This document shows, piece after piece, positions 1 to 64,000 of a stretch of DNA of 64,000 bases. The DNA is taken from IMG/VR virus record IMGVR_UViG_3300043219_000566, positions 1 through 64,000 of that record; one strand, given 5' to 3'. Every line of letters starts with the position of its first letter. Within the stretch, counting starts at the first letter, position 1. The notes beneath the pieces are model-generated. The model saw nothing but the letters and a program-made list of their open reading frames with translations, did no database searches and was not told the DNA's origin. The position numbers and the translations under genes were made by a program. Origin of the DNA: a virus.

Positions 1-210
1 GGCCAAGCACCCATCGCTGACGATACCGGCTAACCGCGAGTAGTTGGCTTGCTTGTTCTCCAGCAGACCTCGCGCGACAAACTGGTAGTACAACTGGCGC
101 AACGTCATCTTGTAACCGTTGGCCTGATACTCGTCGATGATCTCGTTCGCCTGCCGGATCAACTCCAGTGTCGCAGCGCGGAACGCAATGTACCTGTACT
201 TGATTTTCAT
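1..210 (-). CDS. Conserved mobile-element protein, N-terminal part (cut by window edge)
   Basis: The gene starts at an ATG at 210 with GGAG six bases upstream and runs off the left edge, so only 70 residues are visible. They contain TLRQLYYQFVARGLLEN (about residues 40-56) followed by QANYSRLAG. I recall this pattern from phage and plasmid proteins that are usually annotated as hypothetical; their biochemical role is not established. It lies downstream of the ParB-like gene after 140 noncoding bases. The frame is clear; the function is unknown. Confidence 0.75.
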   Translation of the reverse strand, partial: MKIKYRYIAFRAATLELIRQANEIIDEYQANGYKMTLRQLYYQFVARGLLENKQANYSRLAGIVSDGCLA

Positions 211-350
211 CAGTAGCTCCAGCAATACGAGCACCGCCGCCGCTGTAAACAGAGCCGGTAATCGCGCGGGTCCGGAGACCGCCGGAGACCACGCACGACT
301 ACCGTAAAGCGGAGTTACCGCCGACTCTGTTCAATGCCCCGTCAGCCGCG
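211..350. other. Noncoding spacer with a bulged inverted repeat
   Basis: No convincing ORF lies here. Two arms, 248-261 (aacagagccggtaa) and 315-331 (ttaccg, four unpaired bases, ctctgtt), can pair with a small bulge and would fold the whole spacer into one long hairpin. It could be a structured leader of the gene ending at the window edge or a weak terminator. No U-run is present, so I do not call it a terminator. Confidence 0.35.
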
Positions 351-1208
351 CTAGACGTCGATCGGATCGGGGTAAGGCGTTCCGGCCCTCCACGACAAGC
401 TCTGCGTCTCCTGGTTCTGCCGCCACAAGTTCCAGGCCTTGAAAGTCAACGCCAGTATGAACTCCTGCTTCAGATTGGACGTACGGCTGCCGCGGTTTTG
501 CTCCAACCGCGAGCGCAAGCGACGGATAGGGCTGTCCTCGCCGAGGTCCGCACCGTCGCCCAGCCTGGCAAAGAAAATATCCGCGGTGGGCTTGTCGGGC
601 TTGCTCAGCAGCCAGCGCGCGAACAAGCACAAGCCAGGAGGTAGCAGCCGCGGACCACGCGTCTGCGCACAAACCGCAAGCTCCGGGTACTTCTTCAACG
701 TCGCGAGAAGCTCGTGGATCAGCGGCGCATAACCGATGCGCATATGCGTCCGGTGCATACCGTTCAGGTAACGCCAGACCCAGCGCACGCCCGCCGCCAA
801 CGACGAGCAGTTGGAATGGCCCATCATGCCCAATACGTCCGCGAACGTGCGCCTTTTGCCGGTATCGAGCGTATGAAACGACTCCGGATCGGCCCCGAAA
901 ACCACGAAGCTCTCGATCGTCACCCCGCTGCGAACAATTGCTTCCAACCGATGCTGCCCGTCCATCAAACGGCATTTGTCCTTGTCGGGATAGCCGTCGA
1001 AAACGATGGTTTTGCCGTTCACCAACCACTCACCAGCAGTCATCGCCCGCGCGTAGGAATTAACCAACGACTCGGTCAGCTTACGATTTCTCGTGTTGTT
1101 CTTGAGCCAGAGCGACGCGCGGCGAGGGGAAATCGACATACACTTGCCAACAGCCTTCGTGACCTTCTCGTTCGCACTTCGAGACGCTCTCTTTGGTGTC
1201 TTAGACAT
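351..1208 (-). CDS. ParB-like / sulfiredoxin-fold phage protein
   Basis: The 285-residue product has the segment GEWLVNGKTIVFDG (about 60-73) and the signature DGQHRLEAIVRSG (about 83-95). This is the DGxHR-type motif of the ParB N-terminal superfamily common in phage and plasmid proteins. Family members include DNA-binding, CTP-binding and nuclease proteins, so the exact activity cannot be told. The C-terminal half (from about residue 110) has no motif I know. The start at 1208 lies inside the end of the preceding short ORF (8-bp overlap), suggesting translational coupling. Residues 26-63 are matched by the truncated duplicate immediately upstream. Confidence 0.7.
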   Translation of the reverse strand: MSKTPKRASRSANEKVTKAVGKCMSISPRRASLWLKNNTRNRKLTESLVNSYARAMTAGEWLVNGKTIVFDGYPDKDKCRLMDGQHRLEAIVRSGVTIESFVVFGADPESFHTLDTGKRRTFADVLGMMGHSNCSSLAAGVRWVWRYLNGMHRTHMRIGYAPLIHELLATLKKYPELAVCAQTRGPRLLPPGLCLFARWLLSKPDKPTADIFFARLGDGADLGEDSPIRRLRSRLEQNRGSRTSNLKQEFILALTFKAWNLWRQNQETQSLSWRAGTPYPDPIDV

Positions 1209-1365
1209 TTCGTATTCCTCTCAACGACCACTCGCCAGCGTCCATCGCTCGCGAGTAGGTCCGAACCAACGACGCGTCCAGCTTCCGCTTTCTCAAATTG
1301 CGCTGAAGCCAGCGCGCCGCACGTCGTAAAGAAATCAACATCTTCTCGCGTTTCTTACTCGGCAT
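1201..1365 (-). CDS. Truncated tandem duplicate of the ParB-like gene (54 aa)
   Basis: An ATG at 1365 with GAGGA six bases upstream opens a 54-codon frame ending at 1201. Its sequence aligns with residues about 26-63 of the next gene: LISLRRAARWLQRN matches SISPRRASLWLKNN, and SLVRTYSRAMDAGEW matches SLVNSYARAMTAGEW. It stops right after the shared GEW, before the DGQHRL motif. It is therefore either the remnant of a tandem duplication or a short expressed paralogue carrying only the N-terminal segment. The intact ribosome-binding site and 8-bp overlap with the full-length gene suggest it is still translated. Confidence 0.6.
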   Translation of the reverse strand: MPSKKREKMLISLRRAARWLQRNLRKRKLDASLVRTYSRAMDAGEWSLRGIRNV

Positions 1366-1447
1366 TGTGTTCCTCAGACAACGTCAACATTGACGCAAGT
1401 TAGTGACGCACAACGCGCGCGCACTATCAGCAGTCGGAAACCAGCTG

Positions 1448-1879
1448 CTACCGACACACCGCATTGCGCTTACCGGCCCCCGTGGATTTCTTGCGATTGC
1501 AGACTTTGTCAGGCTCCGGCGGAACAGGACGATGAAGCGCTGTCCGCAGGACCAGAGTACCGTAGGCGAACTGCTTGATACCGCCCTTGTTCGCGTACAC
1601 CGGATCGATATGCTTCTGCAGCAACGCGTCATTTACGACCACGATGAACTGGTTCAGAGCAGCAATGCGCCGCCTGCCCGCTGGAACAGGGCTCCCCAGC
1701 AGCTGAACCATGATTGCCCCGTACATGTAAGCCAGACGAGGGCGATAACGAGACTTCACGAGCTTAGCAGCAATTTTGATCAGCTTCTCGCGATTTATGT
1801 GCAAGGACGCCCGCACAGTAGCCCCGTTACGCAGTGCAAATTCTCCCAGTCGATAACGCGCGACCTGGTTTCTGGCCAT
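1448..1879 (-). CDS. Hypothetical protein (143 aa), basic
   Basis: The start chosen is the ATG at 1879, with GGAG eight bases upstream; a TTG 17 codons earlier has no ribosome-binding site. The product begins MARNQVARYRLGEFALRNG and is rich in Arg/Lys throughout, with a basic tail (NRKKSTGAGKRNAVCR). I recognise no domain. It sits alone between the ParB-like pair and the SH3-like genes, with about 75-80 noncoding bases on each side. Confidence 0.65.
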   Translation of the reverse strand: MARNQVARYRLGEFALRNGATVRASLHINREKLIKIAAKLVKSRYRPRLAYMYGAIMVQLLGSPVPAGRRRIAALNQFIVVVNDALLQKHIDPVYANKGGIKQFAYGTLVLRTALHRPVPPEPDKVCNRKKSTGAGKRNAVCR

Positions 1880-1954
1880 ATTTTTCTCCAGCAGCCGGAC
1901 AAAACTCGTTCCCCTGCGCAACGGCCGCAAGACAGAGTCACCAGCTGATCAATT

Positions 1955-2152
1955 TCAACGTCCCGGCGGAACCGGGAACAGATCTTCTTCAGGCTTCTTA
2001 GCGTGCACCCGCGGGGACTTGACCCAGTAGAACTGAGATGACTCATCGCGACGCCGGAAACAGACCTTCTCGACCACCCCTATCTCGCGCGGGCCGTTGA
2101 GCGGCCGCACCATCACGCGCTCGCCAACCTGGTATATGGGATCGCTCGTCAC
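1955..2152 (-). CDS. Small SH3/KOW-like protein
   Basis: The 65-residue product carries YQVGERVMVRPLNG followed by REIGVVEKV. This is the GxRVxV...GxV pattern of a KOW or SH3-like barrel, seen again in the large family at 23-32 kb. I place the start at a GTG at 2152 that overlaps the stop of the upstream gene (TAGTG). A TTG at 2191 would add 13 residues. Function unknown; the fold is inferred from pattern only. Confidence 0.6.
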   Translation of the reverse strand: MTSDPIYQVGERVMVRPLNGPREIGVVEKVCFRRRDESSQFYWVKSPRVHAKKPEEDLFPVPPGR

Positions 2153-2523
2153 TATGCGTCCCCGCGCGCTGAAATTCGGACCTGCTTGCAACCGCGCCCG
2201 CAGGGCTCGTCCACCGCGGGCAAAGATACCTGGCCAGGAACGAAACCAATGCGCTCCCGCCAGCTATCGGCCATGCCGTGCAAGCCACCCACGTCGCTCG
2301 CCCGAATCTGCCCAGCAATCTTCTCCAAGTCGAACTCGATCTCGCGCTCGCAACGCGTGCCGGAAAACGCGTGCGCGCTGACCAGGTACCGCTGTTCCTC
2401 ATCAGGGTTCTTGCGCATTACACACGTGATCTGCGCTTTCACTCTCTTGCCATCCGACCTGACCACAAAGACGTGGTCGTTTCGGCGAAACTTCTTATCA
2501 GGTTGTTTCAGTTGCTCTAACAC
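2152..2523 (-). CDS. Hypothetical protein (123 aa)
   Basis: The frame opens with a GTG at 2523, inside the end of the upstream gene (26-bp overlap), and ends in TAG, which shares its G with the start of the next gene. It begins with FRRNDHVFVVRSDGKRV, again an SH3-like opening, followed by a mixed charged body. No enzyme motif is visible. It probably belongs to the widespread SH3-like group in this genome, but only weakly. Confidence 0.6.
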   Translation of the reverse strand: MLEQLKQPDKKFRRNDHVFVVRSDGKRVKAQITCVMRKNPDEEQRYLVSAHAFSGTRCEREIEFDLEKIAGQIRASDVGGLHGMADSWRERIGFVPGQVSLPAVDEPCGRGCKQVRISARGDA

Positions 2524-3151
2524 GGATCAACTCCTCCAAATCGCCGAGCTTCAGCAAACCGTGATGCGCAGCAATACGCTCGCTAGTACGCAGATCCAAA
2601 ATGTCGCAGAAGTCCAGCTGGGTCATCGCCTGGTACACAGGTCCGTCCTGCAAATCGTGCCCACGCCAAATCACAACCACGGTGCGCTCGTCCTCGAAAG
2701 TGTGCAGCACCAATTCCCCACCGCCGCAGTTCAAAATCGCGTGCAGCACAGTCGCGGCCGAGCCCAAGAGATTGCGGCGCACCTGGGGCTTGTTCGCCGT
2801 ACAGAGCGGCGGCACGTTTTCAGCCTGACCGTTGTAAGCCTCGATACGCCGGTACCAGCCGTTGAACAACTCCATCAGTTGCTCAAGCTTGTTGGTACCC
2901 ATATCGAGAACGTAGACCTCCGGTATCGACTGACCCGTGCTGCTAACTCGGCCGGAATGCGCAACACCGGAGGTCATGAATGCCTGTTGTTGAGGAAGAT
3001 TTTTAGCTGCCACCATACCTCCTGCTAGTCCGAGCCCACCGCCCGCAGCAAGCACGCTCGGCCGCCCCAGTGCTTGCTTCAAGGTTTTGCCAGACGTGCT
3101 GTAGCGCGCAGCAAATCTGGCCATTTTGCTCAATCGAACAAGCAAGTCCAT
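2498..3151 (-). CDS. Hypothetical protein with glycine-rich hydrophobic segment (217 aa)
   Basis: The ATG at 3151 has a strong ribosome-binding site (GGGGAGG, about six bases away). Residues 33-49 (VLAAGGGLGLAGGMVAA) form a Gly/Ala-rich hydrophobic stretch that could be one membrane segment; the rest is soluble. A later part, HAILNCGGGELVLHTF, looks like beta structure. I do not recognise the family. It heads the three-gene overlapping set running down to 1955. Confidence 0.65.
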   Translation of the reverse strand: MDLLVRLSKMARFAARYSTSGKTLKQALGRPSVLAAGGGLGLAGGMVAAKNLPQQQAFMTSGVAHSGRVSSTGQSIPEVYVLDMGTNKLEQLMELFNGWYRRIEAYNGQAENVPPLCTANKPQVRRNLLGSAATVLHAILNCGGGELVLHTFEDERTVVVIWRGHDLQDGPVYQAMTQLDFCDILDLRTSERIAAHHGLLKLGDLEELIRVRATETT

Positions 3152-3166
3152 CGTGACCTCCCCTGG

Positions 3167-3532
3167 TCAAGCGCACGCAGGTCCAGCTATCCGCTTACGC
3201 CGCACGTTACGGCGCTTCATCCAGCTCCGCTGCTCGTCGTCCCACAACACCTCGGGTACGCGCTCCTGCGCGAACGCGTAAGGCTTGCTGTCCACGAAAA
3301 GCATGAACTCCCAGGGTCCGCCGAACACCGAACTGCCGCCGATATTGTGCCAGCCACACGACAGCCTCTGACCCGCGGTATGGACTTCAGGGCACAATAA
3401 GCGCAACGCGATCAGCCGTTCAAGTCGCAGCAACGTCGCGGTCTGTCTCTGGTAGTTAGCACGCAGCTTTCCGAACTGATCTTGCAGCTCTGCGTACTTT
3501 TCGTCCGTCAACTGTTCTTTCTGTGCGCACAT
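3167..3532 (-). CDS. Hypothetical protein (121 aa), N-terminal helix
   Basis: The first 50 residues (MCAQKEQLTDEKYAELQDQF and on) read as a long amphipathic helix with possible coiled coil. They are followed by a compact, Trp- and Gly-rich part (LSCGWHNIGGSSVFGG) and a basic tail (WMKRRNVRRKR). No known family is recognised. It ends 15 bp before the next gene and its start is overlapped by a small Cys-containing gene. Confidence 0.6.
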   Translation of the reverse strand: MCAQKEQLTDEKYAELQDQFGKLRANYQRQTATLLRLERLIALRLLCPEVHTAGQRLSCGWHNIGGSSVFGGPWEFMLFVDSKPYAFAQERVPEVLWDDEQRSWMKRRNVRRKRIAGPACA

Positions 3533-3647
3533 CGATCAAATCCTCCGGGTCGTGGACCCCGTTGCACTTGGCACACACAGCCAAGCGCATAACAAAAGTG
3601 AACGTGGCGCGGCAACAAGGTGTGCGCCAATCCGATATTCTGCTCAT
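3456..3647 (-). CDS. Small Cys-containing protein, possible zinc binder
   Basis: An ATG at 3647 follows GAGGAG eight bases upstream. The 63-residue product has CC at positions 11-12 and a CAKC pair near 25-28, consistent with a small zinc site, then a basic tail. It overlaps the next gene by 77 bp, which is long for this genome and lowers confidence. Function unknown. Confidence 0.45.
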   Translation of the reverse strand: MSRISDWRTPCCRATFTFVMRLAVCAKCNGVHDPEDLIDVRTERTVDGRKVRRAARSVRKAAC

Positions 3648-3702
3648 CGCCAGGCTCCTCAACTGATATTCCGGTCACGCCCACAACCGCCCCCATTCGG
3701 GA

Positions 3703-3915
3703 TCAACTCTTTTTCTGCGCCGCGCGCGCCTTGTGGTGCCTGCAAACGAACAGCGTAGGCTCGGAGACCGTGATCTTCGACCCGAACGTATCCGCCGCTT
3801 TGCACGTATTTGACTCCACGTAATGACTGCGACGACGTCGCCGCAACTTCGTGCAATTGGCGCACGAGCGCACTCGCTCGAAATGAAATAAAGCTTTGCA
3901 ATCCTTGGTATTCAT
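3703..3915 (-). CDS. Small zinc-ribbon-like protein (70 aa)
   Basis: The ATG at 3915 has AGGAGA about eight bases upstream. The protein has a CANC pair, a very basic run (LRRRRRS), then single Cys residues in SNTCKA and LFVCRHHKA. This spacing could bind one zinc ion and nucleic acid. A competing GTG frame at 3922 has no adequate ribosome-binding-site spacing. Function unknown. Confidence 0.55.
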   Translation of the reverse strand: MNTKDCKALFHFERVRSCANCTKLRRRRRSHYVESNTCKAADTFGSKITVSEPTLFVCRHHKARAAQKKS

Positions 3916-3951
3916 AGCTCACGTCTCCTGTAACTGCCCCCGCAATAATGA

Positions 3952-3978
3952 AAGCCCCGGGGACTGGCCCCGGGGCTT
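3952..3978 (-). terminator. Likely intrinsic terminator
   Basis: An 11-bp perfect GC-rich stem (AAGCCCCGGGG / CCCCGGGGCTT) with a 5-base loop lies 40 bp past the stop of the secreted-protein gene at 4021. On the minus strand it is followed by TTCATTATT. Confidence 0.65.
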
Positions 3979-4020
3979 AGCGCTTCAACCCGCACCAAAT
4001 GCTTCAATCCACGCCGACAG

Positions 4021-4731
4021 CTACGGACCCGAGCCAGGACGCGCATTGATGCCGTTGGCATCCTTCAACTTGCGCTCCCAGCGCATCGGAACAGCATAGA
4101 CCGGGGGACACGGGTCGCAGTTCTCGTTGATGTCTTCATAGCACGCAAGCGTGTTAAACATGCAAGGAACTGTCCCATGCCCAGTACCGAGAATCAAAGC
4201 CTCGTTATCGAAAACCTTCTTGGCTCTGACCCTGATCTGATAAATGGTCTGGTAATCGCCGCTGGTGTCACACCAGACACACTCAGGGTATCCCGGAACG
4301 CCGCGCGCTACGAACGAGGCGTAATACCCCGTGTCATTGTCGAGCGTGTACACAGAGAAGTTGAAATCTTCGACAACGACCGTAGGCCCGGCATCCTCGA
4401 CCTCGAAATAGGTCGGATCGAAGTCGATCATTGTCTGGACGCCGTAAAGCGCATCGCTGTTTCCATGATCGCCGTCGCCGTCCCAATCGGCCTCGATCTC
4501 GACCCAGAACCACTCGCCGACAGTAACCACGCGCGGCGCGTCCAGTCCCAGCCGCGAGCAAGTTCCCGTGCACGTGTCCTCGCACGGCGGGTCATCTCCG
4601 TCCAGCGGATCGGGCAAATCGGGACCACCACCGAAAGTGATCACGTCGTCACCGCCAGCCTCCATGAAATCGAGCCCGTAAACTGCCGGAACTCCCAGCG
4701 CGAGTATCGCGCACAACAAAACGTACCGCAT
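4021..4731 (-). CDS. Secreted cohesin-like protein (236 aa)
   Basis: The ATG at 4731 is chosen because AAGGAG precedes it; an in-frame start five codons earlier lacks one. Residues 1-20 (MRYVLLCAILALGVPAVYG) form a classic signal peptide. The mature part has a Cys-rich segment (CEDTCTGTC) and then VTVGEWFWVEIEADWDGDGD...MIDFDPTYFEVED. The latter matches the start of a cohesin or similar beta-sandwich domain (an xVGDxFxVxV strand, then a FDP strand). It is one of four related secreted products in this window and probably acts outside the host cytoplasm; the target is unknown. Confidence 0.6.
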   Translation of the reverse strand: MRYVLLCAILALGVPAVYGLDFMEAGGDDVITFGGGPDLPDPLDGDDPPCEDTCTGTCSRLGLDAPRVVTVGEWFWVEIEADWDGDGDHGNSDALYGVQTMIDFDPTYFEVEDAGPTVVVEDFNFSVYTLDNDTGYYASFVARGVPGYPECVWCDTSGDYQTIYQIRVRAKKVFDNEALILGTGHGTVPCMFNTLACYEDINENCDPCPPVYAVPMRWERKLKDANGINARPGSGP

Positions 4732-4753
4732 GTCCAACTCCTTCAAACAGCCC

Positions 4754-4775
4754 GCAGAGCCACCACTGGCTCTGC
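4754..4775 (-). other. Perfect stem-loop in the leader of the secreted-protein gene
   Basis: Nine-bp arms GCAGAGCCA / TGGCTCTGC enclose four bases. It lies between the membrane-protein gene stop (4821) and the secreted-protein start (4731). It could terminate the upstream transcript or control the downstream gene; no U-run follows directly. Confidence 0.45.
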
Positions 4776-4820
4776 AACTAAAGCGAAACGGCTACACGCC
4801 GCCTCGCCTCACTTACTACA

Positions 4821-5015
4821 TTAGCTCGCAGCCAGCGCCGGTCCCCACCACCAGATCCAACACGCGCTAACGGCAATCAACACCACAGATGCCAAAAGCG
4901 AGCCAGGCATTTTATCGAGCTTGCCGATCATCAAAGCAAAGAAGCACGCACTAATGTTAGCTACGAGCACGATCCAGGCGACAACCATAATCACAGTCAG
5001 CAAGAAACCGGGCAT
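4821..5015 (-). CDS. Small membrane protein, two TM segments (64 aa)
   Basis: Residues 3-29 (starting FLLTVIMVVAWIVLVANISA) and about 38-58 (PGSLLASVVLIAVSACWIWW) are strongly hydrophobic and separated by a short polar loop (GKLDKM). No other motif is visible. A holin-like role is possible from size and topology alone, but nothing else supports it. It lies between two secreted-protein genes and has terminator-like hairpins on both sides. Confidence 0.6.
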   Translation of the reverse strand: MPGFLLTVIMVVAWIVLVANISACFFALMIGKLDKMPGSLLASVVLIAVSACWIWWWGPALAAS

Positions 5016-5026
5016 AGCGATCTCCG

Positions 5027-5059
5027 CAAGAAGCGAGGCGAGCCGAAGCCCGCCTCGCT
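5027..5059 (-). terminator. Likely intrinsic terminator
   Basis: Nine-bp arms AGCGAGGCG / CGCCTCGCT (5032-5040 and 5051-5059) enclose a TTCG-type loop on the minus strand and are followed by TCTTG. It lies 24 bp past the stop of the secreted Cys-rich protein. A near-identical stem recurs at 37442-37473. Confidence 0.6.
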
Positions 5060-5073
5060 CGCGATTTCAACAA

Positions 5074-5087
5074 CGTAGCGCGCTACG
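5074..5087. repeat. Recurrent palindrome CGTAGCGCGCTACG (copy 1)
   Basis: A perfect 14-bp palindrome. Its CTA supplies the TAG stop codon (5083-5085) of the secreted Cys-rich gene. One of seven copies in the window. Confidence 0.7.
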
Positions 5088-5784
5088 GTATTTCGAGCGC
5101 GTAGCACAGCAACAGCAGCGGATCGACCGGAGTCTCCTTCTTGTTCTTGATACAGCTACAGGTCCCGTGGCTGGAACAACTGCAGCGCGGATGAAACCCA
5201 GCCGAACAGCAGGCCTTGCACTTCCCGGTACACTCGCACGTGCCACCGGGGCACTTGTCCTCCGCAGGATGCGCGCCCATCGACCCGGCACGCGACTCCA
5301 AGCGCTCGTCGCCTTGCACAAACGTGAACTCGGCGTCGGCCAACGTGGCTGCGTAAACGAACTCGAAGTCGTGAATCGCATCGTCGGTCCAAACAGACAG
5401 GTACAGCACATCTTCTATCACGAGCGCGTCCACTACGCCAGTAGCGCGCCAGACGGTCTCGCCGTCGGCCGGAGCAATCGGCACGTCGTCACCCGCGGGA
5501 AACGACCAGCCGAGATTGGTACAGTCCCAGCCGTATGGCGCAGCGAACTCGACGATCCACTCGTGCTCCTCGCTATTGTACTCCAGCGCGCCATAGCCCA
5601 CGTAGGGCAGCTCGACACCGCCCAGCTTGTAGACCGTGATGTCGCACTGGAGCGCAGGAGACACAGCGCCCTTGGACATGTTCTGATCGAGCGGCATAAC
5701 ATGCGCTACAAAAATAGCAGACCAAGCGCACGCTACCCACCCTACCAGACACACACTTGCAACAAATCCACCTATCTTTAACAT
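5083..5784 (-). CDS. Secreted Cys-rich protein (233 aa)
   Basis: The ATG at 5784 has GGAG seven bases upstream, whereas the ATG two codons earlier is too close. An N-terminal hydrophobic stretch (KIGGFVASVCLVGWVACAW) is a signal peptide or anchor. The middle (residues about 45-165) is acidic and beta-rich. The C-terminal part holds at least 12 cysteines (CPGGTCECTGKCKACC, then CSCSSHGTCSC), as in disulfide-knotted or metal-binding tails. The final LLLLCYALEIP is hydrophobic. Function unknown; surface or virion location is an inference. Confidence 0.55.
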   Translation of the reverse strand: MLKIGGFVASVCLVGWVACAWSAIFVAHVMPLDQNMSKGAVSPALQCDITVYKLGGVELPYVGYGALEYNSEEHEWIVEFAAPYGWDCTNLGWSFPAGDDVPIAPADGETVWRATGVVDALVIEDVLYLSVWTDDAIHDFEFVYAATLADAEFTFVQGDERLESRAGSMGAHPAEDKCPGGTCECTGKCKACCSAGFHPRCSCSSHGTCSCIKNKKETPVDPLLLLCYALEIP

Positions 5785-5941
5785 GACCATTCTCCTTTAG
5801 AGGCTACCACCGAACGCCCGGCGACGCCGCCGGGTCATTACCGCGCTAACCTCGCTCGAAACCGGCGCAGGACGCGCCGATCAACCCACGTCAAATGATG
5901 CAAACGCGATCCTGTCCAGCCCTGCCCGGACGATCGCCTTG
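5785..5941. other. Noncoding spacer with a GC hairpin
   Basis: No ORF with a ribosome-binding site is seen. A 7-bp stem CCCGGCG / CGCCGGG with a 4-base loop lies at 5817-5834, upstream of the secreted Cys-rich gene and downstream of the zinc-finger gene. It may be a terminator for the latter, but lacks a U-run. Confidence 0.35.
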
Positions 5942-6454
5942 TCACGCCTGCTCGGCGATGCACTTCACCTGCGGAAGCTCAGCCCCGCTAGCTGGTTTAC
6001 ATAAAACCTTTCGGGCTTTAGGCTTGCGGGCTTTCCCTCGCTTCTTTGGGTTACGGGCATCACGCACCTCTTGAGGTACATCGGCAGTTACGCCGAGAGA
6101 ATCGAGGACTTTTGCGACCAGCGGCCCCAGCGCGGACAGTATCTTGGCCTGCCCGGATAATTCGAGCAGGGGATAATCAAGCTGGTTGTCCATGATGATA
6201 TGCCGCCTCTCGCGTCGCCCGGTAGCGACGTCCAACTCATACTTCACCTGATAGACAATGCGCTGGCCATCGCGAGACCCGTAATGCGCCTCGAAACGAA
6301 CTCGGGCATCTTGCTCAGTCTCGCCGTCGCGCCGGACAGTGATACCGTGCACGGATTCCAAGTGCTCGAACAGCGCCTCTTCGGTCTCGAACAACCCATG
6401 ACCGGAGACACCTCTGACCCCTTTGGTAGCAATGCAGTATTTGCATGCGATCAT
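5942..6454 (-). CDS. C2H2-type zinc-finger protein (170 aa)
   Basis: The start is the ATG at 6454, preceded by GGGGAGG. Residues 4-7 are CKYC and a HLESVHG follows about 30 residues later, giving a C-x2-C...H-x4-H pattern of a single zinc finger at the N terminus. The body has YQVKYELDVATGRRERRHII and the tail is very basic (KKRGKARKPKARK), which suggests nucleic-acid binding. It follows the methyltransferase-like gene, 41 bp away. No specific family is recognised. Confidence 0.65.
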   Translation of the reverse strand: MIACKYCIATKGVRGVSGHGLFETEEALFEHLESVHGITVRRDGETEQDARVRFEAHYGSRDGQRIVYQVKYELDVATGRRERRHIIMDNQLDYPLLELSGQAKILSALGPLVAKVLDSLGVTADVPQEVRDARNPKKRGKARKPKARKVLCKPASGAELPQVKCIAEQA

Positions 6455-6495
6455 TCGTAACCTCCCCTGACACGTTAATGCACCAAACCTATTTC

Positions 6496-7395
6496 TCAAC
6501 GCCGCGCCGCCTGACGGTTCTCCTTGTACAGCTTACGCATGCGCTTGCGCAACCAGCTCTCCTGGTGATACGCATAGCGTCCCCAGTGCCGATGCAGCTT
6601 CTTCATGTCCTCGTAGTGGCGTCCGTCGATATCGGGCCAGATGTCGTGCCAGACATAGTCGAACTTGTACCGCCCGTTGGGCTTCCACACGTGAGCATCA
6701 GCATGAACCACGATCAGCTTGTCACCGTAGCGCGCCCGGTAGTGCCCAGCGACCAGCTTGATCACGTCGGCTTCTTTCTCGATCACCCAGACCTTCGTGA
6801 CCCGAGGATTATCGAGCGCAGCCTGCACCGCGACACCCAGGCCCAAGCCAGTAATGCACACAGTGCCGCTAACTTGGCCCAACCACCTGTGCTCGTGGAT
6901 CTCGGCAGGAGTGTCCGACATGATCACGTCGCTGCCTTCGCGACCTATTCGCGTATAACGCCCAGGAAAGATGAGCCGACCTTCGCGACGACCACGCACT
7001 GTGTTCTCCAGCGCAGCCGCGCTCTCGCTGACCTCAAAGCGCTCGACCACCCAACCACCGTGCTCGCCCTCTGGCACATCCACGCACCGCAGAAGACCAG
7101 GTCTCCAGCACTCCCACGAAGGATGCACCGTGCCTTGCCGCCCGCTCCGCTGCCCGTAGTAACGCCCGTGACTAGACCAGACCTCGACGTACCCGGGAAC
7201 AGAAAACGACTTCACGCGGCAACAGCGCGTATCGGCAATCACGCCGACGTTGATCGTATGGCCGACCACAAACCGGCTCCAGCCATCATTGACTTCGTCG
7301 TAAAACGCGTCACGCGCCGCGTGCGGGCGCATGATCATGCCGCCAGTACGCACGTACTTACCGTACTGGTCCTCCTTGATCTGAGTTTGAGCCAT
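6496..7395 (-). CDS. SAM-dependent methyltransferase-like protein (spermidine-synthase-like fold)
   Basis: The ATG at 7395 has GGAG six bases upstream. The C-terminal half contains GTVCITGLGLGVAVQAAL, a Gly-rich motif I of a Rossmann methyltransferase. This is followed by VWVIEKEADVIKLV (acidic end of strand 2) and VVHADAHVWKPNGRYKFDYVW with HDIWPDI, resembling the motif that aligns with spermidine-synthase-type enzymes. The N-terminal 150 residues are of unknown fold. The substrate is not predictable. Many phages carry this type of protein without a known target. Confidence 0.6.
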   Translation of the reverse strand: MAQTQIKEDQYGKYVRTGGMIMRPHAARDAFYDEVNDGWSRFVVGHTINVGVIADTRCCRVKSFSVPGYVEVWSSHGRYYGQRSGRQGTVHPSWECWRPGLLRCVDVPEGEHGGWVVERFEVSESAAALENTVRGRREGRLIFPGRYTRIGREGSDVIMSDTPAEIHEHRWLGQVSGTVCITGLGLGVAVQAALDNPRVTKVWVIEKEADVIKLVAGHYRARYGDKLIVVHADAHVWKPNGRYKFDYVWHDIWPDIDGRHYEDMKKLHRHWGRYAYHQESWLRKRMRKLYKENRQAARR

Positions 7396-7421
7396 GATCA
7401 CTCCAATAGTGCGCCTACTTC

Positions 7422-7781
7422 TTAGGCCAGCTTCCTGCGTCTGATCTCGTCCGTACGGCGAATATGCTTGATCACCTGCGTGAAACTGACCGGGTGCTGA
7501 CTCCGATGATCCGCATGCAGATCCTGGACTCGCTCGCGAGCAAGCGGCGAACGGATAGTACGGTACTTGTTGACGCCCGCGCCCATCTCACGGGCCAGCA
7601 CGCCCACGTGGTCGCGCTCGCCGTCGGTAATCTGGTCCTCGCGCAGCCCGTACAGCATGGCCGCGATCTGGCGGTAACCAAATCCCTCCGCAGCGTAGAA
7701 CTTGATCCACACCCTTTCCCAGTCGGTCGTGGACTCCTTCGCCCGACGGTGGCCGGGCGCGCGGGAGGTTACAGGTGGCAT
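7422..7781 (-). CDS. Hypothetical protein (119 aa), possible HTH
   Basis: Residues 25-45 (WIKFYAAEGFGYRQIAAML) resemble the recognition part of a helix-turn-helix (GxxxRQIAxxL), and both ends are Arg/Lys-rich. The start at 7781 lies 3 bp from the stop of the upstream zinc-binding gene. It could be a small DNA-binding regulator; the evidence is limited to that motif. Confidence 0.55.
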   Translation of the reverse strand: MPPVTSRAPGHRRAKESTTDWERVWIKFYAAEGFGYRQIAAMLYGLREDQITDGERDHVGVLAREMGAGVNKYRTIRSPLARERVQDLHADHRSQHPVSFTQVIKHIRRTDEIRRRKLA

Positions 7782-7784
7782 GAG

Positions 7785-8057
7785 CTAGACTCCTATCTCG
7801 TTGATCGACTTGGTGGCCAGCGCCAGCAGGTCCCGAACGTGCGCCAATCTCAGACGCAGTTCAGCAGCTTCAGTCTCGACCGGCCGCGACTCGGGCTCAG
7901 CAGGGGGACTCGCGATCTCTCCCTTTGAGGCCTGCGGCGGAACCGGGTACATGAAGCGCTGGCTCTTGAGTTTGCGCTTGCACGCTGCCTCGTGCTTACC
8001 CACACCATGGGGATGACACGGCCGGTAACAGAATTTGCAGTAAACGTTCTTGCACAT
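7785..8057 (-). CDS. Small zinc-finger protein (90 aa)
   Basis: The N terminus has CKFC, then CHPHGVGKHEAAC, a C-x2-C...H...C arrangement typical of a single zinc finger. A Pro/Glu-rich linker (about 45-62) leads to a C-terminal helix with coiled-coil character (ELRLRLAHVRDLLALATK). A dimeric nucleic-acid-binding role is plausible. Tight spacing (3 bp) to the next gene indicates one transcript. Confidence 0.6.
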   Translation of the reverse strand: MCKNVYCKFCYRPCHPHGVGKHEAACKRKLKSQRFMYPVPPQASKGEIASPPAEPESRPVETEAAELRLRLAHVRDLLALATKSINEIGV

Positions 8058-8070
8058 TGGTTAATCCTCG

Positions 8071-8472
8071 TCACGAAGCACGTCGTTGGCGGGCTTTCCG
8101 GCGAGCGTGCCACAGCATGCCGTGGCCCGCGCTCCGTCCGGTGTAGTACACGCCTTGGATCAGCGCTTCGATCTGGTGGTAGTGGGAACTGACAAACGAT
8201 CGAGGGGTGCGCCAGCAGCCGGTAATCCAGCAATGACCCATGAACGAGCCGTCGGCGGCGTTGATCACACCGCATTGGCCGACATATTCAACGGGCCACC
8301 CGCGCTTGTCGCGCGGGAACTCTGGATAGCCGTAAGCCTCGGTGGGCGTCAGATATGCTCCGCCCGCCGTAAACTTCTGCCCCTGGAACTCGATCGTTAC
8401 GCTCTCCGCGAAGCCGACGGGCTCCCCGGTGCTGCGGCGCGTCACCACGCCGCGCTCAATCTCGATTTTCAT
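8071..8472 (-). CDS. Hypothetical protein (133 aa)
   Basis: It begins MKIEIERGVVTRRSTGEPVG and has a beta-rich N-terminal half (AESVTIEFQGQKFTAGG). The C-terminal tail is basic (HARRKARQRRAS). No motif is recognised. It is 13 bp upstream of the zinc-finger gene, in the same operon. Confidence 0.6.
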   Translation of the reverse strand: MKIEIERGVVTRRSTGEPVGFAESVTIEFQGQKFTAGGAYLTPTEAYGYPEFPRDKRGWPVEYVGQCGVINAADGSFMGHCWITGCWRTPRSFVSSHYHQIEALIQGVYYTGRSAGHGMLWHARRKARQRRAS

Positions 8473-8511
8473 GGAATTGGAAGTGTAGAAACTCGATGGA
8501 AACCAGGAATA

Positions 8512-8697
8512 CTACGTTTCGAGACGCTGTTTCAGCTGCGTAACGATACCACGCAGTCGTTCGCGCTGCGCTTCGTCGAGCGGCTCGTGTTCGGCTGCCT
8601 CGACCAGCGCATTAGCGCATAAAACCAACGTAGCCACCGCATCACCAAGCCTGCGAGATGCCTCTGGCTCTTGGGGCTCATCGTGAGTCTGACACAT
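8512..8697 (-). CDS. Small acidic helical protein (61 aa)
   Basis: The ATG at 8697 has AAGGAG six bases upstream. The protein is acidic at the N terminus (THDEPQEPEAS) and otherwise helical, ending in LRGIVTQLKQRLET, which could form a coiled coil. No family is recognised. Confidence 0.55.
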   Translation of the reverse strand: MCQTHDEPQEPEASRRLGDAVATLVLCANALVEAAEHEPLDEAQRERLRGIVTQLKQRLET

Positions 8698-8711
8698 GTT
8701 GCTCTCCTTGC

Positions 8712-8921
8712 TCAAGAAATATGGAAAACCGGGTCGCCCTGCTCACCGTCGTAACGGTGAACATCGGCCGTCTCCAGCGCAGGCAACCGGCCTACGCCGA
8801 CAATGCTCTGCAAATCACGCATGACCTCCTTGGCTTTGATGCCAGGACTGAACACCAGCAACGCCCCGACACGATCACATTTCTCCGGAATGTCCTCATC
8901 GATGATTTTTACTTCGACCAT
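8712..8921 (-). CDS. Small hypothetical protein next to TIGR array 1 (69 aa)
   Basis: The ATG at 8921 has AGGAGGAGC upstream, a strong ribosome-binding site. The sequence MVEVKIIDEDIPEKCDRVG followed by LLVFSPG looks like a small alpha/beta protein. Its 5' end is 21 bp from the first recognisable array block, so its transcript either starts inside the array or reads through it. Function unknown. Confidence 0.6.
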   Translation of the reverse strand: MVEVKIIDEDIPEKCDRVGALLVFSPGIKAKEVMRDLQSIVGVGRLPALETADVHRYDGEQGDPVFHIS

Positions 8922-8942
8922 AGTGCTCCTCCTGCGAAAACA

Positions 8943-10448
8943 AACGCGCTTTTCCGAATCGGGTGTCTACAACCGGACGGCGCGCTCAACATGGGCGAGT
9001 GACTGAAGCAGAACGGCGCGCTAGTATTCGGCGGGTAACTGGGCACTCACGGCACGCTATCGTATGTTGGGTAACTAGGGTTCGGCGGCGCGCTTGTGCA
9101 AGTCGGGTGGCTACGTCCGGCCGACACGCTGACGTACAACGGATGACTGGCATCGCGAGGCGCGCTGCTGATCAATGGGGGGCTATCTCGGTATGGCACG
9201 CTAACCCGCTTCGGGTGTGACTTGCCGCGATCGGCGCGCTTCAACCATCTGGGTGACTGTTGCTATTCGGCGCGCTCTGACCCCACGAGTAACTCACACA
9301 CTCCGACACGCTCAGCTCATTCGGGTGACTGGCCGGATACGGCGCGCTGACGTTCACCGGATAACTAACATAAGGCGACACGCTTAGCTTGAGCGGGTGA
9401 CTAATCGGGGCTGGCGCGCTACGCCCGGAAGGTTAACTTTCTTGTCGCGGCACGCTGGGGACAAGCGGATGACTCGTTCTCACCGGCGCGCTAACTTGTC
9501 TAGGGTAACTGGGTCCGATCGGCACGCTAGCGTACAACGGTTGGCTCAGCCGATTCGGCCCGCTCATGCAGCTCGGAGGGCTAACCTGTAGCGGCGCGCT
9601 CTGGTGAACAGGGTGACTAATACTGGACGGCGCGCTTGGGCGACTCGGGAGACTAGATCCAAAACGGCACACTCATTCTCGTCGGGCAACTCCGGGTAAT
9701 CCGGCGCGCTTTCGAGCTAAGGGTAACTACACGAGTACGGCACGCGAATGTAACGCGGGTAACTGCTCCGCTGCGGCACGCTGCGGCACTGTGGGTAGCT
9801 TGATCGGCCTGGCACGCTTGGGCGACTCGGGCGACTGAAGTTGAGCGACACGCTGCGCCAGTACGGATGACTATATTCGTATGGCGCGCTGTTCACTGAC
9901 AGAGAGCTAAAACTGGTCAGCACGCTGCGCCAGTACGGATGTCTTGACACGTTCGGCACGCTGTTCCATCGCGGGTTACTATCCGTTGCAGGCGCGCTCT
10001 GCCTCCTAGGGTGACTGCCGCATGATGGCACGCTCCAACTACGCGGAGGACTACGTTGAAACGGCGCGCTATTGTGGTCTGGATAACTTCCACTATACGG
10101 CACGCTCCCACGACACGGGTAACTGTCCCACTCCGGCACGCTACCGCGTATAGGGTGACTTTCATCGACCGGCACGCTCAGTTTGCACGGATGTCTAATC
10201 TGCGCTAGCACGCTCCTGTTCCCCGGATGACTGGATACGTCCGGCACGCTTCTTCGCTTCGAGTTACTGTCAGCCGCAGGCACGCTACGTATTTCCGGGT
10301 AGCTAGTTTCGCACGGCACGCTCGTTCTTGCTGGATAACTCTCCTGTTCTGGCACGCTCCTGCGTCCAGGGTAACTTAGTCTGCGCGGCGCGCTCTGTTT
10401 CCGCGGATGACTGTTTCGCGACGGCGCGCTAAAACACTTCGGGTAACT
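8943..10448. repeat. TIGR array 1 (tandem interspaced guide RNA array, about 42 units of 36 bp)
   Basis: The stretch is built from a 36-bp unit: an 8-bp block GGCRCGCT, ten variable bases, an 8-bp block near GGGTGACT (variants GGGTAACT, GGATGACT, GGGTGGCT), and ten variable bases. Spacing is almost invariant; single-base or two-base insertions occur near 9213, 9655 and 9690. The first block (aacgcgct at 8943) is degenerate. The two block types share GG at the left and CT at the right. This agrees with published TIGR arrays, whose RNAs are processed into 36-nt tigRNAs with two short spacers, and not with CRISPR. Nearly all spacers are unique; gcgccagtac and tgggcgactc each occur twice. The transcribed strand cannot be decided. 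Plus-strand RNA would carry the UGA-containing block, a faint box-C-like hint. Confidence 0.85.
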
Positions 10449-10474
10449 GCCGTTCAGCGGCAACACACACACAA

Positions 10475-10501
10475 GGAGCCTGCGCGAATCGCGCAGGCTC
10501 C
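10475..10501 (-). terminator. Intrinsic-terminator-like hairpin after the tas gene
   Basis: A perfect 12-bp stem GGAGCCTGCGCG / CGCGCAGGCTCC with a 3-base loop lies 18 bp past the tas stop. On the minus strand it is followed by TTGTGTGTGTG, a U-rich but not uniform tail. It would separate the tas transcript from array 1. Confidence 0.65.
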
Positions 10502-10519
10502 CTGCATGGGCAGACAAAT

Positions 10520-11644
10520 CTACGCAGCCGCGCTGTCGCCGTGCTGCAGCTTGCGGTCCTGGTACGACGGGAAGACCGGCAGGCCTTCCAGCTTACGCCA
10601 CTGGCAGTAGAGATCCTTCAGGAACATCTTGACCATGTAACGCACCGACATCTGGTACCGACGGGCCGCACTGGTGATGTAGTGCAGCTTCCCGTCCTTA
10701 CCCTCTGCCTGCTTGCCATCGTTGTGCGTCCCGTACTGCTCGTGGTTGTTCATACGGTGCCGGTAATTGTAGTAGACCCGCGCGTACGAATCCTCCGGGC
10801 TGACCAGCACTTGCTTGCGCGGCCGCTTCCGGCGGTTCTTCTCGTCCTCGCGGCCCCAGAGCGTCGCGCCACAGACCGTCCACGTTCCTTCGACCTTGCG
10901 CTCCAGACAGCTCTTGATCCTCCGGACAACCTCGGGGGCCTCCTCGTACGTCCGCTCGTCGCAGTAATCCCACTTGCCCACCTTCAGCAAGTTGGGACCG
11001 AGCACGCCCATGAGCTTCGTCTTCAGCCACGGGTTGTACGTGACGCTGAGCCGCGTCACCTTATTGCCCGCATGGTTGGTGTACTCCCGATCAACCAGAT
11101 GCTCCTTGCGCTTGGAGCGCCCGCGGTGGTCTCCGGCGACATCGAGCCCAGCGTACTTCCACAGGCTAGACGCATACCTGGCCTTGCGGATGTCGAACTC
11201 GCTGATGATCACCGCTGCCGCAACTTCCCCGATCCCGTCGATCGAGTTCAGCCACGGCCAGATGGAGCACTCGCTCAACAGCGCAGGCAGCGATTTGACC
11301 AGCTCCTTCTCGGCCGCAAGCAAGCTGTCGAGTACCCCGAGCAGCGCCTTCTCCGCCCCGGTGGCGATCAGGCCCTCGCCCTCTTCGAGCGGAAGTTCGC
11401 TCGCCGCCGCATCCGAAAGCCGCTTGCAGCTCTCGCGGAGCGCCGCAAGGTACTCCAAGCTCTGCTTGCTCAGCTCCTTCTCGGCCTTGCCGGGTTCTTG
11501 CCCCAGCTTGAACTTGATCTCCCCCACCAGCCGGTTGCTGCACGCGATCCGCAAACGTTGCGCATCGTCGCGACCCCGGACCGCCAGGCGAACTGCTCGC
11601 CGGAAGAGATCGAAAGGGTCAATGTCTCTTACAGATGCTACCAT
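10520..11644 (-). CDS. tas: Tas protein: Nop / IS110 C-terminal-like guide-RNA-binding protein without a nuclease domain
   Basis: The ATG at 11644 follows AGGAGAAG and gives 374 residues; the frame stays open upstream only because it enters the array. Residues about 28-125 are helical, coiled-coil-like and Lys/Glu-rich. Residues 135-168 (IDGIGEVAAAVIISEFD, then ASSLWKYAGLD) match the Transposase_20 domain at the C terminus of IS110/IS116 recombinases, which is related to the Nop domain of box C/D RNPs. The N-terminal DEDD RuvC-like domain of IS110 is absent, and no HNH or RuvC motif is seen. Residues about 250-330 are very basic (RRKRPRKQ), fitting RNA or DNA binding. It lies between two TIGR arrays. 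By analogy with published TIGR-Tas systems it should bind 36-nt tigRNAs and be guided to DNA. Without a nuclease, it may act by binding only or with a partner. Confidence 0.8.
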   Translation of the reverse strand: MVASVRDIDPFDLFRRAVRLAVRGRDDAQRLRIACSNRLVGEIKFKLGQEPGKAEKELSKQSLEYLAALRESCKRLSDAAASELPLEEGEGLIATGAEKALLGVLDSLLAAEKELVKSLPALLSECSIWPWLNSIDGIGEVAAAVIISEFDIRKARYASSLWKYAGLDVAGDHRGRSKRKEHLVDREYTNHAGNKVTRLSVTYNPWLKTKLMGVLGPNLLKVGKWDYCDERTYEEAPEVVRRIKSCLERKVEGTWTVCGATLWGREDEKNRRKRPRKQVLVSPEDSYARVYYNYRHRMNNHEQYGTHNDGKQAEGKDGKLHYITSAARRYQMSVRYMVKMFLKDLYCQWRKLEGLPVFPSYQDRKLQHGDSAAA

Positions 11645-11690
11645 GGTACTTCTCCTGTGTGTGTGAATGAAACAATGTCTTCTTTCAAAG

Positions 11691-14286
11691 AAGACGCTTT
11701 TCTCAGTCGAGCAACTAGTGCTCGTCGGCACGCTTTGTTTTTCCGGATGTCTGGCCCTCGGCAGCGCGCTCCTTTTGCACGGATAACTACCTTCACTCGG
11801 CACGCTGTAGTCATCTGGATGTCTCGGCTCCGGCGGCGCGCTTAGTTACTCTGGGGGTCTAAGACCTAACGACACGCTAATTGCTGCTGGGAGACTTGTT
11901 CGTGACGGCGCGCTAGTCCCTTCTGGGTAGCTGTTTCGTGACGGCGCTCTATTAGTCCGTGGGTGGCTGCGTCTTCTCGGATCGCTAGGAGCGCGCGGAT
12001 GACTATCACGATACGGCGCGCTGAATCCCTACGGATGACTACCCGATCAAGGCGCGCTAGACGTCCACGAGTAGCTGTCACAAAGCGGCACGCTGCTGCT
12101 ACACGGATAACTAAATGCGGCAGGCGCGCTGTTCAAACATGGGTGGCTAGGGCGTGTTGGCGCGCTCAGGGCCTCTGGATTACTAAACGTTTCCGGCACG
12201 CTGTACGTCAACGGAAGACTCGTGTGATGCGGCACGCTGGGGCAATGCGGATGACTAACCAGGGCTGGCTCGCTCTCTTGTCATGGAGATCTAGGATGGA
12301 ACGGCACGCTCTGTCTTTCCGGGTGACTACCGCCGATTGGCGCGCTACTTCATCCTGGGTGACTGGACTACGTCGGCACGCTGCACGTTCGTGGGCAACT
12401 GGTGGATTGCGGCGCGCTCCGACTCACTGGGTAACTATCACCTGGTGGCGCGCTGGGGCAATCTGGGTGACTCGCACGATACGGCGGGTACGCGGCACGC
12501 TGAACTCGGCCGGGTGACTCATCAGGGACGGCACGCTCTTTTGTCGTGGGGATCTAGGCTGGAACGGCGCGCTCGGCCTTTCCGGGTGGCTGCGGTCGCG
12601 TGGCACGCTAAATCTAGGCGGGTATCTGGCCAAAAATGGCGCGCTTATGCAGCCCGGGTGGCTGACATTGCTCGGCACGCTGTACCTCAACGGAGATCTT
12701 TGTGAACGTGGCACGCTTATACGACACGGATGACTCTGGGTATGCGGCACGCTGAACTTGAGCGGGTGTCTCGCCCCGGTTGGCACGCTCCATCGTCCAG
12801 GGTGACTGGCGCGACATGGCACGCTGCACTTCTGCGGTTGTCTCCAGTCGCTTGGCGCGCTAGTCTTCTGCGGGCAACTTTAGTCGCACGACACGCTAGT
12901 CCCGCCTGGGTAACTCCGCCTTTTTGGCACGCTGGAGGAAGCTGGATGTCTACCTCGCCGCGGCACGCTAATTCCGAACGGGCGACTTATGACGCGCGGC
13001 ACGCTCCGCCCCGGCGGTTGACTGCGACTCCTTCGGCACGCTCAAGCGGTACGGGTTGCTGAGCGAACTAGGCGCGCTTTCGCGGAACGGGTGACTGTGA
13101 CTGTACGACACGCTCCGCTCGCTTGGATAGCTCCTTCTGTGCGGCGCGCTACGGTTGTTCGGGTGACTGCCACGATACGGCGCGCAAAGGCCCCTCGGGT
13201 GGCTGGCCAAAGACGGCGCGCTGGGACGGCTCGGGTGACTTAGTGGAGCTGGCGCGCTTATTGTGCGCGGAAGACTAACGCGACATGGCGCGCTCGTACG
13301 GTACGGGTGGCTATTTCGGAGCGGCACGCTAGGGTGACAAAGGAGACTTTGCTCACTCGGCGCGCTCATTCGATACGGGTGACTGAGCAAGCTAGGCGCG
13401 CTCTAAACAAGCGGTTGTCTCGTCCTGCTCGGCGCGCTGTAACCTGTCCGGGTGACTACCGCTTGTCGGCGCGCTCACTGCTTCTGGGTAACTGCCGTTT
13501 CTCGGCACGCTGAGTAGACGCGGGTAACTACCGCCTGCAGGCGCGCTATCGCTGACCGGATGACTCGGATGGAACGGCGCGCTGTGCACGTTTGGGCAAC
13601 TATTTCCGCATGGCACGCTGCACAAGCTCGGGTAGCTCGCATCATGCGGCACGCTGGTTCCTGACGGGTAGCTTGCAAGCTCAGGCGCGCTGCGCTCGCA
13701 CGGGTGACTTCTCCGCTGTGGCACGCTTTTGTCGTACGGATGACTTCTATCCTCCGGCGCGCTGATATTCTGCGGGTAGCTAACGGATGACGGCGCGCCT
13801 TCGCCGACTGGGTAACTAACGTGATACGGCACGCTGACTTCTGCTGGGCAACTTTCGACATACGGCACGCTCGACCAGCGCGGGTGTCTTGTAGCGCGTG
13901 GCGCGCTTTCTTCCCGCAGATGACTGTGCTGGTACGGCGCGCTATCTCCTTCAGGGGTGGCTAGAGCGATGCGGCACGCTATTACGGAACGGGTAACTCG
14001 GCCTAATTGGCGCACTGGACCGACACGGGTAGCTCGTGGCACGCGGTACGCTTATGTCCTACGGGTGTCTGGCATCTCACGACACGCTGTTCTTGCAAGG
14101 ATGACTTCCGCCAGACGGCGCGCTAAGTTGTCCCGAGTGGCTTCTATTGGACGGCGCGCTCGGCTGGCTCGGGTGACTGACAATGGACAGCACGCTAACT
14201 TCGTCGGGGTGACTGAGTTTCCACGGCGCGCTAATTGTGCCCGGATGACTAGCGTTGGACGGCACGCTGTAATCCAACGGGTAACT
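11691..14286. repeat. TIGR array 2 (about 72 units of 36 bp)
   Basis: Same unit as array 1: GGCRCGCT, 10 variable bases, GGGTGACT-type block, 10 variable bases. The first unit (aagacgct at 11691) is degenerate; the last block (gggtaact) ends at 14286, six bases from the stop codon of the upstream gene. One spacer is 21 bp instead of 10 (12473-12493). Segments at 12267-12328 and 12530-12591 are diverged copies of each other, so the array has grown partly by segmental duplication followed by mutation of both blocks and spacers. It begins 46 bp upstream of the tas start codon, so one minus-strand transcript could carry both array and tas mRNA. Long ORFs of 12-residue repeats here are a by-product of the 36-bp period. 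Confidence 0.85.
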
Positions 14287-14292
14287 CCACTA

Positions 14293-15162
14293 CTACGGCG
14301 TCGATCGAATCCGGTTGAGCATCTCCGACAAGTCGACTAGCCCAACCGCGCCATCACCGTCGGAATCGTACTCATCGTTCATCTCGCCGTAAACCGACAG
14401 CAACCCCGCAAGATCCGCCAGCGTAGCCGGAGCGCTCTCAATGATGATGATCGAACAACCGCGCCGCCCGGCAAGCAAGTTCCACCCACCATACTGTTCG
14501 TCGTAGATGGCGCTGTGTGAGTACATGTTGAACGAGAGCGGAATCTCGATCGTAGAGTTCGGCGCTATAGCAAGCGCCTCGAAGTGAAGCGTGTCGATCA
14601 ATAGGCCAGCCGGAGTTGCCTCTGGGAACGGACCCATACTGGCCCAGGCCTGGTAATCAGCAGTTCCATCCTCGTTGGTGTTGTTGATGCCGCCCAGCCC
14701 GCTGTCCGGCGGAAACCCCTGGAACATCCATTGACCACCGGACGTAGGATCAGGCGGCCAAGCCCCACCCTCGCCAACCAGCCGCAGCTCAGTCGGGTCC
14801 CACTGCAACAAGCAGTCGAGCAGGCAAAACGGTTCGTTCTGCCCAACCGCGAAGATGTGCACGTCGACGATGTCGCCTACGTGCCTCGTCTCGGCAGTGC
14901 AGCGTAGTTCAAGATCGACCGGAAGGTTGGCATTGGCCGGAACATCGTAGGCGAACACCGCGGTTGCAAAGGGCTCGTCGGTGCCCCACTCGTTGTCGTC
15001 CACCGCGTACAGCTCAACATAGACAGTGTCGCCTATTTCCGCGGCAGGAGTTTCAGTCCGCAGATCCAAATCAATAACCCGCCAGTCTTGAGCTTGCGCG
15101 CAGCAAACCGCCGCAACAGCTAGCACTGATGCAACCAGCGCCATTTTCCAAATCCGGGACAT
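14293..15162 (-). CDS. Secreted protein with cohesin-like domains and a C-terminal dockerin-type EF-hand (289 aa)
   Basis: AAGGAG precedes the ATG at 15162. Residues 1-25 are a signal peptide (LVASVLAVAAVCCAQAQ). The N-terminal strand pattern occurs twice: VIDLDLRTETPAAEIGDTVY and then VDLELRCTAETRHVGDIVD, an internal duplication. The C terminus has DSDGDGAVGLVDLSEML, a complete 12-residue calcium-binding loop as in type I dockerins. A paralogue at 18082 shares WRVIDLDLRT, GFPxDSG and YGGWN but lacks the second repeat and the EF-hand. Dockerin-cohesin pairing outside the cell is the family theme; here the partner could be one of the neighbouring proteins. The gene ends six bases before array 2. 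Confidence 0.65.
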   Translation of the reverse strand: MSRIWKMALVASVLAVAAVCCAQAQDWRVIDLDLRTETPAAEIGDTVYVELYAVDDNEWGTDEPFATAVFAYDVPANANLPVDLELRCTAETRHVGDIVDVHIFAVGQNEPFCLLDCLLQWDPTELRLVGEGGAWPPDPTSGGQWMFQGFPPDSGLGGINNTNEDGTADYQAWASMGPFPEATPAGLLIDTLHFEALAIAPNSTIEIPLSFNMYSHSAIYDEQYGGWNLLAGRRGCSIIIIESAPATLADLAGLLSVYGEMNDEYDSDGDGAVGLVDLSEMLNRIRSTP

Positions 15163-15207
15163 GGCAAAATCTCCTTGTTTGACTAGAACAGCTACACGTT
15201 GGTCAGC

Positions 15208-15432
15208 TCACGCTAACACCGTCATCAGTTTATCGGACTGCAGCTTAGCGACCCGCTTTTCGTCGTCAAGAATCTCACGCCTGATGCGACGGATATTACG
15301 GCGCGCCCGAGCCAAGTTATCTTGCGCCCGGCGCAACTGCTCCTTCAGCTCCGATTGGCTGCCCAGATAATGCGCCGGGAGCCACGTTCCCTCCCGGTGC
15401 AGCAGCTGGACGCTCACCGCCGCAGCCTTCAT
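15208..15432 (-). CDS. Small coiled-coil protein (74 aa)
   Basis: The ATG at 15432 has AAGGAGAG upstream. After MKAAAVSVQLLHREGTWLPA the product is one long charged helix (SELKEQLRRAQDNLARARRN and on), a likely coiled coil. It overlaps the 3' end of the upstream secreted-protein gene by 116 bp in another frame. Either the overlap is real or the upstream gene is frameshifted near its end. Function unknown. Confidence 0.5.
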   Translation of the reverse strand: MKAAAVSVQLLHREGTWLPAHYLGSQSELKEQLRRAQDNLARARRNIRRIRREILDDEKRVAKLQSDKLMTVLA

Positions 15433-16168
15433 CAGATCTCTCCTTCCCCCCAGCCGTTTCAAAAGACATAAGCTCGAAGTTGCACGCACCGACGAAGAAA
15501 TCTCCTTCGCTCGCGTACTCGACATCGAGCACCACCCAGAACTTCGTTACGTCGTTCTTGGGGTCGGTATCGGTGCAATTGCCCCAGACCTGCAGGCTGC
15601 AGCCCTTCGCGTTGCAAGCCCCGCCGCCGCCGACGCAGAACGTGCGTAGAACGTCGGCTTGCAGATACTTCAGCACCCCGGCATCCGGCCCCAACGACAT
15701 GCAATGCGGCGGATAGTGCGTGTCCTCGACCGACATCCACAGCATGCCCGACATGACGTAGGTTCCCTGCTCGACCTTGATCGGAGAGCAGTCCATCCCG
15801 TACGAGAAACAACCGTCCTGGCCGCCGTTGAACTCGCAATCTCCGCAATCACCAACGCAGTCCGAGTCGTACTCGAAGTGGTAATCTACGCGCGGGTAAC
15901 CAGGGTACAGACCGATCTTGGCGTGCACTTCGGTAAGCACGCCCAGCGACACGCCCTGCTCGTGATCGTACAGAGGCACGTCGAAGTCCACGTACGTATA
16001 GACCACGCCGTCCTTGTTGAACTTGCTCAACGGAACAACGAACTCAGCGTAAGCGTCGCCGTTAATCACGAAAAACCGAAAAGCCCGCGCAGGATCGTCC
16101 AACGTCGGGCCGTCTGCCGCAGCGGAACACACTAGCAGCAGCGCGCAAAGTAGACTGACAAGATTCAT
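15317..16168 (-). CDS. Secreted Cys-rich beta protein (283 aa)
   Basis: The ATG at 16168 starts a signal peptide (MNLVSLLCALLLVCSAAADG). The mature part is beta-rich with many Tyr and Asp residues and at least ten cysteines (CVGDCGDCEFNGGQDGCF, CVGGGGACNAKGC), suggesting disulfides. From about residue 240 the sequence turns to Pro/Gly/Ala (GGNVAPGALSGQPIG), which coincides with the overlap with the coiled-coil gene and may be read-through in a wrong frame. No family is recognised; it belongs with the other secreted proteins around the arrays. Confidence 0.55.
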   Translation of the reverse strand: MNLVSLLCALLLVCSAAADGPTLDDPARAFRFFVINGDAYAEFVVPLSKFNKDGVVYTYVDFDVPLYDHEQGVSLGVLTEVHAKIGLYPGYPRVDYHFEYDSDCVGDCGDCEFNGGQDGCFSYGMDCSPIKVEQGTYVMSGMLWMSVEDTHYPPHCMSLGPDAGVLKYLQADVLRTFCVGGGGACNAKGCSLQVWGNCTDTDPKNDVTKFWVVLDVEYASEGDFFVGACNFELMSFETAGGKERSDEGCGGERPAAAPGGNVAPGALSGQPIGAEGAVAPGAR

Positions 16169-16203
16169 TCGGACATCTCCTGTGCACGCGCCTGAAAGCG
16201 CGG

Positions 16204-17463
16204 CTAGGGCCAATACGTCGGGTGCGGGCGGTGCGCCACGCGCACCAGGTGCAACCCGTCCACGAACCGAAAATTATGCCGGTGGCCGTAGTCTACCAAC
16301 CGCCCGGATTGCACAAAAGAAATGTCGGCAAAGGTCACGCCGCGCGTGCTGCCGTCGAGCCGAATGAAGGTCCGCGCCGCCCAGGCCTCGTCGTGCAGAC
16401 AGCTAATCTGGATGTTGTTCGTCCCGCCGCCCAGCACCTCGTTGTCCCCGGAATCGCCCAACACGAACACCGCGTCGAGCCCCCCGGCGGTCTTGGCCGA
16501 AACGTAGACGTCGCGAATCCAGAGCGAGTGCGTGCGCGAGCCCAACTTGAACACGTAGCGCTCGGCCGGATCGGAGCCCGGTGGTGCAAGATCGCACGCG
16601 AAGAAACAGCTGCCGTCGATCACGCCTCCGGCGTTGCTAACCGCCTCGCTCGCCCCGGGTGTAAAGCCCCCCGCAATCGGCCCGTGCGGCGACGTGATCC
16701 GATAGTCGTTGTACGCACTGGTATAGAACGCCCCGCCCTTTTTGCCGGAAAACCGAAAGTAGCTCGCATCCGTGATTCGGTAAACTTCGCAGCCGATATT
16801 GACCACGCACGCGCCGCCGTAGGGGTTGGCGTCACCGTACCTCCCGCGGATCTTGCAGTGCCTGACGATCACGCCTCCGGAGCCCGCCATCGCAGCCGAG
16901 CGCCCCAGCAAGATTCCGCAGCCCGGTGGGGTGTAGGCCTCGTCCGGCCGAATGATCAGCCCTTCGAGCGTCGCCCAGTTGGAGCTGGCCATATCGACCA
17001 CCGGCGCGGTCGCCAGCTGCGGTGGAAACTGCACGTGCGCCAGGTAGTTGTGCTCGAAGCGCAAGTTCGTGCGCCCGGCATGGCGGAAGTCCAGCGTCTG
17101 AGGCCAGACCGTGTACGGCACGTACGGCACGTAGATGTCGCCGCCCGCGCGCTTGGCCCGGATCTGGGACTGCACGAACCAGAACTCAAGGTACATCTCG
17201 CGCAGAATCTCGTCGGGCAACAGCCCCGCGGTGGAGCGGAACTGCTCGGCCCGCGCCCGCGCTTCCGGCGTCGTCGGCGACAGCCCCTCCTTCTCCAACT
17301 GCTCCAAGAACTCCTGGATAGCCTTGTCGGGCGCGGGCGCTTGCTCATGCGGAAGCGGTACCGCGACACGCGCGGGTGCCTGTGGCTTTGTCTGAGGCGC
17401 GGCCTTCGGCTGCGCGCAAGCCACCACAGCCAACAGCGGCAACAACAACCAAGCTCTGATCAT
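16204..17463 (-). CDS. Lipoprotein with probable parallel beta-helix (419 aa)
   Basis: The ATG at 17463 overlaps the stop of the upstream small gene (TGATG) and has AGGAGAAAG upstream. The N terminus MIRAWLLLPLLAVVAC is a lipoprotein signal with Cys16 in the lipobox, followed by a Pro/Ala/Gln linker. Residues about 130-410 contain repeating turns rich in Gly, Asn and beta residues (GGVIVRHCKIRGRYGDANPYG, GGTNNIQISCLHDEAW), as in pectate-lyase-like right-handed beta-helices. These folds occur in polysaccharide lyases and phage tail spikes. A lipid anchor argues against a simple tail spike; surface attachment is more likely. Confidence 0.6.
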   Translation of the reverse strand: MIRAWLLLPLLAVVACAQPKAAPQTKPQAPARVAVPLPHEQAPAPDKAIQEFLEQLEKEGLSPTTPEARARAEQFRSTAGLLPDEILREMYLEFWFVQSQIRAKRAGGDIYVPYVPYTVWPQTLDFRHAGRTNLRFEHNYLAHVQFPPQLATAPVVDMASSNWATLEGLIIRPDEAYTPPGCGILLGRSAAMAGSGGVIVRHCKIRGRYGDANPYGGACVVNIGCEVYRITDASYFRFSGKKGGAFYTSAYNDYRITSPHGPIAGGFTPGASEAVSNAGGVIDGSCFFACDLAPPGSDPAERYVFKLGSRTHSLWIRDVYVSAKTAGGLDAVFVLGDSGDNEVLGGGTNNIQISCLHDEAWAARTFIRLDGSTRGVTFADISFVQSGRLVDYGHRHNFRFVDGLHLVRVAHRPHPTYWP

Positions 17464-17624
17464 CAGCTTTCTCCTTTTTGTCTTTCGCAACAACAGAAAC
17501 GCTCCGGCGGTGAGAAACGACCGCATTTCCCACACATGGTCCAATGCCCAGTAAATTTTCGATCGATCCAGCGCAGCCAGCGCCGCCACCACGAATTGCC
17601 AAGAATGATCTGCGGGTTGCTCAT
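17463..17624 (-). CDS. Small zinc-ribbon peptide (53 aa)
   Basis: The ATG at 17624 overlaps the upstream stop (ATGA) and its own TGA overlaps the next start (TGATG), so it is locked between two genes by translational coupling. It begins MSNPQIILGNSWWRRWLRWI and ends with MCGKCGRFSPPERFCCCERQ, a CxxC...CCC cluster that could bind one zinc. The Trp/Arg-rich N terminus may be amphipathic. No family is recognised. Confidence 0.6.
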   Translation of the reverse strand: MSNPQIILGNSWWRRWLRWIDRKFTGHWTMCGKCGRFSPPERFCCCERQKGES

Positions 17625-18028
17625 CGCTTGCCTCGCTTTCGCTTCTTGCGGTAGCGCGCTACGATCGTCTTACGCAACGCCGCAACCTGAGCCGCAGTCG
17701 CGCGCACGCCGTGCTGCTCCCAGGCCTCCAGCTCAGCCACTTTATCCCATAGCTCGTTCTCGACGTAGTAGACGAACCAGCCCTCGCGATCGATCTGGCG
17801 CGGGATCTGGTTGACCACCTTGATGCGCCGCTTGTCCGAAGCGTTCACGGAAAAATCGAGATCGATACCGAAAGTCTTGAGCACCCGGTGGGCCAAACCC
17901 CGCAGCTGCAGCTCACAAATCAGCTTAGTTGTATGGACCGGATCGTGCATCCCGGTGACGTGGCAATCCTCGATGTACAGCGCTTCCAACACCTTCTCGA
18001 CCGTAGGGATCTTCGGCGGTTTTATCAT
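17621..18028 (-). CDS. Hypothetical protein (135 aa), basic tail
   Basis: It starts MIKPPKIPTVEKVLEALYIE and has a mixed alpha/beta middle (RIKVVNQIPRQIDREGWFVY) and a helical, strongly basic C terminus (RYRKKRKRGKR). The palindrome at 17651 codes for VARY near the end. It overlaps the next start by 4 bp. Function unknown. Confidence 0.6.
   Translation of the reverse strand: MIKPPKIPTVEKVLEALYIEDCHVTGMHDPVHTTKLICELQLRGLAHRVLKTFGIDLDFSVNASDKRRIKVVNQIPRQIDREGWFVYYVENELWDKVAELEAWEQHGVRATAAQVAALRKTIVARYRKKRKRGKR
17651..17662. repeat. Recurrent palindrome, 12-bp core (copy 2)
   Basis: GTAGCGCGCTAC inside the coding region of the preceding entry, read in frame as Val-Ala-Arg-Tyr. Flanks are G and G, so only the 12-bp core is palindromic. 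Confidence 0.65.
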
Positions 18029-18081
18029 GCTTCATGACTCCTTTTCGTTCGCCGCGTCACGAAGCTCGTGAGCCGCGACGG

Positions 18082-18717
18082 CTACTGATGCCTGATGCCG
18101 AACTGCCGCTCCCGGGGCAACAACGACATAACTTCGATGGCAATATCGTCCAGCTCATCAACGATGTTCCAGCCGCCATATTCGTCATCGTAAGCGCCGG
18201 CGACGGTCCAAAGATCAAACTCATCATGTATGACGAGCGTGGTCGCCCCGACACCCACGGCTTCAAAGATGAACGTCGTCACGTAGGTCCCGGCCGAAGT
18301 TGCTATCGGCAACGGGTTCCAGTAATTCGGCCAGGCATGATAGTCGCAGTCCCCATCCTCAAAAACCACATTCCATCCACCCATTCCGGAATCATCCGGA
18401 AAACCGGTGAACATCCAGTCGTAGTCGATATCGTCGCAGGGCTCAGCGTAGCCGTCTGGCGGCCATTCGGTCTCGCAGACCACGCCAAGTAACCGCAGAA
18501 CCGCCGAATCCCAGCGCAGGGGCGTAGTGACCATTGAGAACGGCTCATCCGTGCCCTCCCCGTTGTCGGCCACCGCGTACAGATCAACATACACGGTGTC
18601 GCCCACCTGCACCGCCGCCGTATCCGTTCGCAGGTCAAGATCGATCACGCGCCACGACTGAGCCTTGGCGGCAGCCAAGCCGCAACCCAAAACCAGAACA
18701 AGTAGTACAGCTCGCAT
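18082..18717 (-). CDS. Secreted cohesin-like protein, paralogue of the gene at 14293 (211 aa)
   Basis: The ATG at 18717 has AAGGAGC upstream; in-frame upstream codons belong to the leader. A signal peptide (MRAVLLVLVLGCGLAAAKAQ) is followed by SWRVIDLDLRTDTAAVQVGD, nearly the same as in the paralogue 3 kb away. Shared later motifs are TEWPPD, WMFTGFPDDSGMGG and DDEYGGWNIVDEL. It lacks the paralogue's second N-terminal repeat and its EF-hand. The fold expected is a calcium-binding or carbohydrate-binding beta sandwich. A promoter-like element and a dyad lie just upstream, so it may be transcribed on its own. Confidence 0.65.
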   Translation of the reverse strand: MRAVLLVLVLGCGLAAAKAQSWRVIDLDLRTDTAAVQVGDTVYVDLYAVADNGEGTDEPFSMVTTPLRWDSAVLRLLGVVCETEWPPDGYAEPCDDIDYDWMFTGFPDDSGMGGWNVVFEDGDCDYHAWPNYWNPLPIATSAGTYVTTFIFEAVGVGATTLVIHDEFDLWTVAGAYDDEYGGWNIVDELDDIAIEVMSLLPRERQFGIRHQ

Positions 18718-18750
18718 TTGTAGCTCCTTCGAGTTAGGACCAAAAACGCA

Positions 18751-18769
18751 GATAATCTTCTTGATTATC
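18751..18769 (-). promoter_or_regulatory. AT-rich dyad in the leader of the secreted protein gene
   Basis: Perfect 7-bp arms GATAATC / GATTATC with a 5-base loop lie just downstream of the predicted transcription start and before the start codon at 18717. It is followed on the minus strand by TGCGTTTTTGG. It could be an operator, an attenuator or a weak terminator. Confidence 0.4.
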
Positions 18770-18782
18770 CTCGCGCGGCCCA

Positions 18783-18791
18783 ATACTACCA
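18783..18791 (-). promoter_or_regulatory. Candidate extended -10 promoter
   Basis: TGGTAGTAT on the minus strand fits TGn plus a -10 hexamer (TAGTAT). It lies between the stop of the glycosidase-like gene and the start of the secreted gene. No good -35 box is seen. The same TGG-TAG-AT form appears at 47450 upstream of the replication genes. Confidence 0.4.
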
Positions 18792-18814
18792 GACGCTACT
18801 CCATGCGCAGAAAT

Positions 18815-19720
18815 TCAACGCTCCTTGGCGCGCCGCGCCAGCATCAACGTCTTGAACTCGTCGTAGCCCGGACGCGGCGTGAACTCCCCGGGCTCGTCGG
18901 TCTCCTGCAGGAGCCCGTAACCCGTTCCGTAATCGCACAAGCAGTACCAGAACACAGCCGAGATGCGCGGGTGCTCCAGATACTTGATTAGCGAGCCCCG
19001 CAGCGCCTGGTTGATAAACGCCCCCTTCTTACCGTCCTCGGTGATCCACAGCGGCTTGTCGGTCAGCTTCAGCACGTCGCGGACCAGCGTCCAGCCGCGA
19101 TCGTAGGGGTGGACCCCCACCGCATCGTAGCTGTCAGCCACTCCAGGCTGCTGCAACACGCGCCGCAGCCAGCCCACCGGTTCAGTATGCCCCAGCCCGG
19201 CCGTGATCACCGTGGCCTGCGGCTGTACCGCCTTGATCTCGCGGTAGGCCACCCGCAGCAACTCAGCATAACGCTCGGGAGACATGCTCTCGTTGTTGGG
19301 CTCGTTGCCGATCTCCCACAGGTGACAGCTGCTGCCGTAGTCCGTAACCAACGCGCGGCAGTAACGCGCGAAGCTCTCCAACGTAGCGCCCGTCGACGGC
19401 TCGTCGACGTTGATCAACCCCAGCGGCTCCATGTTGAACGCCCGCGTACCAATCAACCAGCGCCCCCGCACGTCGAGCCTGCCGCGGACGAAGTCACGCC
19501 AGCTGAGATCGATCCGCGCAGACTGCGCGCCCATCTCCCGAGCGATACGCAGCTTGGTAGCGCAGACCTCTTCGCCGTACTCCAGCGCGTCGATGTGCGA
19601 GATGACATGGTTAAGACCGACCAGGCCCGGCGGCACCGCCCGACGCACCCACACCAGCGGGCGCGCAGTACAGCCCACCGGCACCAACAGCAACAAAGCA
19701 AATAGTACGCTACGCATCAT
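18815..19720 (-). CDS. Glycoside-hydrolase-like lipoprotein (clan A TIM barrel)
   Basis: Start at the ATG ATG at 19720, after GGAGGG. The N terminus MMRSVLFALLLLVPVGC is a lipoprotein signal with the lipobox Cys at 17. The 301-residue body fits a (beta/alpha)8 glycosidase: HLWEIGNEPNN holds the NEP motif with the likely acid/base Glu140, and PLWITEDGKK holds a TE motif with the likely nucleophile Glu228. Spacing of about 88 residues suits clan GH-A families such as GH5, GH30 or GH39. The product would be anchored at the cell surface and could cleave or modify surface polysaccharide. The substrate is unknown. Confidence 0.65.
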   Translation of the reverse strand: MMRSVLFALLLLVPVGCTARPLVWVRRAVPPGLVGLNHVISHIDALEYGEEVCATKLRIAREMGAQSARIDLSWRDFVRGRLDVRGRWLIGTRAFNMEPLGLINVDEPSTGATLESFARYCRALVTDYGSSCHLWEIGNEPNNESMSPERYAELLRVAYREIKAVQPQATVITAGLGHTEPVGWLRRVLQQPGVADSYDAVGVHPYDRGWTLVRDVLKLTDKPLWITEDGKKGAFINQALRGSLIKYLEHPRISAVFWYCLCDYGTGYGLLQETDEPGEFTPRPGYDEFKTLMLARRAKER

Positions 19721-20109
19721 AGTACTTCCCTCCATTTTTTGTTCGCCGCCCGCAGCTCCATCACCTCGTAAATGAACAGCGCCACCTCGGACGCGAGAGG
19801 CGTAGTACGCACCACTTCCAGCTTATTCGAGTCATACTTCCGCCGCTCCACGGTCCACACGCCACGTGCAGGCAAATAAGTCACCAAGTGCACGAGCGGC
19901 ACGTAGAGCAGAAGCCAGAGCTGCCGCTTGGTCAACGCGCGACAGCCAAACCGCGTCTGAACCCACTTATGCTCCTTCAGCTCGGAAGACACCACGAGCA
20001 AGTTGGGCAGCCCCACGGTATTCCGTCTGGGCGTCTCGACCGGAAACACCTGCAAGCCGCGGTCACTCAGAACTCGCTCCAACCTCCAGTTCATCTGCTG
20101 TTTGGTCAT
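19717..20109 (-). CDS. Hypothetical protein (130 aa)
   Basis: The ATG at 20109 has AAGGAG upstream; the stop overlaps the start of the glycosidase-like gene (ATGA). It begins MTKQQMNWRLERVLSDRGLQ and has a hydrophobic central segment (LWLLLYVPLVHLVTYLPA) that could be a membrane helix or a buried core. No motif is recognised. Coupling with the lipoprotein gene suggests a related role. Confidence 0.6.
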   Translation of the reverse strand: MTKQQMNWRLERVLSDRGLQVFPVETPRRNTVGLPNLLVVSSELKEHKWVQTRFGCRALTKRQLWLLLYVPLVHLVTYLPARGVWTVERRKYDSNKLEVVRTTPLASEVALFIYEVMELRAANKKWREVL

Positions 20110-20473
20110 GACGCTGCTCCTTACGCTTACGTCTGCGCAGGTACGTACTGAACTTCGCTGCTCGATGCCCCTGGCCCAGCGCCGGAGCGAAATGCCGCAG
20201 CAGCTCGATCGGCACCTCGTCCAAAGGGAACTCCCGCCGCGAGTCGTCGCCACGCTTGATCACGTACGACGAGCGCGTAAACGGGTAGTGAAACTCGATA
20301 TCGATCGAGATCCGTCCGTGCTCGAACACGTCCAGACAGAGCTTGGTGAGCAGCATGGACAACGTCAGCTCGACCAACAGCCCCCTGCGCTTGGTTTCGT
20401 TCTCGCGCCACTGCTTCGTAACTGCCTCGCCCAGCACGCTGAACTGGCGGACCCGCAAAAATCGGGCATCCAT
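20063..20473 (-). CDS. Hypothetical protein (136 aa)
   Basis: Starts MDARFLRVRQFSVLGEAVTK; a hydrophobic helix (GLLVELTLSMLLTKLCLDVF) is followed by beta-rich ISIDIEFHYPFTRSSYVI and a basic C-terminal tail (RRRKRKEQRH). It overlaps the next gene by 47 bp. Function unknown. Confidence 0.55.
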   Translation of the reverse strand: MDARFLRVRQFSVLGEAVTKQWRENETKRRGLLVELTLSMLLTKLCLDVFEHGRISIDIEFHYPFTRSSYVIKRGDDSRREFPLDEVPIELLRHFAPALGQGHRAAKFSTYLRRRKRKEQRHDQTADELEVGASSE

Positions 20474-20652
20474 ACGACACCTCCACTTACTCTCGAAAGA
20501 AATGAAAGAAAGGCCAGGCAGCGGTTTCCGGCTCGTTCTGAACCCGGTCGGGATTGGGTGAGCTACATAATCCGTCGCGGGCCGAAGCCTGTCATAGCCG
20601 CTCTCTGCGGTCGAGTCTCTACAAGAGAACCCAGCCTCTCTTACAACTCATG
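20474..20652. other. Noncoding spacer
   Basis: About 180 bp upstream of the gene starting at 20473 and downstream of the one ending at 20653. No ORF with a ribosome-binding site, tRNA or clear hairpin is seen. A purine-rich run (gaaagaaatgaaagaaagg) lies at its left end. It may carry a promoter, but I see no convincing box. Confidence 0.3.
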
Positions 20653-20946
20653 CTAGCGCCATTCAACCCTCTCGGCTAACCGCTGCACCCGCGCAACGAA
20701 GCGCTCCAACCAGCCAAGATCGTCGCGCTTCGGTGCTAGAAAGGAGAGATCGAGCGTGCCGCCGATGTGCGGCCCGTCGATCTCCTGCAGCCCCAGCTTG
20801 TCCAGCTTCTGCTTCAGCTGCTTCATGCCCTCGTCCATCTGTTGCTCCCCGGTACCGCCGCCAGCCGCTGGCAAAAAGTAGCCGTGCTCGGACTCGGGGC
20901 ACTGGAGCTGAAGCACAACGCCGACGACGTATACCGATGGTTTCAT
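20653..20946 (-). CDS. Hypothetical protein (97 aa)
   Basis: The ATG at 20946 has GAGGAGAG upstream. The sequence starts MKPSVYVVGVVLQLQCPESE and contains DEGMKQLKQKLDKLGLQEID, a helical stretch, and WLERFVARVQRLAERVEW at the end. No family is recognised. Confidence 0.6.
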   Translation of the reverse strand: MKPSVYVVGVVLQLQCPESEHGYFLPAAGGGTGEQQMDEGMKQLKQKLDKLGLQEIDGPHIGGTLDLSFLAPKRDDLGWLERFVARVQRLAERVEWR

Positions 20947-21036
20947 GATTCGCTCTCCTCGTAATTGCAGCCAGGAGTGGTACATGCCCATTCTGACTGC
21001 TCGGTGTCGTTATTACACGACCTCAGCGCCAGACCC

Positions 21037-21573
21037 TCACAGAGCCGGGCAAGGTCTGCCACTGATGTCGACTTCCGGCCGGTGCTTCGCCAACCAGGCC
21101 CGCGCCTCGTTCGCGTTGACCGCGACCTCGAAGCACAGCTGCTCTCTCTCGACGTAGGTCAATATAGCGCGCACATCGCAGTCGTAGTCAGCCATGAAGT
21201 GCGCTACAACATCGGCCCTGAAGTCGCCGCGGAAGCCGCACGCGACTAGCTGCAACAACTCGGGTTCCGTAGCTGAGTCCAGAAAGTGTGCACAGTCGAA
21301 GGTAGCGCTCATCGCGAAGTCGTCGCTGTACACTTCGGCCTTTACGGTATCGCCTCCGCACCACGAGCGCGTCGCACAGAGCATGAAAGAGCGCAAGTCC
21401 CTCGCTACTTCCTCGACAACCGTGAGCTGGTACTGGTCGAAGGGATAGGGCTCGACATGAAAGGGCGTCGACTCCCGGACCAGCCGCTTGACCGCCTCTT
21501 GAGCCAGCCGAGAGTTCCCCGCCAGCACCCGGCTGACCGGGCGTTGAGTCATCGCCAGCAAGTGTTCGTACAT
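21037..21573 (-). CDS. Hypothetical protein (178 aa)
   Basis: The frame begins MYEHLLAMTQRPVSRVLAGN and is mixed alpha/beta with CATRSWCGGDTVKAEVYSDD in the middle. The ATG at 21573 has GGAG about 10 bases away, a marginal distance. A different frame covering 21574-21694 carries a plausible N-terminal extension, so a frameshift at the junction is possible. No family is recognised. Confidence 0.55.
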   Translation of the reverse strand: MYEHLLAMTQRPVSRVLAGNSRLAQEAVKRLVRESTPFHVEPYPFDQYQLTVVEEVARDLRSFMLCATRSWCGGDTVKAEVYSDDFAMSATFDCAHFLDSATEPELLQLVACGFRGDFRADVVAHFMADYDCDVRAILTYVEREQLCFEVAVNANEARAWLAKHRPEVDISGRPCPAL

Positions 21574-21694
21574 CGGTTTGTTTCTCCATCTTCGCCCGCA
21601 GTTCAGCCAGCAGGCGGTTCGCGCAAAAGATCCGCATCTCGGCTACCAGCGCTTCGGAGAGCCGAGGCTTGGGCAGACCTATCCAGTAGTACAT
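21574..21694 (-). CDS. Possible short gene or frameshifted N terminus
   Basis: An ATG at 21694 after AAGGGGA opens MYYWIGLPKPRLSEALVAEM, continuing with a helix (FCANRLLAELRAKMEKQ). In this frame the ORF stays open to 21188, but from 21573 on it reads antisense-quality sequence within the next gene. Either this is a short gene ending in the overlap or the real N terminus of the next protein displaced by one frameshift. Only the 5' part is listed. Confidence 0.35.
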
Positions 21695-21715
21695 CAGCTC
21701 GTCCCCTTTCAGAAA

Positions 21716-21729
21716 CGTAGCGCGCTACG
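21716..21729. repeat. Recurrent palindrome CGTAGCGCGCTACG (copy 3)
   Basis: Perfect 14-bp palindrome; its CTA provides the TAG stop (21725-21727) of the gene at 21725-22108, as for copy 1. Confidence 0.7.
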
Positions 21730-22108
21730 CCTCGACGAGACGGCAGCGCACGAGGTAGCAGTCCGACTCGCTGAGCGAGAACTTGATCGGAATATCGAAG
21801 GTGAAAGAGATCCATACGGCCTCCATCGCGCCAACAAGCGTCCACGCAGGCTCGTCTTCGACTGTCAACGCTGGTATCGCGAAAAACTGCAGCTTGGCTT
21901 TCGACGTCGGCCCCTTGATCGCGAGCTTGCCCGTCGTGTTCAACCACACCACGCCTTCGTTAGTGGAATGTGGCCACCGGCCGGACTGGTCGGCGATACC
22001 GATGCGCCCGGAGTTATTGTCCTTGAAGAAACGGTGTTCGCCCGAGAAGTTCCGCAGCACCTCCCAGTCGTACAGTTTGTGATCGTGCTTGGCCGCCGCC
22101 GCGCTCAC
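21725..22108 (-). CDS. Hypothetical beta-rich protein (127 aa)
   Basis: A GTG at 22108 overlaps the stop of the upstream gene (GTGA-type). The protein has alternating hydrophobic strands with Trp and Phe (WTLVGAMEAVWISFTFDIPI) and ends SLSESDCYLVRCRLVEA. No motif is known. Its stop codon lies in palindrome copy 3. Confidence 0.6.
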   Translation of the reverse strand: MSAAAAKHDHKLYDWEVLRNFSGEHRFFKDNNSGRIGIADQSGRWPHSTNEGVVWLNTTGKLAIKGPTSKAKLQFFAIPALTVEDEPAWTLVGAMEAVWISFTFDIPIKFSLSESDCYLVRCRLVEA

Positions 22109-22356
22109 GAAGTCCCCGCGAGTATCGACAACGCGTCGAGAGGCTGCGCGTCAAGAGGCTGCGCATCGGACACCGGCGACTTGCCGCAAAGTATCGCCAG
22201 CTCCTGGTCAACGTCCGCCTGCACCCTGATTAGCTCCGCCTGGCGTCCGAGATCGAACGCCTGGCAAAGCAGCGTTTCGACCTCAGCAGGTCTTAGCCCT
22301 CCACGGTCGCGAATCGGCTTCATTAGTTCGTTAACAGCACAGATTTTAGAAATCAT
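22105..22356 (-). CDS. Small protein with an internal 5-residue tandem repeat (83 aa)
   Basis: It begins MISKICAVNELMKPIRDRGG, continues as a helical protein, and near the end has DAQPLDAQPLDA, encoded by a near-perfect 15-bp direct repeat around 22137-22166. The repeat is likely a recent slippage duplication. Function unknown. It overlaps both neighbours by 4-11 bp. Confidence 0.6.
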   Translation of the reverse strand: MISKICAVNELMKPIRDRGGLRPAEVETLLCQAFDLGRQAELIRVQADVDQELAILCGKSPVSDAQPLDAQPLDALSILAGTS

Positions 22357-22531
22357 CAGTCGCTCCTTGTTTCAAGTCCCGTCTACGCTTGGTGAAGTGC
22401 GCAGCGGGATACCAGTCCCCGCAGCGCGTACAAAGCCACCAGCCGTTTGCCTGCAATACCAAGCGGCGCGAACACTCTGGGCAGCGGGGCTTCGTCGCCA
22501 GTTTCGGCGGCTTGGGTTTGCGCGACTTCAT
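22346..22531 (-). CDS. Zinc-ribbon protein (61 aa)
   Basis: The ATG at 22531 overlaps the upstream stop (ATGA). After a basic lead (MKSRKPKPPKLATKPR) come CPEC and, 17 residues on, CTRCGDWYP, a standard CxxC...CxxC zinc ribbon, followed by a basic tail (TKRRRDLKQ). A nucleic-acid-binding role is likely; the target is unknown. Confidence 0.65.
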   Translation of the reverse strand: MKSRKPKPPKLATKPRCPECSRRLVLQANGWWLCTRCGDWYPAAHFTKRRRDLKQGATDDF

Positions 22532-22710
22532 GTCGTGCCCGCCGAGCTTCGTACCCGCCTCCGCAGAAAGCGCACTCCGGTTTGTTTGATCCACCGCCGG
22601 ATCGTAGCTGGAGAGCGCGCAGCCGACTCGGCGATTTGTCGTGTAGACTGCCCGCTATCCCAGCATTGACGAGCTGCGATCATTTCGCAGATGTGTACGA
22701 ATGTGAACAT
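22528..22710 (-). CDS. Small helix-turn-helix protein (60 aa)
   Basis: The ATG at 22710 has GGAGG upstream. Residues about 19-45 (GQSTRQIAESAARSPATIRR) read as a resolvase/Xre-like helix-turn-helix (QIAExxxxSxxTIRRWIKxxGV), which would bind DNA. It is followed by a basic tail. It may regulate this operon; its own zinc-ribbon neighbour is translationally coupled. Confidence 0.6.
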   Translation of the reverse strand: MFTFVHICEMIAARQCWDSGQSTRQIAESAARSPATIRRWIKQTGVRFLRRRVRSSAGTT

Positions 22711-22737
22711 CTCCACCTCCTCGCAACTTCCCCCGGC

Positions 22738-22998
22738 TCATTGGCCCTCAAGATACTCGTACAACTCGCCGAAGCTCGGCTCGTCTTCCGGAAACGATTC
22801 CTTGCCCGTCATGCTCTTGCGGATGCACATGCAGTAGATGCAGGTCTTGAAGCGCGACGGGCGACCGTCCCAGATCCCGCTGATCCGCTCGTACAGCCAG
22901 CCCTTCTGGATGATATTGCCGCATTCGCAGCAGCGGTGTTCTTTGCGCGCCCGCACCATTTTGCGCACGAATGCCTCGGGCATGGCCAGATCGCTCAC
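22738..22998 (-). CDS. Zinc-binding phage protein (86 aa)
   Basis: A GTG at 22998 overlaps the upstream stop (GTGA). The motif HRCCECGNIIQKGWLYERI, followed about 25 residues later by CIYCMCI, gives a CxxC...CxxC site. This type of small zinc protein (CxxCGxxIxxG followed by an acidic tail) is common in phages, with unknown role. The tail is acidic (ESFPEDEPSFGELYEYLEG). Confidence 0.65.
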   Translation of the reverse strand: MSDLAMPEAFVRKMVRARKEHRCCECGNIIQKGWLYERISGIWDGRPSRFKTCIYCMCIRKSMTGKESFPEDEPSFGELYEYLEGQ

Positions 22999-23612
22999 GC
23001 CGTACGCTCCGCCCTGCGCTGGTTATCAAGTGGCACGAAGACCTCGTGTCCTAAGCGCCTGAGCGCACTGTAGATCGAGCTAGCGTGGCCAATGAACTGC
23101 TCGTACGGCAGGTTAGCCAGCCAGAACAGCTGCTTGACCGTCGTCGGCTCGGACTGCACCAGCAAAGCCTGTACCACATGGACAGCTTCGCTCTCGCCCG
23201 CCTCAATCAGCGTCGCGAAGATGTCGCAAACCTCGCCCTCGGGCTTAGGCAACAGCCGCGACTGCTGCGCGCGCCAGATATTGCCGCCCTCGTCGTAGAT
23301 CTCGGCATCCGGGTGGTCGCCGTCGATCTGGTAGATGTACGGCTCCTTACACTCAAAGCCCCAACGCACCGGATCGATGATCTGATGGTCGGGCGTGACG
23401 ATCCAGCCGTGCTGAACGAAACCGAGATGGCGGTACTTCACCCAGCGACTAGCCGGATGTAGCTTGCCACGATAGTGACCGTAAACAGCAACTCCGTCGA
23501 AGACTTTGATGCGCACCAGCGCGCTAGCTATCTCGTAACAATGTCCATTCCAGTCCGGCGGCTCGACGTCGAGCAGCTCGCCGAGCGCTTCGATATCGCA
23601 TTCTAGTCGCAT
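22995..23612 (-). CDS. Possible papain-fold / transglutaminase-like protein (205 aa)
   Basis: Residues about 20-35 contain DWNGHCYEIASALV with a Cys at the start of a helix, and about 88-100 contain HGWIVTPDHQIIDP, a His followed by Asp-Pro. This C...H...D order matches the NlpC/transglutaminase-like cysteine hydrolase pattern often seen in phage accessory proteins. The second half (from about 125) is helical without motif. The catalytic assignment is a pattern guess. It ends with the GTGA overlap to the zinc gene. Confidence 0.45.
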   Translation of the reverse strand: MRLECDIEALGELLDVEPPDWNGHCYEIASALVRIKVFDGVAVYGHYRGKLHPASRWVKYRHLGFVQHGWIVTPDHQIIDPVRWGFECKEPYIYQIDGDHPDAEIYDEGGNIWRAQQSRLLPKPEGEVCDIFATLIEAGESEAVHVVQALLVQSEPTTVKQLFWLANLPYEQFIGHASSIYSALRRLGHEVFVPLDNQRRAERTA

Positions 23613-23803
23613 GGCTTAATATCCTTGGGTGCCCGCGGCACAGCCGCGGGGTAACCATCGATCCGCACCCAAAGCGGAAAGTTAGAGTTGCTCGGGTTCT
23701 TCGACAACCTAGCAATCTTACCGGGCTTCCAGCTCAGTAAATCAGCGGACTTGACCAATACACGCTGGCCGACGTTGTAAGTAGGCAAATCAGTAGCTGA
23801 CAT
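23603..23803 (-). CDS. Small SH3/KOW-like protein (66 aa)
   Basis: The product has YNVGQRVLVKSADLLSWKPG and WVRIDGYPAAV, the GxRVLV...GKI pattern of an SH3-like barrel shared with the tandem family at 27-31 kb. Its start at 23803 abuts the stop of the upstream gene. Function unknown. Confidence 0.6.
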   Translation of the reverse strand: MSATDLPTYNVGQRVLVKSADLLSWKPGKIARLSKNPSNSNFPLWVRIDGYPAAVPRAPKDIKPCD

Positions 23804-24093
23804 CAGGACTCCTTCGGCAGCATGGCTGCCTGCCGACTCATCTCAGCTTGCTGCAGCACCGGGTCATACTCGTGATACTGCATCCAGGCGCTCAACACGC
23901 GCAAAACGTCCCCGGTAGCGATCTTGCAGACACTCGGCGGCGCGCGATCAACCGCCGAATTCACGTTTGCCAACGGCCGCTCAACCCCCGTAGTTACAAC
24001 ATACACGTTGCCGTCAGACGAGATGATGTCGATAACTTGGGCGCACGACACGCGGTGCGTATCGCCGTTAGCCGTATCGAATTGCAGTAACAT
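23803..24093 (-). CDS. Hypothetical protein (96 aa)
   Basis: Starts MLLQFDTANGDTHRVSCAQV, beta-rich with VIDIISSDGNVYVVTTG, then a helical C terminus (LSAWMQYHEYDPVLQQAEMS). The ATG at 24093 follows AGGAGG. No family is recognised. Confidence 0.6.
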   Translation of the reverse strand: MLLQFDTANGDTHRVSCAQVIDIISSDGNVYVVTTGVERPLANVNSAVDRAPPSVCKIATGDVLRVLSAWMQYHEYDPVLQQAEMSRQAAMLPKES

Positions 24094-24123
24094 CGTAGTT
24101 CCTCCTGTTGGACTTGCTCCGTC

Positions 24124-24576
24124 TCAATTATGCGCCTGTATTTCCCGCCAGGCGCGAATGAGCAACGTAGTAGTCGTGGGAATCAGCCGGTCGCAACGCA
24201 CGAAGAACCGATCGCGCAATACTGCGTTAAGCCCCGAAGTCATCACGTAGCCGCAGTGCCCGAATTCCTGCGTGAACCGGCCAGACACCTCGTAGTAGAT
24301 CACGGAATGCTGAACGCGTGGCGTCGGGCCGGTGTACCCGACCTCGACGAAGTAACCGTGCAGGGGCACAGACAGAGAACGGTGCGTGGGCGGACCGATG
24401 ATCTCAACCGGGCCGTACGCGTGCTTGAACACCGCCCGCTCGCCGAGCTGGAACCGAACGGCCGAGGGCACCCCACCTGGGGGCACCAAGAAACCGTCCA
24501 GCCCATTTATATGATTGCTGACGATCAGCTCCGGAGCGCGGTTGCTGTCGCTAACGCATGCTGCCTGACGGGTCAC
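24124..24576 (-). CDS. SH3-like accessory protein, family B (150 aa)
   Basis: It contains FQLGERAVFKHAYGPVEIIG, YYEVSGRF and a C-terminal TTTTLLIRAWREIQ. The protein at 27789-28214 has the same order: FTRGERALFLPANVLVTIID, YYEVSGI and TTSTLLVRFWKEK. They are therefore paralogues of a distinct, longer branch of the GERA/GDRV SH3-like proteins. Function unknown. It overlaps the upstream gene by 4 bp. Confidence 0.6.
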   Translation of the reverse strand: MTRQAACVSDSNRAPELIVSNHINGLDGFLVPPGGVPSAVRFQLGERAVFKHAYGPVEIIGPPTHRSLSVPLHGYFVEVGYTGPTPRVQHSVIYYEVSGRFTQEFGHCGYVMTSGLNAVLRDRFFVRCDRLIPTTTTLLIRAWREIQAHN

Positions 24577-24887
24577 GAAGTATCCTCAGCAGAATTGTCA
24601 GCATCCCACGCCCCGCCAGACTCAGTAAGCCGAGAGAGTCTCCGCGCGCGAGAGCGCATCGCCTTCGTCGCCGCAACGTTGGGAGAACATCCCTCCGAGA
24701 TCAAGAACGCCGCCTCGGCGATCATGGCCGCCACCGTGGCAACGACGTACCCGCGGAGACACACCCGCGGAACGCCGCCGCTGGCGCTGATATAGCCGAC
24801 GTCGCCGCCGATCTCATCCGGACCGTACGATTCCTCTTTGTTCAAGTGCACCGTCAAAGTGCTCGCGTTGTCCCTAATAAGCCGCAT
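24573..24887 (-). CDS. Hypothetical protein (104 aa)
   Basis: Starts MRLIRDNASTLTVHLNKEES and has a hydrophobic helix (LRGYVVATVAAMIAEAAFLI) that could be a membrane segment, then a basic helix (AATKAMRSRARRLSRL) and an acidic end. Function unknown. Confidence 0.55.
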   Translation of the reverse strand: MRLIRDNASTLTVHLNKEESYGPDEIGGDVGYISASGGVPRVCLRGYVVATVAAMIAEAAFLISEGCSPNVAATKAMRSRARRLSRLTESGGAWDADNSAEDTS

Positions 24888-24926
24888 GTCGTGCTCCTTT
24901 TTGAAATGAAAGAGATGTGGACCTGC

Positions 24927-25115
24927 TCACACAGGGCTTGTTCTTGGCATGAGCGCGATCTCGCCCCAGAACTGCGCCGCCGTGATTCGAGCGGAGTTGG
25001 CAGCCAGCGTAGCAACCAGCTCGCCCATCGTGTCGCGCTGATGTTTCAGCAACCCCAGCGTGTCGCTGTCCATCCGAACCAGCTGGTAAACGGCATCGTC
25101 ACTAGAACGTGCCAT
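24927..25115 (-). CDS. PITAxEFWD-family paralogue 3 (62 aa)
   Basis: Third of three neighbouring paralogues. Its C-terminal part ARITAAQFWGEIALM corresponds to PITAKEFWDRV and PITAGEFWDQL in the two genes upstream. I chose the start at 25115 (MARSSDDAVYQ) because it gives the same overlap pattern (14 bp) and length as the siblings; an ATG at 25160 also exists. Function unknown. Confidence 0.5.
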   Translation of the reverse strand: MARSSDDAVYQLVRMDSDTLGLLKHQRDTMGELVATLAANSARITAAQFWGEIALMPRTSPV

Positions 25116-25332
25116 GTCGCAGCCAACGGATACCCCGGCGGCGTTCGTCTTCTTGCGCATCGCAACGCTCCGTAACCCTGTCCCAGAATTCCTTAGCCGT
25201 AATCGGCCCCTTGGCCATAATCAGCCCCCCAACAAAATCAGCCTTGTTGATCGCGGCCACGTTGCCGACGCACATGCCGATCTCCTCGTAGGCCAAGAAC
25301 CCACAATGGGTTTGTTCAGCGTGTTCGCTCAT
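25102..25332 (-). CDS. PITAxEFWD-family paralogue 2 (76 aa)
   Basis: Begins MSEHAEQTHCGFLAYEEIG and contains MAKGPITAKEFWDRVTERCD near the end, then a basic extension. The start at 25332 overlaps the upstream paralogue by 17 bp. Function unknown; the conserved motif probably forms the end of a small helical fold. Confidence 0.55.
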   Translation of the reverse strand: MSEHAEQTHCGFLAYEEIGMCVGNVAAINKADFVGGLIMAKGPITAKEFWDRVTERCDAQEDERRRGIRWLRHGTF

Positions 25333-25528
25333 CGATTCGCTTACACAGCTGGTCCCAGAACTCCCCGGCCGTAATCGGTCCGTAGAGCGCCGCATCATCC
25401 AAGATCGACCCGATGTCCACGTTGTACGTGTGCAGTGCCTTCACGTTCCGCATGAACTTGGGGGTCACGATCTTGCCGAACATGACTCTTGTCAGTGGTG
25501 CGCGAACGTACTCAAGGTGGTCAGCCAT
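25316..25528 (-). CDS. PITAxEFWD-family paralogue 1 (70 aa)
   Basis: I chose the ATG at 25528, which overlaps the upstream stop by 8 bp. An ATG at 25570 would extend it through palindrome copy 4. The product MADHLEYVRAPLTRVMFGKI ends with YGPITAGEFWDQLCKRIDER. The three-gene run indicates tandem duplication and divergence. Confidence 0.55.
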   Translation of the reverse strand: MADHLEYVRAPLTRVMFGKIVTPKFMRNVKALHTYNVDIGSILDDAALYGPITAGEFWDQLCKRIDERTR

Positions 25529-25805
25529 CGGCATCTCGTAGCGCGCTACGAATCTCGGCGTCCTCTTCAACCGCGCACGTCGGGCAAAGCCCCAGGTAGT
25601 TGGCGTGCGGCAGATCCGGAGTGTACTCGATGCCCTGCCACCCGGTGCTCAGCGCCTCGAAGATCGTCTCCACGTCCATCCCGGCGTCGCACATGGCGCA
25701 CGCCAGCGAGAAGGGTACGCCGAACTTGAACAGCACCCGCGGCGGCGGGTCATCCGCTGCTCGCGCTACCGCTTGCCGAGCTAGTTCGAGTATGTCCATG
25801 TCCAT
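25521..25805 (-). CDS. Hypothetical protein with CxxC (94 aa)
   Basis: Starts MDMDILELARQAVARAADDP, with CAMCDAG in the middle and LGLCPTCAVEEDAE near the end, so two CxxC pairs that could form one zinc site. The C terminus is acidic. It overlaps the upstream SH3-like gene by 56 bp and the paralogue downstream by 8 bp. Confidence 0.55.
   Translation of the reverse strand: MDMDILELARQAVARAADDPPPRVLFKFGVPFSLACAMCDAGMDVETIFEALSTGWQGIEYTPDLPHANYLGLCPTCAVEEDAEIRSALRDADG
25537..25550. repeat. Recurrent palindrome CGTAGCGCGCTACG (copy 4)
   Basis: Perfect 14-bp palindrome at the junction of two overlapping genes, within the 3' part of the CxxC gene and the leader of the first PITAxEFWD paralogue. 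In the longer frame of that paralogue it reads VARY. Confidence 0.7.
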
Positions 25806-26067
25806 GTAGACCTCGTCTCTTCATCCACCGCGCCCGGTGCCGGGGCGATAAGCTATGTGCGTAGGGTGCAAGCGAAAGGCACCTCTCGCGGACCAGCCGT
25901 GCTGGGTCCTTCGGGTACAATACCGAAACAACCCACCACCTGCGTTCCTGCCCATACGGGTTCAGTCGAATCAGCTTCACGCGGTAAACCGAGCGGCTAG
26001 CACGAGTTAGCGAATCGTTGAGATAAGCGGTGTCGCCTGCCTTGAAGGTGTATTCGCCAGCGGGCAC
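25750..26067 (-). CDS. Small SH3/KOW-like protein (105 aa)
   Basis: A GTG at 26067 with GGGAG six bases upstream gives MPAGEYTFKAGDTAYLNDSL, followed by RSVYRVKLIRLNPYG and RRWWVVSVLYPKD. FKAGDTAYL matches the FKPGDxV start of the tandem family. The C-terminal 25 residues are His/Ser/Gly-rich and may be low-complexity read-through. Function unknown. Confidence 0.55.
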   Translation of the reverse strand: MPAGEYTFKAGDTAYLNDSLTRASRSVYRVKLIRLNPYGQERRWWVVSVLYPKDPARLVRERCLSLAPYAHSLSPRHRARWMKRRGLHGHGHTRTSSASGSASSG

Positions 26068-26082
26068 GTGGTGCTCCCTCAA

Positions 26083-26300
26083 TCGCCGTTTCTGGCCCAG
26101 AAACGCGGGCTTTCATCCGGTACATCGTACCTCGCTACAAGCCTGCAGCGCTAGCCTGCGGGTCTATCGGCGGCTTTTTCTTAGCACTTGGCGATTTTCC
26201 CCGACCGGAAAATAAATCCCGGATTCAGGCCAGAAATGGGGGTGCGCGGATGCCTAGTAACAGGGTTCAGTTACTTCGGGCGGATTCCAGCCAGTCTCCA
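26083..26300. other. Noncoding spacer with inverted repeat
   Basis: About 220 bp without a supported ORF. A perfect inverted repeat GTTTCTGG-c-CCAGAAAC lies at 26088-26104, 20 bp upstream of the next gene's start, and could be an operator. A short agtaac/gttact dyad lies at 26256-26275. No tRNA cloverleaf could be built. Confidence 0.4.
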
Positions 26301-26945
26301 TTACGAGCTTGAGCTGCGAGTCCCCCCGTCCCGCGTACCGAGCCAGCGTTTCTCAGCGCCAGCAAACTGTAGATCAGACATCGCCATGGGGCTCCAACGG
26401 TACGTGGCTGCAATCTCGGCCGCGGCGCTGACGACCAGCCTGATGTACTCAATGCTCTCGCTGTACTTCTTGCTCGTCACTACCAAGGCCCGCAGATGGA
26501 CAGATCTGGCCTGCAAGATGCGCAAAGCAGCCGAAGTCACGAACACGGACTGGCCGCTGTCCAGAGACAGCTCACAGACGCGGTAGAGCGGTTTCCCGGG
26601 GCTGTACGGCTTCACGTAGACGTCTGAGCCCACCGAAGGCAGCAAATCGCCGTCAGCACGCCTTAGCCGCTTCCTACGGCCCTTCAGGCCGGTCGGTCCA
26701 GCCTTCAGGAACCGCTCGGAGAACCAGTCGCCCCTGAGCTTGGCTTCGCCCCAGTGATCCACCGGCCGCACCTGGTGATTGACGTGATACCAGACGTACG
26801 GGGGAGTGAGAATGGCTCTGACCACCATGACAACCCCGATGGTCTCCACGCTGGTGCCGAACGAGTCCTTGCAGGCCCGATGCGGCTTGATCATGACCTC
26901 GTCGCCGGGGAAGAACCGGTGCCGGGGATTGGTGATGTCAGGCAT
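26301..26945 (-). CDS. SH3-like protein, long member (214 aa)
   Basis: The ATG at 26945 follows GAGGAATC. The N terminus HRFFPGDEVMIKPHRACKDS matches the FxPGDxVxIK opening of the tandem SH3-like family, and SVGSDVYVKPYSPGKPLYRV may be a second copy of the same fold. A later helical part (VSAAAEIAATYRWSPMAMSD) has no match. It is the longest member of the cluster. Function unknown. Confidence 0.55.
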   Translation of the reverse strand: MPDITNPRHRFFPGDEVMIKPHRACKDSFGTSVETIGVVMVVRAILTPPYVWYHVNHQVRPVDHWGEAKLRGDWFSERFLKAGPTGLKGRRKRLRRADGDLLPSVGSDVYVKPYSPGKPLYRVCELSLDSGQSVFVTSAALRILQARSVHLRALVVTSKKYSESIEYIRLVVSAAAEIAATYRWSPMAMSDLQFAGAEKRWLGTRDGGTRSSSS

Positions 26946-27200
26946 GATTCCTCCTCGTTCTGTCCGTTATGCCAGTTGTGCCAGCACCCCTGTGACAACG
27001 GGGGGGTATTTCGCAAGACAAAACAGGCGGTTTTTCACGTAAGTCCTTTACCGACAACGACATAGATGTCTGACAGCGCCGGTTCGCCAATTCAGTCGCC
27101 ATTTCCAGCCTATGAAAGGGGGGTCATCGTAACGCGCTACAGCGCACCCGCTCTGGCGGGCTTAAAACGAAGAAAGTACTGCCGCGCGCGAGCAAGGACA
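26946..27200. other. Noncoding spacer before the SH3-like run
   Basis: About 255 bp without an ORF carrying a ribosome-binding site. It holds a small CCCGC/GCGGG hairpin near 27150-27165 (possible terminator of the tandem family transcript) and an imperfect copy (gtaacgcgctac, 27129-27140) of the recurrent palindrome. No clear -10/-35 pair is seen. Confidence 0.35.
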
Positions 27201-27500
27201 CTACGGCGCAGACCGGGACAAGTTGTAACGTGCCTGACGGCGACTCTGCGCCGCCGCCTCAAACGCGTCCACGATCTCCTGGCTTACGGTCTTCTGCATC
27301 TCGTCCTCGCGGAACCAGAAACGAAGGCTGCCGTCCACTTGCACGCAGTAACGCCTGCCGCGATCTCTGGTCAAACAGCTGAACACGTAGCCGAAGCACT
27401 CCACGATCGTAGGAGCAGCATTCCAGTCGCCCGAGAGACAACCACGCCGACAGCAACGAACGCGATCACCTATCTTGAACTTGCGCTGCTCGCCGAGCAT
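27201..27500 (-). CDS. Tandem SH3-like family, last member (99 aa)
   Basis: Starts MLGEQRKFKIGDRVRCCRRG with GGAG six bases upstream inside the preceding gene. It shows KFKIGDRV, YCVQVDG and EMQKTVSQEIVDAF, the core family pattern. In its QEIVDAF codons the GATG that starts the next gene in other members reads GACG, in keeping with its being the last of the chain. Confidence 0.6.
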   Translation of the reverse strand: MLGEQRKFKIGDRVRCCRRGCLSGDWNAAPTIVECFGYVFSCLTRDRGRRYCVQVDGSLRFWFREDEMQKTVSQEIVDAFEAAAQSRRQARYNLSRSAP

Positions 27501-27786
27501 CATCGTCTCCTTTCGGACAACCAGCGTTGAACCAGTCGCACAGCACCTTGGAGGCGCTGTAGGAGCGCAAGCGCGACTTGTGCATAGGCACCCAGCACCG
27601 CCTGACGAACGCGCTGCTGCAATTCACGATAGAGACCAGAGCTTTCTTCTGATCGAGCCACTCGATCTTGCAGGTCAGCCACACGTCGGAAGTCTGGTTG
27701 GAGCGGCACTGTACAATGTCGCCAGTGCGCATCAGCAACTCCCGCTCATCCGACCGCGGCAACGTCAGCTGCTGTATCGGCATCAT
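27466..27786 (-). CDS. Tandem SH3-like family, divergent member (106 aa)
   Basis: The ATG at 27786 follows GGAGG. MRTGDIVQCRSNQTSDVWLT is the SH3-like opening. The C-terminal KGDDDARRAAQVQDR codons contain the ribosome-binding site and ATG of the next gene, as in the rest of the chain, although the QEI motif itself is lost. Confidence 0.55.
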   Translation of the reverse strand: MMPIQQLTLPRSDERELLMRTGDIVQCRSNQTSDVWLTCKIEWLDQKKALVSIVNCSSAFVRRCWVPMHKSRLRSYSASKVLCDWFNAGCPKGDDDARRAAQVQDR

Positions 27787-27788
27787 CG

Positions 27789-28214
27789 TCACCTCCTCGC
27801 AAGCAGCGGCGCACCACGCTTGCATCGCTTCTCCTTCCAGAACCGTACCAGCAACGTGGACGTAGTGGGTTTCAACGCATTGGGCCACACGAACTTCCGC
27901 GGCTGGGTAGCAGCTTCAGGGTGCATCGCCACGATTTTGGTGGAGAAGTACTCCATCTGCGGAACAACGTCGTCAGAAATCCCGGACACCTCGTAGTAAG
28001 CCGACGTCTGTCCGTGCAGCTTGAACGGGCCATCAATGATCGTCACCAGCACGTTCGCCGGAAGGAACAACGCGCGCTCGCCGCGAGTGAACCGATCTTT
28101 CTTCGGCAACGTCTGCAGATCGAGCCGCTCGTTTCTCGCAGGCCCGGTCTCGGACTCGATCAGAACTGGTTGCAGAAATATGATCGGCATGCGTCTGGTT
28201 TGCCCTCCAGGCAT
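27789..28214 (-). CDS. SH3-like accessory protein, family B (141 aa)
   Basis: Paralogue of the gene at 24124: FTRGERALFLPANVLVTIID, YYEVSGI, TTSTLLVRFWKEK. Its ATG at 28214 lies in the QEIADAW codons (AGGAG, seven bases, ATGCCTGG) of the upstream gene, so it has been inserted into, or evolved within, the tandem chain. Function unknown. Confidence 0.6.
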   Translation of the reverse strand: MPGGQTRRMPIIFLQPVLIESETGPARNERLDLQTLPKKDRFTRGERALFLPANVLVTIIDGPFKLHGQTSAYYEVSGISDDVVPQMEYFSTKIVAMHPEAATQPRKFVWPNALKPTTSTLLVRFWKEKRCKRGAPLLARR

Positions 28215-28425
28215 CAGCTATCTCCTGTGTAGTAGTTTTCTCCATTTCGTTCTCGGTGAACCACACTCGTTGAGAGCCGCCGTCTATCTGCACGACATAC
28301 CGGTGGTCGGTGAGGGTGCGAGTCGAGATATCAACCACGTGGCCGTAGTAGCGCTCGGGCAAGCATAGGCACGGGTAGCACAAAACGCGATCACCCACCT
28401 TGAACTTGGGCTGCACGCCAAGCAT
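28033..28425 (-). CDS. Tandem SH3-like family member with a long overlap (130 aa)
   Basis: Starts MLGVQPKFKVGDRVLCYPCL, continues VVQIDGGSQRVWFTENEMEK and TTTQEIADAWRANQ. Siblings stop about 10-20 codons after QEI; this one stays open for some 60 more codons across the start of the next gene. The tail may therefore be fortuitous. The start at 28425 is in the QEVVDAW codons of the upstream sibling. Confidence 0.6.
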   Translation of the reverse strand: MLGVQPKFKVGDRVLCYPCLCLPERYYGHVVDISTRTLTDHRYVVQIDGGSQRVWFTENEMEKTTTQEIADAWRANQTHADHISATSSDRVRDRACEKRAARSADVAEERSVHSRRARVVPSGERAGDDH

Positions 28426-28663
28426 CGACGACCTCCTGTCCAGCGGTCTTCTGCAACTCTTCTTCTCCGAACCTGTAACGACCGCCGCCGTCCAGCTGCA
28501 CGAAGTAGCGAGAAGCACCCCAGTTCCGGCGTAAGCTGACTACGTAACCGTAGCGATGCGGAACAGCAGCAAAAGCAAGGTTCCCGTGCTCCCGGCTCAT
28601 GAGAAAATACGTGCAGCACATAACCCGGTCACCCACCTTGAACTTGGGCAGCTCTCCAGGCAT
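28391..28663 (-). CDS. Tandem SH3-like family member (90 aa)
   Basis: Starts MPGELPKFKVGDRVMCCTYF; strands YGYVVSL and RYFVQLDGGGRYRFGEEELQ follow, ending TAGQEVVDAWRAAQVQ. The start codon overlaps the QEIADAW codons of the preceding gene by 35 bp. Predicted small SH3-like barrel; function unknown. Confidence 0.65.
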   Translation of the reverse strand: MPGELPKFKVGDRVMCCTYFLMSREHGNLAFAAVPHRYGYVVSLRRNWGASRYFVQLDGGGRYRFGEEELQKTAGQEVVDAWRAAQVQGG

Positions 28664-28874
28664 CGGCGATCTCCTGTCCAACGGTTTTTTGCAGCTCGCG
28701 CTCGACAAACGCGCAGCAACCCCGGCCGTCTATCTGCACGTGGTAGATGAGCCTACCAGCGTATTCACAAATCCAGCTCACGTAACCGGTGCCCCAGGCG
28801 CGAATAGACAACCTGCGATGTGAGTCGCAAAAAACGCGGTCACCGATCTCGAACTTGGTCTGCATGCCAGGCAT
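28629..28874 (-). CDS. Tandem SH3-like family member (81 aa)
   Basis: Starts MPGMQTKFEIGDRVFCDSHR; WICEYAG and IYHVQIDGRGCCAFVEREL follow, ending TVGQEIADAWRAAQVQ. Same overlap with both neighbours (about 35 bp). Function unknown. Confidence 0.65.
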   Translation of the reverse strand: MPGMQTKFEIGDRVFCDSHRRLSIRAWGTGYVSWICEYAGRLIYHVQIDGRGCCAFVERELQKTVGQEIADAWRAAQVQGG

Positions 28875-29094
28875 CGACGACCTCCTGCCCTACGGTTTTT
28901 TCCAACTCGCCCTCAAAGAACGGGCGGTGAGTAGCATTGCTCAAGTCCACGTAGTAAATACATGGGTTGTTCTCGTGCACTGAAACCATACGCACGCAAC
29001 CGCAGCCCCATGGCCGCGAAATCCGACCTGTCCGATCGCGCTCGTCGCAACGAACGCGATCACCTTTCTTGAACTTGGGCGGCTCTCCAGGCAT
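28840..29094 (-). CDS. Tandem SH3-like family member (84 aa)
   Basis: Starts MPGEPPKFKKGDRVRCDERD; GCGCVRMVSVHE and YYVDLSNATHRPFFEGELEK follow, ending TVGQEVVDAWHADQ. Coupled to both neighbours by the nested start arrangement. Function unknown. Confidence 0.65.
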   Translation of the reverse strand: MPGEPPKFKKGDRVRCDERDRTGRISRPWGCGCVRMVSVHENNPCIYYVDLSNATHRPFFEGELEKTVGQEVVDAWHADQVRDR

Positions 29095-29299
29095 CGACGA
29101 TCTCCTGACTCGTGGTGAGCTGTAACTCGTACTCGTACACCCGGTATAACTCGCCGCCATCTGCACAAACTACGTAATCCTGGGGAAACGTGCATTCGCA
29201 CACGCGTCCGAAGCTCACACTCGTAGGACGTAGGTTTGGAAAAGCGGTATCGACGATAAAACGAACGCGATCACCCACCCTGAATCGCTTTCCAGGCAT
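29060..29299 (-). CDS. Tandem SH3-like family member (79 aa)
   Basis: Starts MPGKRFRVGDRVRFIVDTAF; VSFGRVCECTF and YVVCADGGELYRVYEYELQL follow, ending TTSQEIVDAWRAAQ. Nested start in the upstream QEISDAW codons. Function unknown. Confidence 0.65.
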   Translation of the reverse strand: MPGKRFRVGDRVRFIVDTAFPNLRPTSVSFGRVCECTFPQDYVVCADGGELYRVYEYELQLTTSQEIVDAWRAAQVQER

Positions 29300-29537
29300 C
29301 ACTAATCTCCTGAGACACTGCGATCTCTACGTGCTCCTTCTTGATTAGTATCGGATGACGCGTGCCGTTGAGCCGCACCTCGCAAATCGAGTTCATAAAC
29401 TCGGCAGATTGCCCAGAAAACGCGCGCCCGTCGCCGATCTCGGTAACCAGCCCGAACGCGGGCGCACCGAGCTGTCGGTAGCACAGGACCCGGTCACCGA
29501 TCTTGAGCGTCGGGAACTTGAGTATCTCGCCAGGCAT
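29271..29537 (-). CDS. Tandem SH3-like family member (88 aa)
   Basis: Starts MPGEILKFPTLKIGDRVLCY; GLVTEIGDGRAF and CEVRLNGTRHPILIKKEHVE follow, ending AVSQEISDAWKAIQ. Nested start in the upstream QEIVDAW codons. Function unknown. Confidence 0.65.
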   Translation of the reverse strand: MPGEILKFPTLKIGDRVLCYRQLGAPAFGLVTEIGDGRAFSGQSAEFMNSICEVRLNGTRHPILIKKEHVEIAVSQEISDAWKAIQGG

Positions 29538-29820
29538 CGACAATCTCCTGCGTCGCTGTCTTCTCCATCAGCTCCTCCGGGATCATGGCACCTGTGCCGC
29601 CGTTGCGGTAACGCACCATGTAGAAACCGCGCAACTCAGCAGACTTCGCTGGTGGGCTGCGCTCGCCCCGCGGATCGAGCGTAACGGCTGAGAAGCTGAT
29701 TACTATTTCGTTCTTAACCGTAGCAAAACCAGCACGATGAATCCCCCTGGTCGATTTCACCAAGACCTGATCACCGGGCTTAAAAGCGTGCTCGCCGGGC
29801 TTGAAGGTCGGGGAAAGCAT
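29494..29820 (-). CDS. Tandem SH3-like family member (108 aa)
   Basis: Starts MLSPTFKPGEHAFKPGDQVL, in which FKPGE/D appears twice, suggesting slippage at the 5' end. YMVRYRNGGTGAMIPEELME and TATQEIVDAWRDTQ follow. Longer central loop than siblings. Function unknown. Confidence 0.65.
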   Translation of the reverse strand: MLSPTFKPGEHAFKPGDQVLVKSTRGIHRAGFATVKNEIVISFSAVTLDPRGERSPPAKSAELRGFYMVRYRNGGTGAMIPEELMEKTATQEIVDAWRDTQVPDAQDR

Positions 29821-30016
29821 CGATGATCTCCTGTGCCGCCGTTTTGCGCGCCCAGCACTTGCCATGCGTGCTGGGCCTCGAACAGCGGTCGAACTTGATG
29901 TCGATACAGCCGGGTACCATCGCCAACAGCACTCGGCCAAGCATCCAACGCGGCCGCGCGACGGAACCTACGTTCAAAGCAACGCGGTCACCGGGCTTGA
30001 AGATCGGAGAAGGCAT
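29780..30016 (-). CDS. Tandem SH3-like family member (78 aa)
   Basis: Starts MPSPIFKPGDRVALNVGSVA; LGRVLLAMVPGCIDIKFDRC follows, ending TAAQEIIDAFPDLQ. The QEIIDAF codons hold AGGAG, seven bases and ATGCTT, the start of the next gene. Function unknown. Confidence 0.65.
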   Translation of the reverse strand: MPSPIFKPGDRVALNVGSVARPRWMLGRVLLAMVPGCIDIKFDRCSRPSTHGKCWARKTAAQEIIDAFPDLQARRARF

Positions 30017-30269
30017 CGATGATCTCCTGTGTCGCTGTCTTGCACACCCGCGCCGGATGAACCGCGGTGGAGCTGCTGTAACCGTTAAATACAACGTCAA
30101 CAAGCTCTGGGTGCGCTTTGAGTTCCTGAACCTGGAAATCGAAAGGAGGAGTCGGCGGAGGCAGACAAGTCGCCGGGGCGCACACTCTCCCGAAAAACAG
30201 CCACGGGGTGTTGCCGGAGCCCAGGTTCACCTGCACACAGTCACCGATTTTTAAGGTCGGGGAAGGCAT
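29988..30269 (-). CDS. Tandem SH3-like family member with Pro-rich loop (93 aa)
   Basis: Starts MPSPTLKIGDCVQVNLGSGN; a Pro-rich insertion (CLPPPTPPFDFQVQEL) breaks the barrel pattern before VVFNGYSSSTAVHPARV. Ends TATQEIIDAFSDLQ with the nested start of the next gene. Function unknown. Confidence 0.65.
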   Translation of the reverse strand: MPSPTLKIGDCVQVNLGSGNTPWLFFGRVCAPATCLPPPTPPFDFQVQELKAHPELVDVVFNGYSSSTAVHPARVCKTATQEIIDAFSDLQAR

Positions 30270-30462
30270 CGATGATCTCCTGAGTCGCCGTTAGTTGTAC
30301 ATCGTGCTTGAAATGGAGACCGTGCCAGTTCTCCCCGTCGAACCGCACCAGCGCGCCCCACCCGTGTTCAAGCCCGGCTACATAGCCAAGCCGCCGTCTG
30401 TCCGGACGACGCGAAACGTAAACGATAACGCGGTCACCGATTTTTAAGGTCGAGGAAGGCAT
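30241..30462 (-). CDS. Tandem SH3-like family member (73 aa)
   Basis: Starts MPSSTLKIGDRVIVYVSRRP; LGYVAGLEHGWGALVRFDGE follows, ending TATQEIIDAFPDLKNR. Compact example of the family and a good reference for its core. Function unknown. Confidence 0.65.
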   Translation of the reverse strand: MPSSTLKIGDRVIVYVSRRPDRRRLGYVAGLEHGWGALVRFDGENWHGLHFKHDVQLTATQEIIDAFPDLKNR

Positions 30463-30664
30463 CGATGATCTCCTGCGTAGCTGTCAGAAAAACGTACTCG
30501 GCATGGACGAGAATCTCCTTTCCGTCGTTCAATCGCACGCGGACACTGTAGCAGCCACCGCGGATAATGCGCCCAAGGCCGCGCTGGCTGCCGTCCCAGC
30601 GCACACATACGACGTGATCACCCTCCTCGAACACCTTGAACGCTCTGTTCGTTCTTAAAAGCAT
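30434..30664 (-). CDS. Tandem SH3-like family member (76 aa)
   Basis: Starts MLLRTNRAFKVFEEGDHVVC; GRIIRGGCYSVRVRLNDGKE follows, ending TATQEIIDAFLDLKNR. Nested start in the upstream QEIINAF codons. Function unknown. Confidence 0.65.
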   Translation of the reverse strand: MLLRTNRAFKVFEEGDHVVCVRWDGSQRGLGRIIRGGCYSVRVRLNDGKEILVHAEYVFLTATQEIIDAFLDLKNR

Positions 30665-30887
30665 TGATGATCTCCTGCGACGTCGTGCGCCACATCCAGT
30701 CCGCGAACACCCGGGGCGTTGCCACCGTCTTGCCCTTGATCACGCGCACGTCGTACATCGGCACGCGCTGGTTGTTCATGGAGGGGTCGCGAACTGTCCC
30801 GGCATACTTGATAACAGTGCCGATAAGCGCGTCGCCGAACAGCTGGATGAGCACGCGCTCACCGGGCTTGAACTTATCGAAGACCAT
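30618..30887 (-). CDS. Tandem SH3-like family, first canonical member (89 aa)
   Basis: Starts MVFDKFKPGERVLIQLFGDA; IGTVIKYAG and YDVRVIKGKTVATPRVFADW follow, ending TTSQEIINAF. Its start shares an A with the stop of the upstream gene (TGATG). It opens the chain of nested starts. Function unknown. Confidence 0.65.
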   Translation of the reverse strand: MVFDKFKPGERVLIQLFGDALIGTVIKYAGTVRDPSMNNQRVPMYDVRVIKGKTVATPRVFADWMWRTTSQEIINAFKNEQSVQGVRGG

Positions 30888-31255
30888 CAGCTCAATCCGA
30901 ACTTGAGCAAGAGCTGCTCGGTGGCGGGCAGCTCCAGCTCGGCGCGGTAGGCAAAGACGAATTTACTGGCGTGCAACGACCGCAGTTTGAATAATCGGAG
31001 ACCGTGCTTGTCGTAGTCGTATTTAACCACCCGAGCAAAACCCTCTTCCCACCAATCTACAGAGTACCAGCAGCAGTAATAGACTCGTTGCCCGACATGT
31101 GGACACCACGGTTTCTGCGCCAGGTCGATTGGGGCGGTTGGCTCCGGCAACTGCACGGGCTTGGGTTCACGCTGATCAGACTCGGCAAGAGCCTGGAAAT
31201 CGATCGGGGAAGTTGGCGCGGGCGGGCAGACGGGTTTCGGCTTTTTCCCGAACAT
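30887..31255 (-). CDS. SH3-like protein with Pro-rich N terminus (122 aa)
   Basis: The ATG at 31255 has GAGG upstream. The first 50 residues are Pro/Lys-rich and repeat a motif: PAPTSPIDFQALAE and PEPTAPIDLAQKP. The C-terminal part VGQRVYYCCWYSVDWWEEGF followed by ARVVKYDYD is SH3-like. It heads the canonical chain but lacks the QEI motif. Function unknown. Confidence 0.55.
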   Translation of the reverse strand: MFGKKPKPVCPPAPTSPIDFQALAESDQREPKPVQLPEPTAPIDLAQKPWCPHVGQRVYYCCWYSVDWWEEGFARVVKYDYDKHGLRLFKLRSLHASKFVFAYRAELELPATEQLLLKFGLS

Positions 31256-31265
31256 GACGTAGCCC

Positions 31266-31541
31266 TCAGCTAGCAGCTGCATGCCGCTCGGCAGCCCAGG
31301 TCCGCACTAGCTCGTGGCTCGCCGAACGTACGATGCCCAGCTCCAAAACGTTACAAGTTGCTCCGGTATTCAACGAGCGCACCTGGTAGACGTTCCCGGA
31401 AACACCGTGTTTGCGCATGAGAATGCGCCAACGCTGGCTGATGTTGCCGCGGTAGTGCAAACAGACTTCCTCGCCGTGATCAAACCGAAAAGGACTGATC
31501 CGGCGGTGAGTTCGCTTCTTGGTAGCTAATCGTTCACTCAT
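31266..31541 (-). CDS. Small SH3-like protein (91 aa)
   Basis: After a basic start (MSERLATKKRTHRR) it shows FDHGEEVCLHYRGN, WRILMRKHG and VYQVRSLNTGATCNVLELGI, an SH3-like series of strands, ending ASHELVRTWAAERHA, which resembles the C-terminal helix of the QEI family. It overlaps the upstream stop by 4 bp. Confidence 0.55.
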   Translation of the reverse strand: MSERLATKKRTHRRISPFRFDHGEEVCLHYRGNISQRWRILMRKHGVSGNVYQVRSLNTGATCNVLELGIVRSASHELVRTWAAERHAAAS

Positions 31542-31876
31542 GGTTCACCGTCCAATCTCGGAGAATGCAGCATGCGGGCGTGCGAGGCGAGCGTCTCGGC
31601 CCCGTCCAAACAAACCTCGTTGGCCGGAAGCGAGAGGGTACCTCGGTCCACAGGCGACGCCGCATCCAAGATTCTCAGCCAATACCACACCTGCCTGCCG
31701 CTCTGTCCCACTGAGTCTACGCGGGCACGGCAGCCTTCGAGCCGCCGATACTTGTGGGACCGGCTCGCGGTGGAAAGTGGCTTGCGGATGACGACAATGT
31801 CACCAGGCTGCAACACTTCCGTGGCCGGAGGGTCCTCACGGTCTTCGATCCAGTCCTGTAGCGACTTGGTTGTCAT
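31538..31876 (-). CDS. Small SH3-like protein (112 aa)
   Basis: The ATG at 31876 overlaps the upstream stop (ATGA). MTTKSLQDWIEDREDPPATE is followed by LQPGDIVVIRKPLST, CRARVDSVGQSGRQVWYWLR and LSLPANEVCLDGAE. The LxPGDIVVIR motif places it with the SH3-like group. Function unknown. Confidence 0.55.
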   Translation of the reverse strand: MTTKSLQDWIEDREDPPATEVLQPGDIVVIRKPLSTASRSHKYRRLEGCRARVDSVGQSGRQVWYWLRILDAASPVDRGTLSLPANEVCLDGAETLASHARMLHSPRLDGEP

Positions 31877-32145
31877 AGGTTTAGATGTCTTCTGTGGCCA
31901 GCGGCAACCTCTGCGCTGACCGCAATAGCCAGGTCCTGGTGACGTAACGACCACACCTTTCTGTGTTTGGGATGCACGTTCTCAAAAGTGACCCGCACGA
32001 TCCAGTAACCGGCTGCGCCATCCCCCTCGTACGAACACGACTGCACCAAGGCGCGCTTGCCGTGCATCGGGTGCGCTCTACTTACGGGCGTAACCCACTC
32101 GCCCTCAGTAAAGGGCGGTGGGTTACGGGTAGTTCGACCGCTCAT
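31873..32145 (-). CDS. Small SH3-like protein (90 aa)
   Basis: Starts MSGRTTRNPPPFTEGEWVTP with GEWVTPVSR, GKRALVQSCSYEG and YWIVRVTFENVHPKH following, the familiar barrel pattern. The C terminus is helical (DLAIAVSAEVAAGHRRHLNL). It is the first small SH3-like gene after the DNA-metabolism block. Function unknown. Confidence 0.55.
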   Translation of the reverse strand: MSGRTTRNPPPFTEGEWVTPVSRAHPMHGKRALVQSCSYEGDGAAGYWIVRVTFENVHPKHRKVWSLRHQDLAIAVSAEVAAGHRRHLNL

Positions 32146-32157
32146 AGCAGTCCCTCG

Positions 32158-32742
32158 TTAGTCGATTTCGCTTTCGTCCACCTCGAAATCTGAGAGATCC
32201 GGCGGCTCAAAATCATCCAAGGACTCTAATTCTCCGACGCCGTCGTTGCCGCTCGCGATCAGCTCCTCGTAGGTCTTCTCCGTCGGTCCCTGCTTGATTT
32301 CGTCCGTAGTCAACGTGTGCTGATGCTCCACGTTGGGTTTTGATAGCTTGCTTCCCACCGATAATTCAGCCAGATCGACACCTAGCTCCTTGGCGATAGC
32401 GCCCAAGTTGATGTTCGCGTCTGGTTGTCCCCGCACCGGCCCCATCGAATGGACCTTGTTGGTCTCCGTGTCTTTGGCCAGAATGCAGCCGGTCGTCGAG
32501 TCGTAGCGGCAGATGAATTTATCAGTGTTCTGGGGGCTGACTTTGACAGTATCTTGCAGAGCGACGAGGTACAGCTGACCTTCCTCGTTACAACACAGCA
32601 TGTTGATGCCGTTACTACGGACCAAGCGGGTCTCGTGAATACCGACCACCGACGATTGACCAGCTGACAGACGTACGGGCTTTGCAAAAAATACGCTGAT
32701 TTTGGGTAATTGTGCGATCAACTCCTGAGAGAGGTTTTTCAT
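32158..32742 (-). CDS. Hypothetical protein (194 aa), acidic C terminus
   Basis: The ATG at 32742 has AGGAG nine bases upstream; upstream in-frame codons overlap the neighbouring gene. It starts MKNLSQELIAQLPKISVFFA, has a beta-rich middle and an acidic C-terminal tail (ELESLDDFEPPDLSDFEVDE). Such acidic tails occur in single-strand DNA-binding and polymerase-interacting proteins, but no OB-fold motif is clear. Function unknown. Confidence 0.6.
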   Translation of the reverse strand: MKNLSQELIAQLPKISVFFAKPVRLSAGQSSVVGIHETRLVRSNGINMLCCNEEGQLYLVALQDTVKVSPQNTDKFICRYDSTTGCILAKDTETNKVHSMGPVRGQPDANINLGAIAKELGVDLAELSVGSKLSKPNVEHQHTLTTDEIKQGPTEKTYEELIASGNDGVGELESLDDFEPPDLSDFEVDESEID

Positions 32743-32776
32743 CGCCACTGACTCCTTGCTTGTGCATCGATCGTCC

Positions 32777-33040
32777 TCAAGTGAGGTCGACGCTCTCGCG
32801 CGCGGGAGCGTGGTAGCGCGTCTCTTCGCCCGGCTGGTAGACTTCGATGTCCTCGACAGTAACGTTGAATAAAGGGCAACCGTCTTCAGGAATCCTGCCG
32901 ATTGCCTCGTGTTTACTGTCGACGAGCTGGAACTTAACGCAGGCCGCTGCGACCTTCCTGGCAGCATCGTTCCTGTTCTCAGCACTTATGCGCAACCGCA
33001 CCCAGCCATCTACCGTGATGCCGACGTCATAGTCTGGCAT
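32777..33040 (-). CDS. Hypothetical protein (87 aa)
   Basis: The ATG at 33040 gives MPDYDVGITVDGWVRLRISA, followed by ENRNDAARKVAAACVKFQL and a beta-rich end. The strand-helix-strand order is reminiscent of small phage proteins that carry a xVRxxxxAxxxxxA helix, but no family is firm. A terminator-like hairpin lies just upstream. Confidence 0.55.
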   Translation of the reverse strand: MPDYDVGITVDGWVRLRISAENRNDAARKVAAACVKFQLVDSKHEAIGRIPEDGCPLFNVTVEDIEVYQPGEETRYHAPARESVDLT

Positions 33041-33052
33041 GACTATCACCAA

Positions 33053-33078
33053 AAAAGAGAGCGAGCATCCCTGCTCGC
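33053..33078 (-). terminator. Intrinsic terminator
   Basis: Perfect 7-bp stem GCGAGCA / TGCTCGC with a 4-base loop, followed on the minus strand by TCTCTTTTTT. It lies 10 bp past the stop of the gene at 33088. Confidence 0.75.
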
Positions 33079-33087
33079 CCGGTTGCG

Positions 33088-33816
33088 CTAGACCAATTTC
33101 TCACACTCCGCAATCGTCGATTTCAGTTTTGCCAGCGCAGCTTTCATCTGCTTGACCGCATCGCGCACCGCAGTACGCGCTTCGCGGCGCTGCACGGTGT
33201 CTTCGATCGCCTGCAGGTTCTTCGCTGCCTCGGGAACCCGCTCCAGGTGAGCCACCATAGTGGCCGCTTCAGCGCCGATGCGCTTGAAGGCCTGCGGAGC
33301 GTTCTTTACCGCAATCCGCGGCTTTTTAGGCCCGCGCTTCAGCAGCTTCCGCACGGCGTCGTCGAACCCGGCCGGTCCGAGATTCCCCGCCAAAATCTCT
33401 TTCAGCACGATCACGCGGTCGCTGTCCGAAAATCCGGTCCACTTGCCCATCATGCGCCAACTCGGTGGCTGCGGCAAAGCACGCAGCTCCTCCAGAGTAG
33501 CCGTGCTGATGTGATTATGGAACTTGATGCACTGCTGAAGACTCAGCCGCCCGATGCCCAAGTCTGCGGCGATACAGTCGACGGAGACCTCGCCGTACGT
33601 CTCCTTGTTCTTCTTGGACAGCAGCTTGCGCGCGTGACCCCCGCGGTGGTAGCTGTGCCGCAGCCAGTAGGCTCTGCCCGCGGATTCCATCTCCCCCATC
33701 TTGCCGATGAGCTTCCTATACTCGCGCTGCTGCGCACTAGTGCGCTCCAGCTTGCCACGCGGACTTGCGCCCGCTGCAGGCGGGTTCATACCGCTCGCTC
33801 GCGCCTTCTTCGCCAT
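33088..33816 (-). CDS. Basic coiled-coil protein with possible HTH (242 aa)
   Basis: The N terminus is basic. Residues about 75-100 (YGEVSVDCIAADLGIGRLSL) resemble an HTH (IAxDLGIxxxSLxQ). The C terminus (about 180-242) is a long charged helix ending in LKSTIAECEKLV. It could be a DNA-binding or scaffolding protein. The terminator that follows shows it ends a transcription unit that includes the DUF932-like gene. Confidence 0.6.
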   Translation of the reverse strand: MAKKARASGMNPPAAGASPRGKLERTSAQQREYRKLIGKMGEMESAGRAYWLRHSYHRGGHARKLLSKKNKETYGEVSVDCIAADLGIGRLSLQQCIKFHNHISTATLEELRALPQPPSWRMMGKWTGFSDSDRVIVLKEILAGNLGPAGFDDAVRKLLKRGPKKPRIAVKNAPQAFKRIGAEAATMVAHLERVPEAAKNLQAIEDTVQRREARTAVRDAVKQMKAALAKLKSTIAECEKLV

Positions 33817-33831
33817 GAGAATTCTCCTCTG

Positions 33832-35328
33832 CTATTCGGGAAAGATTTTCCGGACCTGATCATCAGACACGGTTGAAGCCCTCGCAACAATTGCAGCCCA
33901 GTCGAGATCGAGGATGTCACCAGCTACCTGTTCCAGCTGGATCTGCCGCACCGTGTCCTCGATCGCTTGCGACATTCGCGTAAGACCATTCTGAAGGGTG
34001 AAGGCGCTGAGGGCAAGACCCGCAACCATGTTTCTCTCGGTCGCCACGCCGATTTGCCACAAACGCAGGTCCTGGTTCGAGAAAAACGACCGGTACGAGG
34101 AGCCAATCGCGATGAGCAAGCGCTCGATCGTCAGTGAGTCATCCTCCTTGAACTGGATGTGCTGCAAGGCGAGCAAGCGGTCCAGATGGGCGGTTACCAG
34201 CGGAATCTGGGTGTGAACAAACTTGGTCAGCTTGCCCTCCAGGTTGTCCAGATCCACCTTCCCGGCGTGAGTGACGCCCCAAGCATCGGCAGCGAACAGA
34301 GTTATGCCGCGAGTAAGCGCGCGGTAGATGAACGGCAGCACCCCGCAGCGCCGGTTGCCGATCTCGCCCGAGAAGAAGAACAGGCCGCCGCCGTAATCGC
34401 TGTCCCGCTCAGTCCGCGAAATCGAGGGCATCAGCACCGCGCCCTTGAGCAAATCGCCGTCGAAGAACCCGCGCTCAGTGACGCCGGTAGGCACCAGCCT
34501 GGCCAGAAGCCGCATAAGCCACTGGTGGCTGATATCGTCCCGGTAGTTCTTGTGCAGAATCGCCCGGCAGGTGCGATAAGCGGGCCAATCGCCGCTCTTG
34601 TGGTCGGGGCGCAACGTGCGCAGCATCACCGTCTGCGGCTCGAACTCGTCCAACGCGTTGAGACTGCCGTACTTATCTCCGATCAACCGGAGCGCGTAGT
34701 TGACCAAATCCTCGGCGTGACTCCACGAGGACCGCACCTCTTCCTTGGGAGCGCCCCAGATCAGCGATTTCAGCAGCCCGCCGGTCAGCGAACGGAGATG
34801 GGTCTTGTCGCTCGCGTAGCGCGCTACGGCTTGCAGAAAGGAGCCCGCAGGAGCCATCCGCAGCCGTCGCATCTCCTGCGGCGAGCAGGTCTCCGGCCCG
34901 GGGTCATAGGGCGACGGCGTCGCCGGAAGCGGTGGACCGTAGCACACGATCACGAACCTGTGTTCCGCGCCATGCTGGTGCTGCAGCCCTCCCTGCGAGG
35001 CACGCAGCTGCCGGAATGTGATCAAGCGGTCGTCGATCAGCTTGGTGAAATACTCCACCTTGGCCAACAAATCGGTGATTGGCCGTCCGTGCTCGCGCAA
35101 CCGGCGGCCCAGCTTCCTGATCGTGCCATGCGAAACCTGGGCCTGGATCGCGGCCGAGCGCACCTCGAACGCGGTCTTGGGCTTGGTCGCCTCGGTCTTG
35201 GTAGCCCGCTCGCGTTGACGCTGAGCCTGCTGCTCCAACGTCCCCATCCCTGCGATCGGATCGTGGGGCTCGGGCGCGGAGACCTGGGGAGTGGTATCGA
35301 AAGTCTGGGGGGTAGTCATGACGCTCAT
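33832..35328 (-). CDS. DUF932-like phage/plasmid protein (498 aa)
   Basis: AAGGAG precedes the ATG at 35328. After a Pro/Gln/Thr-rich N-terminal 60 residues, the body contains GGGLFFFSGEIGNRRCGVLPF followed by IYRALTRGITLF. This corresponds to the motif NSExG...VxPFxxRxVCxNGxx of DUF932 (TIGR03299) proteins, which are encoded by phages and plasmids near recombination genes; their role is unknown. Palindrome copy 5 codes for VARY here. The identification rests on this one motif. Confidence 0.5.
   Translation of the reverse strand: MSVMTTPQTFDTTPQVSAPEPHDPIAGMGTLEQQAQRQRERATKTEATKPKTAFEVRSAAIQAQVSHGTIRKLGRRLREHGRPITDLLAKVEYFTKLIDDRLITFRQLRASQGGLQHQHGAEHRFVIVCYGPPLPATPSPYDPGPETCSPQEMRRLRMAPAGSFLQAVARYASDKTHLRSLTGGLLKSLIWGAPKEEVRSSWSHAEDLVNYALRLIGDKYGSLNALDEFEPQTVMLRTLRPDHKSGDWPAYRTCRAILHKNYRDDISHQWLMRLLARLVPTGVTERGFFDGDLLKGAVLMPSISRTERDSDYGGGLFFFSGEIGNRRCGVLPFIYRALTRGITLFAADAWGVTHAGKVDLDNLEGKLTKFVHTQIPLVTAHLDRLLALQHIQFKEDDSLTIERLLIAIGSSYRSFFSNQDLRLWQIGVATERNMVAGLALSAFTLQNGLTRMSQAIEDTVRQIQLEQVAGDILDLDWAAIVARASTVSDDQVRKIFPE
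34815..34828. repeat. Recurrent palindrome CGTAGCGCGCTACG (copy 5)
   Basis: Perfect 14-bp palindrome inside the DUF932-like gene, in frame as Val-Ala-Arg-Tyr. Confidence 0.7.
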
Positions 35329-35561
35329 GTTTCTCCTTGCTCACGCCAAAAAGGCTCCAACGCCTTCTCGACGTCTGCGATAGGCGTGGTCTTGGACAAG
35401 AACTCGATCTGGGCGTGCCAGCCCTCGCCATTGGTCAGCGACGCCTGACGCGCGGCCGCGTTGCAAACTAGCTCATTGAGTTTGCTGACCATGCCCTGGG
35501 GATCTTTGATGTTACGTGGCGGACCCATCCGCTTGACCAGTTTCATGAATTCGGGACTCAT
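35325..35561 (-). CDS. Hypothetical protein (78 aa)
   Basis: The ATG at 35561 gives MSPEFMKLVKRMGPPRNIKD, then a helical body and VEKALEPFWREQGET. It overlaps the DUF932-like start by 4 bp. No motif is recognised. Confidence 0.6.
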   Translation of the reverse strand: MSPEFMKLVKRMGPPRNIKDPQGMVSKLNELVCNAAARQASLTNGEGWHAQIEFLSKTTPIADVEKALEPFWREQGET

Positions 35562-35572
35562 GCTTCCTCCAA

Positions 35573-36010
35573 TCAACTACTCTTCTTGCGCCGCGCCTCG
35601 AAGAACGCATCGTGGAACGCCACAATGGCGTCCTGGCGCTCACGGACATTCAGCAAACTGTGCGCCACGCCGAGCAACTCCAGCGTGATCCCGGACTTCT
35701 CCAGCTGCTGCAACCCGCTGTTCTCAGCCGCGCTCAAGCCCCCGTTCAACACGTAGCTAAAATCACGGCGGGCCAGGTGCCCAAGCACCTCGCGCAAGTT
35801 GCGGGACAGCCGGAACTGCGGCAACGTGCTCGCCAGCCCAGCGAACAGCTTCTGCACACCCGCGTCGCAGTGACGTTGCATGAGCCTCTGCAGCGCGCGC
35901 TGATTCGCCGCGGTCAGCTCCACGCGCGGAGCAGACCAGCGGCACGCAGCTGTCTCCGTCGGCCGAGACCGGCGTGCAAACGGCCCCTTGCCCCGCTGTT
36001 GCTCCGGCAT
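35573..36010 (-). CDS. Hypothetical helical protein (145 aa)
   Basis: Basic N terminus (MPEQQRGKGPFARRSRP), then mostly helix: ANQRALQRLMQRHCDAGVQK and GLQQLEKSGITLELLGVAHS. Ends FFEARRKKSS. No family is recognised. It lies 11 bp upstream of the next gene, in the same direction. Confidence 0.6.
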   Translation of the reverse strand: MPEQQRGKGPFARRSRPTETAACRWSAPRVELTAANQRALQRLMQRHCDAGVQKLFAGLASTLPQFRLSRNLREVLGHLARRDFSYVLNGGLSAAENSGLQQLEKSGITLELLGVAHSLLNVRERQDAIVAFHDAFFEARRKKSS

Positions 36011-36024
36011 AGGTGCACCTCGAT

Positions 36025-36603
36025 TTAGGGATCAAACGTCCACTGCCAGTGTGAACGCAACACGCTCATCAGGTCGCGCAGATACTGCAGGATCACATTG
36101 CCCTGCCCAGTCTGCCAGACCAGCATGCCGCCACGCACCGGATGGTCCTTGCTCGGGAAGTGGGAAATGACCTCGGTGTAATTGTGAAGCGCAACGATAT
36201 GTTCAGCCCAGGCGGGACGAAAGCACACGGCCAGGTGGCGACTTGTCGCACCAAAACGCTCGCGTGTCTCCTCCCAGAGCTGCGCCCACAACTTCCGAGT
36301 CTTGGGTCCGTCGATCCGATGAGCCAACATCCAGTTCGGGTCGGGAAACCCGGCCATCTTCTTGGGATTGAACGCTTGCTCAACCCGGAAATCACGCACC
36401 GCGCGAAATGTGATCGGGCAGCTCGTGTAGTCGCTGAACCATTCCGGAGTGAAACACTCGGGGTCTCCGGCTTGACCGCGGAAATAGACCGCCGTCGTTG
36501 AAGCCAACCCCAGCCCCTTGATGATCGCGCGGCAGACCCGGTGCTCGAACGTTCCCTGTTTCTGGCTGTCCAGCTCGTCGAAGAACTTATCGTAGTCGCT
36601 CAT
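36025..36603 (-). CDS. Hypothetical protein (192 aa)
   Basis: Starts MSDYDKFFDELDSQKQGTFE and is rich in Trp and Phe through the middle (FTPEWFSDYTSCPITFRAVR). The C-terminal part has HIVALHNYTEVISHFPSKDH. No catalytic motif is evident. The start overlaps the stop of the upstream HTH gene by 4 bp. Confidence 0.6.
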   Translation of the reverse strand: MSDYDKFFDELDSQKQGTFEHRVCRAIIKGLGLASTTAVYFRGQAGDPECFTPEWFSDYTSCPITFRAVRDFRVEQAFNPKKMAGFPDPNWMLAHRIDGPKTRKLWAQLWEETRERFGATSRHLAVCFRPAWAEHIVALHNYTEVISHFPSKDHPVRGGMLVWQTGQGNVILQYLRDLMSVLRSHWQWTFDP

Positions 36604-36980
36604 CTCTTCTTTTTGCCGAGTTTCTGCTCAGCGATACGCTGCTGGACGATCTGTGGCACGTTATCCGGGATCATCGGCACGCCCGGCGGCCAGCAAGTAA
36701 GCGCCGTCTTCCCCGTCACCGTGCATCGACGTTTTGGACCGTAAAGCAGGGTACCGTGGCGCTCGCAATCCCGCGCGCGCTTATGAAACTGGTCATAATC
36801 CAGCTGCACGCCGTGCATCTGGCCGATCTCGCGCGCGGTCAATCCGGGCCACATGACCACCATCCCGGCTGCCAGAGATTCGTTTCTGCTCTGCATGCCG
36901 GATTCTTGCAGCTCTTTGGCTGACTTCTTGGATGTGGATGGGTCAGTTGTACGAGCAGCAAACGTTGACCTTCTATCCAT
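36600..36980 (-). CDS. Winged-helix-like protein (126 aa)
   Basis: The ATG at 36980 follows AGGAG. The part VVMWPGLTAREIGQMHGVQL with YDQFHKRARDCERHGTLLYG reads as a winged helix (the LTAREIGxxxG helix pair, then a wing). It is followed by GPKRRCTVTGKTALTCW, a beta hairpin with Cys residues. Phages often carry such HTH proteins near recombination genes. DNA binding is likely; the target is unknown. Confidence 0.6.
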   Translation of the reverse strand: MDRRSTFAARTTDPSTSKKSAKELQESGMQSRNESLAAGMVVMWPGLTAREIGQMHGVQLDYDQFHKRARDCERHGTLLYGPKRRCTVTGKTALTCWPPGVPMIPDNVPQIVQQRIAEQKLGKKKR

Positions 36981-36981
36981 T

Positions 36982-37404
36982 CTATTTCTCCTCTGCTCCA
37001 TTGTCTCCGCCAGCACCTACCAGCTGGCGACAACGGGTCAGCACGTAGTTGTAACCTACGTCAGGGAACCGACGTGATCGATCCGGCTCGCACGGCACCG
37101 CTCGATCGTCGACGTAAGCACTGGCAATCGGCTTGCCCGCGCCAGTCCAGATCTCGTCATAGGGCAAATTCCAGCGTTTCAGCCAAGCAGCCACTTTGGC
37201 TTCCAGCGCCTCGGATGGAAACTCGTCACCATGCGCGGATTCGCTGGCTCGCGTCGTGAAGATAGTGACCTTCGCGATCTTGCGTAAACCTGCTAGAAAC
37301 TCACGCGCTCCTGGAAACGGGTCGTCGAAGTGATCCACACCCTTGTAACTCGTGTACTGCGCCAATACACCGTCTAAGTCGACGCAGACTGTTTTCTTGG
37401 CCAT
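36982..37404 (-). CDS. HAD-superfamily phosphatase (140 aa)
   Basis: The ATG at 37404 gives MAKKTVCVDLDGVLAQ with the HAD motif I DxDGV (Asp9, Asp11). TIFTTRASES is motif II, and ASAYVDDRAVPC is motif IV (DDR). The length fits minimal-cap phage HAD proteins, which act as nucleotidases or polynucleotide 3'-phosphatases. A DNA-end-processing or nucleotide-salvage role fits the neighbours, but the substrate is not known. Confidence 0.75.
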   Translation of the reverse strand: MAKKTVCVDLDGVLAQYTSYKGVDHFDDPFPGAREFLAGLRKIAKVTIFTTRASESAHGDEFPSEALEAKVAAWLKRWNLPYDEIWTGAGKPIASAYVDDRAVPCEPDRSRRFPDVGYNYVLTRCRQLVGAGGDNGAEEK

Positions 37405-37433
37405 ATCCGCTTCCTCCGCTACGAACCGAGCGA

Positions 37434-37473
37434 GAAAACAACGAGGCGAGCCCAACAGACAGGCCCGCCTCGC
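37434..37473 (-). terminator. Likely intrinsic terminator
   Basis: Stem formed by 37442-37453 and 37462-37473 (CGAGGCG-a-GCC with GGC-c-CGCCTCG), followed on the minus strand by TTGTTTTCTC. It lies about 20 bp past the stop of the recombinase gene. Confidence 0.65.
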
Positions 37474-37494
37474 TTTCGACTCCCGCCAGGGATA

Positions 37495-38766
37495 CTACGA
37501 TTCGCTCGGCGATTTCTTGTCAGGTTCTGGGGGTACGATAACAGCCGGGTCGAACGTCTGCCAGCGCGCGATATGGAAGTAGTCCTGCAGCGCCTTGTAG
37601 AGCGTCGTCTCTTGCCGCACCGCCAATCCCAGATCCTGCCCAGTCACGTCTTTCAGCCCAAGCTGCTTGCAATTGAAACGCGGATCTGGCTTGGTGCCAC
37701 CCTGCACCACATGGCACAGATCCTTGATGTCGGCGTGATCCCAGCCTGCTAAGAACTCGGCCGTAGCCAAGTCCCATTCCCAGCGCGGGACCTGGAGCGG
37801 CGGCGCTCCGCCGCCGGGATCGACCCACTGCCACGAGAACCGCACGGCGCAACGCAAGCGATCGACCCCGAAAGCGTTCTTGTTCAAGACCATGCGGACC
37901 AGGTTGTAACCGCGGCTGTTGTTGTCGCTCTTGTAGCGATCGACCACCGCGAAACGAAAATCGTATCCGCCCATGAAATCGGGAGCCTTGCCGCCCGGCG
38001 TCTGCTTCTCGGCTCTCCCGGCCATAAACGACGACTGCATCCCACCCGGCTTCTCGTGGCGCACCATGACGATGTACCAGGGCGTATACGTGAACGTCTG
38101 AATCTGCAACCAGTCGCTGATCGACTTGGCTGTACGCATACCCTGAGTATTAGAGGCCTGTCCGTCCTTCATGGCAGACCTGATATTGGTCTCCGTGGTA
38201 CGGCCAGTGAGCGAGTCGACAATCATCGCAGCGGGCAGCAGCGGCATACGCTGCTCTTTCTTCTTGAGGCGGCGTCCGATAGCAAAAGTATCCCGGTACT
38301 TGCGGAGATCGCGCCCGAAGAGTTCGGACCATTGATCCAAGGTCTCGCATACCCGCACCTGCCACGAGTTCGTTCCCAGCACCGTGTGCGCCAAGTCTCC
38401 GATCAGATTCTCGGCCAGGCCGGGAGAGTACTTACCCTCGGTATCGTACAGCCGGGCAAATCCGCCACCGGGCTGCATGATGCACCAGCGCGCCAGCTCG
38501 AAAGCGAAGCTCGACTTGTGGCTAGCCGGGCGGCCAGCCAACATGATCAAATGCTCCATGAACAATACGTTGTTCTGCGTCACGTATTGCAACGCCAACG
38601 ACGGTAGCTCGACGCCGTACTTGCGCGCCTTGGTCTCGTCGCCCACCAGCACGTTGTGCCGCCCCATGATCTTGGTTGCCTCTCTCATTTCAGCGTCGAA
38701 AAACGAGGCGTATTGTTCATCCTCCGGGGGGACGTCAGCCGGGAGGTCAGTAGTCTTTTTGGCCAT
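37495..38766 (-). CDS. UvsX/RecA-like strand-exchange ATPase
   Basis: The 423-residue product has the P-loop MLAGRPASHKSSFAFELARW (about 76-95). Its G-x4-x-K-S form with His instead of the second Gly resembles the T4 UvsX loop (GPSKSFKS). AAMIVDSLTG is the Walker B strand, and SNTQGMRTAKSISDWLQ the following helix. The region WYIVMVRHEKPGG leads to the DNA-binding loops. It should form filaments on single-stranded DNA for recombination-dependent replication, with the SbcCD-like and helicase proteins encoded nearby. A terminator on each side suggests it is transcribed as a single-gene unit. GAGGA precedes the start. Confidence 0.8.
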   Translation of the reverse strand: MAKKTTDLPADVPPEDEQYASFFDAEMREATKIMGRHNVLVGDETKARKYGVELPSLALQYVTQNNVLFMEHLIMLAGRPASHKSSFAFELARWCIMQPGGGFARLYDTEGKYSPGLAENLIGDLAHTVLGTNSWQVRVCETLDQWSELFGRDLRKYRDTFAIGRRLKKKEQRMPLLPAAMIVDSLTGRTTETNIRSAMKDGQASNTQGMRTAKSISDWLQIQTFTYTPWYIVMVRHEKPGGMQSSFMAGRAEKQTPGGKAPDFMGGYDFRFAVVDRYKSDNNSRGYNLVRMVLNKNAFGVDRLRCAVRFSWQWVDPGGGAPPLQVPRWEWDLATAEFLAGWDHADIKDLCHVVQGGTKPDPRFNCKQLGLKDVTGQDLGLAVRQETTLYKALQDYFHIARWQTFDPAVIVPPEPDKKSPSES

Positions 38767-38780
38767 CGGTCGTCCTCATC

Positions 38781-38815
38781 AAAAAGCAGGGGGCCGGATA
38801 TCCCGACCCCCCGCT
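38781..38815 (-). terminator. Intrinsic terminator
   Basis: Strong GC stem (AGCGGGGGG...CCCCCTGCT, arms 38785-38815) followed on the minus strand by five T residues. It separates the putative ssDNA-binding protein gene from the recombinase gene. Confidence 0.75.
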
Positions 38816-38836
38816 GATCTAGTTGGAGGCTTACCC

Positions 38837-40279
38837 CTAACTGCCCGGAGTAGGCGGCGCGGAGTTAGCTTCGCCTGGAGTAGCCTCCTTCCGCGCGTGG
38901 TCCAGCGCGTCCATCATACCTTGCATATTGTCCGTATCGGTACCAACCGGTTGTGACCCCGCCGGAGCCGCTGGCTCAGCGGAAGAAGCCGGATCGCTGG
39001 GCGGCACAGCTGCAGAAACAGGAACCGCGGATGCAGGAGCGCCCGGCAAAGGAGGCGCAGCCCCCTGAGCCCACGGCAGAGTCGCGGCTGTGCTTGCCGC
39101 CGGAGCAGCAGCAGCAGGAGCGCCGGGCGGCGGCGGTGTAGCCGCAGTTGGCGTAGCCGGGTCGGGCGGAGTAGGTGGAACCGCCGACGCAGGAGCAGCC
39201 GCAGCCGGAGCCGGAACACTGCCCACCGCTGCTTCGGTCAGCTTGCGTAACTTGTTCTGCAGCCGCGGGCTTAGCAGCTCGGTCTCGTCCCGAAAGGCCT
39301 CGATAAGCAGATCGTCGGGAAAGCCGACTTCGAGAGCTGCGACCAGATCGTGTTCGTCTTTCCATATCTGCAGGATCTCGTCCCACGGAGTCATGCAGTA
39401 CTGCTTGAGATACTGGTCAGGAACCGGGCAGGGATGCTTCTCCAGCAACGTAGCTTCGACTCGGTACTTGTCGCGGTCGTCGCTCGCGCCCTGAGCCGTG
39501 CCGCCGAAAGACACTGGACCTGCCGCCTGTGCAGTTTGAGCAGCCCGCGGATCGGACTGGCCCGGACGTCCGAAGTTGATCAAGCACCCAGTCTGCGGGT
39601 GAACGAGCTTGCCGTGGTAGCGAAACACCTGCGACCAATCGTCGCCGTTGTAGTTCTTCGCAGTCTCCAGCTCAGCCATGGTTAACTCGACCAGAGCCGT
39701 TTGCGCTGCCGGAGGAGCGAAGAAGATGCAGTTCAACTTGGGGTTCTGGTGGCTGACTCGGCGCAGCGGACCACTGGAGGTCATGTACCACGTCAGCATA
39801 CCCCTGAAGAAAACGAACGTCTTGGCTTTCGACTTCTGCGTAGTACCAAACACGACGTCCCGCTGGTCTGCGGCCCACGGAGCCCAATGACTCGGCGCAG
39901 TCCCGCTGTTGAGCCGGTGATACAGCGTGTTCCGCACCTGGTCCCAGATGCGCAAGCCACGCCGTTGCGACGGGTCAGCGAGCTTGTCGTCACCTTCGAT
40001 GGTAAGGAGCAGCGTTACCTTCTCTTTCCCGGGATCTCCACCGCCGAGGTACTGAATACCATAGTGATTGCCGTTCACCCAGTTCCCTACGTCCGGGATG
40101 TCACGGCCGGTCCGGGCGGGCAACGCTTGTCCGTTGGCGTCCAGCTCGGGGTAGATCCGCAACTGGATACCGGACTGCGTCACCCGAAACAGATCAAAGG
40201 TACTGCGCGCCCCGGTCTGAGCGTTTAGCACCATGATCCCACGTGGGGATTGACTCCCCGAGGGGTCTGAAAAACCCAT
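38837..40279 (-). CDS. Putative single-stranded-DNA-binding protein with a Pro/Ala-rich tail (480 aa)
   Basis: The N-terminal 300 residues contain many beta strands (VTLLLTIEGDDKL, KTFVFFRGMLTWYM) and some basic patches. From about residue 350 the chain becomes very Pro/Ala-rich (PAAAAPASAVPPTPPDPATP and on, about 100 residues), ending in an acidic tail. A globular domain plus disordered linker and acidic tip is the layout of SSB-type proteins. Its position beside the recombinase, polymerase and helicase genes supports the call; the OB-fold itself cannot be verified by eye. Confidence 0.4.
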   Translation of the reverse strand: MGFSDPSGSQSPRGIMVLNAQTGARSTFDLFRVTQSGIQLRIYPELDANGQALPARTGRDIPDVGNWVNGNHYGIQYLGGGDPGKEKVTLLLTIEGDDKLADPSQRRGLRIWDQVRNTLYHRLNSGTAPSHWAPWAADQRDVVFGTTQKSKAKTFVFFRGMLTWYMTSSGPLRRVSHQNPKLNCIFFAPPAAQTALVELTMAELETAKNYNGDDWSQVFRYHGKLVHPQTGCLINFGRPGQSDPRAAQTAQAAGPVSFGGTAQGASDDRDKYRVEATLLEKHPCPVPDQYLKQYCMTPWDEILQIWKDEHDLVAALEVGFPDDLLIEAFRDETELLSPRLQNKLRKLTEAAVGSVPAPAAAAPASAVPPTPPDPATPTAATPPPPGAPAAAAPAASTAATLPWAQGAAPPLPGAPASAVPVSAAVPPSDPASSAEPAAPAGSQPVGTDTDNMQGMMDALDHARKEATPGEANSAPPTPGS

Positions 40280-40302
40280 CTTTTCTGTCCTTTCTACTTA
40301 TT

Positions 40303-40569
40303 TCACGATCCGCCCGTACGCCAGGCTTCGTAAGCGAGCATCATACGCTCTAATTTATCAACGTACTCGAAGATCATTTCCTGGTTCTCAGTCAACACAA
40401 CACGGGTTTCTGGGTCGACAGCCCTCCATCTCTCGGGCTGGATACGAGTCAGTTCCGGACGTTCTGGCAGCGTCAACGCAGGTGCCCGAGCATTCACTCC
40501 GTTGCACCCTGCCAGAAACATCAAACTAACGACGCTTGCGATTCCAGTGTTCAACGCCCATCGGGTCAT
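40303..40569 (-). CDS. Small lipoprotein, possible outer-membrane spanin (88 aa)
   Basis: The ATG at 40569 lies inside the upstream gene. MTRWALNTGIASVVSLMFLA is followed by GC, a lipobox Cys at 22. The mature part is short, with a Pro-rich beginning and a helical end (EYVDKLERMMLAYEAWRTGG). The overlap with a TM-plus-coiled-coil gene is the arrangement of Rz/Rz1 spanins. The position between polymerase and SSB-like genes is unusual for spanins, so the call is tentative. Confidence 0.5.
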   Translation of the reverse strand: MTRWALNTGIASVVSLMFLAGCNGVNARAPALTLPERPELTRIQPERWRAVDPETRVVLTENQEMIFEYVDKLERMMLAYEAWRTGGS

Positions 40570-40765
40570 CGGTGTCTTCCGAACTATCCAGATTCGGACG
40601 CTCAGCCTCGTTGGCTGCGTCTCTGATCTTCTGCTCCGCGTCGCGGGCAGCCTGTTCCTCGCGCCTGCGGCGATCTGCCGTAGCCGCTTGTTGATCTTTC
40701 TTCTGAGAGCGCCAGATGCCAAGTGCTTCCAGCACTGCTCGAAGTATGAAACTAAGCCACTTCAT
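40526..40765 (-). CDS. TM plus coiled-coil protein, possible inner-membrane spanin (79 aa)
   Basis: The ATG at 40765 shares an A with the polymerase stop (TGATG). The first 20 residues (MKWLSFILRAVLEALGIW) form a short membrane anchor or amphipathic helix. They are followed by a very charged helix (SQKKDQQAATADRRRREEQA and on), a coiled coil, as in Rz-type i-spanins, although shorter. It overlaps the lipoprotein gene by 44 bp. Confidence 0.45.
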   Translation of the reverse strand: MKWLSFILRAVLEALGIWRSQKKDQQAATADRRRREEQAARDAEQKIRDAANEAERPNLDSSEDTDDPMGVEHWNRKRR

Positions 40766-43700
40766 CACGCCGTCCTCGGCAAGTACGGTTCCGGCACGCC
40801 CATCTTCTCTAACTTGGCACGCAGCTCGGCTGCGGCCTCGGGCTCCTTCTTCGGATCAGGCTTCTCGTCCCAGCGCAGGAACAGCTCCTTGTCGACGTCG
40901 ATGGCGTAGCCACCGTTAGCAAACTTGCTGTCGTCAACGAGATCGTAGAGCCCGTTACACACGCCCTTCGGCGGCAGTGGGATACGAGCCAGATTGCTCA
41001 TGCACCAATCGATGAGGCAGTTCGTCCGCATCATCAAATCGATAGAGCCCACGGCTACCTCGAAGATCAAAGCGTCATGCACACCCAGAGCAATACGGAA
41101 GTCGAGCGAGTAATTGCGCTGCACGCGATACTGCTCGCGCGCATCACGGCAATTATACACCGCCTTGTTCAAACATTCCGCTACCGTGCTCTGAATCGGA
41201 AAATTGCAAGCCTCTCGCTCCTGCTGTGACATCACGGACGAGTCGTCTACCGTGTGGAACCGCCGATAACGCCAGCACGGGTTGATCAAATAGCCCGGAG
41301 AATGAACTGCCTGGCGACACAGATCCAAGAACCGCGACACCTCGACAAACTCGCTGTGGAAACTGTTGATCATCGCCTGGCAATCGTCGGTCGTAACCTC
41401 GACGCCCTCCTGCTTTAGCTCGCGGGCAATCGCCCCGGCCGAACGGCCGTAAGGGATGCCGAAATTGACGGTTTTGGCCGCCACGCGCTTGTCCTTACCG
41501 ATGCTCTCGACGTAGCCCTTGGGCGGGCCGTGCATAACGGCGCAGTACGGCAGCTTGAAACCGCTGATCGCGCGCTCGGCGTGCAGGTCTCGCTTCCAGG
41601 GAATCATCTTCACGGTGGTGTCCACCGCAGTAGAGAACACGTGCCATTGCCCAGCACGATCCTTGTACTCCCCGTAACGCGTACCGGACGGGATCTCGTC
41701 GCCCTCCCTGACGGCGATATCACGCACCCAATCCGGGTGCAGCCAGCGGTACGGCTCGCCTAGCGCGTCAACCAGCACCGGGTAAGGCGGACGCTCTGTC
41801 AGCACGTTCCAGAATTGCAGGTCCCCGGACAGCAGAGCCAACACGATCAGCTCAGCTTGGCAGTAGTCGGCTTCGACCAGCACATAGCCGGGCTGCGCCA
41901 TAAAAATAGAACGGATCTTGGGCGGAGCCTGCTCCCACTTGGCGAACATAGCGTGCAGCTCAGGCTCGCGGCGTTTGGGCAAGTTCTGAAGATTGGGCTT
42001 TCGGGAAGCCCAGCGACCGGTCTCCAGTATCTGCAGAATATGAGTGCGCACCCGCCCGTCAGGGTCGACGTGCTGCATCAATCCGCCCTCGGTAATCTCG
42101 TGTGTATCCGGGTCGATTACCGGCAAGCTAGTGAAGTTCTTGCAGACCTGATCCACGAAACGCAGTTTACGCAGCTGGTTGGCCACCGGGTCCTCGGGAG
42201 ACAAAATCCCCAAGGTTTCCTTGTCGGTGCTGGGCGCACACTCCAGCTGACGTCTATCGCGCAGCACCCGATCCCAGTCGATCGGTGGCTTATCGGTGCT
42301 TTTGATCGGAGTCAACCCGCAGCAGTAGGCCCCCGCGGGCCGAAGGCGGATCGGCACGAGCGGCGTATCCCGCTTCTTGCCATTGAACGCCTCGCCGAAC
42401 AGTAGCTCGCGCACGTGCTGGATCGAGCGAAAATTGAAAGCTGGCCATTCGATCTGCTTGCGCAAGTAATCGAGCAACTCCGTTTTCTTGCGATCGTAAG
42501 TAATCGCCAGCTCGGTGATCCGATCCCGGTCTGCCAGCAGACCGGTTTCCTCGATCTCCAAAATGCCCACGCACGAACGCATCTCTTCGGACAGTAGCTC
42601 AGCCAGCTTCGCGCGATCCTCGTGGCACATATTGTCCTGCTCAGCGTACCGCTCATCGAGCCGCTCGTCGCAGCGCCAGGTCACGTCGGCATCGAACAGG
42701 GCGTAGAGATACAACACGTGCTCCGGGATCAATCCGAAGCCCTTGGCAGCTGGCACCGCGAGTTCGTCGAGCCATCCCTGCAGCTCGGTTTCGTACCGAT
42801 CCACGTCGGTGTACTTGAGCATCAGCGAGGACAGATCCTGCTTGGCACTCTCGTACAACAGGTGGTGCTTCAGCATGGTGTCGAAGCCGTCGGCGTACTT
42901 GTCGATAAAGTCGATGCCCAGCGATTTCACCCACGGATAATCAGCCCGCAAATTGTGTCCGCCGATCCGCGTGCCAGGATGCAGCAGTAGCCGCGCCAGC
43001 TCTTTGCTGACTTCCGCCATCTCCGCGTCGGTGAAATTGGGCACCAGAGCGTTGAGCACCTCGACGCCCATCTCCGGGACTTTGTTGCCAGCCGCATCAG
43101 TCCACACGTAACCCAAGGCAGGCTGTCCGTCGTCGTCTACGTACTCCATGTCGTACGCCAGCGCCTGCGAAACAGTGGGCTTGGGGAAGCTAATGAGATT
43201 GGGATGCCCGTTCACGGAAGCGTAATGCCGCGGAAAAGGTACCCGCGCGTGGCGGTGGAAAGGAATCAACACCGCGTGCCCGGATTTGTACGACAACTGC
43301 AACGTCAACAGCTTGCCGTCGGCCCACGGGCTACGACCAGACCACTCGCAGTCCAACGCGAGCTTGTTCTCGCTCTCCTGCAACCGCTGGTCTACGTACT
43401 CACGTACCTGATGAACCGAGCGCAGTACACAAGCATTGTTGACCTGCCCGTCCACGTCCTGATACTCCCGCGGAATCTGTTTGCGTATCGTGCCGCAGGC
43501 AAAACTCGACGCTCGCGCCAGATCGTTGGACAGCCCGTCCCGCATATTCGGCTCACGAGCTACCGCAGCCGGGTGCATGGTCGGAAAGGTGTTGATGACG
43601 ATCTCTTCGGGCACCTGCCCGGCGATATCGCACTCTTCGGGCTCCTGCCCACTGCTGTCGCATTGACGCGGCAAATGCGTCGTCCAGAGTCTTACCGACC

Positions 43701-44349
43701 CGCGGCTCTTGGTCACCGATGAGCCCCTGCCGTGAAAATGCTTGATAGCCTCGGTGCCCAGCAGAATCACTAGCTTCGGCCGGATGATAACCAGTTCTGC
43801 CCACAGCAACCAGGCACATTCCTTGACCCAGGCCTGCTTGAACTTACCACCCGGCGGAGGCTGGAAACGGCAAATGTTGGTAAAGTAGGCATCGTCGAGA
43901 AAGTCAGCGATACCCTGCTCGATCAAGCAACGCTGCAGCTCGCGTCCGCTCTCGCCGACGAACAGATAATCTGTGTCGTACTCGGTGCGGCCAGGATGTT
44001 TGCCGACGACCACGACCTTAGCGCAGCCGGGCCGCGGGCCACGAGGAAAGGCTTGCGCGGCCGTGCCCCGATTCGCATCGCGGGCAATCGGCTTGAACCC
44101 CGTGTGCCCAGGAATGAACTTCGCCGTATAAGGCAACCCGACGCCGATCGCGTCGGGGATCGGGCGGTTGTACACGTCACATAGCAAGTTCCAGAGAAAC
44201 GCCATGAAGTCGAAACGGTTCCGAAACGAATCTTCGAGAATGCTAGCCAACGCCGGACCCAGCGGAGGACCGTACGGGCGCTGCTCCTCGACGTTGCGCA
44301 ACGCCTCGACCCACGGCGGCAACCTCGGGTCGATAATCACTTGGCACAC
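40765..44349 (-). CDS. Fused uracil-DNA-glycosylase-like / 3'-5' exonuclease / family A DNA polymerase (1194 aa)
   Basis: Domain 1 (about 105-285) has VVVVGKHPGRTEYDTDYLFVG, FTNICRFQPPP, VILLGTEAIKHFHG and MHPAAV, the order of family 4/5 uracil-DNA glycosylases. Domain 2 (about 325-580) has LALDCEWSG (Asp333, Glu335), GHNLRADYPWV and YALFDADVTWRCDE, a DnaQ-type exonuclease. Domain 3 (about 600-1190) is family A polymerase: motif A EADYCQAELIVLALLSGD (about 826-843), O-helix RVAAKTVNFGIPYG (about 955-968) and motif C GVHDALIFE (His1091, Asp1092). About 110 residues separate motif A and the O-helix. Residues 230-249 hold a 10-residue tandem repeat (CDSSGQEPEE / CDIAGQVPEE). It should be the replicative polymerase; the fused glycosylase domain suggests sensing or repairing uracil in the template. 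Confidence 0.85.
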   Translation of the reverse strand: MCQVIIDPRLPPWVEALRNVEEQRPYGPPLGPALASILEDSFRNRFDFMAFLWNLLCDVYNRPIPDAIGVGLPYTAKFIPGHTGFKPIARDANRGTAAQAFPRGPRPGCAKVVVVGKHPGRTEYDTDYLFVGESGRELQRCLIEQGIADFLDDAYFTNICRFQPPPGGKFKQAWVKECAWLLWAELVIIRPKLVILLGTEAIKHFHGRGSSVTKSRGSVRLWTTHLPRQCDSSGQEPEECDIAGQVPEEIVINTFPTMHPAAVAREPNMRDGLSNDLARASSFACGTIRKQIPREYQDVDGQVNNACVLRSVHQVREYVDQRLQESENKLALDCEWSGRSPWADGKLLTLQLSYKSGHAVLIPFHRHARVPFPRHYASVNGHPNLISFPKPTVSQALAYDMEYVDDDGQPALGYVWTDAAGNKVPEMGVEVLNALVPNFTDAEMAEVSKELARLLLHPGTRIGGHNLRADYPWVKSLGIDFIDKYADGFDTMLKHHLLYESAKQDLSSLMLKYTDVDRYETELQGWLDELAVPAAKGFGLIPEHVLYLYALFDADVTWRCDERLDERYAEQDNMCHEDRAKLAELLSEEMRSCVGILEIEETGLLADRDRITELAITYDRKKTELLDYLRKQIEWPAFNFRSIQHVRELLFGEAFNGKKRDTPLVPIRLRPAGAYCCGLTPIKSTDKPPIDWDRVLRDRRQLECAPSTDKETLGILSPEDPVANQLRKLRFVDQVCKNFTSLPVIDPDTHEITEGGLMQHVDPDGRVRTHILQILETGRWASRKPNLQNLPKRREPELHAMFAKWEQAPPKIRSIFMAQPGYVLVEADYCQAELIVLALLSGDLQFWNVLTERPPYPVLVDALGEPYRWLHPDWVRDIAVREGDEIPSGTRYGEYKDRAGQWHVFSTAVDTTVKMIPWKRDLHAERAISGFKLPYCAVMHGPPKGYVESIGKDKRVAAKTVNFGIPYGRSAGAIARELKQEGVEVTTDDCQAMINSFHSEFVEVSRFLDLCRQAVHSPGYLINPCWRYRRFHTVDDSSVMSQQEREACNFPIQSTVAECLNKAVYNCRDAREQYRVQRNYSLDFRIALGVHDALIFEVAVGSIDLMMRTNCLIDWCMSNLARIPLPPKGVCNGLYDLVDDSKFANGGYAIDVDKELFLRWDEKPDPKKEPEAAAELRAKLEKMGVPEPYLPRTA

Positions 44350-45407
44350 TCCTGCTGCTGTTGCTGATTCTTGGACAACGCGTCCTGCTTAGCAATGAAG
44401 TCCCAGAGCCAAGCGCGAGTATGGCTGCCAGGATCACCGTCGGGCAACGGCACGTAGAACGCCCCGCGGTCCAGCCGCAAGCTGCCCAACGCGCCGCTAT
44501 TGAGCTGCTGCGTCACTAGCCAACCAACAGCCTTGGCATCGGCGTCCACCATGACAGCCACACGAGCATGTTTGCACTCGCGGAACAGCAGCCCCATCTG
44601 GTGCATCGACAAGCTCTTGCCCAGCATCGCTGTCGCTGCGTCGCCGACGCGCGCAACATCGGTAACGCCCTCGGTAAGCACGACGATATCGTGGCATTTC
44701 GCCCGATCCAGATTGTAGAGCACCTGGCTCTTAGCGAACCCCGGCAAGGTCCAGTACTTCGGTTCCTCGCAAACACTGAGCCCCGGAACCGCGCGGCTTT
44801 GATAGCCGACCAAGATGCGCTCGTCGTGCTTGACCTGCAGAATAGGAATGAAGATGCGCCGAGCCAGAAAACGTTCTGGGCTGTCGTGGTAATACATCCA
44901 GTAGTACCGCTCGCTCAGCTCAACGCAATCGTACCCACGCCGCTCCAGATACGCGCGCGCAGGATGTGTAGCTGGAAGATCCGCCAGAAGGCAATACTGC
45001 CCTTCAGGCAACTCCCGCGGCTTCAGCTCGGGGGGCTTATCGAGCACCTGCGGCGCGGCTAGTGCGCGGATCTGCCCGAAGTGCGGACGAATCATGTCGG
45101 CCAGATATAGATCCCCGGCATTGGCGTTGCAATGGTAGCACACTGCCGGATGCAAGATACGCGTCCTCGTGCGCGCGTCGAACGTACCAAACATGTACGA
45201 AATCCACAGCCGCGGCCGGTGGTCTTTGCAAAGCGGGCAACAAACACAGTAATACTCGCAATGATGAATTCGCATGCGAGTATGACCTTTCGAGCGGTAG
45301 TACGTGATCTCACCCCGCGCGCCGGGGCTGGAGATCACGACTTGCGTAAAACGAGCTTTCAGCGTACGGTACAAAACCGGATTGAGAACAGTAGGTTCCA
45401 TGCTCAC
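44337..45407 (-). CDS. DNA primase with zinc motif and TOPRIM domain
   Basis: The product has two Cys pairs (CPLC at about 57-60, CYHC at about 90-93) forming the N-terminal zinc-binding domain. The TOPRIM core follows: IVVLTEGVTDVARVGD (catalytic Glu about 246) and VAVMVDADAKAVG (DxD at about 288-290). The length of 356 residues fits phage primases that act with a separate DnaB-like helicase. The GTG at 45407 overlaps the helicase stop; an ATG at 45401 is the alternative. It synthesises RNA primers for the lagging strand. Confidence 0.8.
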   Translation of the reverse strand: MSMEPTVLNPVLYRTLKARFTQVVISSPGARGEITYYRSKGHTRMRIHHCEYYCVCCPLCKDHRPRLWISYMFGTFDARTRTRILHPAVCYHCNANAGDLYLADMIRPHFGQIRALAAPQVLDKPPELKPRELPEGQYCLLADLPATHPARAYLERRGYDCVELSERYYWMYYHDSPERFLARRIFIPILQVKHDERILVGYQSRAVPGLSVCEEPKYWTLPGFAKSQVLYNLDRAKCHDIVVLTEGVTDVARVGDAATAMLGKSLSMHQMGLLFRECKHARVAVMVDADAKAVGWLVTQQLNSGALGSLRLDRGAFYVPLPDGDPGSHTRAWLWDFIAKQDALSKNQQQQQECAK

Positions 45408-46885
45408 GTATCCCTCGTCTCCGCAGCTACGCTCGGGCGGGTCCCGCCGGAAGCAGTGTTAGTCCCGGCCGGGCGACCCAGCTGACCATGTTCTTCGTCG
45501 GTCACCTGCCGCCCAAGTTCCTGTTCGTCTGTTCGGACCAGTTCTCCTCGATCATTGAGTACGTAACCAGCAACTTCCACCCGACAGCGCCAACCGTCGA
45601 TACGCACCCAGATTGCTTTCTCCGGGTTAGAGCGCGAGGCCGATAAGTTCAGATACGCGATCGGCTTGTCCTCAGCGCATTTCACGCCCAAGCACAACAC
45701 GTCGTGCATGTACTGCGCGAACAGCTTGCACTCGGCCGCGTCCATGTGACTAGGCTTGCGCATCGCATTTCGATTCCCCGCCGCATCCATCTGGTGCGCC
45801 AGCACAATACAGATCCCTAAGCGACCTACCAGCATCTTCACTTTCTCGCACACCGCTTGAACCTGGTGGCGCATGTGGCGACTGGGATCGAGGCCCATCA
45901 TACCCATGTGGGCAGTTACCATCGGCAATACGTGATCAACGATAACCAGCTGGCCTAACGCTTTGTTACGTTGCAAAGTCTCCAGCGTAGTTTCCAACTC
46001 GCCCGCGCCACCGTAGCCTTGCCCCTCTTGAGCGCCCGACATATCCACCAACGTCAGCTGCCGCACCAGCGCAGCATGCGCTACTTTTAGATCCGGTAGA
46101 ATCTCCAGGTCGATCTCGCTGGCTTTCTTGCCTTCCAGCTTCTCACGGTGGTACTTGTTCATGAACGATATCAGCAACTTGGGCCACTGTTTTCGTGTGG
46201 ACTCTTCGTACGTGATGTAAGTCACACGGTGGCTGGGATCGCGCTTGATAAAGTCGCAAGTCAACGAATGACACAAGCTCGTTTTGCCACCCTTCATCGG
46301 CCCGAGCAGCCCAATTGCTTCGCCAAGGCGAATACCACCCATGGTTGCGTCGACCGGCCCGCAGCCAGTCTTGAGGCGCACCTCTTCAGTGAACGCATCG
46401 ATTCCCAGCCCTGCTAAATCCTCGACTTTCACCGCGCTGACGCGCGACGCAGTCAGTGCTCGGTGCATCTCCTCGACTAACTCGGTGGTAACGCCCATCT
46501 GCAACATGCTCTGCATGTGCGGCTCGGCCCGCCGAGTGAGCACGAATTCCCCTAGCAGGGGCGCGATTAGCTGGTGATTGAGCGCGGAAGCAGGATAAGC
46601 GAAAACGAGACTCAACGCCTGCGCGATAGAGTCATCTGTCAGCCCGTGGTAAGGAAACTGTTCCTGCAGCAACCGCATGACTGCTGGTGCAAAATGCTCT
46701 TTGGGAGTAAGCGCTCCGTGACGTCGGAAGTTATCCCGCGAAACAACCCAGAATGCCATGTCCAGAATCTCGGATTGCGAGTTGAACAAGGCTTCGTCAA
46801 CGCGGGACTCCGCGGCCCGGATCGTATCCGGATCTCGAACTAAGTGGATTATCAGCAACTGGCGTTGCTGCGGGGTCATTGCCAT
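45404..46885 (-). CDS. DnaB-like replicative helicase
   Basis: The 493-residue product has Walker A GPMKGGKTSL (about 195-204), HRVTYITYEES (motif Ia), QLVIVDHV (Walker B, about 309-316) and IVLAHQMDAAGNRNA (sensor region with Gln). These belong to the RecA-type core of DnaB/T4 gp41-like helicases. The N-terminal 160 residues fit the helical domain that contacts the primase, whose gene follows directly. It overlaps the gene upstream by 89 bp, which is long; the true start may be internal. Confidence 0.75.
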   Translation of the reverse strand: MAMTPQQRQLLIIHLVRDPDTIRAAESRVDEALFNSQSEILDMAFWVVSRDNFRRHGALTPKEHFAPAVMRLLQEQFPYHGLTDDSIAQALSLVFAYPASALNHQLIAPLLGEFVLTRRAEPHMQSMLQMGVTTELVEEMHRALTASRVSAVKVEDLAGLGIDAFTEEVRLKTGCGPVDATMGGIRLGEAIGLLGPMKGGKTSLCHSLTCDFIKRDPSHRVTYITYEESTRKQWPKLLISFMNKYHREKLEGKKASEIDLEILPDLKVAHAALVRQLTLVDMSGAQEGQGYGGAGELETTLETLQRNKALGQLVIVDHVLPMVTAHMGMMGLDPSRHMRHQVQAVCEKVKMLVGRLGICIVLAHQMDAAGNRNAMRKPSHMDAAECKLFAQYMHDVLCLGVKCAEDKPIAYLNLSASRSNPEKAIWVRIDGWRCRVEVAGYVLNDRGELVRTDEQELGRQVTDEEHGQLGRPAGTNTASGGTRPSVAAETRDT

Positions 46886-47423
46886 CGTCCAACACCTCTG
46901 CGAACGTCATCGGCAACATGCGTCCCAACAACGTTTTCATCTTGGGCCGCAACCGCAGCTCCGCGCGTGCAGCTTCGCGGAACTGAGACGCGATACCTGG
47001 TAACCCGGCCCGGACTGCAACGCAGAAACGAAAAGAGGGCGAGAAGCCGTTGTGTGAATTGGTCAAGATACCGACGAGATTTTCACCCACACGCAGGCAG
47101 CCCTGGAGCCGTGCTAAATAGGACTCCAAGAGCATCAACTCGTCCCGGGCTTCCGTTCCCATGAAAGCACGCGTTCTAGCGATCGCACGTTCGCCCACGA
47201 GCATGTTGGGATACGAGTTCTTCTGCTGCTCGATAAGGGCGCGTACGTGCAGATCCGGGTCGAATCCGTGTCTGAGGCAGATCGACGCAGCCTCTTGCCA
47301 AAAACCGTTCTGGCGGGTGCCTGGCGTGTACTTTCGCCAATGGCCACCCTTGACACGGACCCTCATAATGTAGCTCGCCCGGATAGCCGTTGCAACCAGG
47401 TCGAGATCAACTTCGTGGTCCAT
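46797..47423 (-). CDS. Hypothetical protein at the head of the replication operon (208 aa)
   Basis: Starts MDHEVDLDLVATAIRASYIM, has a basic segment (RVKGGHWRKYTPGTRQNGFW) and a helical C terminus. No motif is recognised. A candidate promoter lies about 25 bp upstream, so it is probably the first gene of the unit that continues with helicase, primase and polymerase. A helicase loader or replication initiator would fit the position, but no sequence evidence supports it. Confidence 0.55.
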   Translation of the reverse strand: MDHEVDLDLVATAIRASYIMRVRVKGGHWRKYTPGTRQNGFWQEAASICLRHGFDPDLHVRALIEQQKNSYPNMLVGERAIARTRAFMGTEARDELMLLESYLARLQGCLRVGENLVGILTNSHNGFSPSFRFCVAVRAGLPGIASQFREAARAELRLRPKMKTLLGRMLPMTFAEVLDDGNDPAATPVADNPLSSRSGYDPGRGVPR

Positions 47424-47449
47424 TTGGTCACTCTGGGGTCATTGGTGCC

Positions 47450-47458
47450 ATTCTACCA
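47450..47458 (-). promoter_or_regulatory. Candidate extended -10 promoter before the replication genes
   Basis: TGGTAGAAT on the minus strand is a near-consensus extended -10 (TGnTAtAAT type). The transcript would start about seven bases downstream, and the first gene begins at 47423. No -35 box is evident. Same form as the element at 18783. Confidence 0.5.
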
Positions 47459-47533
47459 CACTCCCTCAGCCACCGTAGCCTCCGGCAGCCGTCGGACTTC
47501 GCCGTGACTCCTTCGCCCCGGCCAACGGGATGA

Positions 47534-47605
47534 TCAGTGGATTGCGTGCAAACCTTCCACCTCGGCGTCGGTGCACTCGCGATAGCAGTCCTGGCACCTG
47601 TGCAT
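47534..47605 (-). CDS. Very small Cys/His peptide (23 aa)
   Basis: An ATG at 47605 has AAGGAG six bases upstream, starting right after the helicase stop at 47617. The peptide has CxxC, a third Cys and two His (MHRCQDCYREC, GLHAIH), enough for one zinc ion. It is too short for certainty; the good ribosome-binding site is the main support. Confidence 0.35.
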   Translation of the reverse strand: MHRCQDCYRECTDAEVEGLHAIH

Positions 47606-47616
47606 TTTCGGCTCCT

Positions 47617-49071
47617 TTACGGATAGTGAATTGTCCAACCCTTACCGCGGTAGTGGCGCAAGCGAGCGTTCGAGCGCGTCTTAAACCGCTTATCGAAGCC
47701 GTCGTCGAAGTCGACCAGTAGCCCCGTCTGACCGCGCGACAACCTTCCGGGGATCTGAGTGTTGGAAATAGGGGCCGACCTACCATCGGCTCGAACCAGA
47801 ACGTCCAGATGACGGAAATCGACTCCCTGGCTCCAAACGCCGGTAGCGATCGCGAACTTCATCGTGCCGCGCTCAAAGCGACGGCGGTACTGTTCGCGAT
47901 GCTCGGAAGTACACAGCCAACCCGGACCCTGTGGCAACAAGCCAAGCGAGCGGAAAGTCCGGACCTGCTCGGCCTGTACCGGCCCGTGGACCAACGGCCA
48001 CTGCGGCAAGAAATTGGCCTTGAGATGCAGAGCGTGCTCTACCTTGTCGACCATGATCAACACCTGCTTTTCCTGCATCGCATGTGTTGAAGCAGCGTGG
48101 GCGACCATCTGGTTACGCAACTGATTGCGCCAGACCCCGTAGCGAAACTGGGCTACGTCGTTGTCGTACGAAATAGGTACGCCTGGCACGCGGTAGACAT
48201 GCACGGTAATCGTAGCTACGCGGCCCTTGGACTCGGCCTCCTGGTACGGCAACACGTAGATCACCGGGCCGAACATGGCCTCGATCGCTAGATCCGCACC
48301 GTCGCTTCGGCCTTCGGGACTGGCGCTGAAACCAAACATGCGGCAATTACGCAAACCCCCGATTTTGCGCATGCGCTCCTCGGCCGCAGCCTCATGTACC
48401 TCGTCGTAAAGAAACAGTCGGCACTTGTCGACCGCGCAACGCTGCAACGAATCGATAGTCGAGACCGTTACACGCCGAGGAGAGTTAAAACCTCCGCCAA
48501 CTCGACCCAGCTCCTGCGGGGGTACGTGGCCGTTCAATCGCTCGAACAGCGAATTCACCACGTCGCGCCGGTAGGTACAGACAATGATGTTGCTGCTGGG
48601 ATAAGCACGCGCCAGTTGCTCTATCAAGAAAGTCTTACCCCAAGCAGTAGGCGAGTCGATCACGCCCATGTCAGCTGCAAAAATCGTGGCTAAACACTTG
48701 TTCTGGTCATCGCGGTCTTTGAGCAACTCGTGCTGCAAGCAATCCAGACGCGGGGGCGGCAGAATTAAAGGGCGCAAATCCTGAATGTCCCAATCGATAC
48801 CGCACTGCTGAAACAACTTGGTCGCGCGGTGCGTAAGCCCCGCGGTAAAGACGACACTAGAGTGCGTAGGACCCTGCTGCAAACGACACAAGTACCGGGG
48901 CTCGGTACGAAACTTCTGCCCGGTAAGGTTGACTATCCGGCGATCGTTCCGCAGCTTGAGCCCGTACTTGAAATGGCGACGTAGCAGCTCGTGCAACCCG
49001 CCGATCGTTATCCCCGCCTGGGGAATAGCCTCGACCAGGTTGCCCGAGCGCCGCATGAGTATTTTGGACAT
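47617..49071 (-). CDS. SF2 DNA helicase (UvsW/type III restriction-like)
   Basis: I use the ATG at 49071 (a TTG at 49086 is the alternative). Motifs in order: I GVIDSPTAWGKT (about 137-147), Ia IIVCTYRRDV, II LFLYDEVHEA (about 219-228), III FGFSASPEG (about 246-254) and VI QIPGRLSRGQ (about 439-448). The layout matches the helicases that unwind or branch-migrate DNA junctions, such as T4 UvsW. Together with the recombinase and SbcCD-like complex it would serve recombination-dependent replication. Confidence 0.75.
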   Translation of the reverse strand: MSKILMRRSGNLVEAIPQAGITIGGLHELLRRHFKYGLKLRNDRRIVNLTGQKFRTEPRYLCRLQQGPTHSSVVFTAGLTHRATKLFQQCGIDWDIQDLRPLILPPPRLDCLQHELLKDRDDQNKCLATIFAADMGVIDSPTAWGKTFLIEQLARAYPSSNIIVCTYRRDVVNSLFERLNGHVPPQELGRVGGGFNSPRRVTVSTIDSLQRCAVDKCRLFLYDEVHEAAAEERMRKIGGLRNCRMFGFSASPEGRSDGADLAIEAMFGPVIYVLPYQEAESKGRVATITVHVYRVPGVPISYDNDVAQFRYGVWRNQLRNQMVAHAASTHAMQEKQVLIMVDKVEHALHLKANFLPQWPLVHGPVQAEQVRTFRSLGLLPQGPGWLCTSEHREQYRRRFERGTMKFAIATGVWSQGVDFRHLDVLVRADGRSAPISNTQIPGRLSRGQTGLLVDFDDGFDKRFKTRSNARLRHYRGKGWTIHYP

Positions 49072-49082
49072 TAGCTTCTCGC

Positions 49083-50090
49083 TCAAGACAAAGCGGCCCG
49101 GTAAGACTCCTCGGCCGCGCTCTTATCTCCCAGGAAGAACCGCGCTTCGTCGAAATGCTGGGGCGGCGACTCGTGCATCACCTCCATCCAGTTCAGCCAA
49201 ATGAAATTGGCAAGCTTGACGTTATGTCGCCAGTTCGCCAGGAACAGCGCTTCCGCAGCCTCTGCGCCGTCGTCCAGGTACAGCTGCATCCAGCGCAGCG
49301 CGTAGCGGCAGAAGAAGAACTTAGGGGCGTTCAACGAAGAGGCTTTGATCCCCTTTAGCTGTATCATTTTCGCCATAGGCGCAGAGAGAATGCGCCAGAC
49401 CGGCCCGGAAATATGCGTCCCAGCCGTAGCGTCCTCTGCGCTGTATATGCCGCAGCGCTCCTTGAACAACCCGGACCGGCGCGGGTCCGCCGTGTTCACG
49501 TACCAAGTCGGGTCTACCAGATCACCGATGATGTGAAGGGCCACCACCGGATCTAGGCCGAAAATCCAACTCAGCCGCTTCCACAGCGGATGAGCCGAAA
49601 CCGTAGCGACGATTTCTCCCGGGTTAGAGAACGCCTCGACGTAGCCCGCCTTGATGGCTTTGATCACATCCGCCGGGCTATGCGATTTCAACGCTCCGGT
49701 TTCACGCATAATCGCCTGCTGAGCACGCTGGTACAGACTCACGATACGCACGTTGGTGTAGTCCACCGGCCGCGCCCTACGAATGCCCCCGTGAATCGGG
49801 TGCGGGTTCTCAAAACACAGCTGCCGAACAAGAAGTTTGGCATCGTCGAACTTCTTGAAACCGTAAACGGGATCACCGCTCGCCGGACAAGCTGTCATCA
49901 AAAAACGCGTGTGCTTGCCGTCGTTCAACTGCTTGTACAAATCTGCAGCCAGAGCTGAGTTGTGACGCGTAGCAAATACGACGTGATACTCGCTTGGCAC
50001 ATCTCCCATGTCGAGAGGAATGCCGCTGCTAAACTCGTCGACGTGAGTCTTTCCGTCGGGATCGACGAAGTGATGCACAATCTGCGGCAT
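49083..50090 (-). CDS. Hypothetical protein (335 aa)
   Basis: Strong ribosome-binding site (GAGGAGACC) before ATG 50090. Starts MPQIVHHFVDPDGKTHVDEF. The sequence is globular with SLYQRAQQAIMRETG and LFLANWRHNVKLANFIWLNW, a basic/aromatic stretch. No motif is recognised. It sits inside the replication block between the helicase and the methyltransferase-like gene, so a DNA-related role is plausible. Confidence 0.6.
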   Translation of the reverse strand: MPQIVHHFVDPDGKTHVDEFSSGIPLDMGDVPSEYHVVFATRHNSALAADLYKQLNDGKHTRFLMTACPASGDPVYGFKKFDDAKLLVRQLCFENPHPIHGGIRRARPVDYTNVRIVSLYQRAQQAIMRETGALKSHSPADVIKAIKAGYVEAFSNPGEIVATVSAHPLWKRLSWIFGLDPVVALHIIGDLVDPTWYVNTADPRRSGLFKERCGIYSAEDATAGTHISGPVWRILSAPMAKMIQLKGIKASSLNAPKFFFCRYALRWMQLYLDDGAEAAEALFLANWRHNVKLANFIWLNWMEVMHESPPQHFDEARFFLGDKSAAEESYRAALS

Positions 50091-50613
50091 CGTGGTCTCC
50101 TCTTGTGACCGGGGCGACGATCATTCCGCCCCGGATGTAAGCATGCTTGAAAATACACCGGACCTCGGGCAAATAGCGTTTCAGCGGGCGATTCAGCTGG
50201 CAGTTCTTGCTTCGGGAACGCGCGTGTATCCACGTCCGCAGCTTACCACGCCGATCGCCCCCGCAGGTAGTAATGTAAACGACGCCGCCTGGACACGCGA
50301 CAGTTCGAGCCAACACTAGCGCAGCTCGGCGCTTCGCGCGAGTTGAAATCACATTGAGCACGTTGGACAACGTCACAGTGTCGACTTGCTCAGCAGCGTC
50401 CTTGAGCGCTTGATCGTTGCGCGCTGAATCGAACCAGCCCGGATCGTACTCGATGTTGCCTACGTCTACCGTCTTCAATTTACCGGTCAACATCCTGTAG
50501 GGTCCGCTGCCCAGATCAAAATTGACCGAGCCAGCGCACCAACCGAAGGTGCGCTGAACTCGGTAGAAGATCTCAGGCGTCGCTCGACGAGCCGTGAACT
50601 TAGAGGCGCTCAT
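50029..50613 (-). CDS. SAM-dependent methyltransferase-like protein (194 aa)
   Basis: It contains VNFDLGSGPYRMLTG (motif I, DLGxGxY), TVDVGNIEYDPGWF, VDTVTLSNVLNVI (motif IV region) and CPGGVVYITTCGGDRRGK, the strand order of a Rossmann methyltransferase. The substrate-binding motifs do not identify a specific class (no DPPY), so a DNA-base, protein or small-molecule target is open. The last 60 residues are basic and overlap the next gene by 62 bp. The start overlaps the Rad50-like stop by 4 bp. Confidence 0.6.
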   Translation of the reverse strand: MSASKFTARRATPEIFYRVQRTFGWCAGSVNFDLGSGPYRMLTGKLKTVDVGNIEYDPGWFDSARNDQALKDAAEQVDTVTLSNVLNVISTRAKRRAALVLARTVACPGGVVYITTCGGDRRGKLRTWIHARSRSKNCQLNRPLKRYLPEVRCIFKHAYIRGGMIVAPVTRGDHDAADCASLRRSRRKDSRRRV

Positions 50614-52928
50614 GCTGCCAGCTCCTCCACCTGCCCTCCTTTGCGCAGGACAATAGCCTGATCGAACGACCCCAGCAGCTGCGGAGAGTGCGTAATCAAG
50701 AAGATCTGCACCCCGGCGCTGTGGGCATACTGCTGAACGTGGCTCAGCACGCCGACGAAGTACTGGATGTTGTCCTCGTCGAGCTGGGCCGTCGGCTCAT
50801 CCAGCGCCAAAATACCCAGCCGAGCAGACATGACCTCGTTGACCGCCAGCAGAAAGCTGACGCTGAACCTGACCTTCTCGCCGCCCGAGAGCGACGAAGC
50901 GTCTCGGTCGGACGTGTCGGCGAACGTGCAGCGGAAAGAGTAGTTACCCGCATGCTGCTCCAGCGCAGCAGTGAAATCGGACTGCATCAGGTCCAAGAAG
51001 CGCTGGATATGCAGGTCAATGGCCTGCAGGAACCGGCGCGCCAGCAGCTGAGGCAACTTGCCACGATGGAACAGATCACGAGCGTCGTCCAGTGTGCTGC
51101 GCACAACGTTCACGCGATCGATTTGCTCCTGCAGCCGCTCGGCCCGCTCGATCCTAGTCAGCAACGCAGTAATCCGCAGCTTGACTCCGGCGTGCTGCTC
51201 CTCGGCCCGCGCCAGTTCAACGCGCTTGTCGGAAGCCAGCTTGATAACCTGACGACAACGCTCGATGCTGTCGAGCGTAAGCTGCGCCAGTTCGGGCACA
51301 AGCGCGGTCAACTGCCGGTTCAGCTCGCTGCGAGCTGTCGTAGCGGCATCCAACGCTTCCTTGGCCAGATTGACTGCGCGTGAACACTGGTCGGAGTTGC
51401 GCTCGGCTGTGATCTTAGAACCAGCCAGCCCGTCGTACTCAGTGATGACGCTGCGCCGCTTGCTCCGCTCCGCGTCGCTGTAGACCAGCTCAGGTTGCTC
51501 AGGCAAACCACCGACGACCCGCTGGTAGTCCTCCATGATCTTCTTGCCGTCCCGCTGCAGCCCGCTGCTCTCGGTGTCATACGCAGCGCAGGCTCGCTCG
51601 TAGTCAAGTCGCTGAGCCGCGCGCTCGCGCTTGTTTGACACCAATTCGCGGTGCCGCGGCTCAGCATTCTCACGGCGTGCACGGAACTTCTCGATCTCCT
51701 TCATCAGATCCGGAATAGCCTGACCGCACGTCGGGCAAGTCGCCTTCACGTTGCTGCCGTCCACCAACCCCCTGTAGCTGCTGATGAACGTGTCGGCCTC
51801 GCGCAGCGTGCTGCCGACCCCCTGCAGCTCAGTCTCTTCTTTATCGGTCCAGATCTCGGACAACGCTACAGGAGGCTTCAGAGCCCGGAGACGTATTGCA
51901 ATCCGGCCTGCTTCTGCATCCAAGTCATCCCGGCGAGACAGCGCGATCTGCACCGCGTTTGCCTTGGCCAAGAACTGATTGGCTTCGTCGTACTGGAGCT
52001 GCAGCGCCACGATCTGCGCAATGAGAGCCTGCACGCCGGAATCAGCAGTGGTATGCTGCTGTTGCTGCGTCGCCCAATGGCTCTGGCCGTTGACACAGCG
52101 TTCTTCAGCCTGAACGATCTTGTCCCGCAGCTCCTGGGCGCTCTCCCACCAATCGATGTCCCGCTGCGCACCCTCGGCGTCGATTTTGCTCAACTCGCCC
52201 CGTCGGTTGCTCACCGACTGCGTAGCTGCAGTCTCCTCGTGCTGCAGCCCTTCGCGCTCCTGTTTGAGCGCATCCAGATCCTCCGTGGAACGCAACTCGG
52301 GCACACCGCGCAGCTCCTCGCCCAGCATGGACCAGATCCTCTCGAATTGGTCCAAGCCGAACAGCCGGTGCATGGCCTTGGTGCGCGTGCTGTCGTCGCT
52401 GTCGACAATGGCACTGATCTGGTTCTGCTCGATGAAAGCGTAATGGCCCAAGAGCGCGAGGTCGTCGCCCAGCAACTCGCGCAACCGCTCGTCGGCCGCT
52501 TTGACACCAGAAATCTCGTGCCACTCCTCGTCGGACCCGACCCGGCGCGACTTGACCATTGCCGTCTGAGATCCCTTCATCTTAGAGCGGCGCTCGGCTA
52601 GCTCGGCTGCGGTGTACTCCTGCCCCGGAGAACTGGGCGGACCGGTGATGGAAATGGTGCGCCTGACCACGATCTCCATGTTGTCGTGCTGCAAGCCCAC
52701 CTCGAACGAACCGCTCTTGGCTTTCTTGCCGCCCGGCAGATCGCGGACGAAGTCGGCCAGGTTGCTGTACTTGCGAAAGTCACCCGTGGGAGCCGTGTAG
52801 AGCACCTCGATCAACGTGGACTTGCCGACGCCGTTGGGGCCTACAACGCCGATCAACCCGTTGGAGAAATCGAAGCGCGCTTTGGCAAACGGGCCGAGGT
52901 TTCTTAGCTTCGCGTAGGTGTATATCAT
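50610..52928 (-). CDS. Rad50/SbcC-like ATPase (772 aa)
   Basis: The ATG at 52928 overlaps the upstream stop (ATGA). The N terminus has GVVGPNGVGKSTLIEVLY (P-loop, about 27-44); the middle is a long coiled coil interrupted by the zinc hook CPTCGQAIPDL (about 398-408). The C terminus has SLSGGEKVRFSVSFLLAV (signature) and LGILALDEPTAQLDEDN (Walker B, D-loop). With the Mre11/SbcD-like protein encoded about 660 bp upstream it should form the DNA-end-processing complex, as T4 gp46/gp47. Confidence 0.85.
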   Translation of the reverse strand: MIYTYAKLRNLGPFAKARFDFSNGLIGVVGPNGVGKSTLIEVLYTAPTGDFRKYSNLADFVRDLPGGKKAKSGSFEVGLQHDNMEIVVRRTISITGPPSSPGQEYTAAELAERRSKMKGSQTAMVKSRRVGSDEEWHEISGVKAADERLRELLGDDLALLGHYAFIEQNQISAIVDSDDSTRTKAMHRLFGLDQFERIWSMLGEELRGVPELRSTEDLDALKQEREGLQHEETAATQSVSNRRGELSKIDAEGAQRDIDWWESAQELRDKIVQAEERCVNGQSHWATQQQQHTTADSGVQALIAQIVALQLQYDEANQFLAKANAVQIALSRRDDLDAEAGRIAIRLRALKPPVALSEIWTDKEETELQGVGSTLREADTFISSYRGLVDGSNVKATCPTCGQAIPDLMKEIEKFRARRENAEPRHRELVSNKRERAAQRLDYERACAAYDTESSGLQRDGKKIMEDYQRVVGGLPEQPELVYSDAERSKRRSVITEYDGLAGSKITAERNSDQCSRAVNLAKEALDAATTARSELNRQLTALVPELAQLTLDSIERCRQVIKLASDKRVELARAEEQHAGVKLRITALLTRIERAERLQEQIDRVNVVRSTLDDARDLFHRGKLPQLLARRFLQAIDLHIQRFLDLMQSDFTAALEQHAGNYSFRCTFADTSDRDASSLSGGEKVRFSVSFLLAVNEVMSARLGILALDEPTAQLDEDNIQYFVGVLSHVQQYAHSAGVQIFLITHSPQLLGSFDQAIVLRKGGQVEELAA

Positions 52929-53350
52929 GTTCCGTCCTTTTTGAGAATGCCCGCTGCAATCGCGCAGATCTCGGCACTGGCTATCGGCTCGGTCACGACC
53001 CGGTAGATGGCAATCTGCTCCCGGCACATATCGGGATCTTGTAAAGCCTCCAGGAAGCCGCGGTGGTCGCCCCACTCCGCCTCGTAATCGCTACCAAGGC
53101 CCAGCGCCAGAAACACTAAGCGCAAGTTGAGCCCCCAGACCGCGACCTGGTATTTATCGTCCGGAGCCTCCAGCTTGATTTCGTAGCGCGCTACGCTGCG
53201 ATCGAGCTTGTCCCACGTGGCTACGCTGAACGTTTGCCCCTCCACGAAAGCCACGATCATATTGCGGTCGGTGTCTACCACGGTGCCGACCGCGCCTTCG
53301 TCCAATCCGTACTCCTTGGCTGCGCCAAGACAAGACACTCGTACATACAT
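52925..53350 (-). CDS. Hypothetical protein with SH3-like N terminus (141 aa)
   Basis: Begins MYVRVSCLGAAKEYGLDEG, with GAVGTVVDTDRNMIVAFVEG giving an SH3/KOW-like pattern. The later part has YEIKLEAPDD (the palindrome codes for VARY just before) and a helical C terminus (CREQIAIYRVVTEPIASAEI). It lies between the two nuclease-complex genes and may be a small partner, but no family is known. Confidence 0.55.
   Translation of the reverse strand: MYVRVSCLGAAKEYGLDEGAVGTVVDTDRNMIVAFVEGQTFSVATWDKLDRSVARYEIKLEAPDDKYQVAVWGLNLRLVFLALGLGSDYEAEWGDHRGFLEALQDPDMCREQIAIYRVVTEPIASAEICAIAAGILKKDGT
53182..53195. repeat. Recurrent palindrome CGTAGCGCGCTACG (copy 6)
   Basis: Perfect 14-bp palindrome inside the preceding gene, in frame as Val-Ala-Arg-Tyr. 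Confidence 0.7.
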
Positions 53351-53374
53351 GCGATTTCCTATCCGGGTAGAGGT

Positions 53375-53578
53375 CTAATCAGGAGCATTGTTCATAAAAT
53401 CGCGCAGGTTCATCGTGAACGTCGTCGTCACGCTCCCAGCCTCGATCTTCAACGATCCCACCGAACAATCTACGCCAAGCCGAGCGCCGAGTATGTCGGC
53501 GAAACCCCGCCGGACGGATTCAGGATCAGGCTGGTTCTGAACTATCTTTTTGATTGCTGCAATCTTGGCAGCGTCCAT
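53375..53578 (-). CDS. Hypothetical protein (67 aa)
   Basis: The ATG at 53578 follows AGGGAGACA. MDAAKIAAIKKIVQNQPDPE is a helix, then GARLGVDCSVGSLKIEAGSV leads into beta strands. No motif is recognised. It lies 10 bp from the Mre11-like stop, in the same operon. Confidence 0.55.
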   Translation of the reverse strand: MDAAKIAAIKKIVQNQPDPESVRRGFADILGARLGVDCSVGSLKIEAGSVTTTFTMNLRDFMNNAPD

Positions 53579-53588
53579 CACTGTCTCC

Positions 53589-54749
53589 CTAAGCGGCCGT
53601 CGGATCGTCGACAACCTGGTGCCTATGCTTCAGAGCGTGCACGACTTCCTTGGGGCTAGCCGCCGCCGCCAGCTCGCTGACAAAACCATGTAGCTCGGGA
53701 GCAACCTCCCGGTCCACCAGCTCGTCGATAGCGTCCTGCACGGACACAGTGGCGCTCAGCTCAGCGTCCACGTCCTGCTCGGGCATCAGCGCCCGGTTGG
53801 GCATGGGATGAAAGATGAGCTGGCCCTTCTCGATCGCAGACCCGAGCTTGTCCATGATCAACTGGTACGCGTCGGGGATAGCCACGTTGTAACGCAGCGC
53901 CACGAACGGCACCGCCACCGTCGTCGGAACACCTGCGTCGTCGGCCGCAGCCGCGGCCTGCTGGTAGGCTCCTTCGATCTTGCCCAGCCACTCGGTCAGC
54001 TCGTTCTCCCAGCGGATGTCGTTGAAGATGAACGGACGGGTCAGCAGCGAGATACGCTCGAAGTTGAAAGCACCTTCCGACGCGGTCCCCGGCTTACCCC
54101 GCCGACAGACCAGAAAAGACTTGGACGGCGGCTCGGACACCGAGCGCATCGTCGCGGAACCGGTATAGAGCCACTTGCGCCCTTCGGTCTCGCCGGACTG
54201 CGGCAAGCCGTGCCAGTCGCCGAGCACGGTGCGCTTCACGTGCTCCGGGACCCAGCTCATGTCGATGTGCCAGGCTTCCTCGATGCCCATCACGTCGCGA
54301 GTCAAGCCGTGCATGACCAGGATCTCGCAGTCGTCGGGAACACTCTTCAAGCGCTCCTGAACAGAGACGCGTGGCGTGTAGTCGAGCCCGGACACCCGGA
54401 TAGCGTCGCCGAAGGTGAACTGCTGCTGGTGTAAATGCAGCCGGGCGCTGTCGGAGTCCGGCGGCACACCCGGCCAGGCATAACCGTCCTGGCGATCGTG
54501 TTGCCCCTGGACGCACCCAACCCGGAGCCCAGCGATAGCCTCGTAGAACTCACGCAGCGTAGCAGAGTCCGGAAAGCGCTTGTCGAAAGTATCCCCCAGG
54601 AAAATCAGATCCAGCTTGTGCTCGCGGCAGTAGTCCGTGATCTGCCGCAACGCGAAGGACGTGTCCCCGACCATGTTCGGGTGAGTAGCGTACGTCGTCT
54701 TCGCGTGGTGTAGATCGCCCGCGAAAGCGATGCCGGTTGCGTCTTTCAT
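53589..54749 (-). CDS. Mre11/SbcD-like nuclease (386 aa)
   Basis: The ATG at 54749 is used. Phosphoesterase motifs appear in order: I IAFAGDLHHAKT (about 7-18), II DLIFLGDTFDKRF (about 47-59), III VGCVQGQHDRQD (about 78-89; GNHD is the usual form, here GQHD), ILVMHGLTRD and VLGDWHGLPQSGE. These are the metal-binding residues of the SbcD/Mre11 family. It partners with the Rad50-like ATPase to process DNA ends. The Asn-to-Gln change in motif III is unusual and could affect the nuclease activity. Confidence 0.8.
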   Translation of the reverse strand: MKDATGIAFAGDLHHAKTTYATHPNMVGDTSFALRQITDYCREHKLDLIFLGDTFDKRFPDSATLREFYEAIAGLRVGCVQGQHDRQDGYAWPGVPPDSDSARLHLHQQQFTFGDAIRVSGLDYTPRVSVQERLKSVPDDCEILVMHGLTRDVMGIEEAWHIDMSWVPEHVKRTVLGDWHGLPQSGETEGRKWLYTGSATMRSVSEPPSKSFLVCRRGKPGTASEGAFNFERISLLTRPFIFNDIRWENELTEWLGKIEGAYQQAAAAADDAGVPTTVAVPFVALRYNVAIPDAYQLIMDKLGSAIEKGQLIFHPMPNRALMPEQDVDAELSATVSVQDAIDELVDREVAPELHGFVSELAAAASPKEVVHALKHRHQVVDDPTAA

Positions 54750-54766
54750 TTGTGTGCTCCTCGGCC

Positions 54767-55105
54767 TCATTCAGACCACTTGCTGTCGTCTTCGAGCGTC
54801 GACCACGCGCCGTTGAAGGCTTCCCAGCCCGCTGCAAGCAGTCGAGTAGCCGCTATCTCCACGCGCTCCTGGTCGCCATTGAGAAAGCCCTTCGCGCGCA
54901 TCCGGACAGACTTCAGCACGCCGTGCTCGCCGATTACGCCGATGACATCCACGATCTCCAGTTGACGCGGCGCGCCTGGCACGCGCAAAACGCTGCCGAT
55001 CGGCAAAATCAGATCCTCGACCGACAACACACGCTTGCCGAAATCTCGCTGCTGCCCTTGGCGAGTGTCGCGCGTGGTGAAGCGGCAATAGATCCTGATA
55101 CGCAT
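54767..55105 (-). CDS. Hypothetical beta-rich protein (112 aa)
   Basis: Starts MRIRIYCRFTTRDTRQGQQR. LPIGSVLRVPGAPRQLEIVD followed by VIGVIGEHGVLKSVRMRAKG has an SH3-like or barrel-like rhythm. The C-terminal helix has RLLAAGWEAFNGAW. Function unknown. It is the gene upstream of the Mre11-like one. Confidence 0.55.
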   Translation of the reverse strand: MRIRIYCRFTTRDTRQGQQRDFGKRVLSVEDLILPIGSVLRVPGAPRQLEIVDVIGVIGEHGVLKSVRMRAKGFLNGDQERVEIAATRLLAAGWEAFNGAWSTLEDDSKWSE

Positions 55106-55109
55106 TGAA

Positions 55110-55691
55110 TTATCCTCCTGCAGCCATCAGATCGCTGATCAAATGACGCATCAAGCGGTAGTGCATGATGTGAGCCAACGGGTCGACAGCCTCGTCGAGA
55201 TTCACGTGCCAACGGCACTTGGCCGCGCCCTCCGTCTGTGACATGGTACAAAGCGCTGCGACCGGCTCCTTGCGCGACACGTCGAGCGCGAACAAAGCGA
55301 ACTTCGAGTCAGTCAGCTGGTTGCAGAAACAGGCCCCCAGACTGAACAACTCATGCGCCTCAGCCACGTAGCCGGTCCTGGCCTGCAGCTCCGCCAGCGC
55401 GGCCGCAACAACGAAGTCAGCCCGGCGCGTCACGGGCGCATCCGGGTCGAAGTTTTCGACGCTGCCGGTGATCGAACTGACCAGCTGGCGTGTATCCCAG
55501 GGCACAACCACTTCGTGCTGTAGCAAAACCTCTAATGCCACGAACCCGGGAACCGGGCGGTAAGGCAGCACCGCCAATTTGTGGCCAGCGCAGTGCGTCT
55601 CGTGTAGGTAAGCGTGAGTGCTGATTCCAGACTTGGAGCGCAGCTCGCGCAACTCGACCCGCCCGGTTCCGCACACCGTGTGGATTTCCAT
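55110..55691 (-). CDS. Hypothetical protein (193 aa)
   Basis: Starts MEIHTVCGTGRVELRELRSK and continues HETHCAGHKLAVLPYRPVPG, with several Cys/His that could bind a metal. No motif is firm. GGAGG precedes the ATG at 55691. Confidence 0.55.
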   Translation of the reverse strand: MEIHTVCGTGRVELRELRSKSGISTHAYLHETHCAGHKLAVLPYRPVPGFVALEVLLQHEVVVPWDTRQLVSSITGSVENFDPDAPVTRRADFVVAAALAELQARTGYVAEAHELFSLGACFCNQLTDSKFALFALDVSRKEPVAALCTMSQTEGAAKCRWHVNLDEAVDPLAHIMHYRLMRHLISDLMAAGG

Positions 55692-55707
55692 ATTGTCCTC
55701 CGCTGCG

Positions 55708-55878
55708 TTAGAAACGTCCTACGTTGAAGAATCCACCCTCCTCGTCTTCGTCAGACTCATCCTGACACTCGTCGTAGGCGGCGGCGTCGTCGAATTCGTC
55801 GTCGGAGTCGGTAGACTCGCAATCCTCGACTAGATCATCATCGTCGTCGTCGAACTCATCCTTTGGCCTTATAGCCAC
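55708..55878 (-). CDS. Very acidic small protein (56 aa), possible DNA mimic
   Basis: A GTG at 55878 has GGAGG six bases upstream, inside the 3' end of the upstream gene. The product MAIRPKDEFDDDDDDLVEDC continues ESTDSDDEFDDAAAYDECQD and ESDEDEEGG, ending FFNVGRF. Nearly half of the residues are Asp or Glu. Proteins of this composition in phages can mimic DNA and block restriction or nucleoid proteins, but an ordinary chaperone-like role is equally possible. No length filter for ORFs would find it, because of its GTG start and size. Confidence 0.6.
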   Translation of the reverse strand: MAIRPKDEFDDDDDDLVEDCESTDSDDEFDDAAAYDECQDESDEDEEGGFFNVGRF

Positions 55879-56899
55879 GACTTGCCTCCGCTGCGGGAAG
55901 ATCGGGCCTCACCAAAACAGGCTTGAACCACAGCACCTTGGCCTGCGACCGACCTTTGCCGTACAGGACCGTGTGAAAATGACCGCGGCGCAGATGGCTA
56001 CGCGTCAGCTCTCCACGCTGCTCACCGGACTCGTCTCTCGCTGGACGCAGTGTACTGGGCAGCGAGATCTCCCGGCCCACCAGCCATCCGAACTTGCCGC
56101 GGTGCTTGGCCCGCTCGAATAGCTCCTCGCGCACATGCGGATCGGCGGAATGCCGGTAACGCTCAACATGCCGGTTCAGCACGTCAGCTTCGATTACCTT
56201 ATCGGCATTGGTCGCCAGCAAGCAAGTTCCCAGGGCCAGGCGAATCGCCGACATCAATGAAGCGTCGGAGATCGTGCGCCCCTTGTCCCAGTCATAGCGT
56301 TCCCGGCCCAGCCAGCGCTCCAGCACCGTCTCGAATAACTCGTCCTCGTCAGTGATCTCGATCACCTGGAAAGCCACGATCGGCAGCCGTTTACCAGCGT
56401 GGATCTGGAAGCCCTCGCCCCAGTCGAACCAGAAAATCAAGCGGCGCGTGTTGGGTAGCGCGGGCTCCAGTATCTCGCTGACGCGGCCCTTCTCGCCTGG
56501 GTAGATCTCGTCCACCAGGATGGCGCGCAGCATGTAACCCGCGTCGTCGCACAACGCAGGTATCTCTTCTTCGCCCAGCCGGAACAGAATAGTGGACAAC
56601 GGCGCATGCACGTATTTGCACGGCACCTTGATGTCGGTGTGAGACAGCATGCGTGTGATTGCTGAGTAGAGCTTGAAGTAAGGACAGCGCGCTCGGTACC
56701 AGTTGCCTTCGACGTGCGCCTGGTTGTAAGCCACGCATTCCATGGTGGCCGTGTAAGCGGGGTCCTTCTGCTTGGCCTGCGTGATCCGCGCCATGATGTC
56801 GAGTAGTAGCTGGCCGTAGAAGCGCAGCGGGTCGTCGGTCAAGGAGGACTGCTCGGCGCGCAGCGCCTGAAACTGCGTCAGCCAGTTATAGAACTTCAT
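55856..56899 (-). CDS. AcrVA2-superfamily-like protein (347 aa)
   Basis: The ATG at 56899 gives MKFYNWLTQFQALRAEQSSL. The C terminus has LTRSHLRRGHFHTVLYGKGR followed by AKVLWFKPVLV. It corresponds to the RPHxRRGHWHxYWxGxG...KVRWxPxxV end of AcrVA2 as I remember it. Upstream of this, a helical part (DASLMSAIRLALGTCLLATN) and YRHSADPHVREELFE precede it, in the same relative order. AcrVA2 proteins reduce Cas12a expression, but related proteins are widespread in phages with no defined role. The similarity is by eye and needs a profile search. Confidence 0.5.
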   Translation of the reverse strand: MKFYNWLTQFQALRAEQSSLTDDPLRFYGQLLLDIMARITQAKQKDPAYTATMECVAYNQAHVEGNWYRARCPYFKLYSAITRMLSHTDIKVPCKYVHAPLSTILFRLGEEEIPALCDDAGYMLRAILVDEIYPGEKGRVSEILEPALPNTRRLIFWFDWGEGFQIHAGKRLPIVAFQVIEITDEDELFETVLERWLGRERYDWDKGRTISDASLMSAIRLALGTCLLATNADKVIEADVLNRHVERYRHSADPHVREELFERAKHRGKFGWLVGREISLPSTLRPARDESGEQRGELTRSHLRRGHFHTVLYGKGRSQAKVLWFKPVLVRPDLPAAEASRGYKAKG

Positions 56900-56930
56900 G
56901 GCTCGGTTCCTCGCCCAGCGGTCGCCCCGG

Positions 56931-57248
56931 TCACTCGATGTCCTGGTCGAAAATGGAGCGAGCAAACTCGCGGAGCAGTTCCCATTGCCTATCGTCCAGT
57001 ACGATCGACGCGTGCGTAGCCAGGTCCTCGTGGTAGTCGTAGATGTCGAGTTGGAGAAGGCGCGGCTTAGCTGCGACGCCGTAAAACAGCTCTGTAGCGG
57101 TCAAGCGCGAGCGGATCTCGCTGGGGTTGTCTGGGCTGCCGATGTCTTGCACAACCACCATGGCCCCCTCGTCGCCGCAATCGAACGGCGCGGGGCGCGA
57201 GCAGACTAGGTCCAGAGGCGGGGTGGGTGAATCGTTCGAGTCGGACAT
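56931..57248 (-). CDS. Acidic hypothetical protein (105 aa)
   Basis: The ATG at 57248 has AGGAG upstream. MSDSNDSPTPPLDLVCSRPA opens a disordered lead. VAAKPRLLQLDIYDYHEDLA and LREFARSIFDQDIE follow, giving an acidic product overall. No motif is recognised. Confidence 0.55.
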   Translation of the reverse strand: MSDSNDSPTPPLDLVCSRPAPFDCGDEGAMVVVQDIGSPDNPSEIRSRLTATELFYGVAAKPRLLQLDIYDYHEDLATHASIVLDDRQWELLREFARSIFDQDIE

Positions 57249-57299
57249 GATAATCTCCTGAGCAAAATGGGCTTTGAGAAAGGCGTCATAGGCTCCTAG

Positions 57300-57326
57300 A
57301 AAAACGGCCGCGCCCGAGAGCGCGGC
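57300..57326 (-). terminator. Intrinsic terminator
   Basis: Stem GCCGCGC / GCGCGGC (57307-57313, 57320-57326) followed on the minus strand by CGTTTTT. It lies 35 bp past the stop of the upstream gene. Confidence 0.7.
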
Positions 57327-57360
57327 TGCCATGATACGGGGTAGTGGACTGCGGTCGCGC

Positions 57361-57636
57361 CTACGGGTCGCGCGGACTGGAATCGAAATCCTGGCAAGAA
57401 CGGGGCGCACCGGGCTTTTGTTCCTCGGCAGAAGCTGCGCAAGGCTGGATCGCCTTCGTAGCAACGTGCGTCAGATACAGCAAAGCACCCGTGCCCACGC
57501 ACTCCAGAACTTCTTCGCTCTTGCGCATAAACACCTCCTGGAAAAGAGCGTTGTCGGGACAGTCAAATACTGGAGTAGATACTCTGATCGGGTCGTGATC
57601 GACAGGCTCAATGATCAGTTCTACGCGTGCTTTCAT
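57361..57636 (-). CDS. Hypothetical protein (91 aa)
   Basis: The ATG at 57636 follows AAGGAGAACC. MKARVELIIEPVDHDPIRVS is beta-rich, followed by a helical part (NALFQEVFMRKSEEVLECVG) and a tail with several Pro. A long noncoding leader with a candidate promoter precedes it. Function unknown. Confidence 0.55.
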   Translation of the reverse strand: MKARVELIIEPVDHDPIRVSTPVFDCPDNALFQEVFMRKSEEVLECVGTGALLYLTHVATKAIQPCAASAEEQKPGAPRSCQDFDSSPRDP

Positions 57637-57877
57637 TTCGGTTCTCCTTCGGAGTGTGTGTAGAAAAAAGCAGGGCGGCGTCGGCGAGGCGTCGGGGGAA
57701 AACGCCTGCTGCCGAGCTGCCGCCCGCGGTCTGCTGAAGCTGGCTCGCGCGTCGTTCGAGTCAGCTCCACAAGAGTGTTGGACGTGCCAAAGCGTCGAGT
57801 TCAGCAACGCCGACCCACGTGTGGGATACTTGACTGTACAATTGTTGAGTTCTGAGTCAACCCCGGTAACAAAATTT
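57637..57877. other. Noncoding leader region, about 240 bp
   Basis: No ORF with a ribosome-binding site is seen on the minus strand. It starts near the candidate promoter at 57833 and runs to the gene at 57636, giving a 5' leader of about 190 bases. GC-rich arms near 57670-57720 can fold. It could hold a regulatory element or small RNA; nothing is certain. Confidence 0.35.
57833..57860 (-). promoter_or_regulatory. Candidate sigma70-type promoter
   Basis: Minus strand TTGACT (57855-57860), 16 bases, TACAGT (57833-57838). The -35 box matches well and the -10 box moderately. It would transcribe the leader and the gene at 57636. Confidence 0.4.
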
Positions 57878-58201
57878 TTAGCTATCGAGCACTTGCACAG
57901 CGTGCTGCAACTCGTGCCCGGGTGCGCTCGTGAACACGGCGTTGTTGAAAGTTGCGTCGCGTTTGAGCAGGGGGTCAGCGAACGGGAAGTCATCGGGCGG
58001 CAATGCCGCAGGTTCTTCCAGAATCTGTAGCGGAAACGCAGCCGGTTGAGCAGTGTTGGGCCGAGTTACGAACTGGCGCGACTGGCATTGTGCTCGGCCG
58101 CCAGCCAAAGCCCGCTGGGCTTCGTCTCGGTCGGCAGCGTCGGCTACGTAGATCTCTTGGTACACCGCAGGAAGAGTTCGGATCATTTTGAAGCTAGGCA
58201 T
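57878..58201 (-). CDS. Hypothetical protein (107 aa)
   Basis: Starts MPSFKMIRTLPAVYQEIYVA and contains QAAFPLQILEEP-like Pro/Ala turns and DDFPFADPLLKRDATFNNAV. No motif is recognised. It ends just before the candidate promoter. Confidence 0.5.
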   Translation of the reverse strand: MPSFKMIRTLPAVYQEIYVADAADRDEAQRALAGGRAQCQSRQFVTRPNTAQPAAFPLQILEEPAALPPDDFPFADPLLKRDATFNNAVFTSAPGHELQHAVQVLDS

Positions 58202-58212
58202 GAGCTTCTCCG

Positions 58213-58803
58213 TTACGCAGTTAGCACAACGTAATTCGGCGTCAGAAAGCGCTTGTTAGCCCGCGCCAACACGGAGCGCATGAAGCTCCGGATCTCTGGC
58301 AAACGCTGCGCGAGGTCGCGGAGGATATTGAGATTCTCGTTTACCACCCAGCGGAACCGCGTCAGCATCTCAGCTAGCCCGTCGTCCGGAGACCGGTCGA
58401 CCAGAATGAGGTTGTCCTCCATCCAGTCGAGCGTGGCCCGGACGCGCACATAGAACATGACTGCGTCATGCGCGCATACGCTGCCGCGCCGCAGAGCTTC
58501 CAGGTAGATCTCCAGGCTGGGCGTCAAGAAGCACTTGAGCGCTAACCGGATCAGCTGGCCACGGTTCATCAAGGAGACTTGCGCATCTACCTGGTCGTAC
58601 AGGTAGCGGTTCACTCCGAACAAGCGCGCAGTTGCCAGCGTCTCGACGAAGTGCCAAAGCGGCTCCAACTCGGAAACGCGGAACTTGCGTCGGCCACGGT
58701 GAAACGCGCAAATCTCGCGATACGCGGTCACTAGACGCTCAGCGTAATGAATCGCAGGCGCAGGACCTCCGTCCCGAAACTGGTCGCATCGGATGTAACT
58801 CAT
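58213..58803 (-). CDS. Hypothetical helical protein (196 aa)
   Basis: The ATG at 58803 gives MSYIRCDQFRDGGPAPAIHY. The body is nearly all helix with regular Leu/Arg spacing (RLALKCFLTPSLEIYLEALR, WMEDNLILVDRSPDDGLAEM). No catalytic motif is evident. It lies 11 bp upstream of the next gene. Confidence 0.6.
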   Translation of the reverse strand: MSYIRCDQFRDGGPAPAIHYAERLVTAYREICAFHRGRRKFRVSELEPLWHFVETLATARLFGVNRYLYDQVDAQVSLMNRGQLIRLALKCFLTPSLEIYLEALRRGSVCAHDAVMFYVRVRATLDWMEDNLILVDRSPDDGLAEMLTRFRWVVNENLNILRDLAQRLPEIRSFMRSVLARANKRFLTPNYVVLTA

Positions 58804-58869
58804 ACAGAACTCTCGACTACACCTCGTTTGAGAGGTGTGCTGCAAAACGTCAGAGGGCGTAACGCGTCC

Positions 58870-59739
58870 CTAATAGCGCTCGTCTACCTGCTCTGGGTCG
58901 AGCTTAGCTGAGTCGACGGACACGTCTTGTTCGGCTCCTGGCGGCGGGGCAGTCGGTGCTTTGAACGGCGGCGCGGACGGCGGCAGCTCAGGGGGTGCGG
59001 ACGGCGGAACTGCTTCTTCCGCCGCCCGCGGCTCTGGAGAAACATTCGTGTTGTCCGCCGGGAGCGGTTCCTCGGTCGGCACGTTCTCTGGCGAAGAAAC
59101 CGGCAGACTCGTGGTCTCGACGGGGGCCTCCACGGGCTCTGCCGTCCGAGCGGTGGACACGTCAGCGCGCAGCACGGAGGAAGTCGCCCCTGTCCGAGCG
59201 ATGAACAAGCTGCCATGACGCTGCAGACTGAGTTGCGACATGTGCTGGGTCAGGATGTCTTCCAGCTGCGTAGCGGTGGCATCGCTGCACTGGTGAGCGA
59301 CGAAGATCGCGCCCTCGGACAGCAAAGGCACCAGCAAGTCGACGATAGCTTGAAGCCGATGCGTGGGATAGCGATCGGCGCGCAGAAGTCGGATCAGGTC
59401 GTACTGCTGACGAGTGATTGTGGCGTGCAACCCGGTCAGCATAATCCGGCGATGCTTGTGGCGGGGGCTAGGAACCACGACTCCGTCCGGGCAGCCCGCG
59501 GCCTTGAGTTCCTCGACGAAGATCTTCGTGAAGCGGTGCTTGGGCACGGCTACACGGCTGGCAGCGCGGTTGGAGTGGTTCAGCAACGTCAGCGCCGTCA
59601 AGTCTGCGCCAACGTCCAGGAAAACCGGATTGTCCAGTTCGCCCAGCAGCTCCTCGATCTGGTACAGCTCCTGCATCGGAACGAGATCCGGCTGAATGAC
59701 GGCCCAACGCTTGTACAGCGTAATTGCGTTTTGGTTCAT
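58870..59739 (-). CDS. Methyltransferase-fold-like protein with a Pro-rich tail (289 aa)
   Basis: Residues about 37-55 (NPVFLDVGADLTALTLLNHS) resemble the first strand and Gly-rich turn of a Rossmann methyltransferase. SPRHKHRRIMLTGLHATITR and GAIFVAHQCSDATATQ follow. From about 195 the tail is Pro/Glu/Ala/Thr-rich (VPTEEPLPADNTNVSPEPRA), with repeats of PPSAPPELPPSAPP, so probably disordered. No substrate can be proposed; the methyltransferase call is weak. Confidence 0.4.
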   Translation of the reverse strand: MNQNAITLYKRWAVIQPDLVPMQELYQIEELLGELDNPVFLDVGADLTALTLLNHSNRAASRVAVPKHRFTKIFVEELKAAGCPDGVVVPSPRHKHRRIMLTGLHATITRQQYDLIRLLRADRYPTHRLQAIVDLLVPLLSEGAIFVAHQCSDATATQLEDILTQHMSQLSLQRHGSLFIARTGATSSVLRADVSTARTAEPVEAPVETTSLPVSSPENVPTEEPLPADNTNVSPEPRAAEEAVPPSAPPELPPSAPPFKAPTAPPPGAEQDVSVDSAKLDPEQVDERY

Positions 59740-59814
59740 AACCGTGTTCTCCGTCGGAGTTAGGGCTGCATTGTGAACTTTTTCGCCGTGCGCTGCAAGT
59801 CGAGCCCTACGAAT

Positions 59815-59828
59815 CGTAGCGCGCTACG
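59815..59828. repeat. Recurrent palindrome CGTAGCGCGCTACG (copy 7)
   Basis: Perfect 14-bp palindrome in the noncoding gap between the gene ending at 59833 and the one starting at 59739; the only intergenic copy. Confidence 0.7.
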
Positions 59829-59832
59829 CAGT

Positions 59833-60081
59833 TCAGCAACCGAGATCCCATATGCTGCGGGTGCCGTAACCGTGTTCGGTGCCCTCGGCTAAGTACACCA
59901 CGTTCTCTCGGGTAGCGTTAGTGCCACTGGGCTTGAAGTGCTCGTCCAAGTCGGTACAAGGCGCAATAATCTCGACGCCGTATTCGATCGGGTGACGTGC
60001 TTGAGACATGATGCGCAGCTTCGCATCAGGGTCTTGGTCCTGAAGAATTTCCAGTGCTTCCCTCACGGTCATGTCGGGCAT
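59833..60081 (-). CDS. Small acidic protein (82 aa)
   Basis: The ATG at 60081 follows AGGAGAAG. MPDMTVREALEILQDQDPDA is followed by KLRIMSQARHPIEYGVEIIA and CTDLDEHFKPSG. The TVREALEILQDxDPDAxL pattern is typical of small phage proteins of unknown role. The C terminus ends at 59833, just upstream of palindrome copy 7. Confidence 0.6.
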   Translation of the reverse strand: MPDMTVREALEILQDQDPDAKLRIMSQARHPIEYGVEIIAPCTDLDEHFKPSGTNATRENVVYLAEGTEHGYGTRSIWDLGC

Positions 60082-60116
60082 AGCTCGCTTCTCCTGTTCG
60101 AGTTTGGACAGTCGAT

Positions 60117-60353
60117 TCAGCCCGCCTGGTCCTCTTCGTTGAGCATTCCCATCTCTGTTCCATCCGTGCTGGGAACGCCCGAGAGTAGGCCGGGAGCGCG
60201 AGCTGGCCTGCCAGTGTGTTCCGTTCCACGTCTTGCGAGCGTTCGCACCGGGGCTGACTTGGCTCGGTTTCCGCACCGACACTTCCGACAGGTCAAGTTC
60301 TCGCTTGCCTCCATCGGAGCCATTGGTTCACTACATTCTACGCACTCGCTCAT
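60117..60353 (-). CDS. Zinc-ribbon protein (78 aa)
   Basis: Starts MSECVECSEPMAPMEASENL and continues TCRKCRCGNRAKSAPVR, a CxxC...CxxCxC site followed by a basic linker and an acidic tail. It is the gene before the small acidic protein, 35 bp away. A nucleic-acid-binding role is plausible. Length and start are well supported. Confidence 0.6.
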   Translation of the reverse strand: MSECVECSEPMAPMEASENLTCRKCRCGNRAKSAPVRTLARRGTEHTGRPARAPGLLSGVPSTDGTEMGMLNEEDQAG

Positions 60354-60625
60354 TACTGTTCTCCTGGTTATTCACGTAGTTCATAGCCTAACACGATCTT
60401 GCTTCATCGGCTGCTTAACAGTTTCAGGAACCACCGTTAGCTCTTTGGTTTGGCCCCGCTTTCTCTGGCGAGGACAACGGCGAAGCCCGCCGAAGGCGGG
60501 AGCGCCGGTAGACACTACTACCCTAAAGGGTAGTAGTAGCTACGGTCACAAACGTCTAACTCACGTAGGTTACGCTAGAAAACCGGCTGTAAGTGCTTGT
60601 CAGCGCGTGTGTTGTAACCGCGTGT
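60354..60625. other. Noncoding region with two hairpins
   Basis: About 270 bp with no supported gene. A perfect 11-bp inverted repeat ACTACTACCCT / AGGGTAGTAGT (60514-60537) and a CCCGCC/GGCGGG hairpin with a short loop (60487-60501) lie close together, 90-140 bp past the stop of the zinc-finger gene at 60626. They could be a terminator pair or an operator. The region may also hold a promoter for the zinc-ribbon gene. Confidence 0.4.
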
Positions 60626-61414
60626 TCACTTCATGACGTGAAAGCGGAACGCTCGGTTCCAGTCGACTACCCAGCGGCCGACGGTCCAATCGACGTCGAT
60701 CCAGCCGGGACAGTACCTCAGTGCGCCGAGCGCTTGAGCAGGAGGTAGGTGGAGCCGCTCCAACGAGTGAGGAGCAACCATATCGGGGTCGTCTCGCATC
60801 TGTCCCCGCAGATCCGGTACGCGGGGACCGATAACGCAGAACTGGTGAAAGTACCGCGCCACCTTGTTCTCGACCTCGACCCAGAGACGGCTGGCATGAA
60901 GCCCAGTCACGCCGGAGAGATGCGGCAGCAACCGCTTCCGCACGTAGGCGCACGGGTAGTGGCGGGTCTGTAATGCACGCACCTCGTCCAGCACAGCATC
61001 TTCGACGATCTCGATTTGCCAAGACAGCAGAATCAACTCGTCGGTATCAGCCCAGGCTTTGATCCGGGGCAACAGCCGCCGAATGTAGCGGTAGTAGCAG
61101 TAGGGGCAGAAACGATCTCCGCACGAGTAGCGTGCGTTCGGCCGGTTCAGCTTGACCCCGGCTACACGACAGTTGCGCATCTGATGGGCTCGCTGCTCCG
61201 ACAAGTGCTCGGATTTCTCAGCAGACGTGACGTACTGGTTCCACCGGTAACGAGCTGCGGCAAACTGCCCGGCTAGTTCCCGACGATCGCTCTGAACGGC
61301 TACAGCCTTCACCCAGCCGCGTGCTTTGTCGCTTCCCAGGGAGCCATAGACGAGCGAGTACGCGATAGAGTCGGCCCAGGACTGCTCCCAGACTTTCTGG
61401 ACCCTCGTTAGCAT
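60626..61414 (-). CDS. Zinc-finger protein resembling the N-terminal part of plasmid replication proteins (262 aa)
   Basis: GGAGGACC precedes the ATG at 61414. The central motif YSCGDRFCPYCYYRYIRRLL (about 96-115) matches the C-x3-RFCPxC-x3-R pattern found near the start of rolling-circle replication initiators and related zinc proteins. The HUH motif that would mark a nickase is not seen, and a tyrosine nucleophile cannot be identified. The second half has SRLWVEVENKVARYFHQFCV. It may bind DNA without nicking. Coupled genes upstream also carry Cys-rich segments. Confidence 0.45.
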   Translation of the reverse strand: MLTRVQKVWEQSWADSIAYSLVYGSLGSDKARGWVKAVAVQSDRRELAGQFAAARYRWNQYVTSAEKSEHLSEQRAHQMRNCRVAGVKLNRPNARYSCGDRFCPYCYYRYIRRLLPRIKAWADTDELILLSWQIEIVEDAVLDEVRALQTRHYPCAYVRKRLLPHLSGVTGLHASRLWVEVENKVARYFHQFCVIGPRVPDLRGQMRDDPDMVAPHSLERLHLPPAQALGALRYCPGWIDVDWTVGRWVVDWNRAFRFHVMK

Positions 61415-61458
61415 CGGTCCTCCATGACGTGGCTTCTACCGTTTTGGGGCACAGGACG

Positions 61459-63264
61459 TCAACCGGACTTGCCGAACAGCAACTCCAACTGCTCGGGGCG
61501 CGAGCGCTCAGGGCGCGGACGACGGCGCACGGTTTCACGAGCAGCTAGGACGCCAAGTGTGCGCAGCGCATGGAGATAGCTCGCTACGGAGTAGAACCGC
61601 GAGTACTCGGCGCGATCTCCCGCTACTAATCTCAGCTCGTTGTTTTCGGCATGCCGGTCGAACTCGATCACCAGGCTCATCACCTGCGAGCGAATATGAC
61701 TGCTGCCAGACAACTCGATGCGCTTGTTGCGCGGGTAGCACCCACCGCATGACTCGGCGTAGCCGATGGAATCGTAGCTCATGCTGAAAGTACGGTCGAA
61801 CAGTAGCAGCATGGGGTATGAATCGTGCAGCAGATTGGCAATTGCCAGATGCACCTGCGGAGAAACAAAAGCCGTCCACGTCAAGTCGTCCCAGTCGCGC
61901 ACGACCGGAAGACTGACTAGCTGCGTCCACTGCCGATAGCTGACGACCACGAAGTCGCTGGAGATCTTCTGGGTGTCTTTCTGCAGCACGACACACTGCC
62001 GCGCGGATTTGGCCGCGTCCGAGAACTCGACGTTCGTCATTCGCGCCTCGGAAGTATCGACCGTTTTGGTATCCAGCGGGCGACAGGTCCGCCAAGGCGC
62101 GCGCAGGTTTTTCATCCACGGGAAAAGCGGAATCAGCTGCTCGACGTCGATGCTGCCGCGAGAAGAACCCACCTCGCGCAACACCTGGTACTGCCAGGGC
62201 TCGATACCCGTGCGCCGCTTGTCGATTGCGCATTGAACTTCATTTGCGAGCGCAGGGCCACGGCAACGGTCAGGGCGCGTGCCGCAATCGTAACGACCGT
62301 AGTGGAGAGGATCTCTGTTATTGCTGTAAAGGAAGCACGACGGGCAGAGCAGTCGGCGAAGCCGCCGGAGTCGCCCGCCCTGTTGCGCAGATAAACTCCG
62401 AGCTTCCCGCAGACTCTCGTTGTTTTCCACATCGTTGCTGAGGTTATTGGCCAGGTAGGGCTCGAAGTGCATCCGCAATATAGCAGTTCGCGGCTCGCCG
62501 TACGTTTGGCTCGGCAACAAAGCCTCCAACAACGGCTCGGCGCAAGTGAGCATTTTCGGAAACAGATCTGTCCCAGCGATGCAGTTGTACGTCATAAACT
62601 GACACTCGCCGATCGACCAGTTTATCCGCCGCGGGCAGCTCTGCATGCACACGTCTCGGTAAGTAAGTATTCGAGACTGGTGCGCAACAATGGTGCGGCG
62701 CGGATAGATCACATCGACTGCCTTAGCCTCGTGCGCACGAGCTGTACGTACTGCGCGACGCCACCAGTGCGCAGAACTGATTCGGCGGCCGTAGACGTAA
62801 TAAGCCCGGAAATCGGACTGGTTGTAACCACCCGGCTGGATGAGCAGCCGCGCCGCCGCGGCTAATATCGGCAACGGGTAGATGTGTACAGCTAGTTCGT
62901 TGGGATCTGCTCGCAAATCGTAGTGGGTGTGCTGATCCATGTTGCTGCGCGGCAGCACGAAAACCGCGGCGTTGACGAGCTTTTCCCAAGGAATCCGGTC
63001 TAACTCCTCCTTCTTGATGTAAGTTACGCCCAGTTCCCCGCGAGACAAGCCAGCTCCCAGCGCAGTGCGGAGCAGCGGAAAAATATCCTTTACCGGCTGG
63101 TGGTCTTCGATCTCGACGCACGTGTTTTTTAGATCTACGAGATCGTTCACAACCGGCAACGTTAGCGGGTTGCTGTTGGGTCCCCGAACACAAGTCGACA
63201 TGCTCCAGCTGCGCTTGTCCATACTAGCCAGAGGCAAGCACGTCCAAATAGGAAATCGGCTCAT
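61459..63264 (-). CDS. Large hypothetical protein with zinc-like Cys clusters (601 aa)
   Basis: The ATG at 63264 overlaps the upstream stop (ATGA); the frame is open further upstream only as a shadow. The product begins MSRFPIWTCLPLASMDKRSW. A central LLCPSCFLYSNNRDPLHYGR followed by CGTRPDRCRG gives CxxC...C...C, and near the end YAESCGGCYPRNKRIEL adds another CxxC. A region around 185-260 has basic and aromatic motifs (GRRISSAHWWRRAVRTARAH). No family is recognised. It lies in the same operon as the Rep-like zinc-finger gene. Confidence 0.55.
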   Translation of the reverse strand: MSRFPIWTCLPLASMDKRSWSMSTCVRGPNSNPLTLPVVNDLVDLKNTCVEIEDHQPVKDIFPLLRTALGAGLSRGELGVTYIKKEELDRIPWEKLVNAAVFVLPRSNMDQHTHYDLRADPNELAVHIYPLPILAAAARLLIQPGGYNQSDFRAYYVYGRRISSAHWWRRAVRTARAHEAKAVDVIYPRRTIVAHQSRILTYRDVCMQSCPRRINWSIGECQFMTYNCIAGTDLFPKMLTCAEPLLEALLPSQTYGEPRTAILRMHFEPYLANNLSNDVENNESLREARSLSAQQGGRLRRLRRLLCPSCFLYSNNRDPLHYGRYDCGTRPDRCRGPALANEVQCAIDKRRTGIEPWQYQVLREVGSSRGSIDVEQLIPLFPWMKNLRAPWRTCRPLDTKTVDTSEARMTNVEFSDAAKSARQCVVLQKDTQKISSDFVVVSYRQWTQLVSLPVVRDWDDLTWTAFVSPQVHLAIANLLHDSYPMLLLFDRTFSMSYDSIGYAESCGGCYPRNKRIELSGSSHIRSQVMSLVIEFDRHAENNELRLVAGDRAEYSRFYSVASYLHALRTLGVLAARETVRRRPRPERSRPEQLELLFGKSG

Positions 63265-64000
63265 TCTAGGTACTCTTGTAAGGCTTGGTTCGTACCGATT
63301 TGGCGACAGCGCTCGAAGAAGCGCTGCGTATCGAGTCTGGTGAACTTCTTCTTGGTAGGCTCGACAATCACGCGCTTGAGCGCAGCATTCTGCGCACGGC
63401 GCTCGCGCGGTATCAGATTGCGCTTGCAGTACGCATAGAACTCGTCGGAGCTGGTAAGCCGCCAAGTATAGCGATTGTGCGGACCGGTGTAGTGCCTGGT
63501 CATCGAGTCGTCTTTGATCGTGTAGAACGTTGATAACCAGCGCCCCACGAAATTGAGCAGTTCCAAGTTGATCGCGAGGCGAACGCGCATACTCCACTTG
63601 CGGACCTGCGGAAAGACCTTGACAACTTCGGCTTCGGAGTCCATTTGCGCGCAGCCTCGCATCTCGCACAACTCGGCATACGTGATCATGTAGCCCCGAT
63701 GCGGATACTTGCTGCGCACAAGCCATACCCACTGGTCTGAGTACTGTATGTCCGGGCTATAGCGCACCGTCTTCATCCACTTCTCTTTTCTGGTCTGCGC
63801 GTCGAGCGCCAGCAGCGGCCGGACGATGTAATCCGGGCACTTGGAGCGCGCATGTCCGCTGAACCAGCGCTCCAGATCGCAAGTGTCTACCTCTGTTTTG
63901 GACAATGCGAACACGTGTAATATCCAGGGGTCAGGCAATGCTACGGGAATATCGGTCTCGCTGAACGGCCCAGCGCAGCTCTCCGCCACCCGCTTGCAGT
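63261..64000 (-). CDS. Hypothetical protein, right end cut by window (at least 246 aa)
   Basis: The frame stays open to the right edge (a GTG at 63989 could also be the start). Visible sequence includes WILHVFALSKTEVDTCDLER, HRGYMITYAELCEMRGCAQM and a basic C terminus (RERRAQNAALKRVIVEPTKK). No motif is recognised. It is translationally coupled to the large zinc-cluster gene. Confidence 0.5.
   Translation of the reverse strand, partial: CKRVAESCAGPFSETDIPVALPDPWILHVFALSKTEVDTCDLERWFSGHARSKCPDYIVRPLLALDAQTRKEKWMKTVRYSPDIQYSDQWVWLVRSKYPHRGYMITYAELCEMRGCAQMDSEAEVVKVFPQVRKWSMRVRLAINLELLNFVGRWLSTFYTIKDDSMTRHYTGPHNRYTWRLTSSDEFYAYCKRNLIPRERRAQNAALKRVIVEPTKKKFTRLDTQRFFERCRQIGTNQALQEYLE

What the first reader, a model, noticed from the sequence alone, without database searches (positions are those of the whole stretch)
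8943..14286. A TIGR-Tas system with two very long arrays in a phage-like genome
The 36-bp unit, with two alternating 8-bp conserved blocks and two 10-base variable segments, is what has been described for tandem interspaced guide RNA (TIGR) arrays whose RNAs are cut to 36 nt and guide Tas proteins through two short spacers. The gene between the arrays encodes a protein with the IS110/Nop-type C-terminal domain and no nuclease. About 114 units, hence about 228 ten-base spacers, is a large guide repertoire. What a nuclease-free Tas does with so many guides (silencing, exclusion of rival phages, host gene control) is open. The array and domain are seen; the assignment follows the published TIGR-Tas description; the role is inference.
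Basis: partly seen in the sequence, partly recalled or inferred. Interest (0 to 1): 0.95.

Follow-up and report, generated by a model that had tools for sequence, protein, structure and literature searches.

The report
Phage TIGR-TasA with 114 guide units
A large virus of microbes carries a recently described RNA-guided system (TIGR-Tas) without a DNA-cutting part but with the largest guide library among about 180 related loci examined, and comparing these libraries shows that the two halves of each guide are coupled at one base, which had not been reported.

Summary
On the minus strand, a 374-aa Nop/IS110-type protein (10523-11644) lies between two 36-bp-period arrays (72 + 42 = 114 units, 8942-14304). 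It is a TIGR-Tas system of the nuclease-free TasA kind: NCBIfam's TIGR-Tas model is passed, TasH/TasR are the best sequence and fold matches, nearly all detectable relatives carry 36-bp arrays, edge repeats keep two base pairs with compensatory changes, and arrays start and end with truncated edge repeats. The system is a new member of a known kind, but extreme: relatives have a median of 13-15 units (largest 94). It has no near-match in its own 216.5-kb genome. New here: within a unit, the last bases of spacers A and B are complementary far beyond chance (315/793 vs 209, z 9.2, 39 loci; absent between neighbouring units), although the discovery paper reported no obvious A/B covariation. This supports edge-to-edge units whose two spacer 3' ends meet. 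Most likely role: RNA-guided DNA binding that blocks rival mobile elements; the role is inferred. Targets and host are unknown.

The parts
11691..14304 (-). TIGR array 2 (upstream of tas): 72 units; [quoted passage not shown]
   Evidence: DP parse; edge AGCGYGCCR, loop AGTYAYCCR on the minus strand
11677..11695 (-). intrinsic-terminator-like hairpin directly at the 3' end of array 2 (GTCTTCTTTGAAAGAAGAC then ATTGTTTC)
10520..11644 (-). tasA gene, 374 aa, Nop/IS110-type, no nuclease domain; residues about 221-283 are an insertion absent from all aligned relatives
10468..10508 (-). very stable 19-bp hairpin between the tasA stop and array 1 (no U-tract)
   Evidence: -36.4 kcal/mol, z -7.45
8942..10466 (-). 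TIGR array 1 (downstream of tas): 42 units; [quoted passage not shown]
12465..12501 (-). irregular unit with about 11 extra bases
10463..10478 (.). arm of an inverted repeat that brackets tas; its partner 11649-11664 contains the GGAG ribosome-binding site of tas
   Evidence: 16 nt, 81% complementary

Best explanation
This is a TIGR-TasA system on a large virus of bacteria or archaea. Both arrays are transcribed on the minus strand with tas and, by analogy to published systems, cut within edge repeats into about 114 tigRNAs of 36 nt. A TasA dimer binds the box C (CCR) and box D (AG) ends of one edge and one loop repeat. It presents two 9-nt spacers that read opposite strands of one DNA site, the 3' ends of the spacers meeting at the site's centre. 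Having no nuclease, it most likely binds and bends DNA and so blocks transcription or replication of rival mobile elements. Shown: protein family, fold, array anatomy, box pairing, unit phase, A9-B9 coupling, no near-matched own-genome target. Inferred: transcription, processing, DNA binding, rivals as targets.
For: Family. Fold. Array next to tas in 59 of 62 relatives. Edge pairs 2-7 and 3-6 kept in 59/59 locus consensi with compensatory changes (C-G to T-A in 4, G-C to A-T in 2) and 112/113 and 110/113 within the window. Truncated edges at all four array ends and a terminator after array 2. A9-B9 complementary within units, not across units. Own genome: 0 paired sites with 0-1 mismatch. Spacers change almost completely between relatives whose flanks are 78-88% and Tas 93% identical, as expected of targets that change quickly. 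Published: tigRNAs are 36 nt, DNA is read on both strands, TasA binds 36-nt RNA, TasR drives plasmid loss (PMC12045711).
Against: No target was found in the own genome or in 0.82 Mb of relatives, so the role is inferred. TasR did not stop phage or conjugation in E. coli in the published test. No adaptation genes are known that would supply spacers from rivals. No sigma-70-like promoter and no terminator after array 1 were found. The purine excess at spacer position 5 is not predicted by free sampling of rival DNA.
Confidence: 0.6

Rival explanations
1. Same RNA-guided DNA-binding machine, but the targets are host genes: the virus uses many guides to silence host defence or metabolism during infection.
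For: Nuclease-free, so suited to silencing; the host is unknown, so host targets were not tested. The discovery paper lists counter-defence and gene regulation as options.
Against: Near-complete spacer turnover between close relatives fits poorly with conserved host genes; 214 of 216 spacers are distinct.
Confidence: 0.25
2. A DNA-bending or partition/integration aid: guided TasA bends own or host DNA to help integration, packaging or segregation.
For: TasR bends target DNA by about 180 degrees, and some published TasA loci sit with ParB-like genes.
Against: No paired site with 0-1 mismatch in the 216.5-kb own genome; 114 different guides are more than such a role needs.
Confidence: 0.08
3. 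A decaying or inert array: repeats drift and spacers carry no information.
For: Repeats are less uniform than in relatives; one damaged unit and several 10-nt spacers.
Against: Edge variants nearly all keep pairing (112/113, 110/113); the spacer position-5 bias (p 4e-13) and A9-B9 coupling (window: identical bases 11 vs 26.9, 1 of 2000 permutations) need ongoing selection; tasA is intact.
Confidence: 0.05
4. The repeats encode a protein of 12-residue Ser-X-Pro repeats (36 is a multiple of 3).
For: One frame reads S-V/A-P ... S-H/Y-P with ORFs up to 266 codons; stops are fewer than expected in that frame (13 vs 28).
Against: 15-26 stops per array in the best frames; relatives with other repeat sequences have stops throughout; the 9-9 coupling and box pairing are not coding features.
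Confidence: 0.01

Closest known systems
TIGR-TasA systems (Faure et al. 2025, PMC12045711), e.g. Flavonifractor plautii FpTIGR
   Same: Solo Nop-domain Tas, dual-repeat arrays with 36-nt units and two 9-nt spacers, arrays up- and downstream of tas, truncated edge repeats at array ends
   Different: 114 units against 'most often 5 to 15'; box C ends CCG more often than CCA; about 60-residue insertion in Tas; A9-B9 coupling not reported there
TIGR-TasH (PDB 9w04, 21kl, 9vzx) and TIGR-TasR (PDB 9mty)
   Same: Closest solved folds and sequence profile matches; same tandem-spacer arrangement
   Different: No HNH or RuvC domain here
IS110/IS621 RNA-guided recombinases
   Same: Transposase_20 domain and related RNA-binding fold
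   Different: No DEDD catalytic domain in the 374 aa, NCBIfam IS110 model far below cut-off (29 of 140 bits), arrays instead of a bridge RNA
Box C/D snoRNP Nop5/Nop56/58
   Same: Nop fold (weak Foldseek matches), box C/D logic
   Different: No K-turn RNA or L7Ae/fibrillarin partner seen; guides in 36-nt arrays

Membership tests
TIGR-Tas | Tas protein: Nop/IS110 RNA-binding core | tested here: met
   NF052498 103.1 bits above cut-off 100; Pfam Transposase_20; profile hits to TasR/TasH; Foldseek top ten all Tas
TIGR-Tas | Adjacent array of alternating edge and loop repeats (8-12 nt) with about 9-nt spacers | tested here: met
TIGR-Tas | Array starts with 5'-truncated and ends with 3'-truncated edge, followed by terminator | tested here: met
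   Truncated edges at all four ends; terminator-like hairpin only after array 2
TIGR-Tas | Box C/box D motifs shared by edge and loop, with paired bases that covary | tested here: met
   AG...CCR in both repeats; pairs 2-7 and 3-6
TIGR-Tas | 36-nt processed tigRNA bound by Tas | not testable with these tools
   needs small-RNA sequencing
TIGR-Tas | Two spacers read opposite strands of one DNA site | tested here: inconclusive
   A9-B9 coupling within units supports 3' ends meeting; no natural target found
TasH / TasR subtypes | N-terminal HNH or RuvC nuclease | tested here: not met
   Protein starts with the coiled-coil helices; no nuclease family hit
IS110 transposase | DEDD RuvC-like catalytic N-terminus plus serine domain | tested here: not met
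   IS110 model 29.2 of 140 bits, matching only its residues 120-271
CRISPR-Cas | 25-36-nt repeats with similar-size spacers and cas genes | tested here: not met
   9-nt repeats and spacers; no Cas-like or other defence-model hit for Tas or the three other proteins scanned

The most novel reading that the evidence does not exclude
In TIGR systems with 9-nt spacers the last bases of spacer A and spacer B are not independent: they tend to read the same central base pair of the target (a 17-bp site) or to pair with each other at the waist of the guide. TasA with 114 such guides is a high-capacity, non-cutting exclusion system whose spacers come from rival elements by an unknown acquisition route.
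Probability: 0.3. Interest if true: 0.85.

Novelty: new member of a known kind. Interest (0 to 1): 0.68.

Why it matters
What TIGR systems target, where their spacers come from and what nuclease-free TasA does are the open questions named by the discovery paper. A system with 114 guides gives far more statistical power for finding natural targets than the usual 5-15. The A9-B9 rule is a sequence-only constraint on how two spacers of one guide are related; it fixes the unit phase, supports the geometry in which the 3' ends of the spacers meet, and should sharpen target searches and guide design. Fast spacer turnover beside a conserved tas is evidence for changing targets. The isolated Microcystis phage found here with a tas gene and array offers a named host in which function can be tested.

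Tried and rejected
Protein-coding repeat: rejected by stops in every frame. Array built by recent tandem duplication: only one diverged block (12582/12319, lag about 7 units) and two repeated single spacers; repeat variants show no consistent neighbour correlation. Self-targeting: none; in own genome 0 sites with 0-1 mismatch, counts at 2-3 mismatches as in re-paired controls, and an apparent excess at one-base overlap and 4 mismatches (290 vs 216) is what A9-B9 complementarity itself produces. Targets in 0.82 Mb of tas-bearing relatives: none. A9-B9 coupling as an ordinary dinucleotide bias of contiguous DNA: rejected, centre CG is 0.2 of expectation while CG within spacers is 1.23. Spacer position-5 purine bias as a family rule: rejected, window only. 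A polymerase-based search for related viruses found none. No Rfam or PADLOC match. No close DNA relative in GenBank phages for the first 20 kb. The 61-residue Tas insertion matches no solved structure convincingly.

Full report
What is there. The window is the first 64 kb of a 216,501-bp IMG/VR virus record. Genes in it include a family-A DNA polymerase fused to a uracil-DNA glycosylase domain, an SbcC-like ATPase and an SbcD-like phosphoesterase, and a DnaB-like helicase, a UvsX-like recombinase and a further helicase. On the minus strand, in order of transcription, lie array 2 (14304-11691), a terminator-like hairpin (11695-11677), a 374-codon gene (11644-10520), a very stable 19-bp hairpin (10508-10468) and array 1 (10466-8942).

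The arrays. An alternating dynamic-programming parse finds 72 loop and 71 edge repeats in array 2 and 42 and 42 in array 1, about 114 units; nothing like it occurs elsewhere in the record. On the transcribed strand the edge repeat is AGCGYGCCR and the loop repeat AGTYAYCCR. The base after CC is G or A in about 90% of both, so repeats and spacers are each 9 nt rather than 8 and 10. Spacers are 9 nt in 216 of 225 cases and 214 of 216 are distinct. A strict edge-spacer-loop pattern is found 42 times against 0.00 in shuffles, always on the minus strand inside the arrays. Array ends show the published signature: a 5'-truncated edge at the start of each array (TCGACGCC, GTGTTGCC) and a 3'-truncated edge at the end (AGCGTCTT, AGCGCGTT).

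The protein. Pfam finds Transposase_20. NCBIfam's curated TIGR_Tas_endo model is passed at 103.1 bits (cut-off 100) while the IS110 transposase model stays at 29 of 140 bits. A profile of 51 relatives hits TasR (1.6e-31) and TasH (2.8e-29). An AlphaFold2 model (mean pLDDT 80.9) has TasH and TasR chains as its first ten PDB matches, target-normalised TM-score up to about 0.7, followed by Nop5 and Prp31 with weak scores. No HNH or RuvC domain is present. In alignments the protein carries about 60 residues (about 221-283) that all relatives lack; they are modelled with low confidence and match nothing. In a tree it is a long branch inside a well-supported clade of 18 (100/99).

Relatives. 59 of 62 Tas-homology loci in viral contigs and metagenome-assembled genomes carry 36-bp arrays near the tas gene. 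Median unit numbers are 13 and 15. The largest others are 94 (IMGVR_UViG_3300046054_000005) and at least 71 (L027, cut by the contig end). The phrase 'most often 5 to 15' is the discovery paper's.

Base pairing in the repeats. Across 59 locus consensi, edge positions 2-7 and 3-6 can always pair, with C-G to T-A changes at 3-6 in four loci and G-C to A-T at 2-7 in two; within the window 112/113 and 110/113 edges pair, including G-U. This agrees with the box C/D pair and extra edge pair described for TasR.

The new regularity. In the window the ninth bases of spacers A and B of the same unit were the most strongly coupled of 81 position pairs, with identical bases depleted (11 vs 26). This was then tested in other loci. 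In 21 clade relatives identical bases were depleted (57 vs 84, z -4.2) and complementary ones enriched (92 vs 69, z 4.0), robust to leaving out single loci. In 26 further loci with a variable position 9, complementary pairs were 209 vs 133 (z 9.1), and in the 94-unit system 29 vs 17. Pooled and deduplicated over 39 loci and 793 units: complementary 315 vs 209 (z 9.2, none of 2000 within-locus permutations), identical 120 vs 204 (z -7.4), G:T 66 vs 90; 33 of 39 loci exceed expectation. The same test on spacer B against the next unit's A gives nothing (190 vs 206). Without the window, 9-9 has z 10.1 and the next of the 81 position pairs 2.6. Loci in which position 9 is part of the conserved repeat show little or no effect. 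The discovery paper states that A and B show no obvious covariation and are unlikely to overlap. The coupling confirms edge-to-edge units and that the 3' ends of A and B meet. Two readings remain: both read one shared central base pair in part of the units, or A9 and B9 pair in the guide. Depletion of G:T speaks against a simple RNA pair; depletion of identical bases beyond dilution is not fully explained by a shared base pair.

Targets and function. Paired sites (A + reverse complement of B, gaps -1 to 2) in the own genome: none with 0-1 mismatch, and counts at 2-3 mismatches as in re-paired controls; likewise in 0.82 Mb of relatives. L037 and L043, whose flanks are 78-88% identical and whose Tas are 93% identical, share only about 3 of about 72-75 spacers, next to tas. 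This fits targets that change quickly. With no nuclease, guided binding that blocks transcription or replication of rivals is the best-supported guess, but only a guess: identity as TIGR-TasA about 0.97, RNA-guided DNA binding about 0.85, anti-rival role about 0.45.

Limits. No RNA or protein experiment; host unknown; array numbers depend on my parser and on contig ends; the A9-B9 test assumes 9-nt spacers and pools loci of unequal depth; the second locus sample was chosen by repeat pattern, not by presence of tas. Supplementary tables of the discovery paper could not be read, so published arrays of similar size may exist.

Noticed in passing
L084 (Microcystis phage Mvi-JY20, PP438412.1 17418-25822): CDS 3950-4675 and 4688-5007: An isolated phage with a named host (Microcystis viridis) carries a Tas relative annotated as hypothetical protein (XAI95461.1) followed directly by a 36-bp edge/loop array of 18 repeats, just before the annotated terminase gene.
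   Followed up: partly
window 8942-14304, spacers: Purine excess at spacer position 5 in both A and B spacers and both arrays (165/216 vs 113 expected, p 4e-13), at the register where TasR/TasH cut; not a family-wide rule. Unexplained.
   Followed up: partly
window 10463-10478 and 11649-11664: Inverted repeat bracketing tas (ACACACACAAGGAG / CTCCTGTGTGTGT): the 3' flank of the transcript could pair with the tas ribosome-binding site.
   Followed up: no
window 10468-10508: 19-bp hairpin, -36.4 kcal/mol (z -7.45), between tas and array 1, without a U-tract; terminator or RNase site unclear.
   Followed up: no
L037:5998-7077 and 7663-8659: Two regions of L037 align with the single tas region of L043 (L043:3016-4097), so the tas gene may be duplicated there, each copy behind its own array.
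   Followed up: no
window 40768-44349: DNA polymerase A gene fused at the N-terminus to a uracil-DNA glycosylase superfamily domain and a 3'-5' exonuclease domain.
   Followed up: no
window 14296-15162, 18085-18783: Secreted-looking proteins, one ending in a DSDGDGAVGLVDL dockerin-like motif (impression from the sequence), with no Pfam match.
   Followed up: no
L085-L204: The edge-loop-edge pattern alone retrieves at least 120 stretches of viral contigs, so TIGR arrays of this type are common in IMG/VR.
   Followed up: partly
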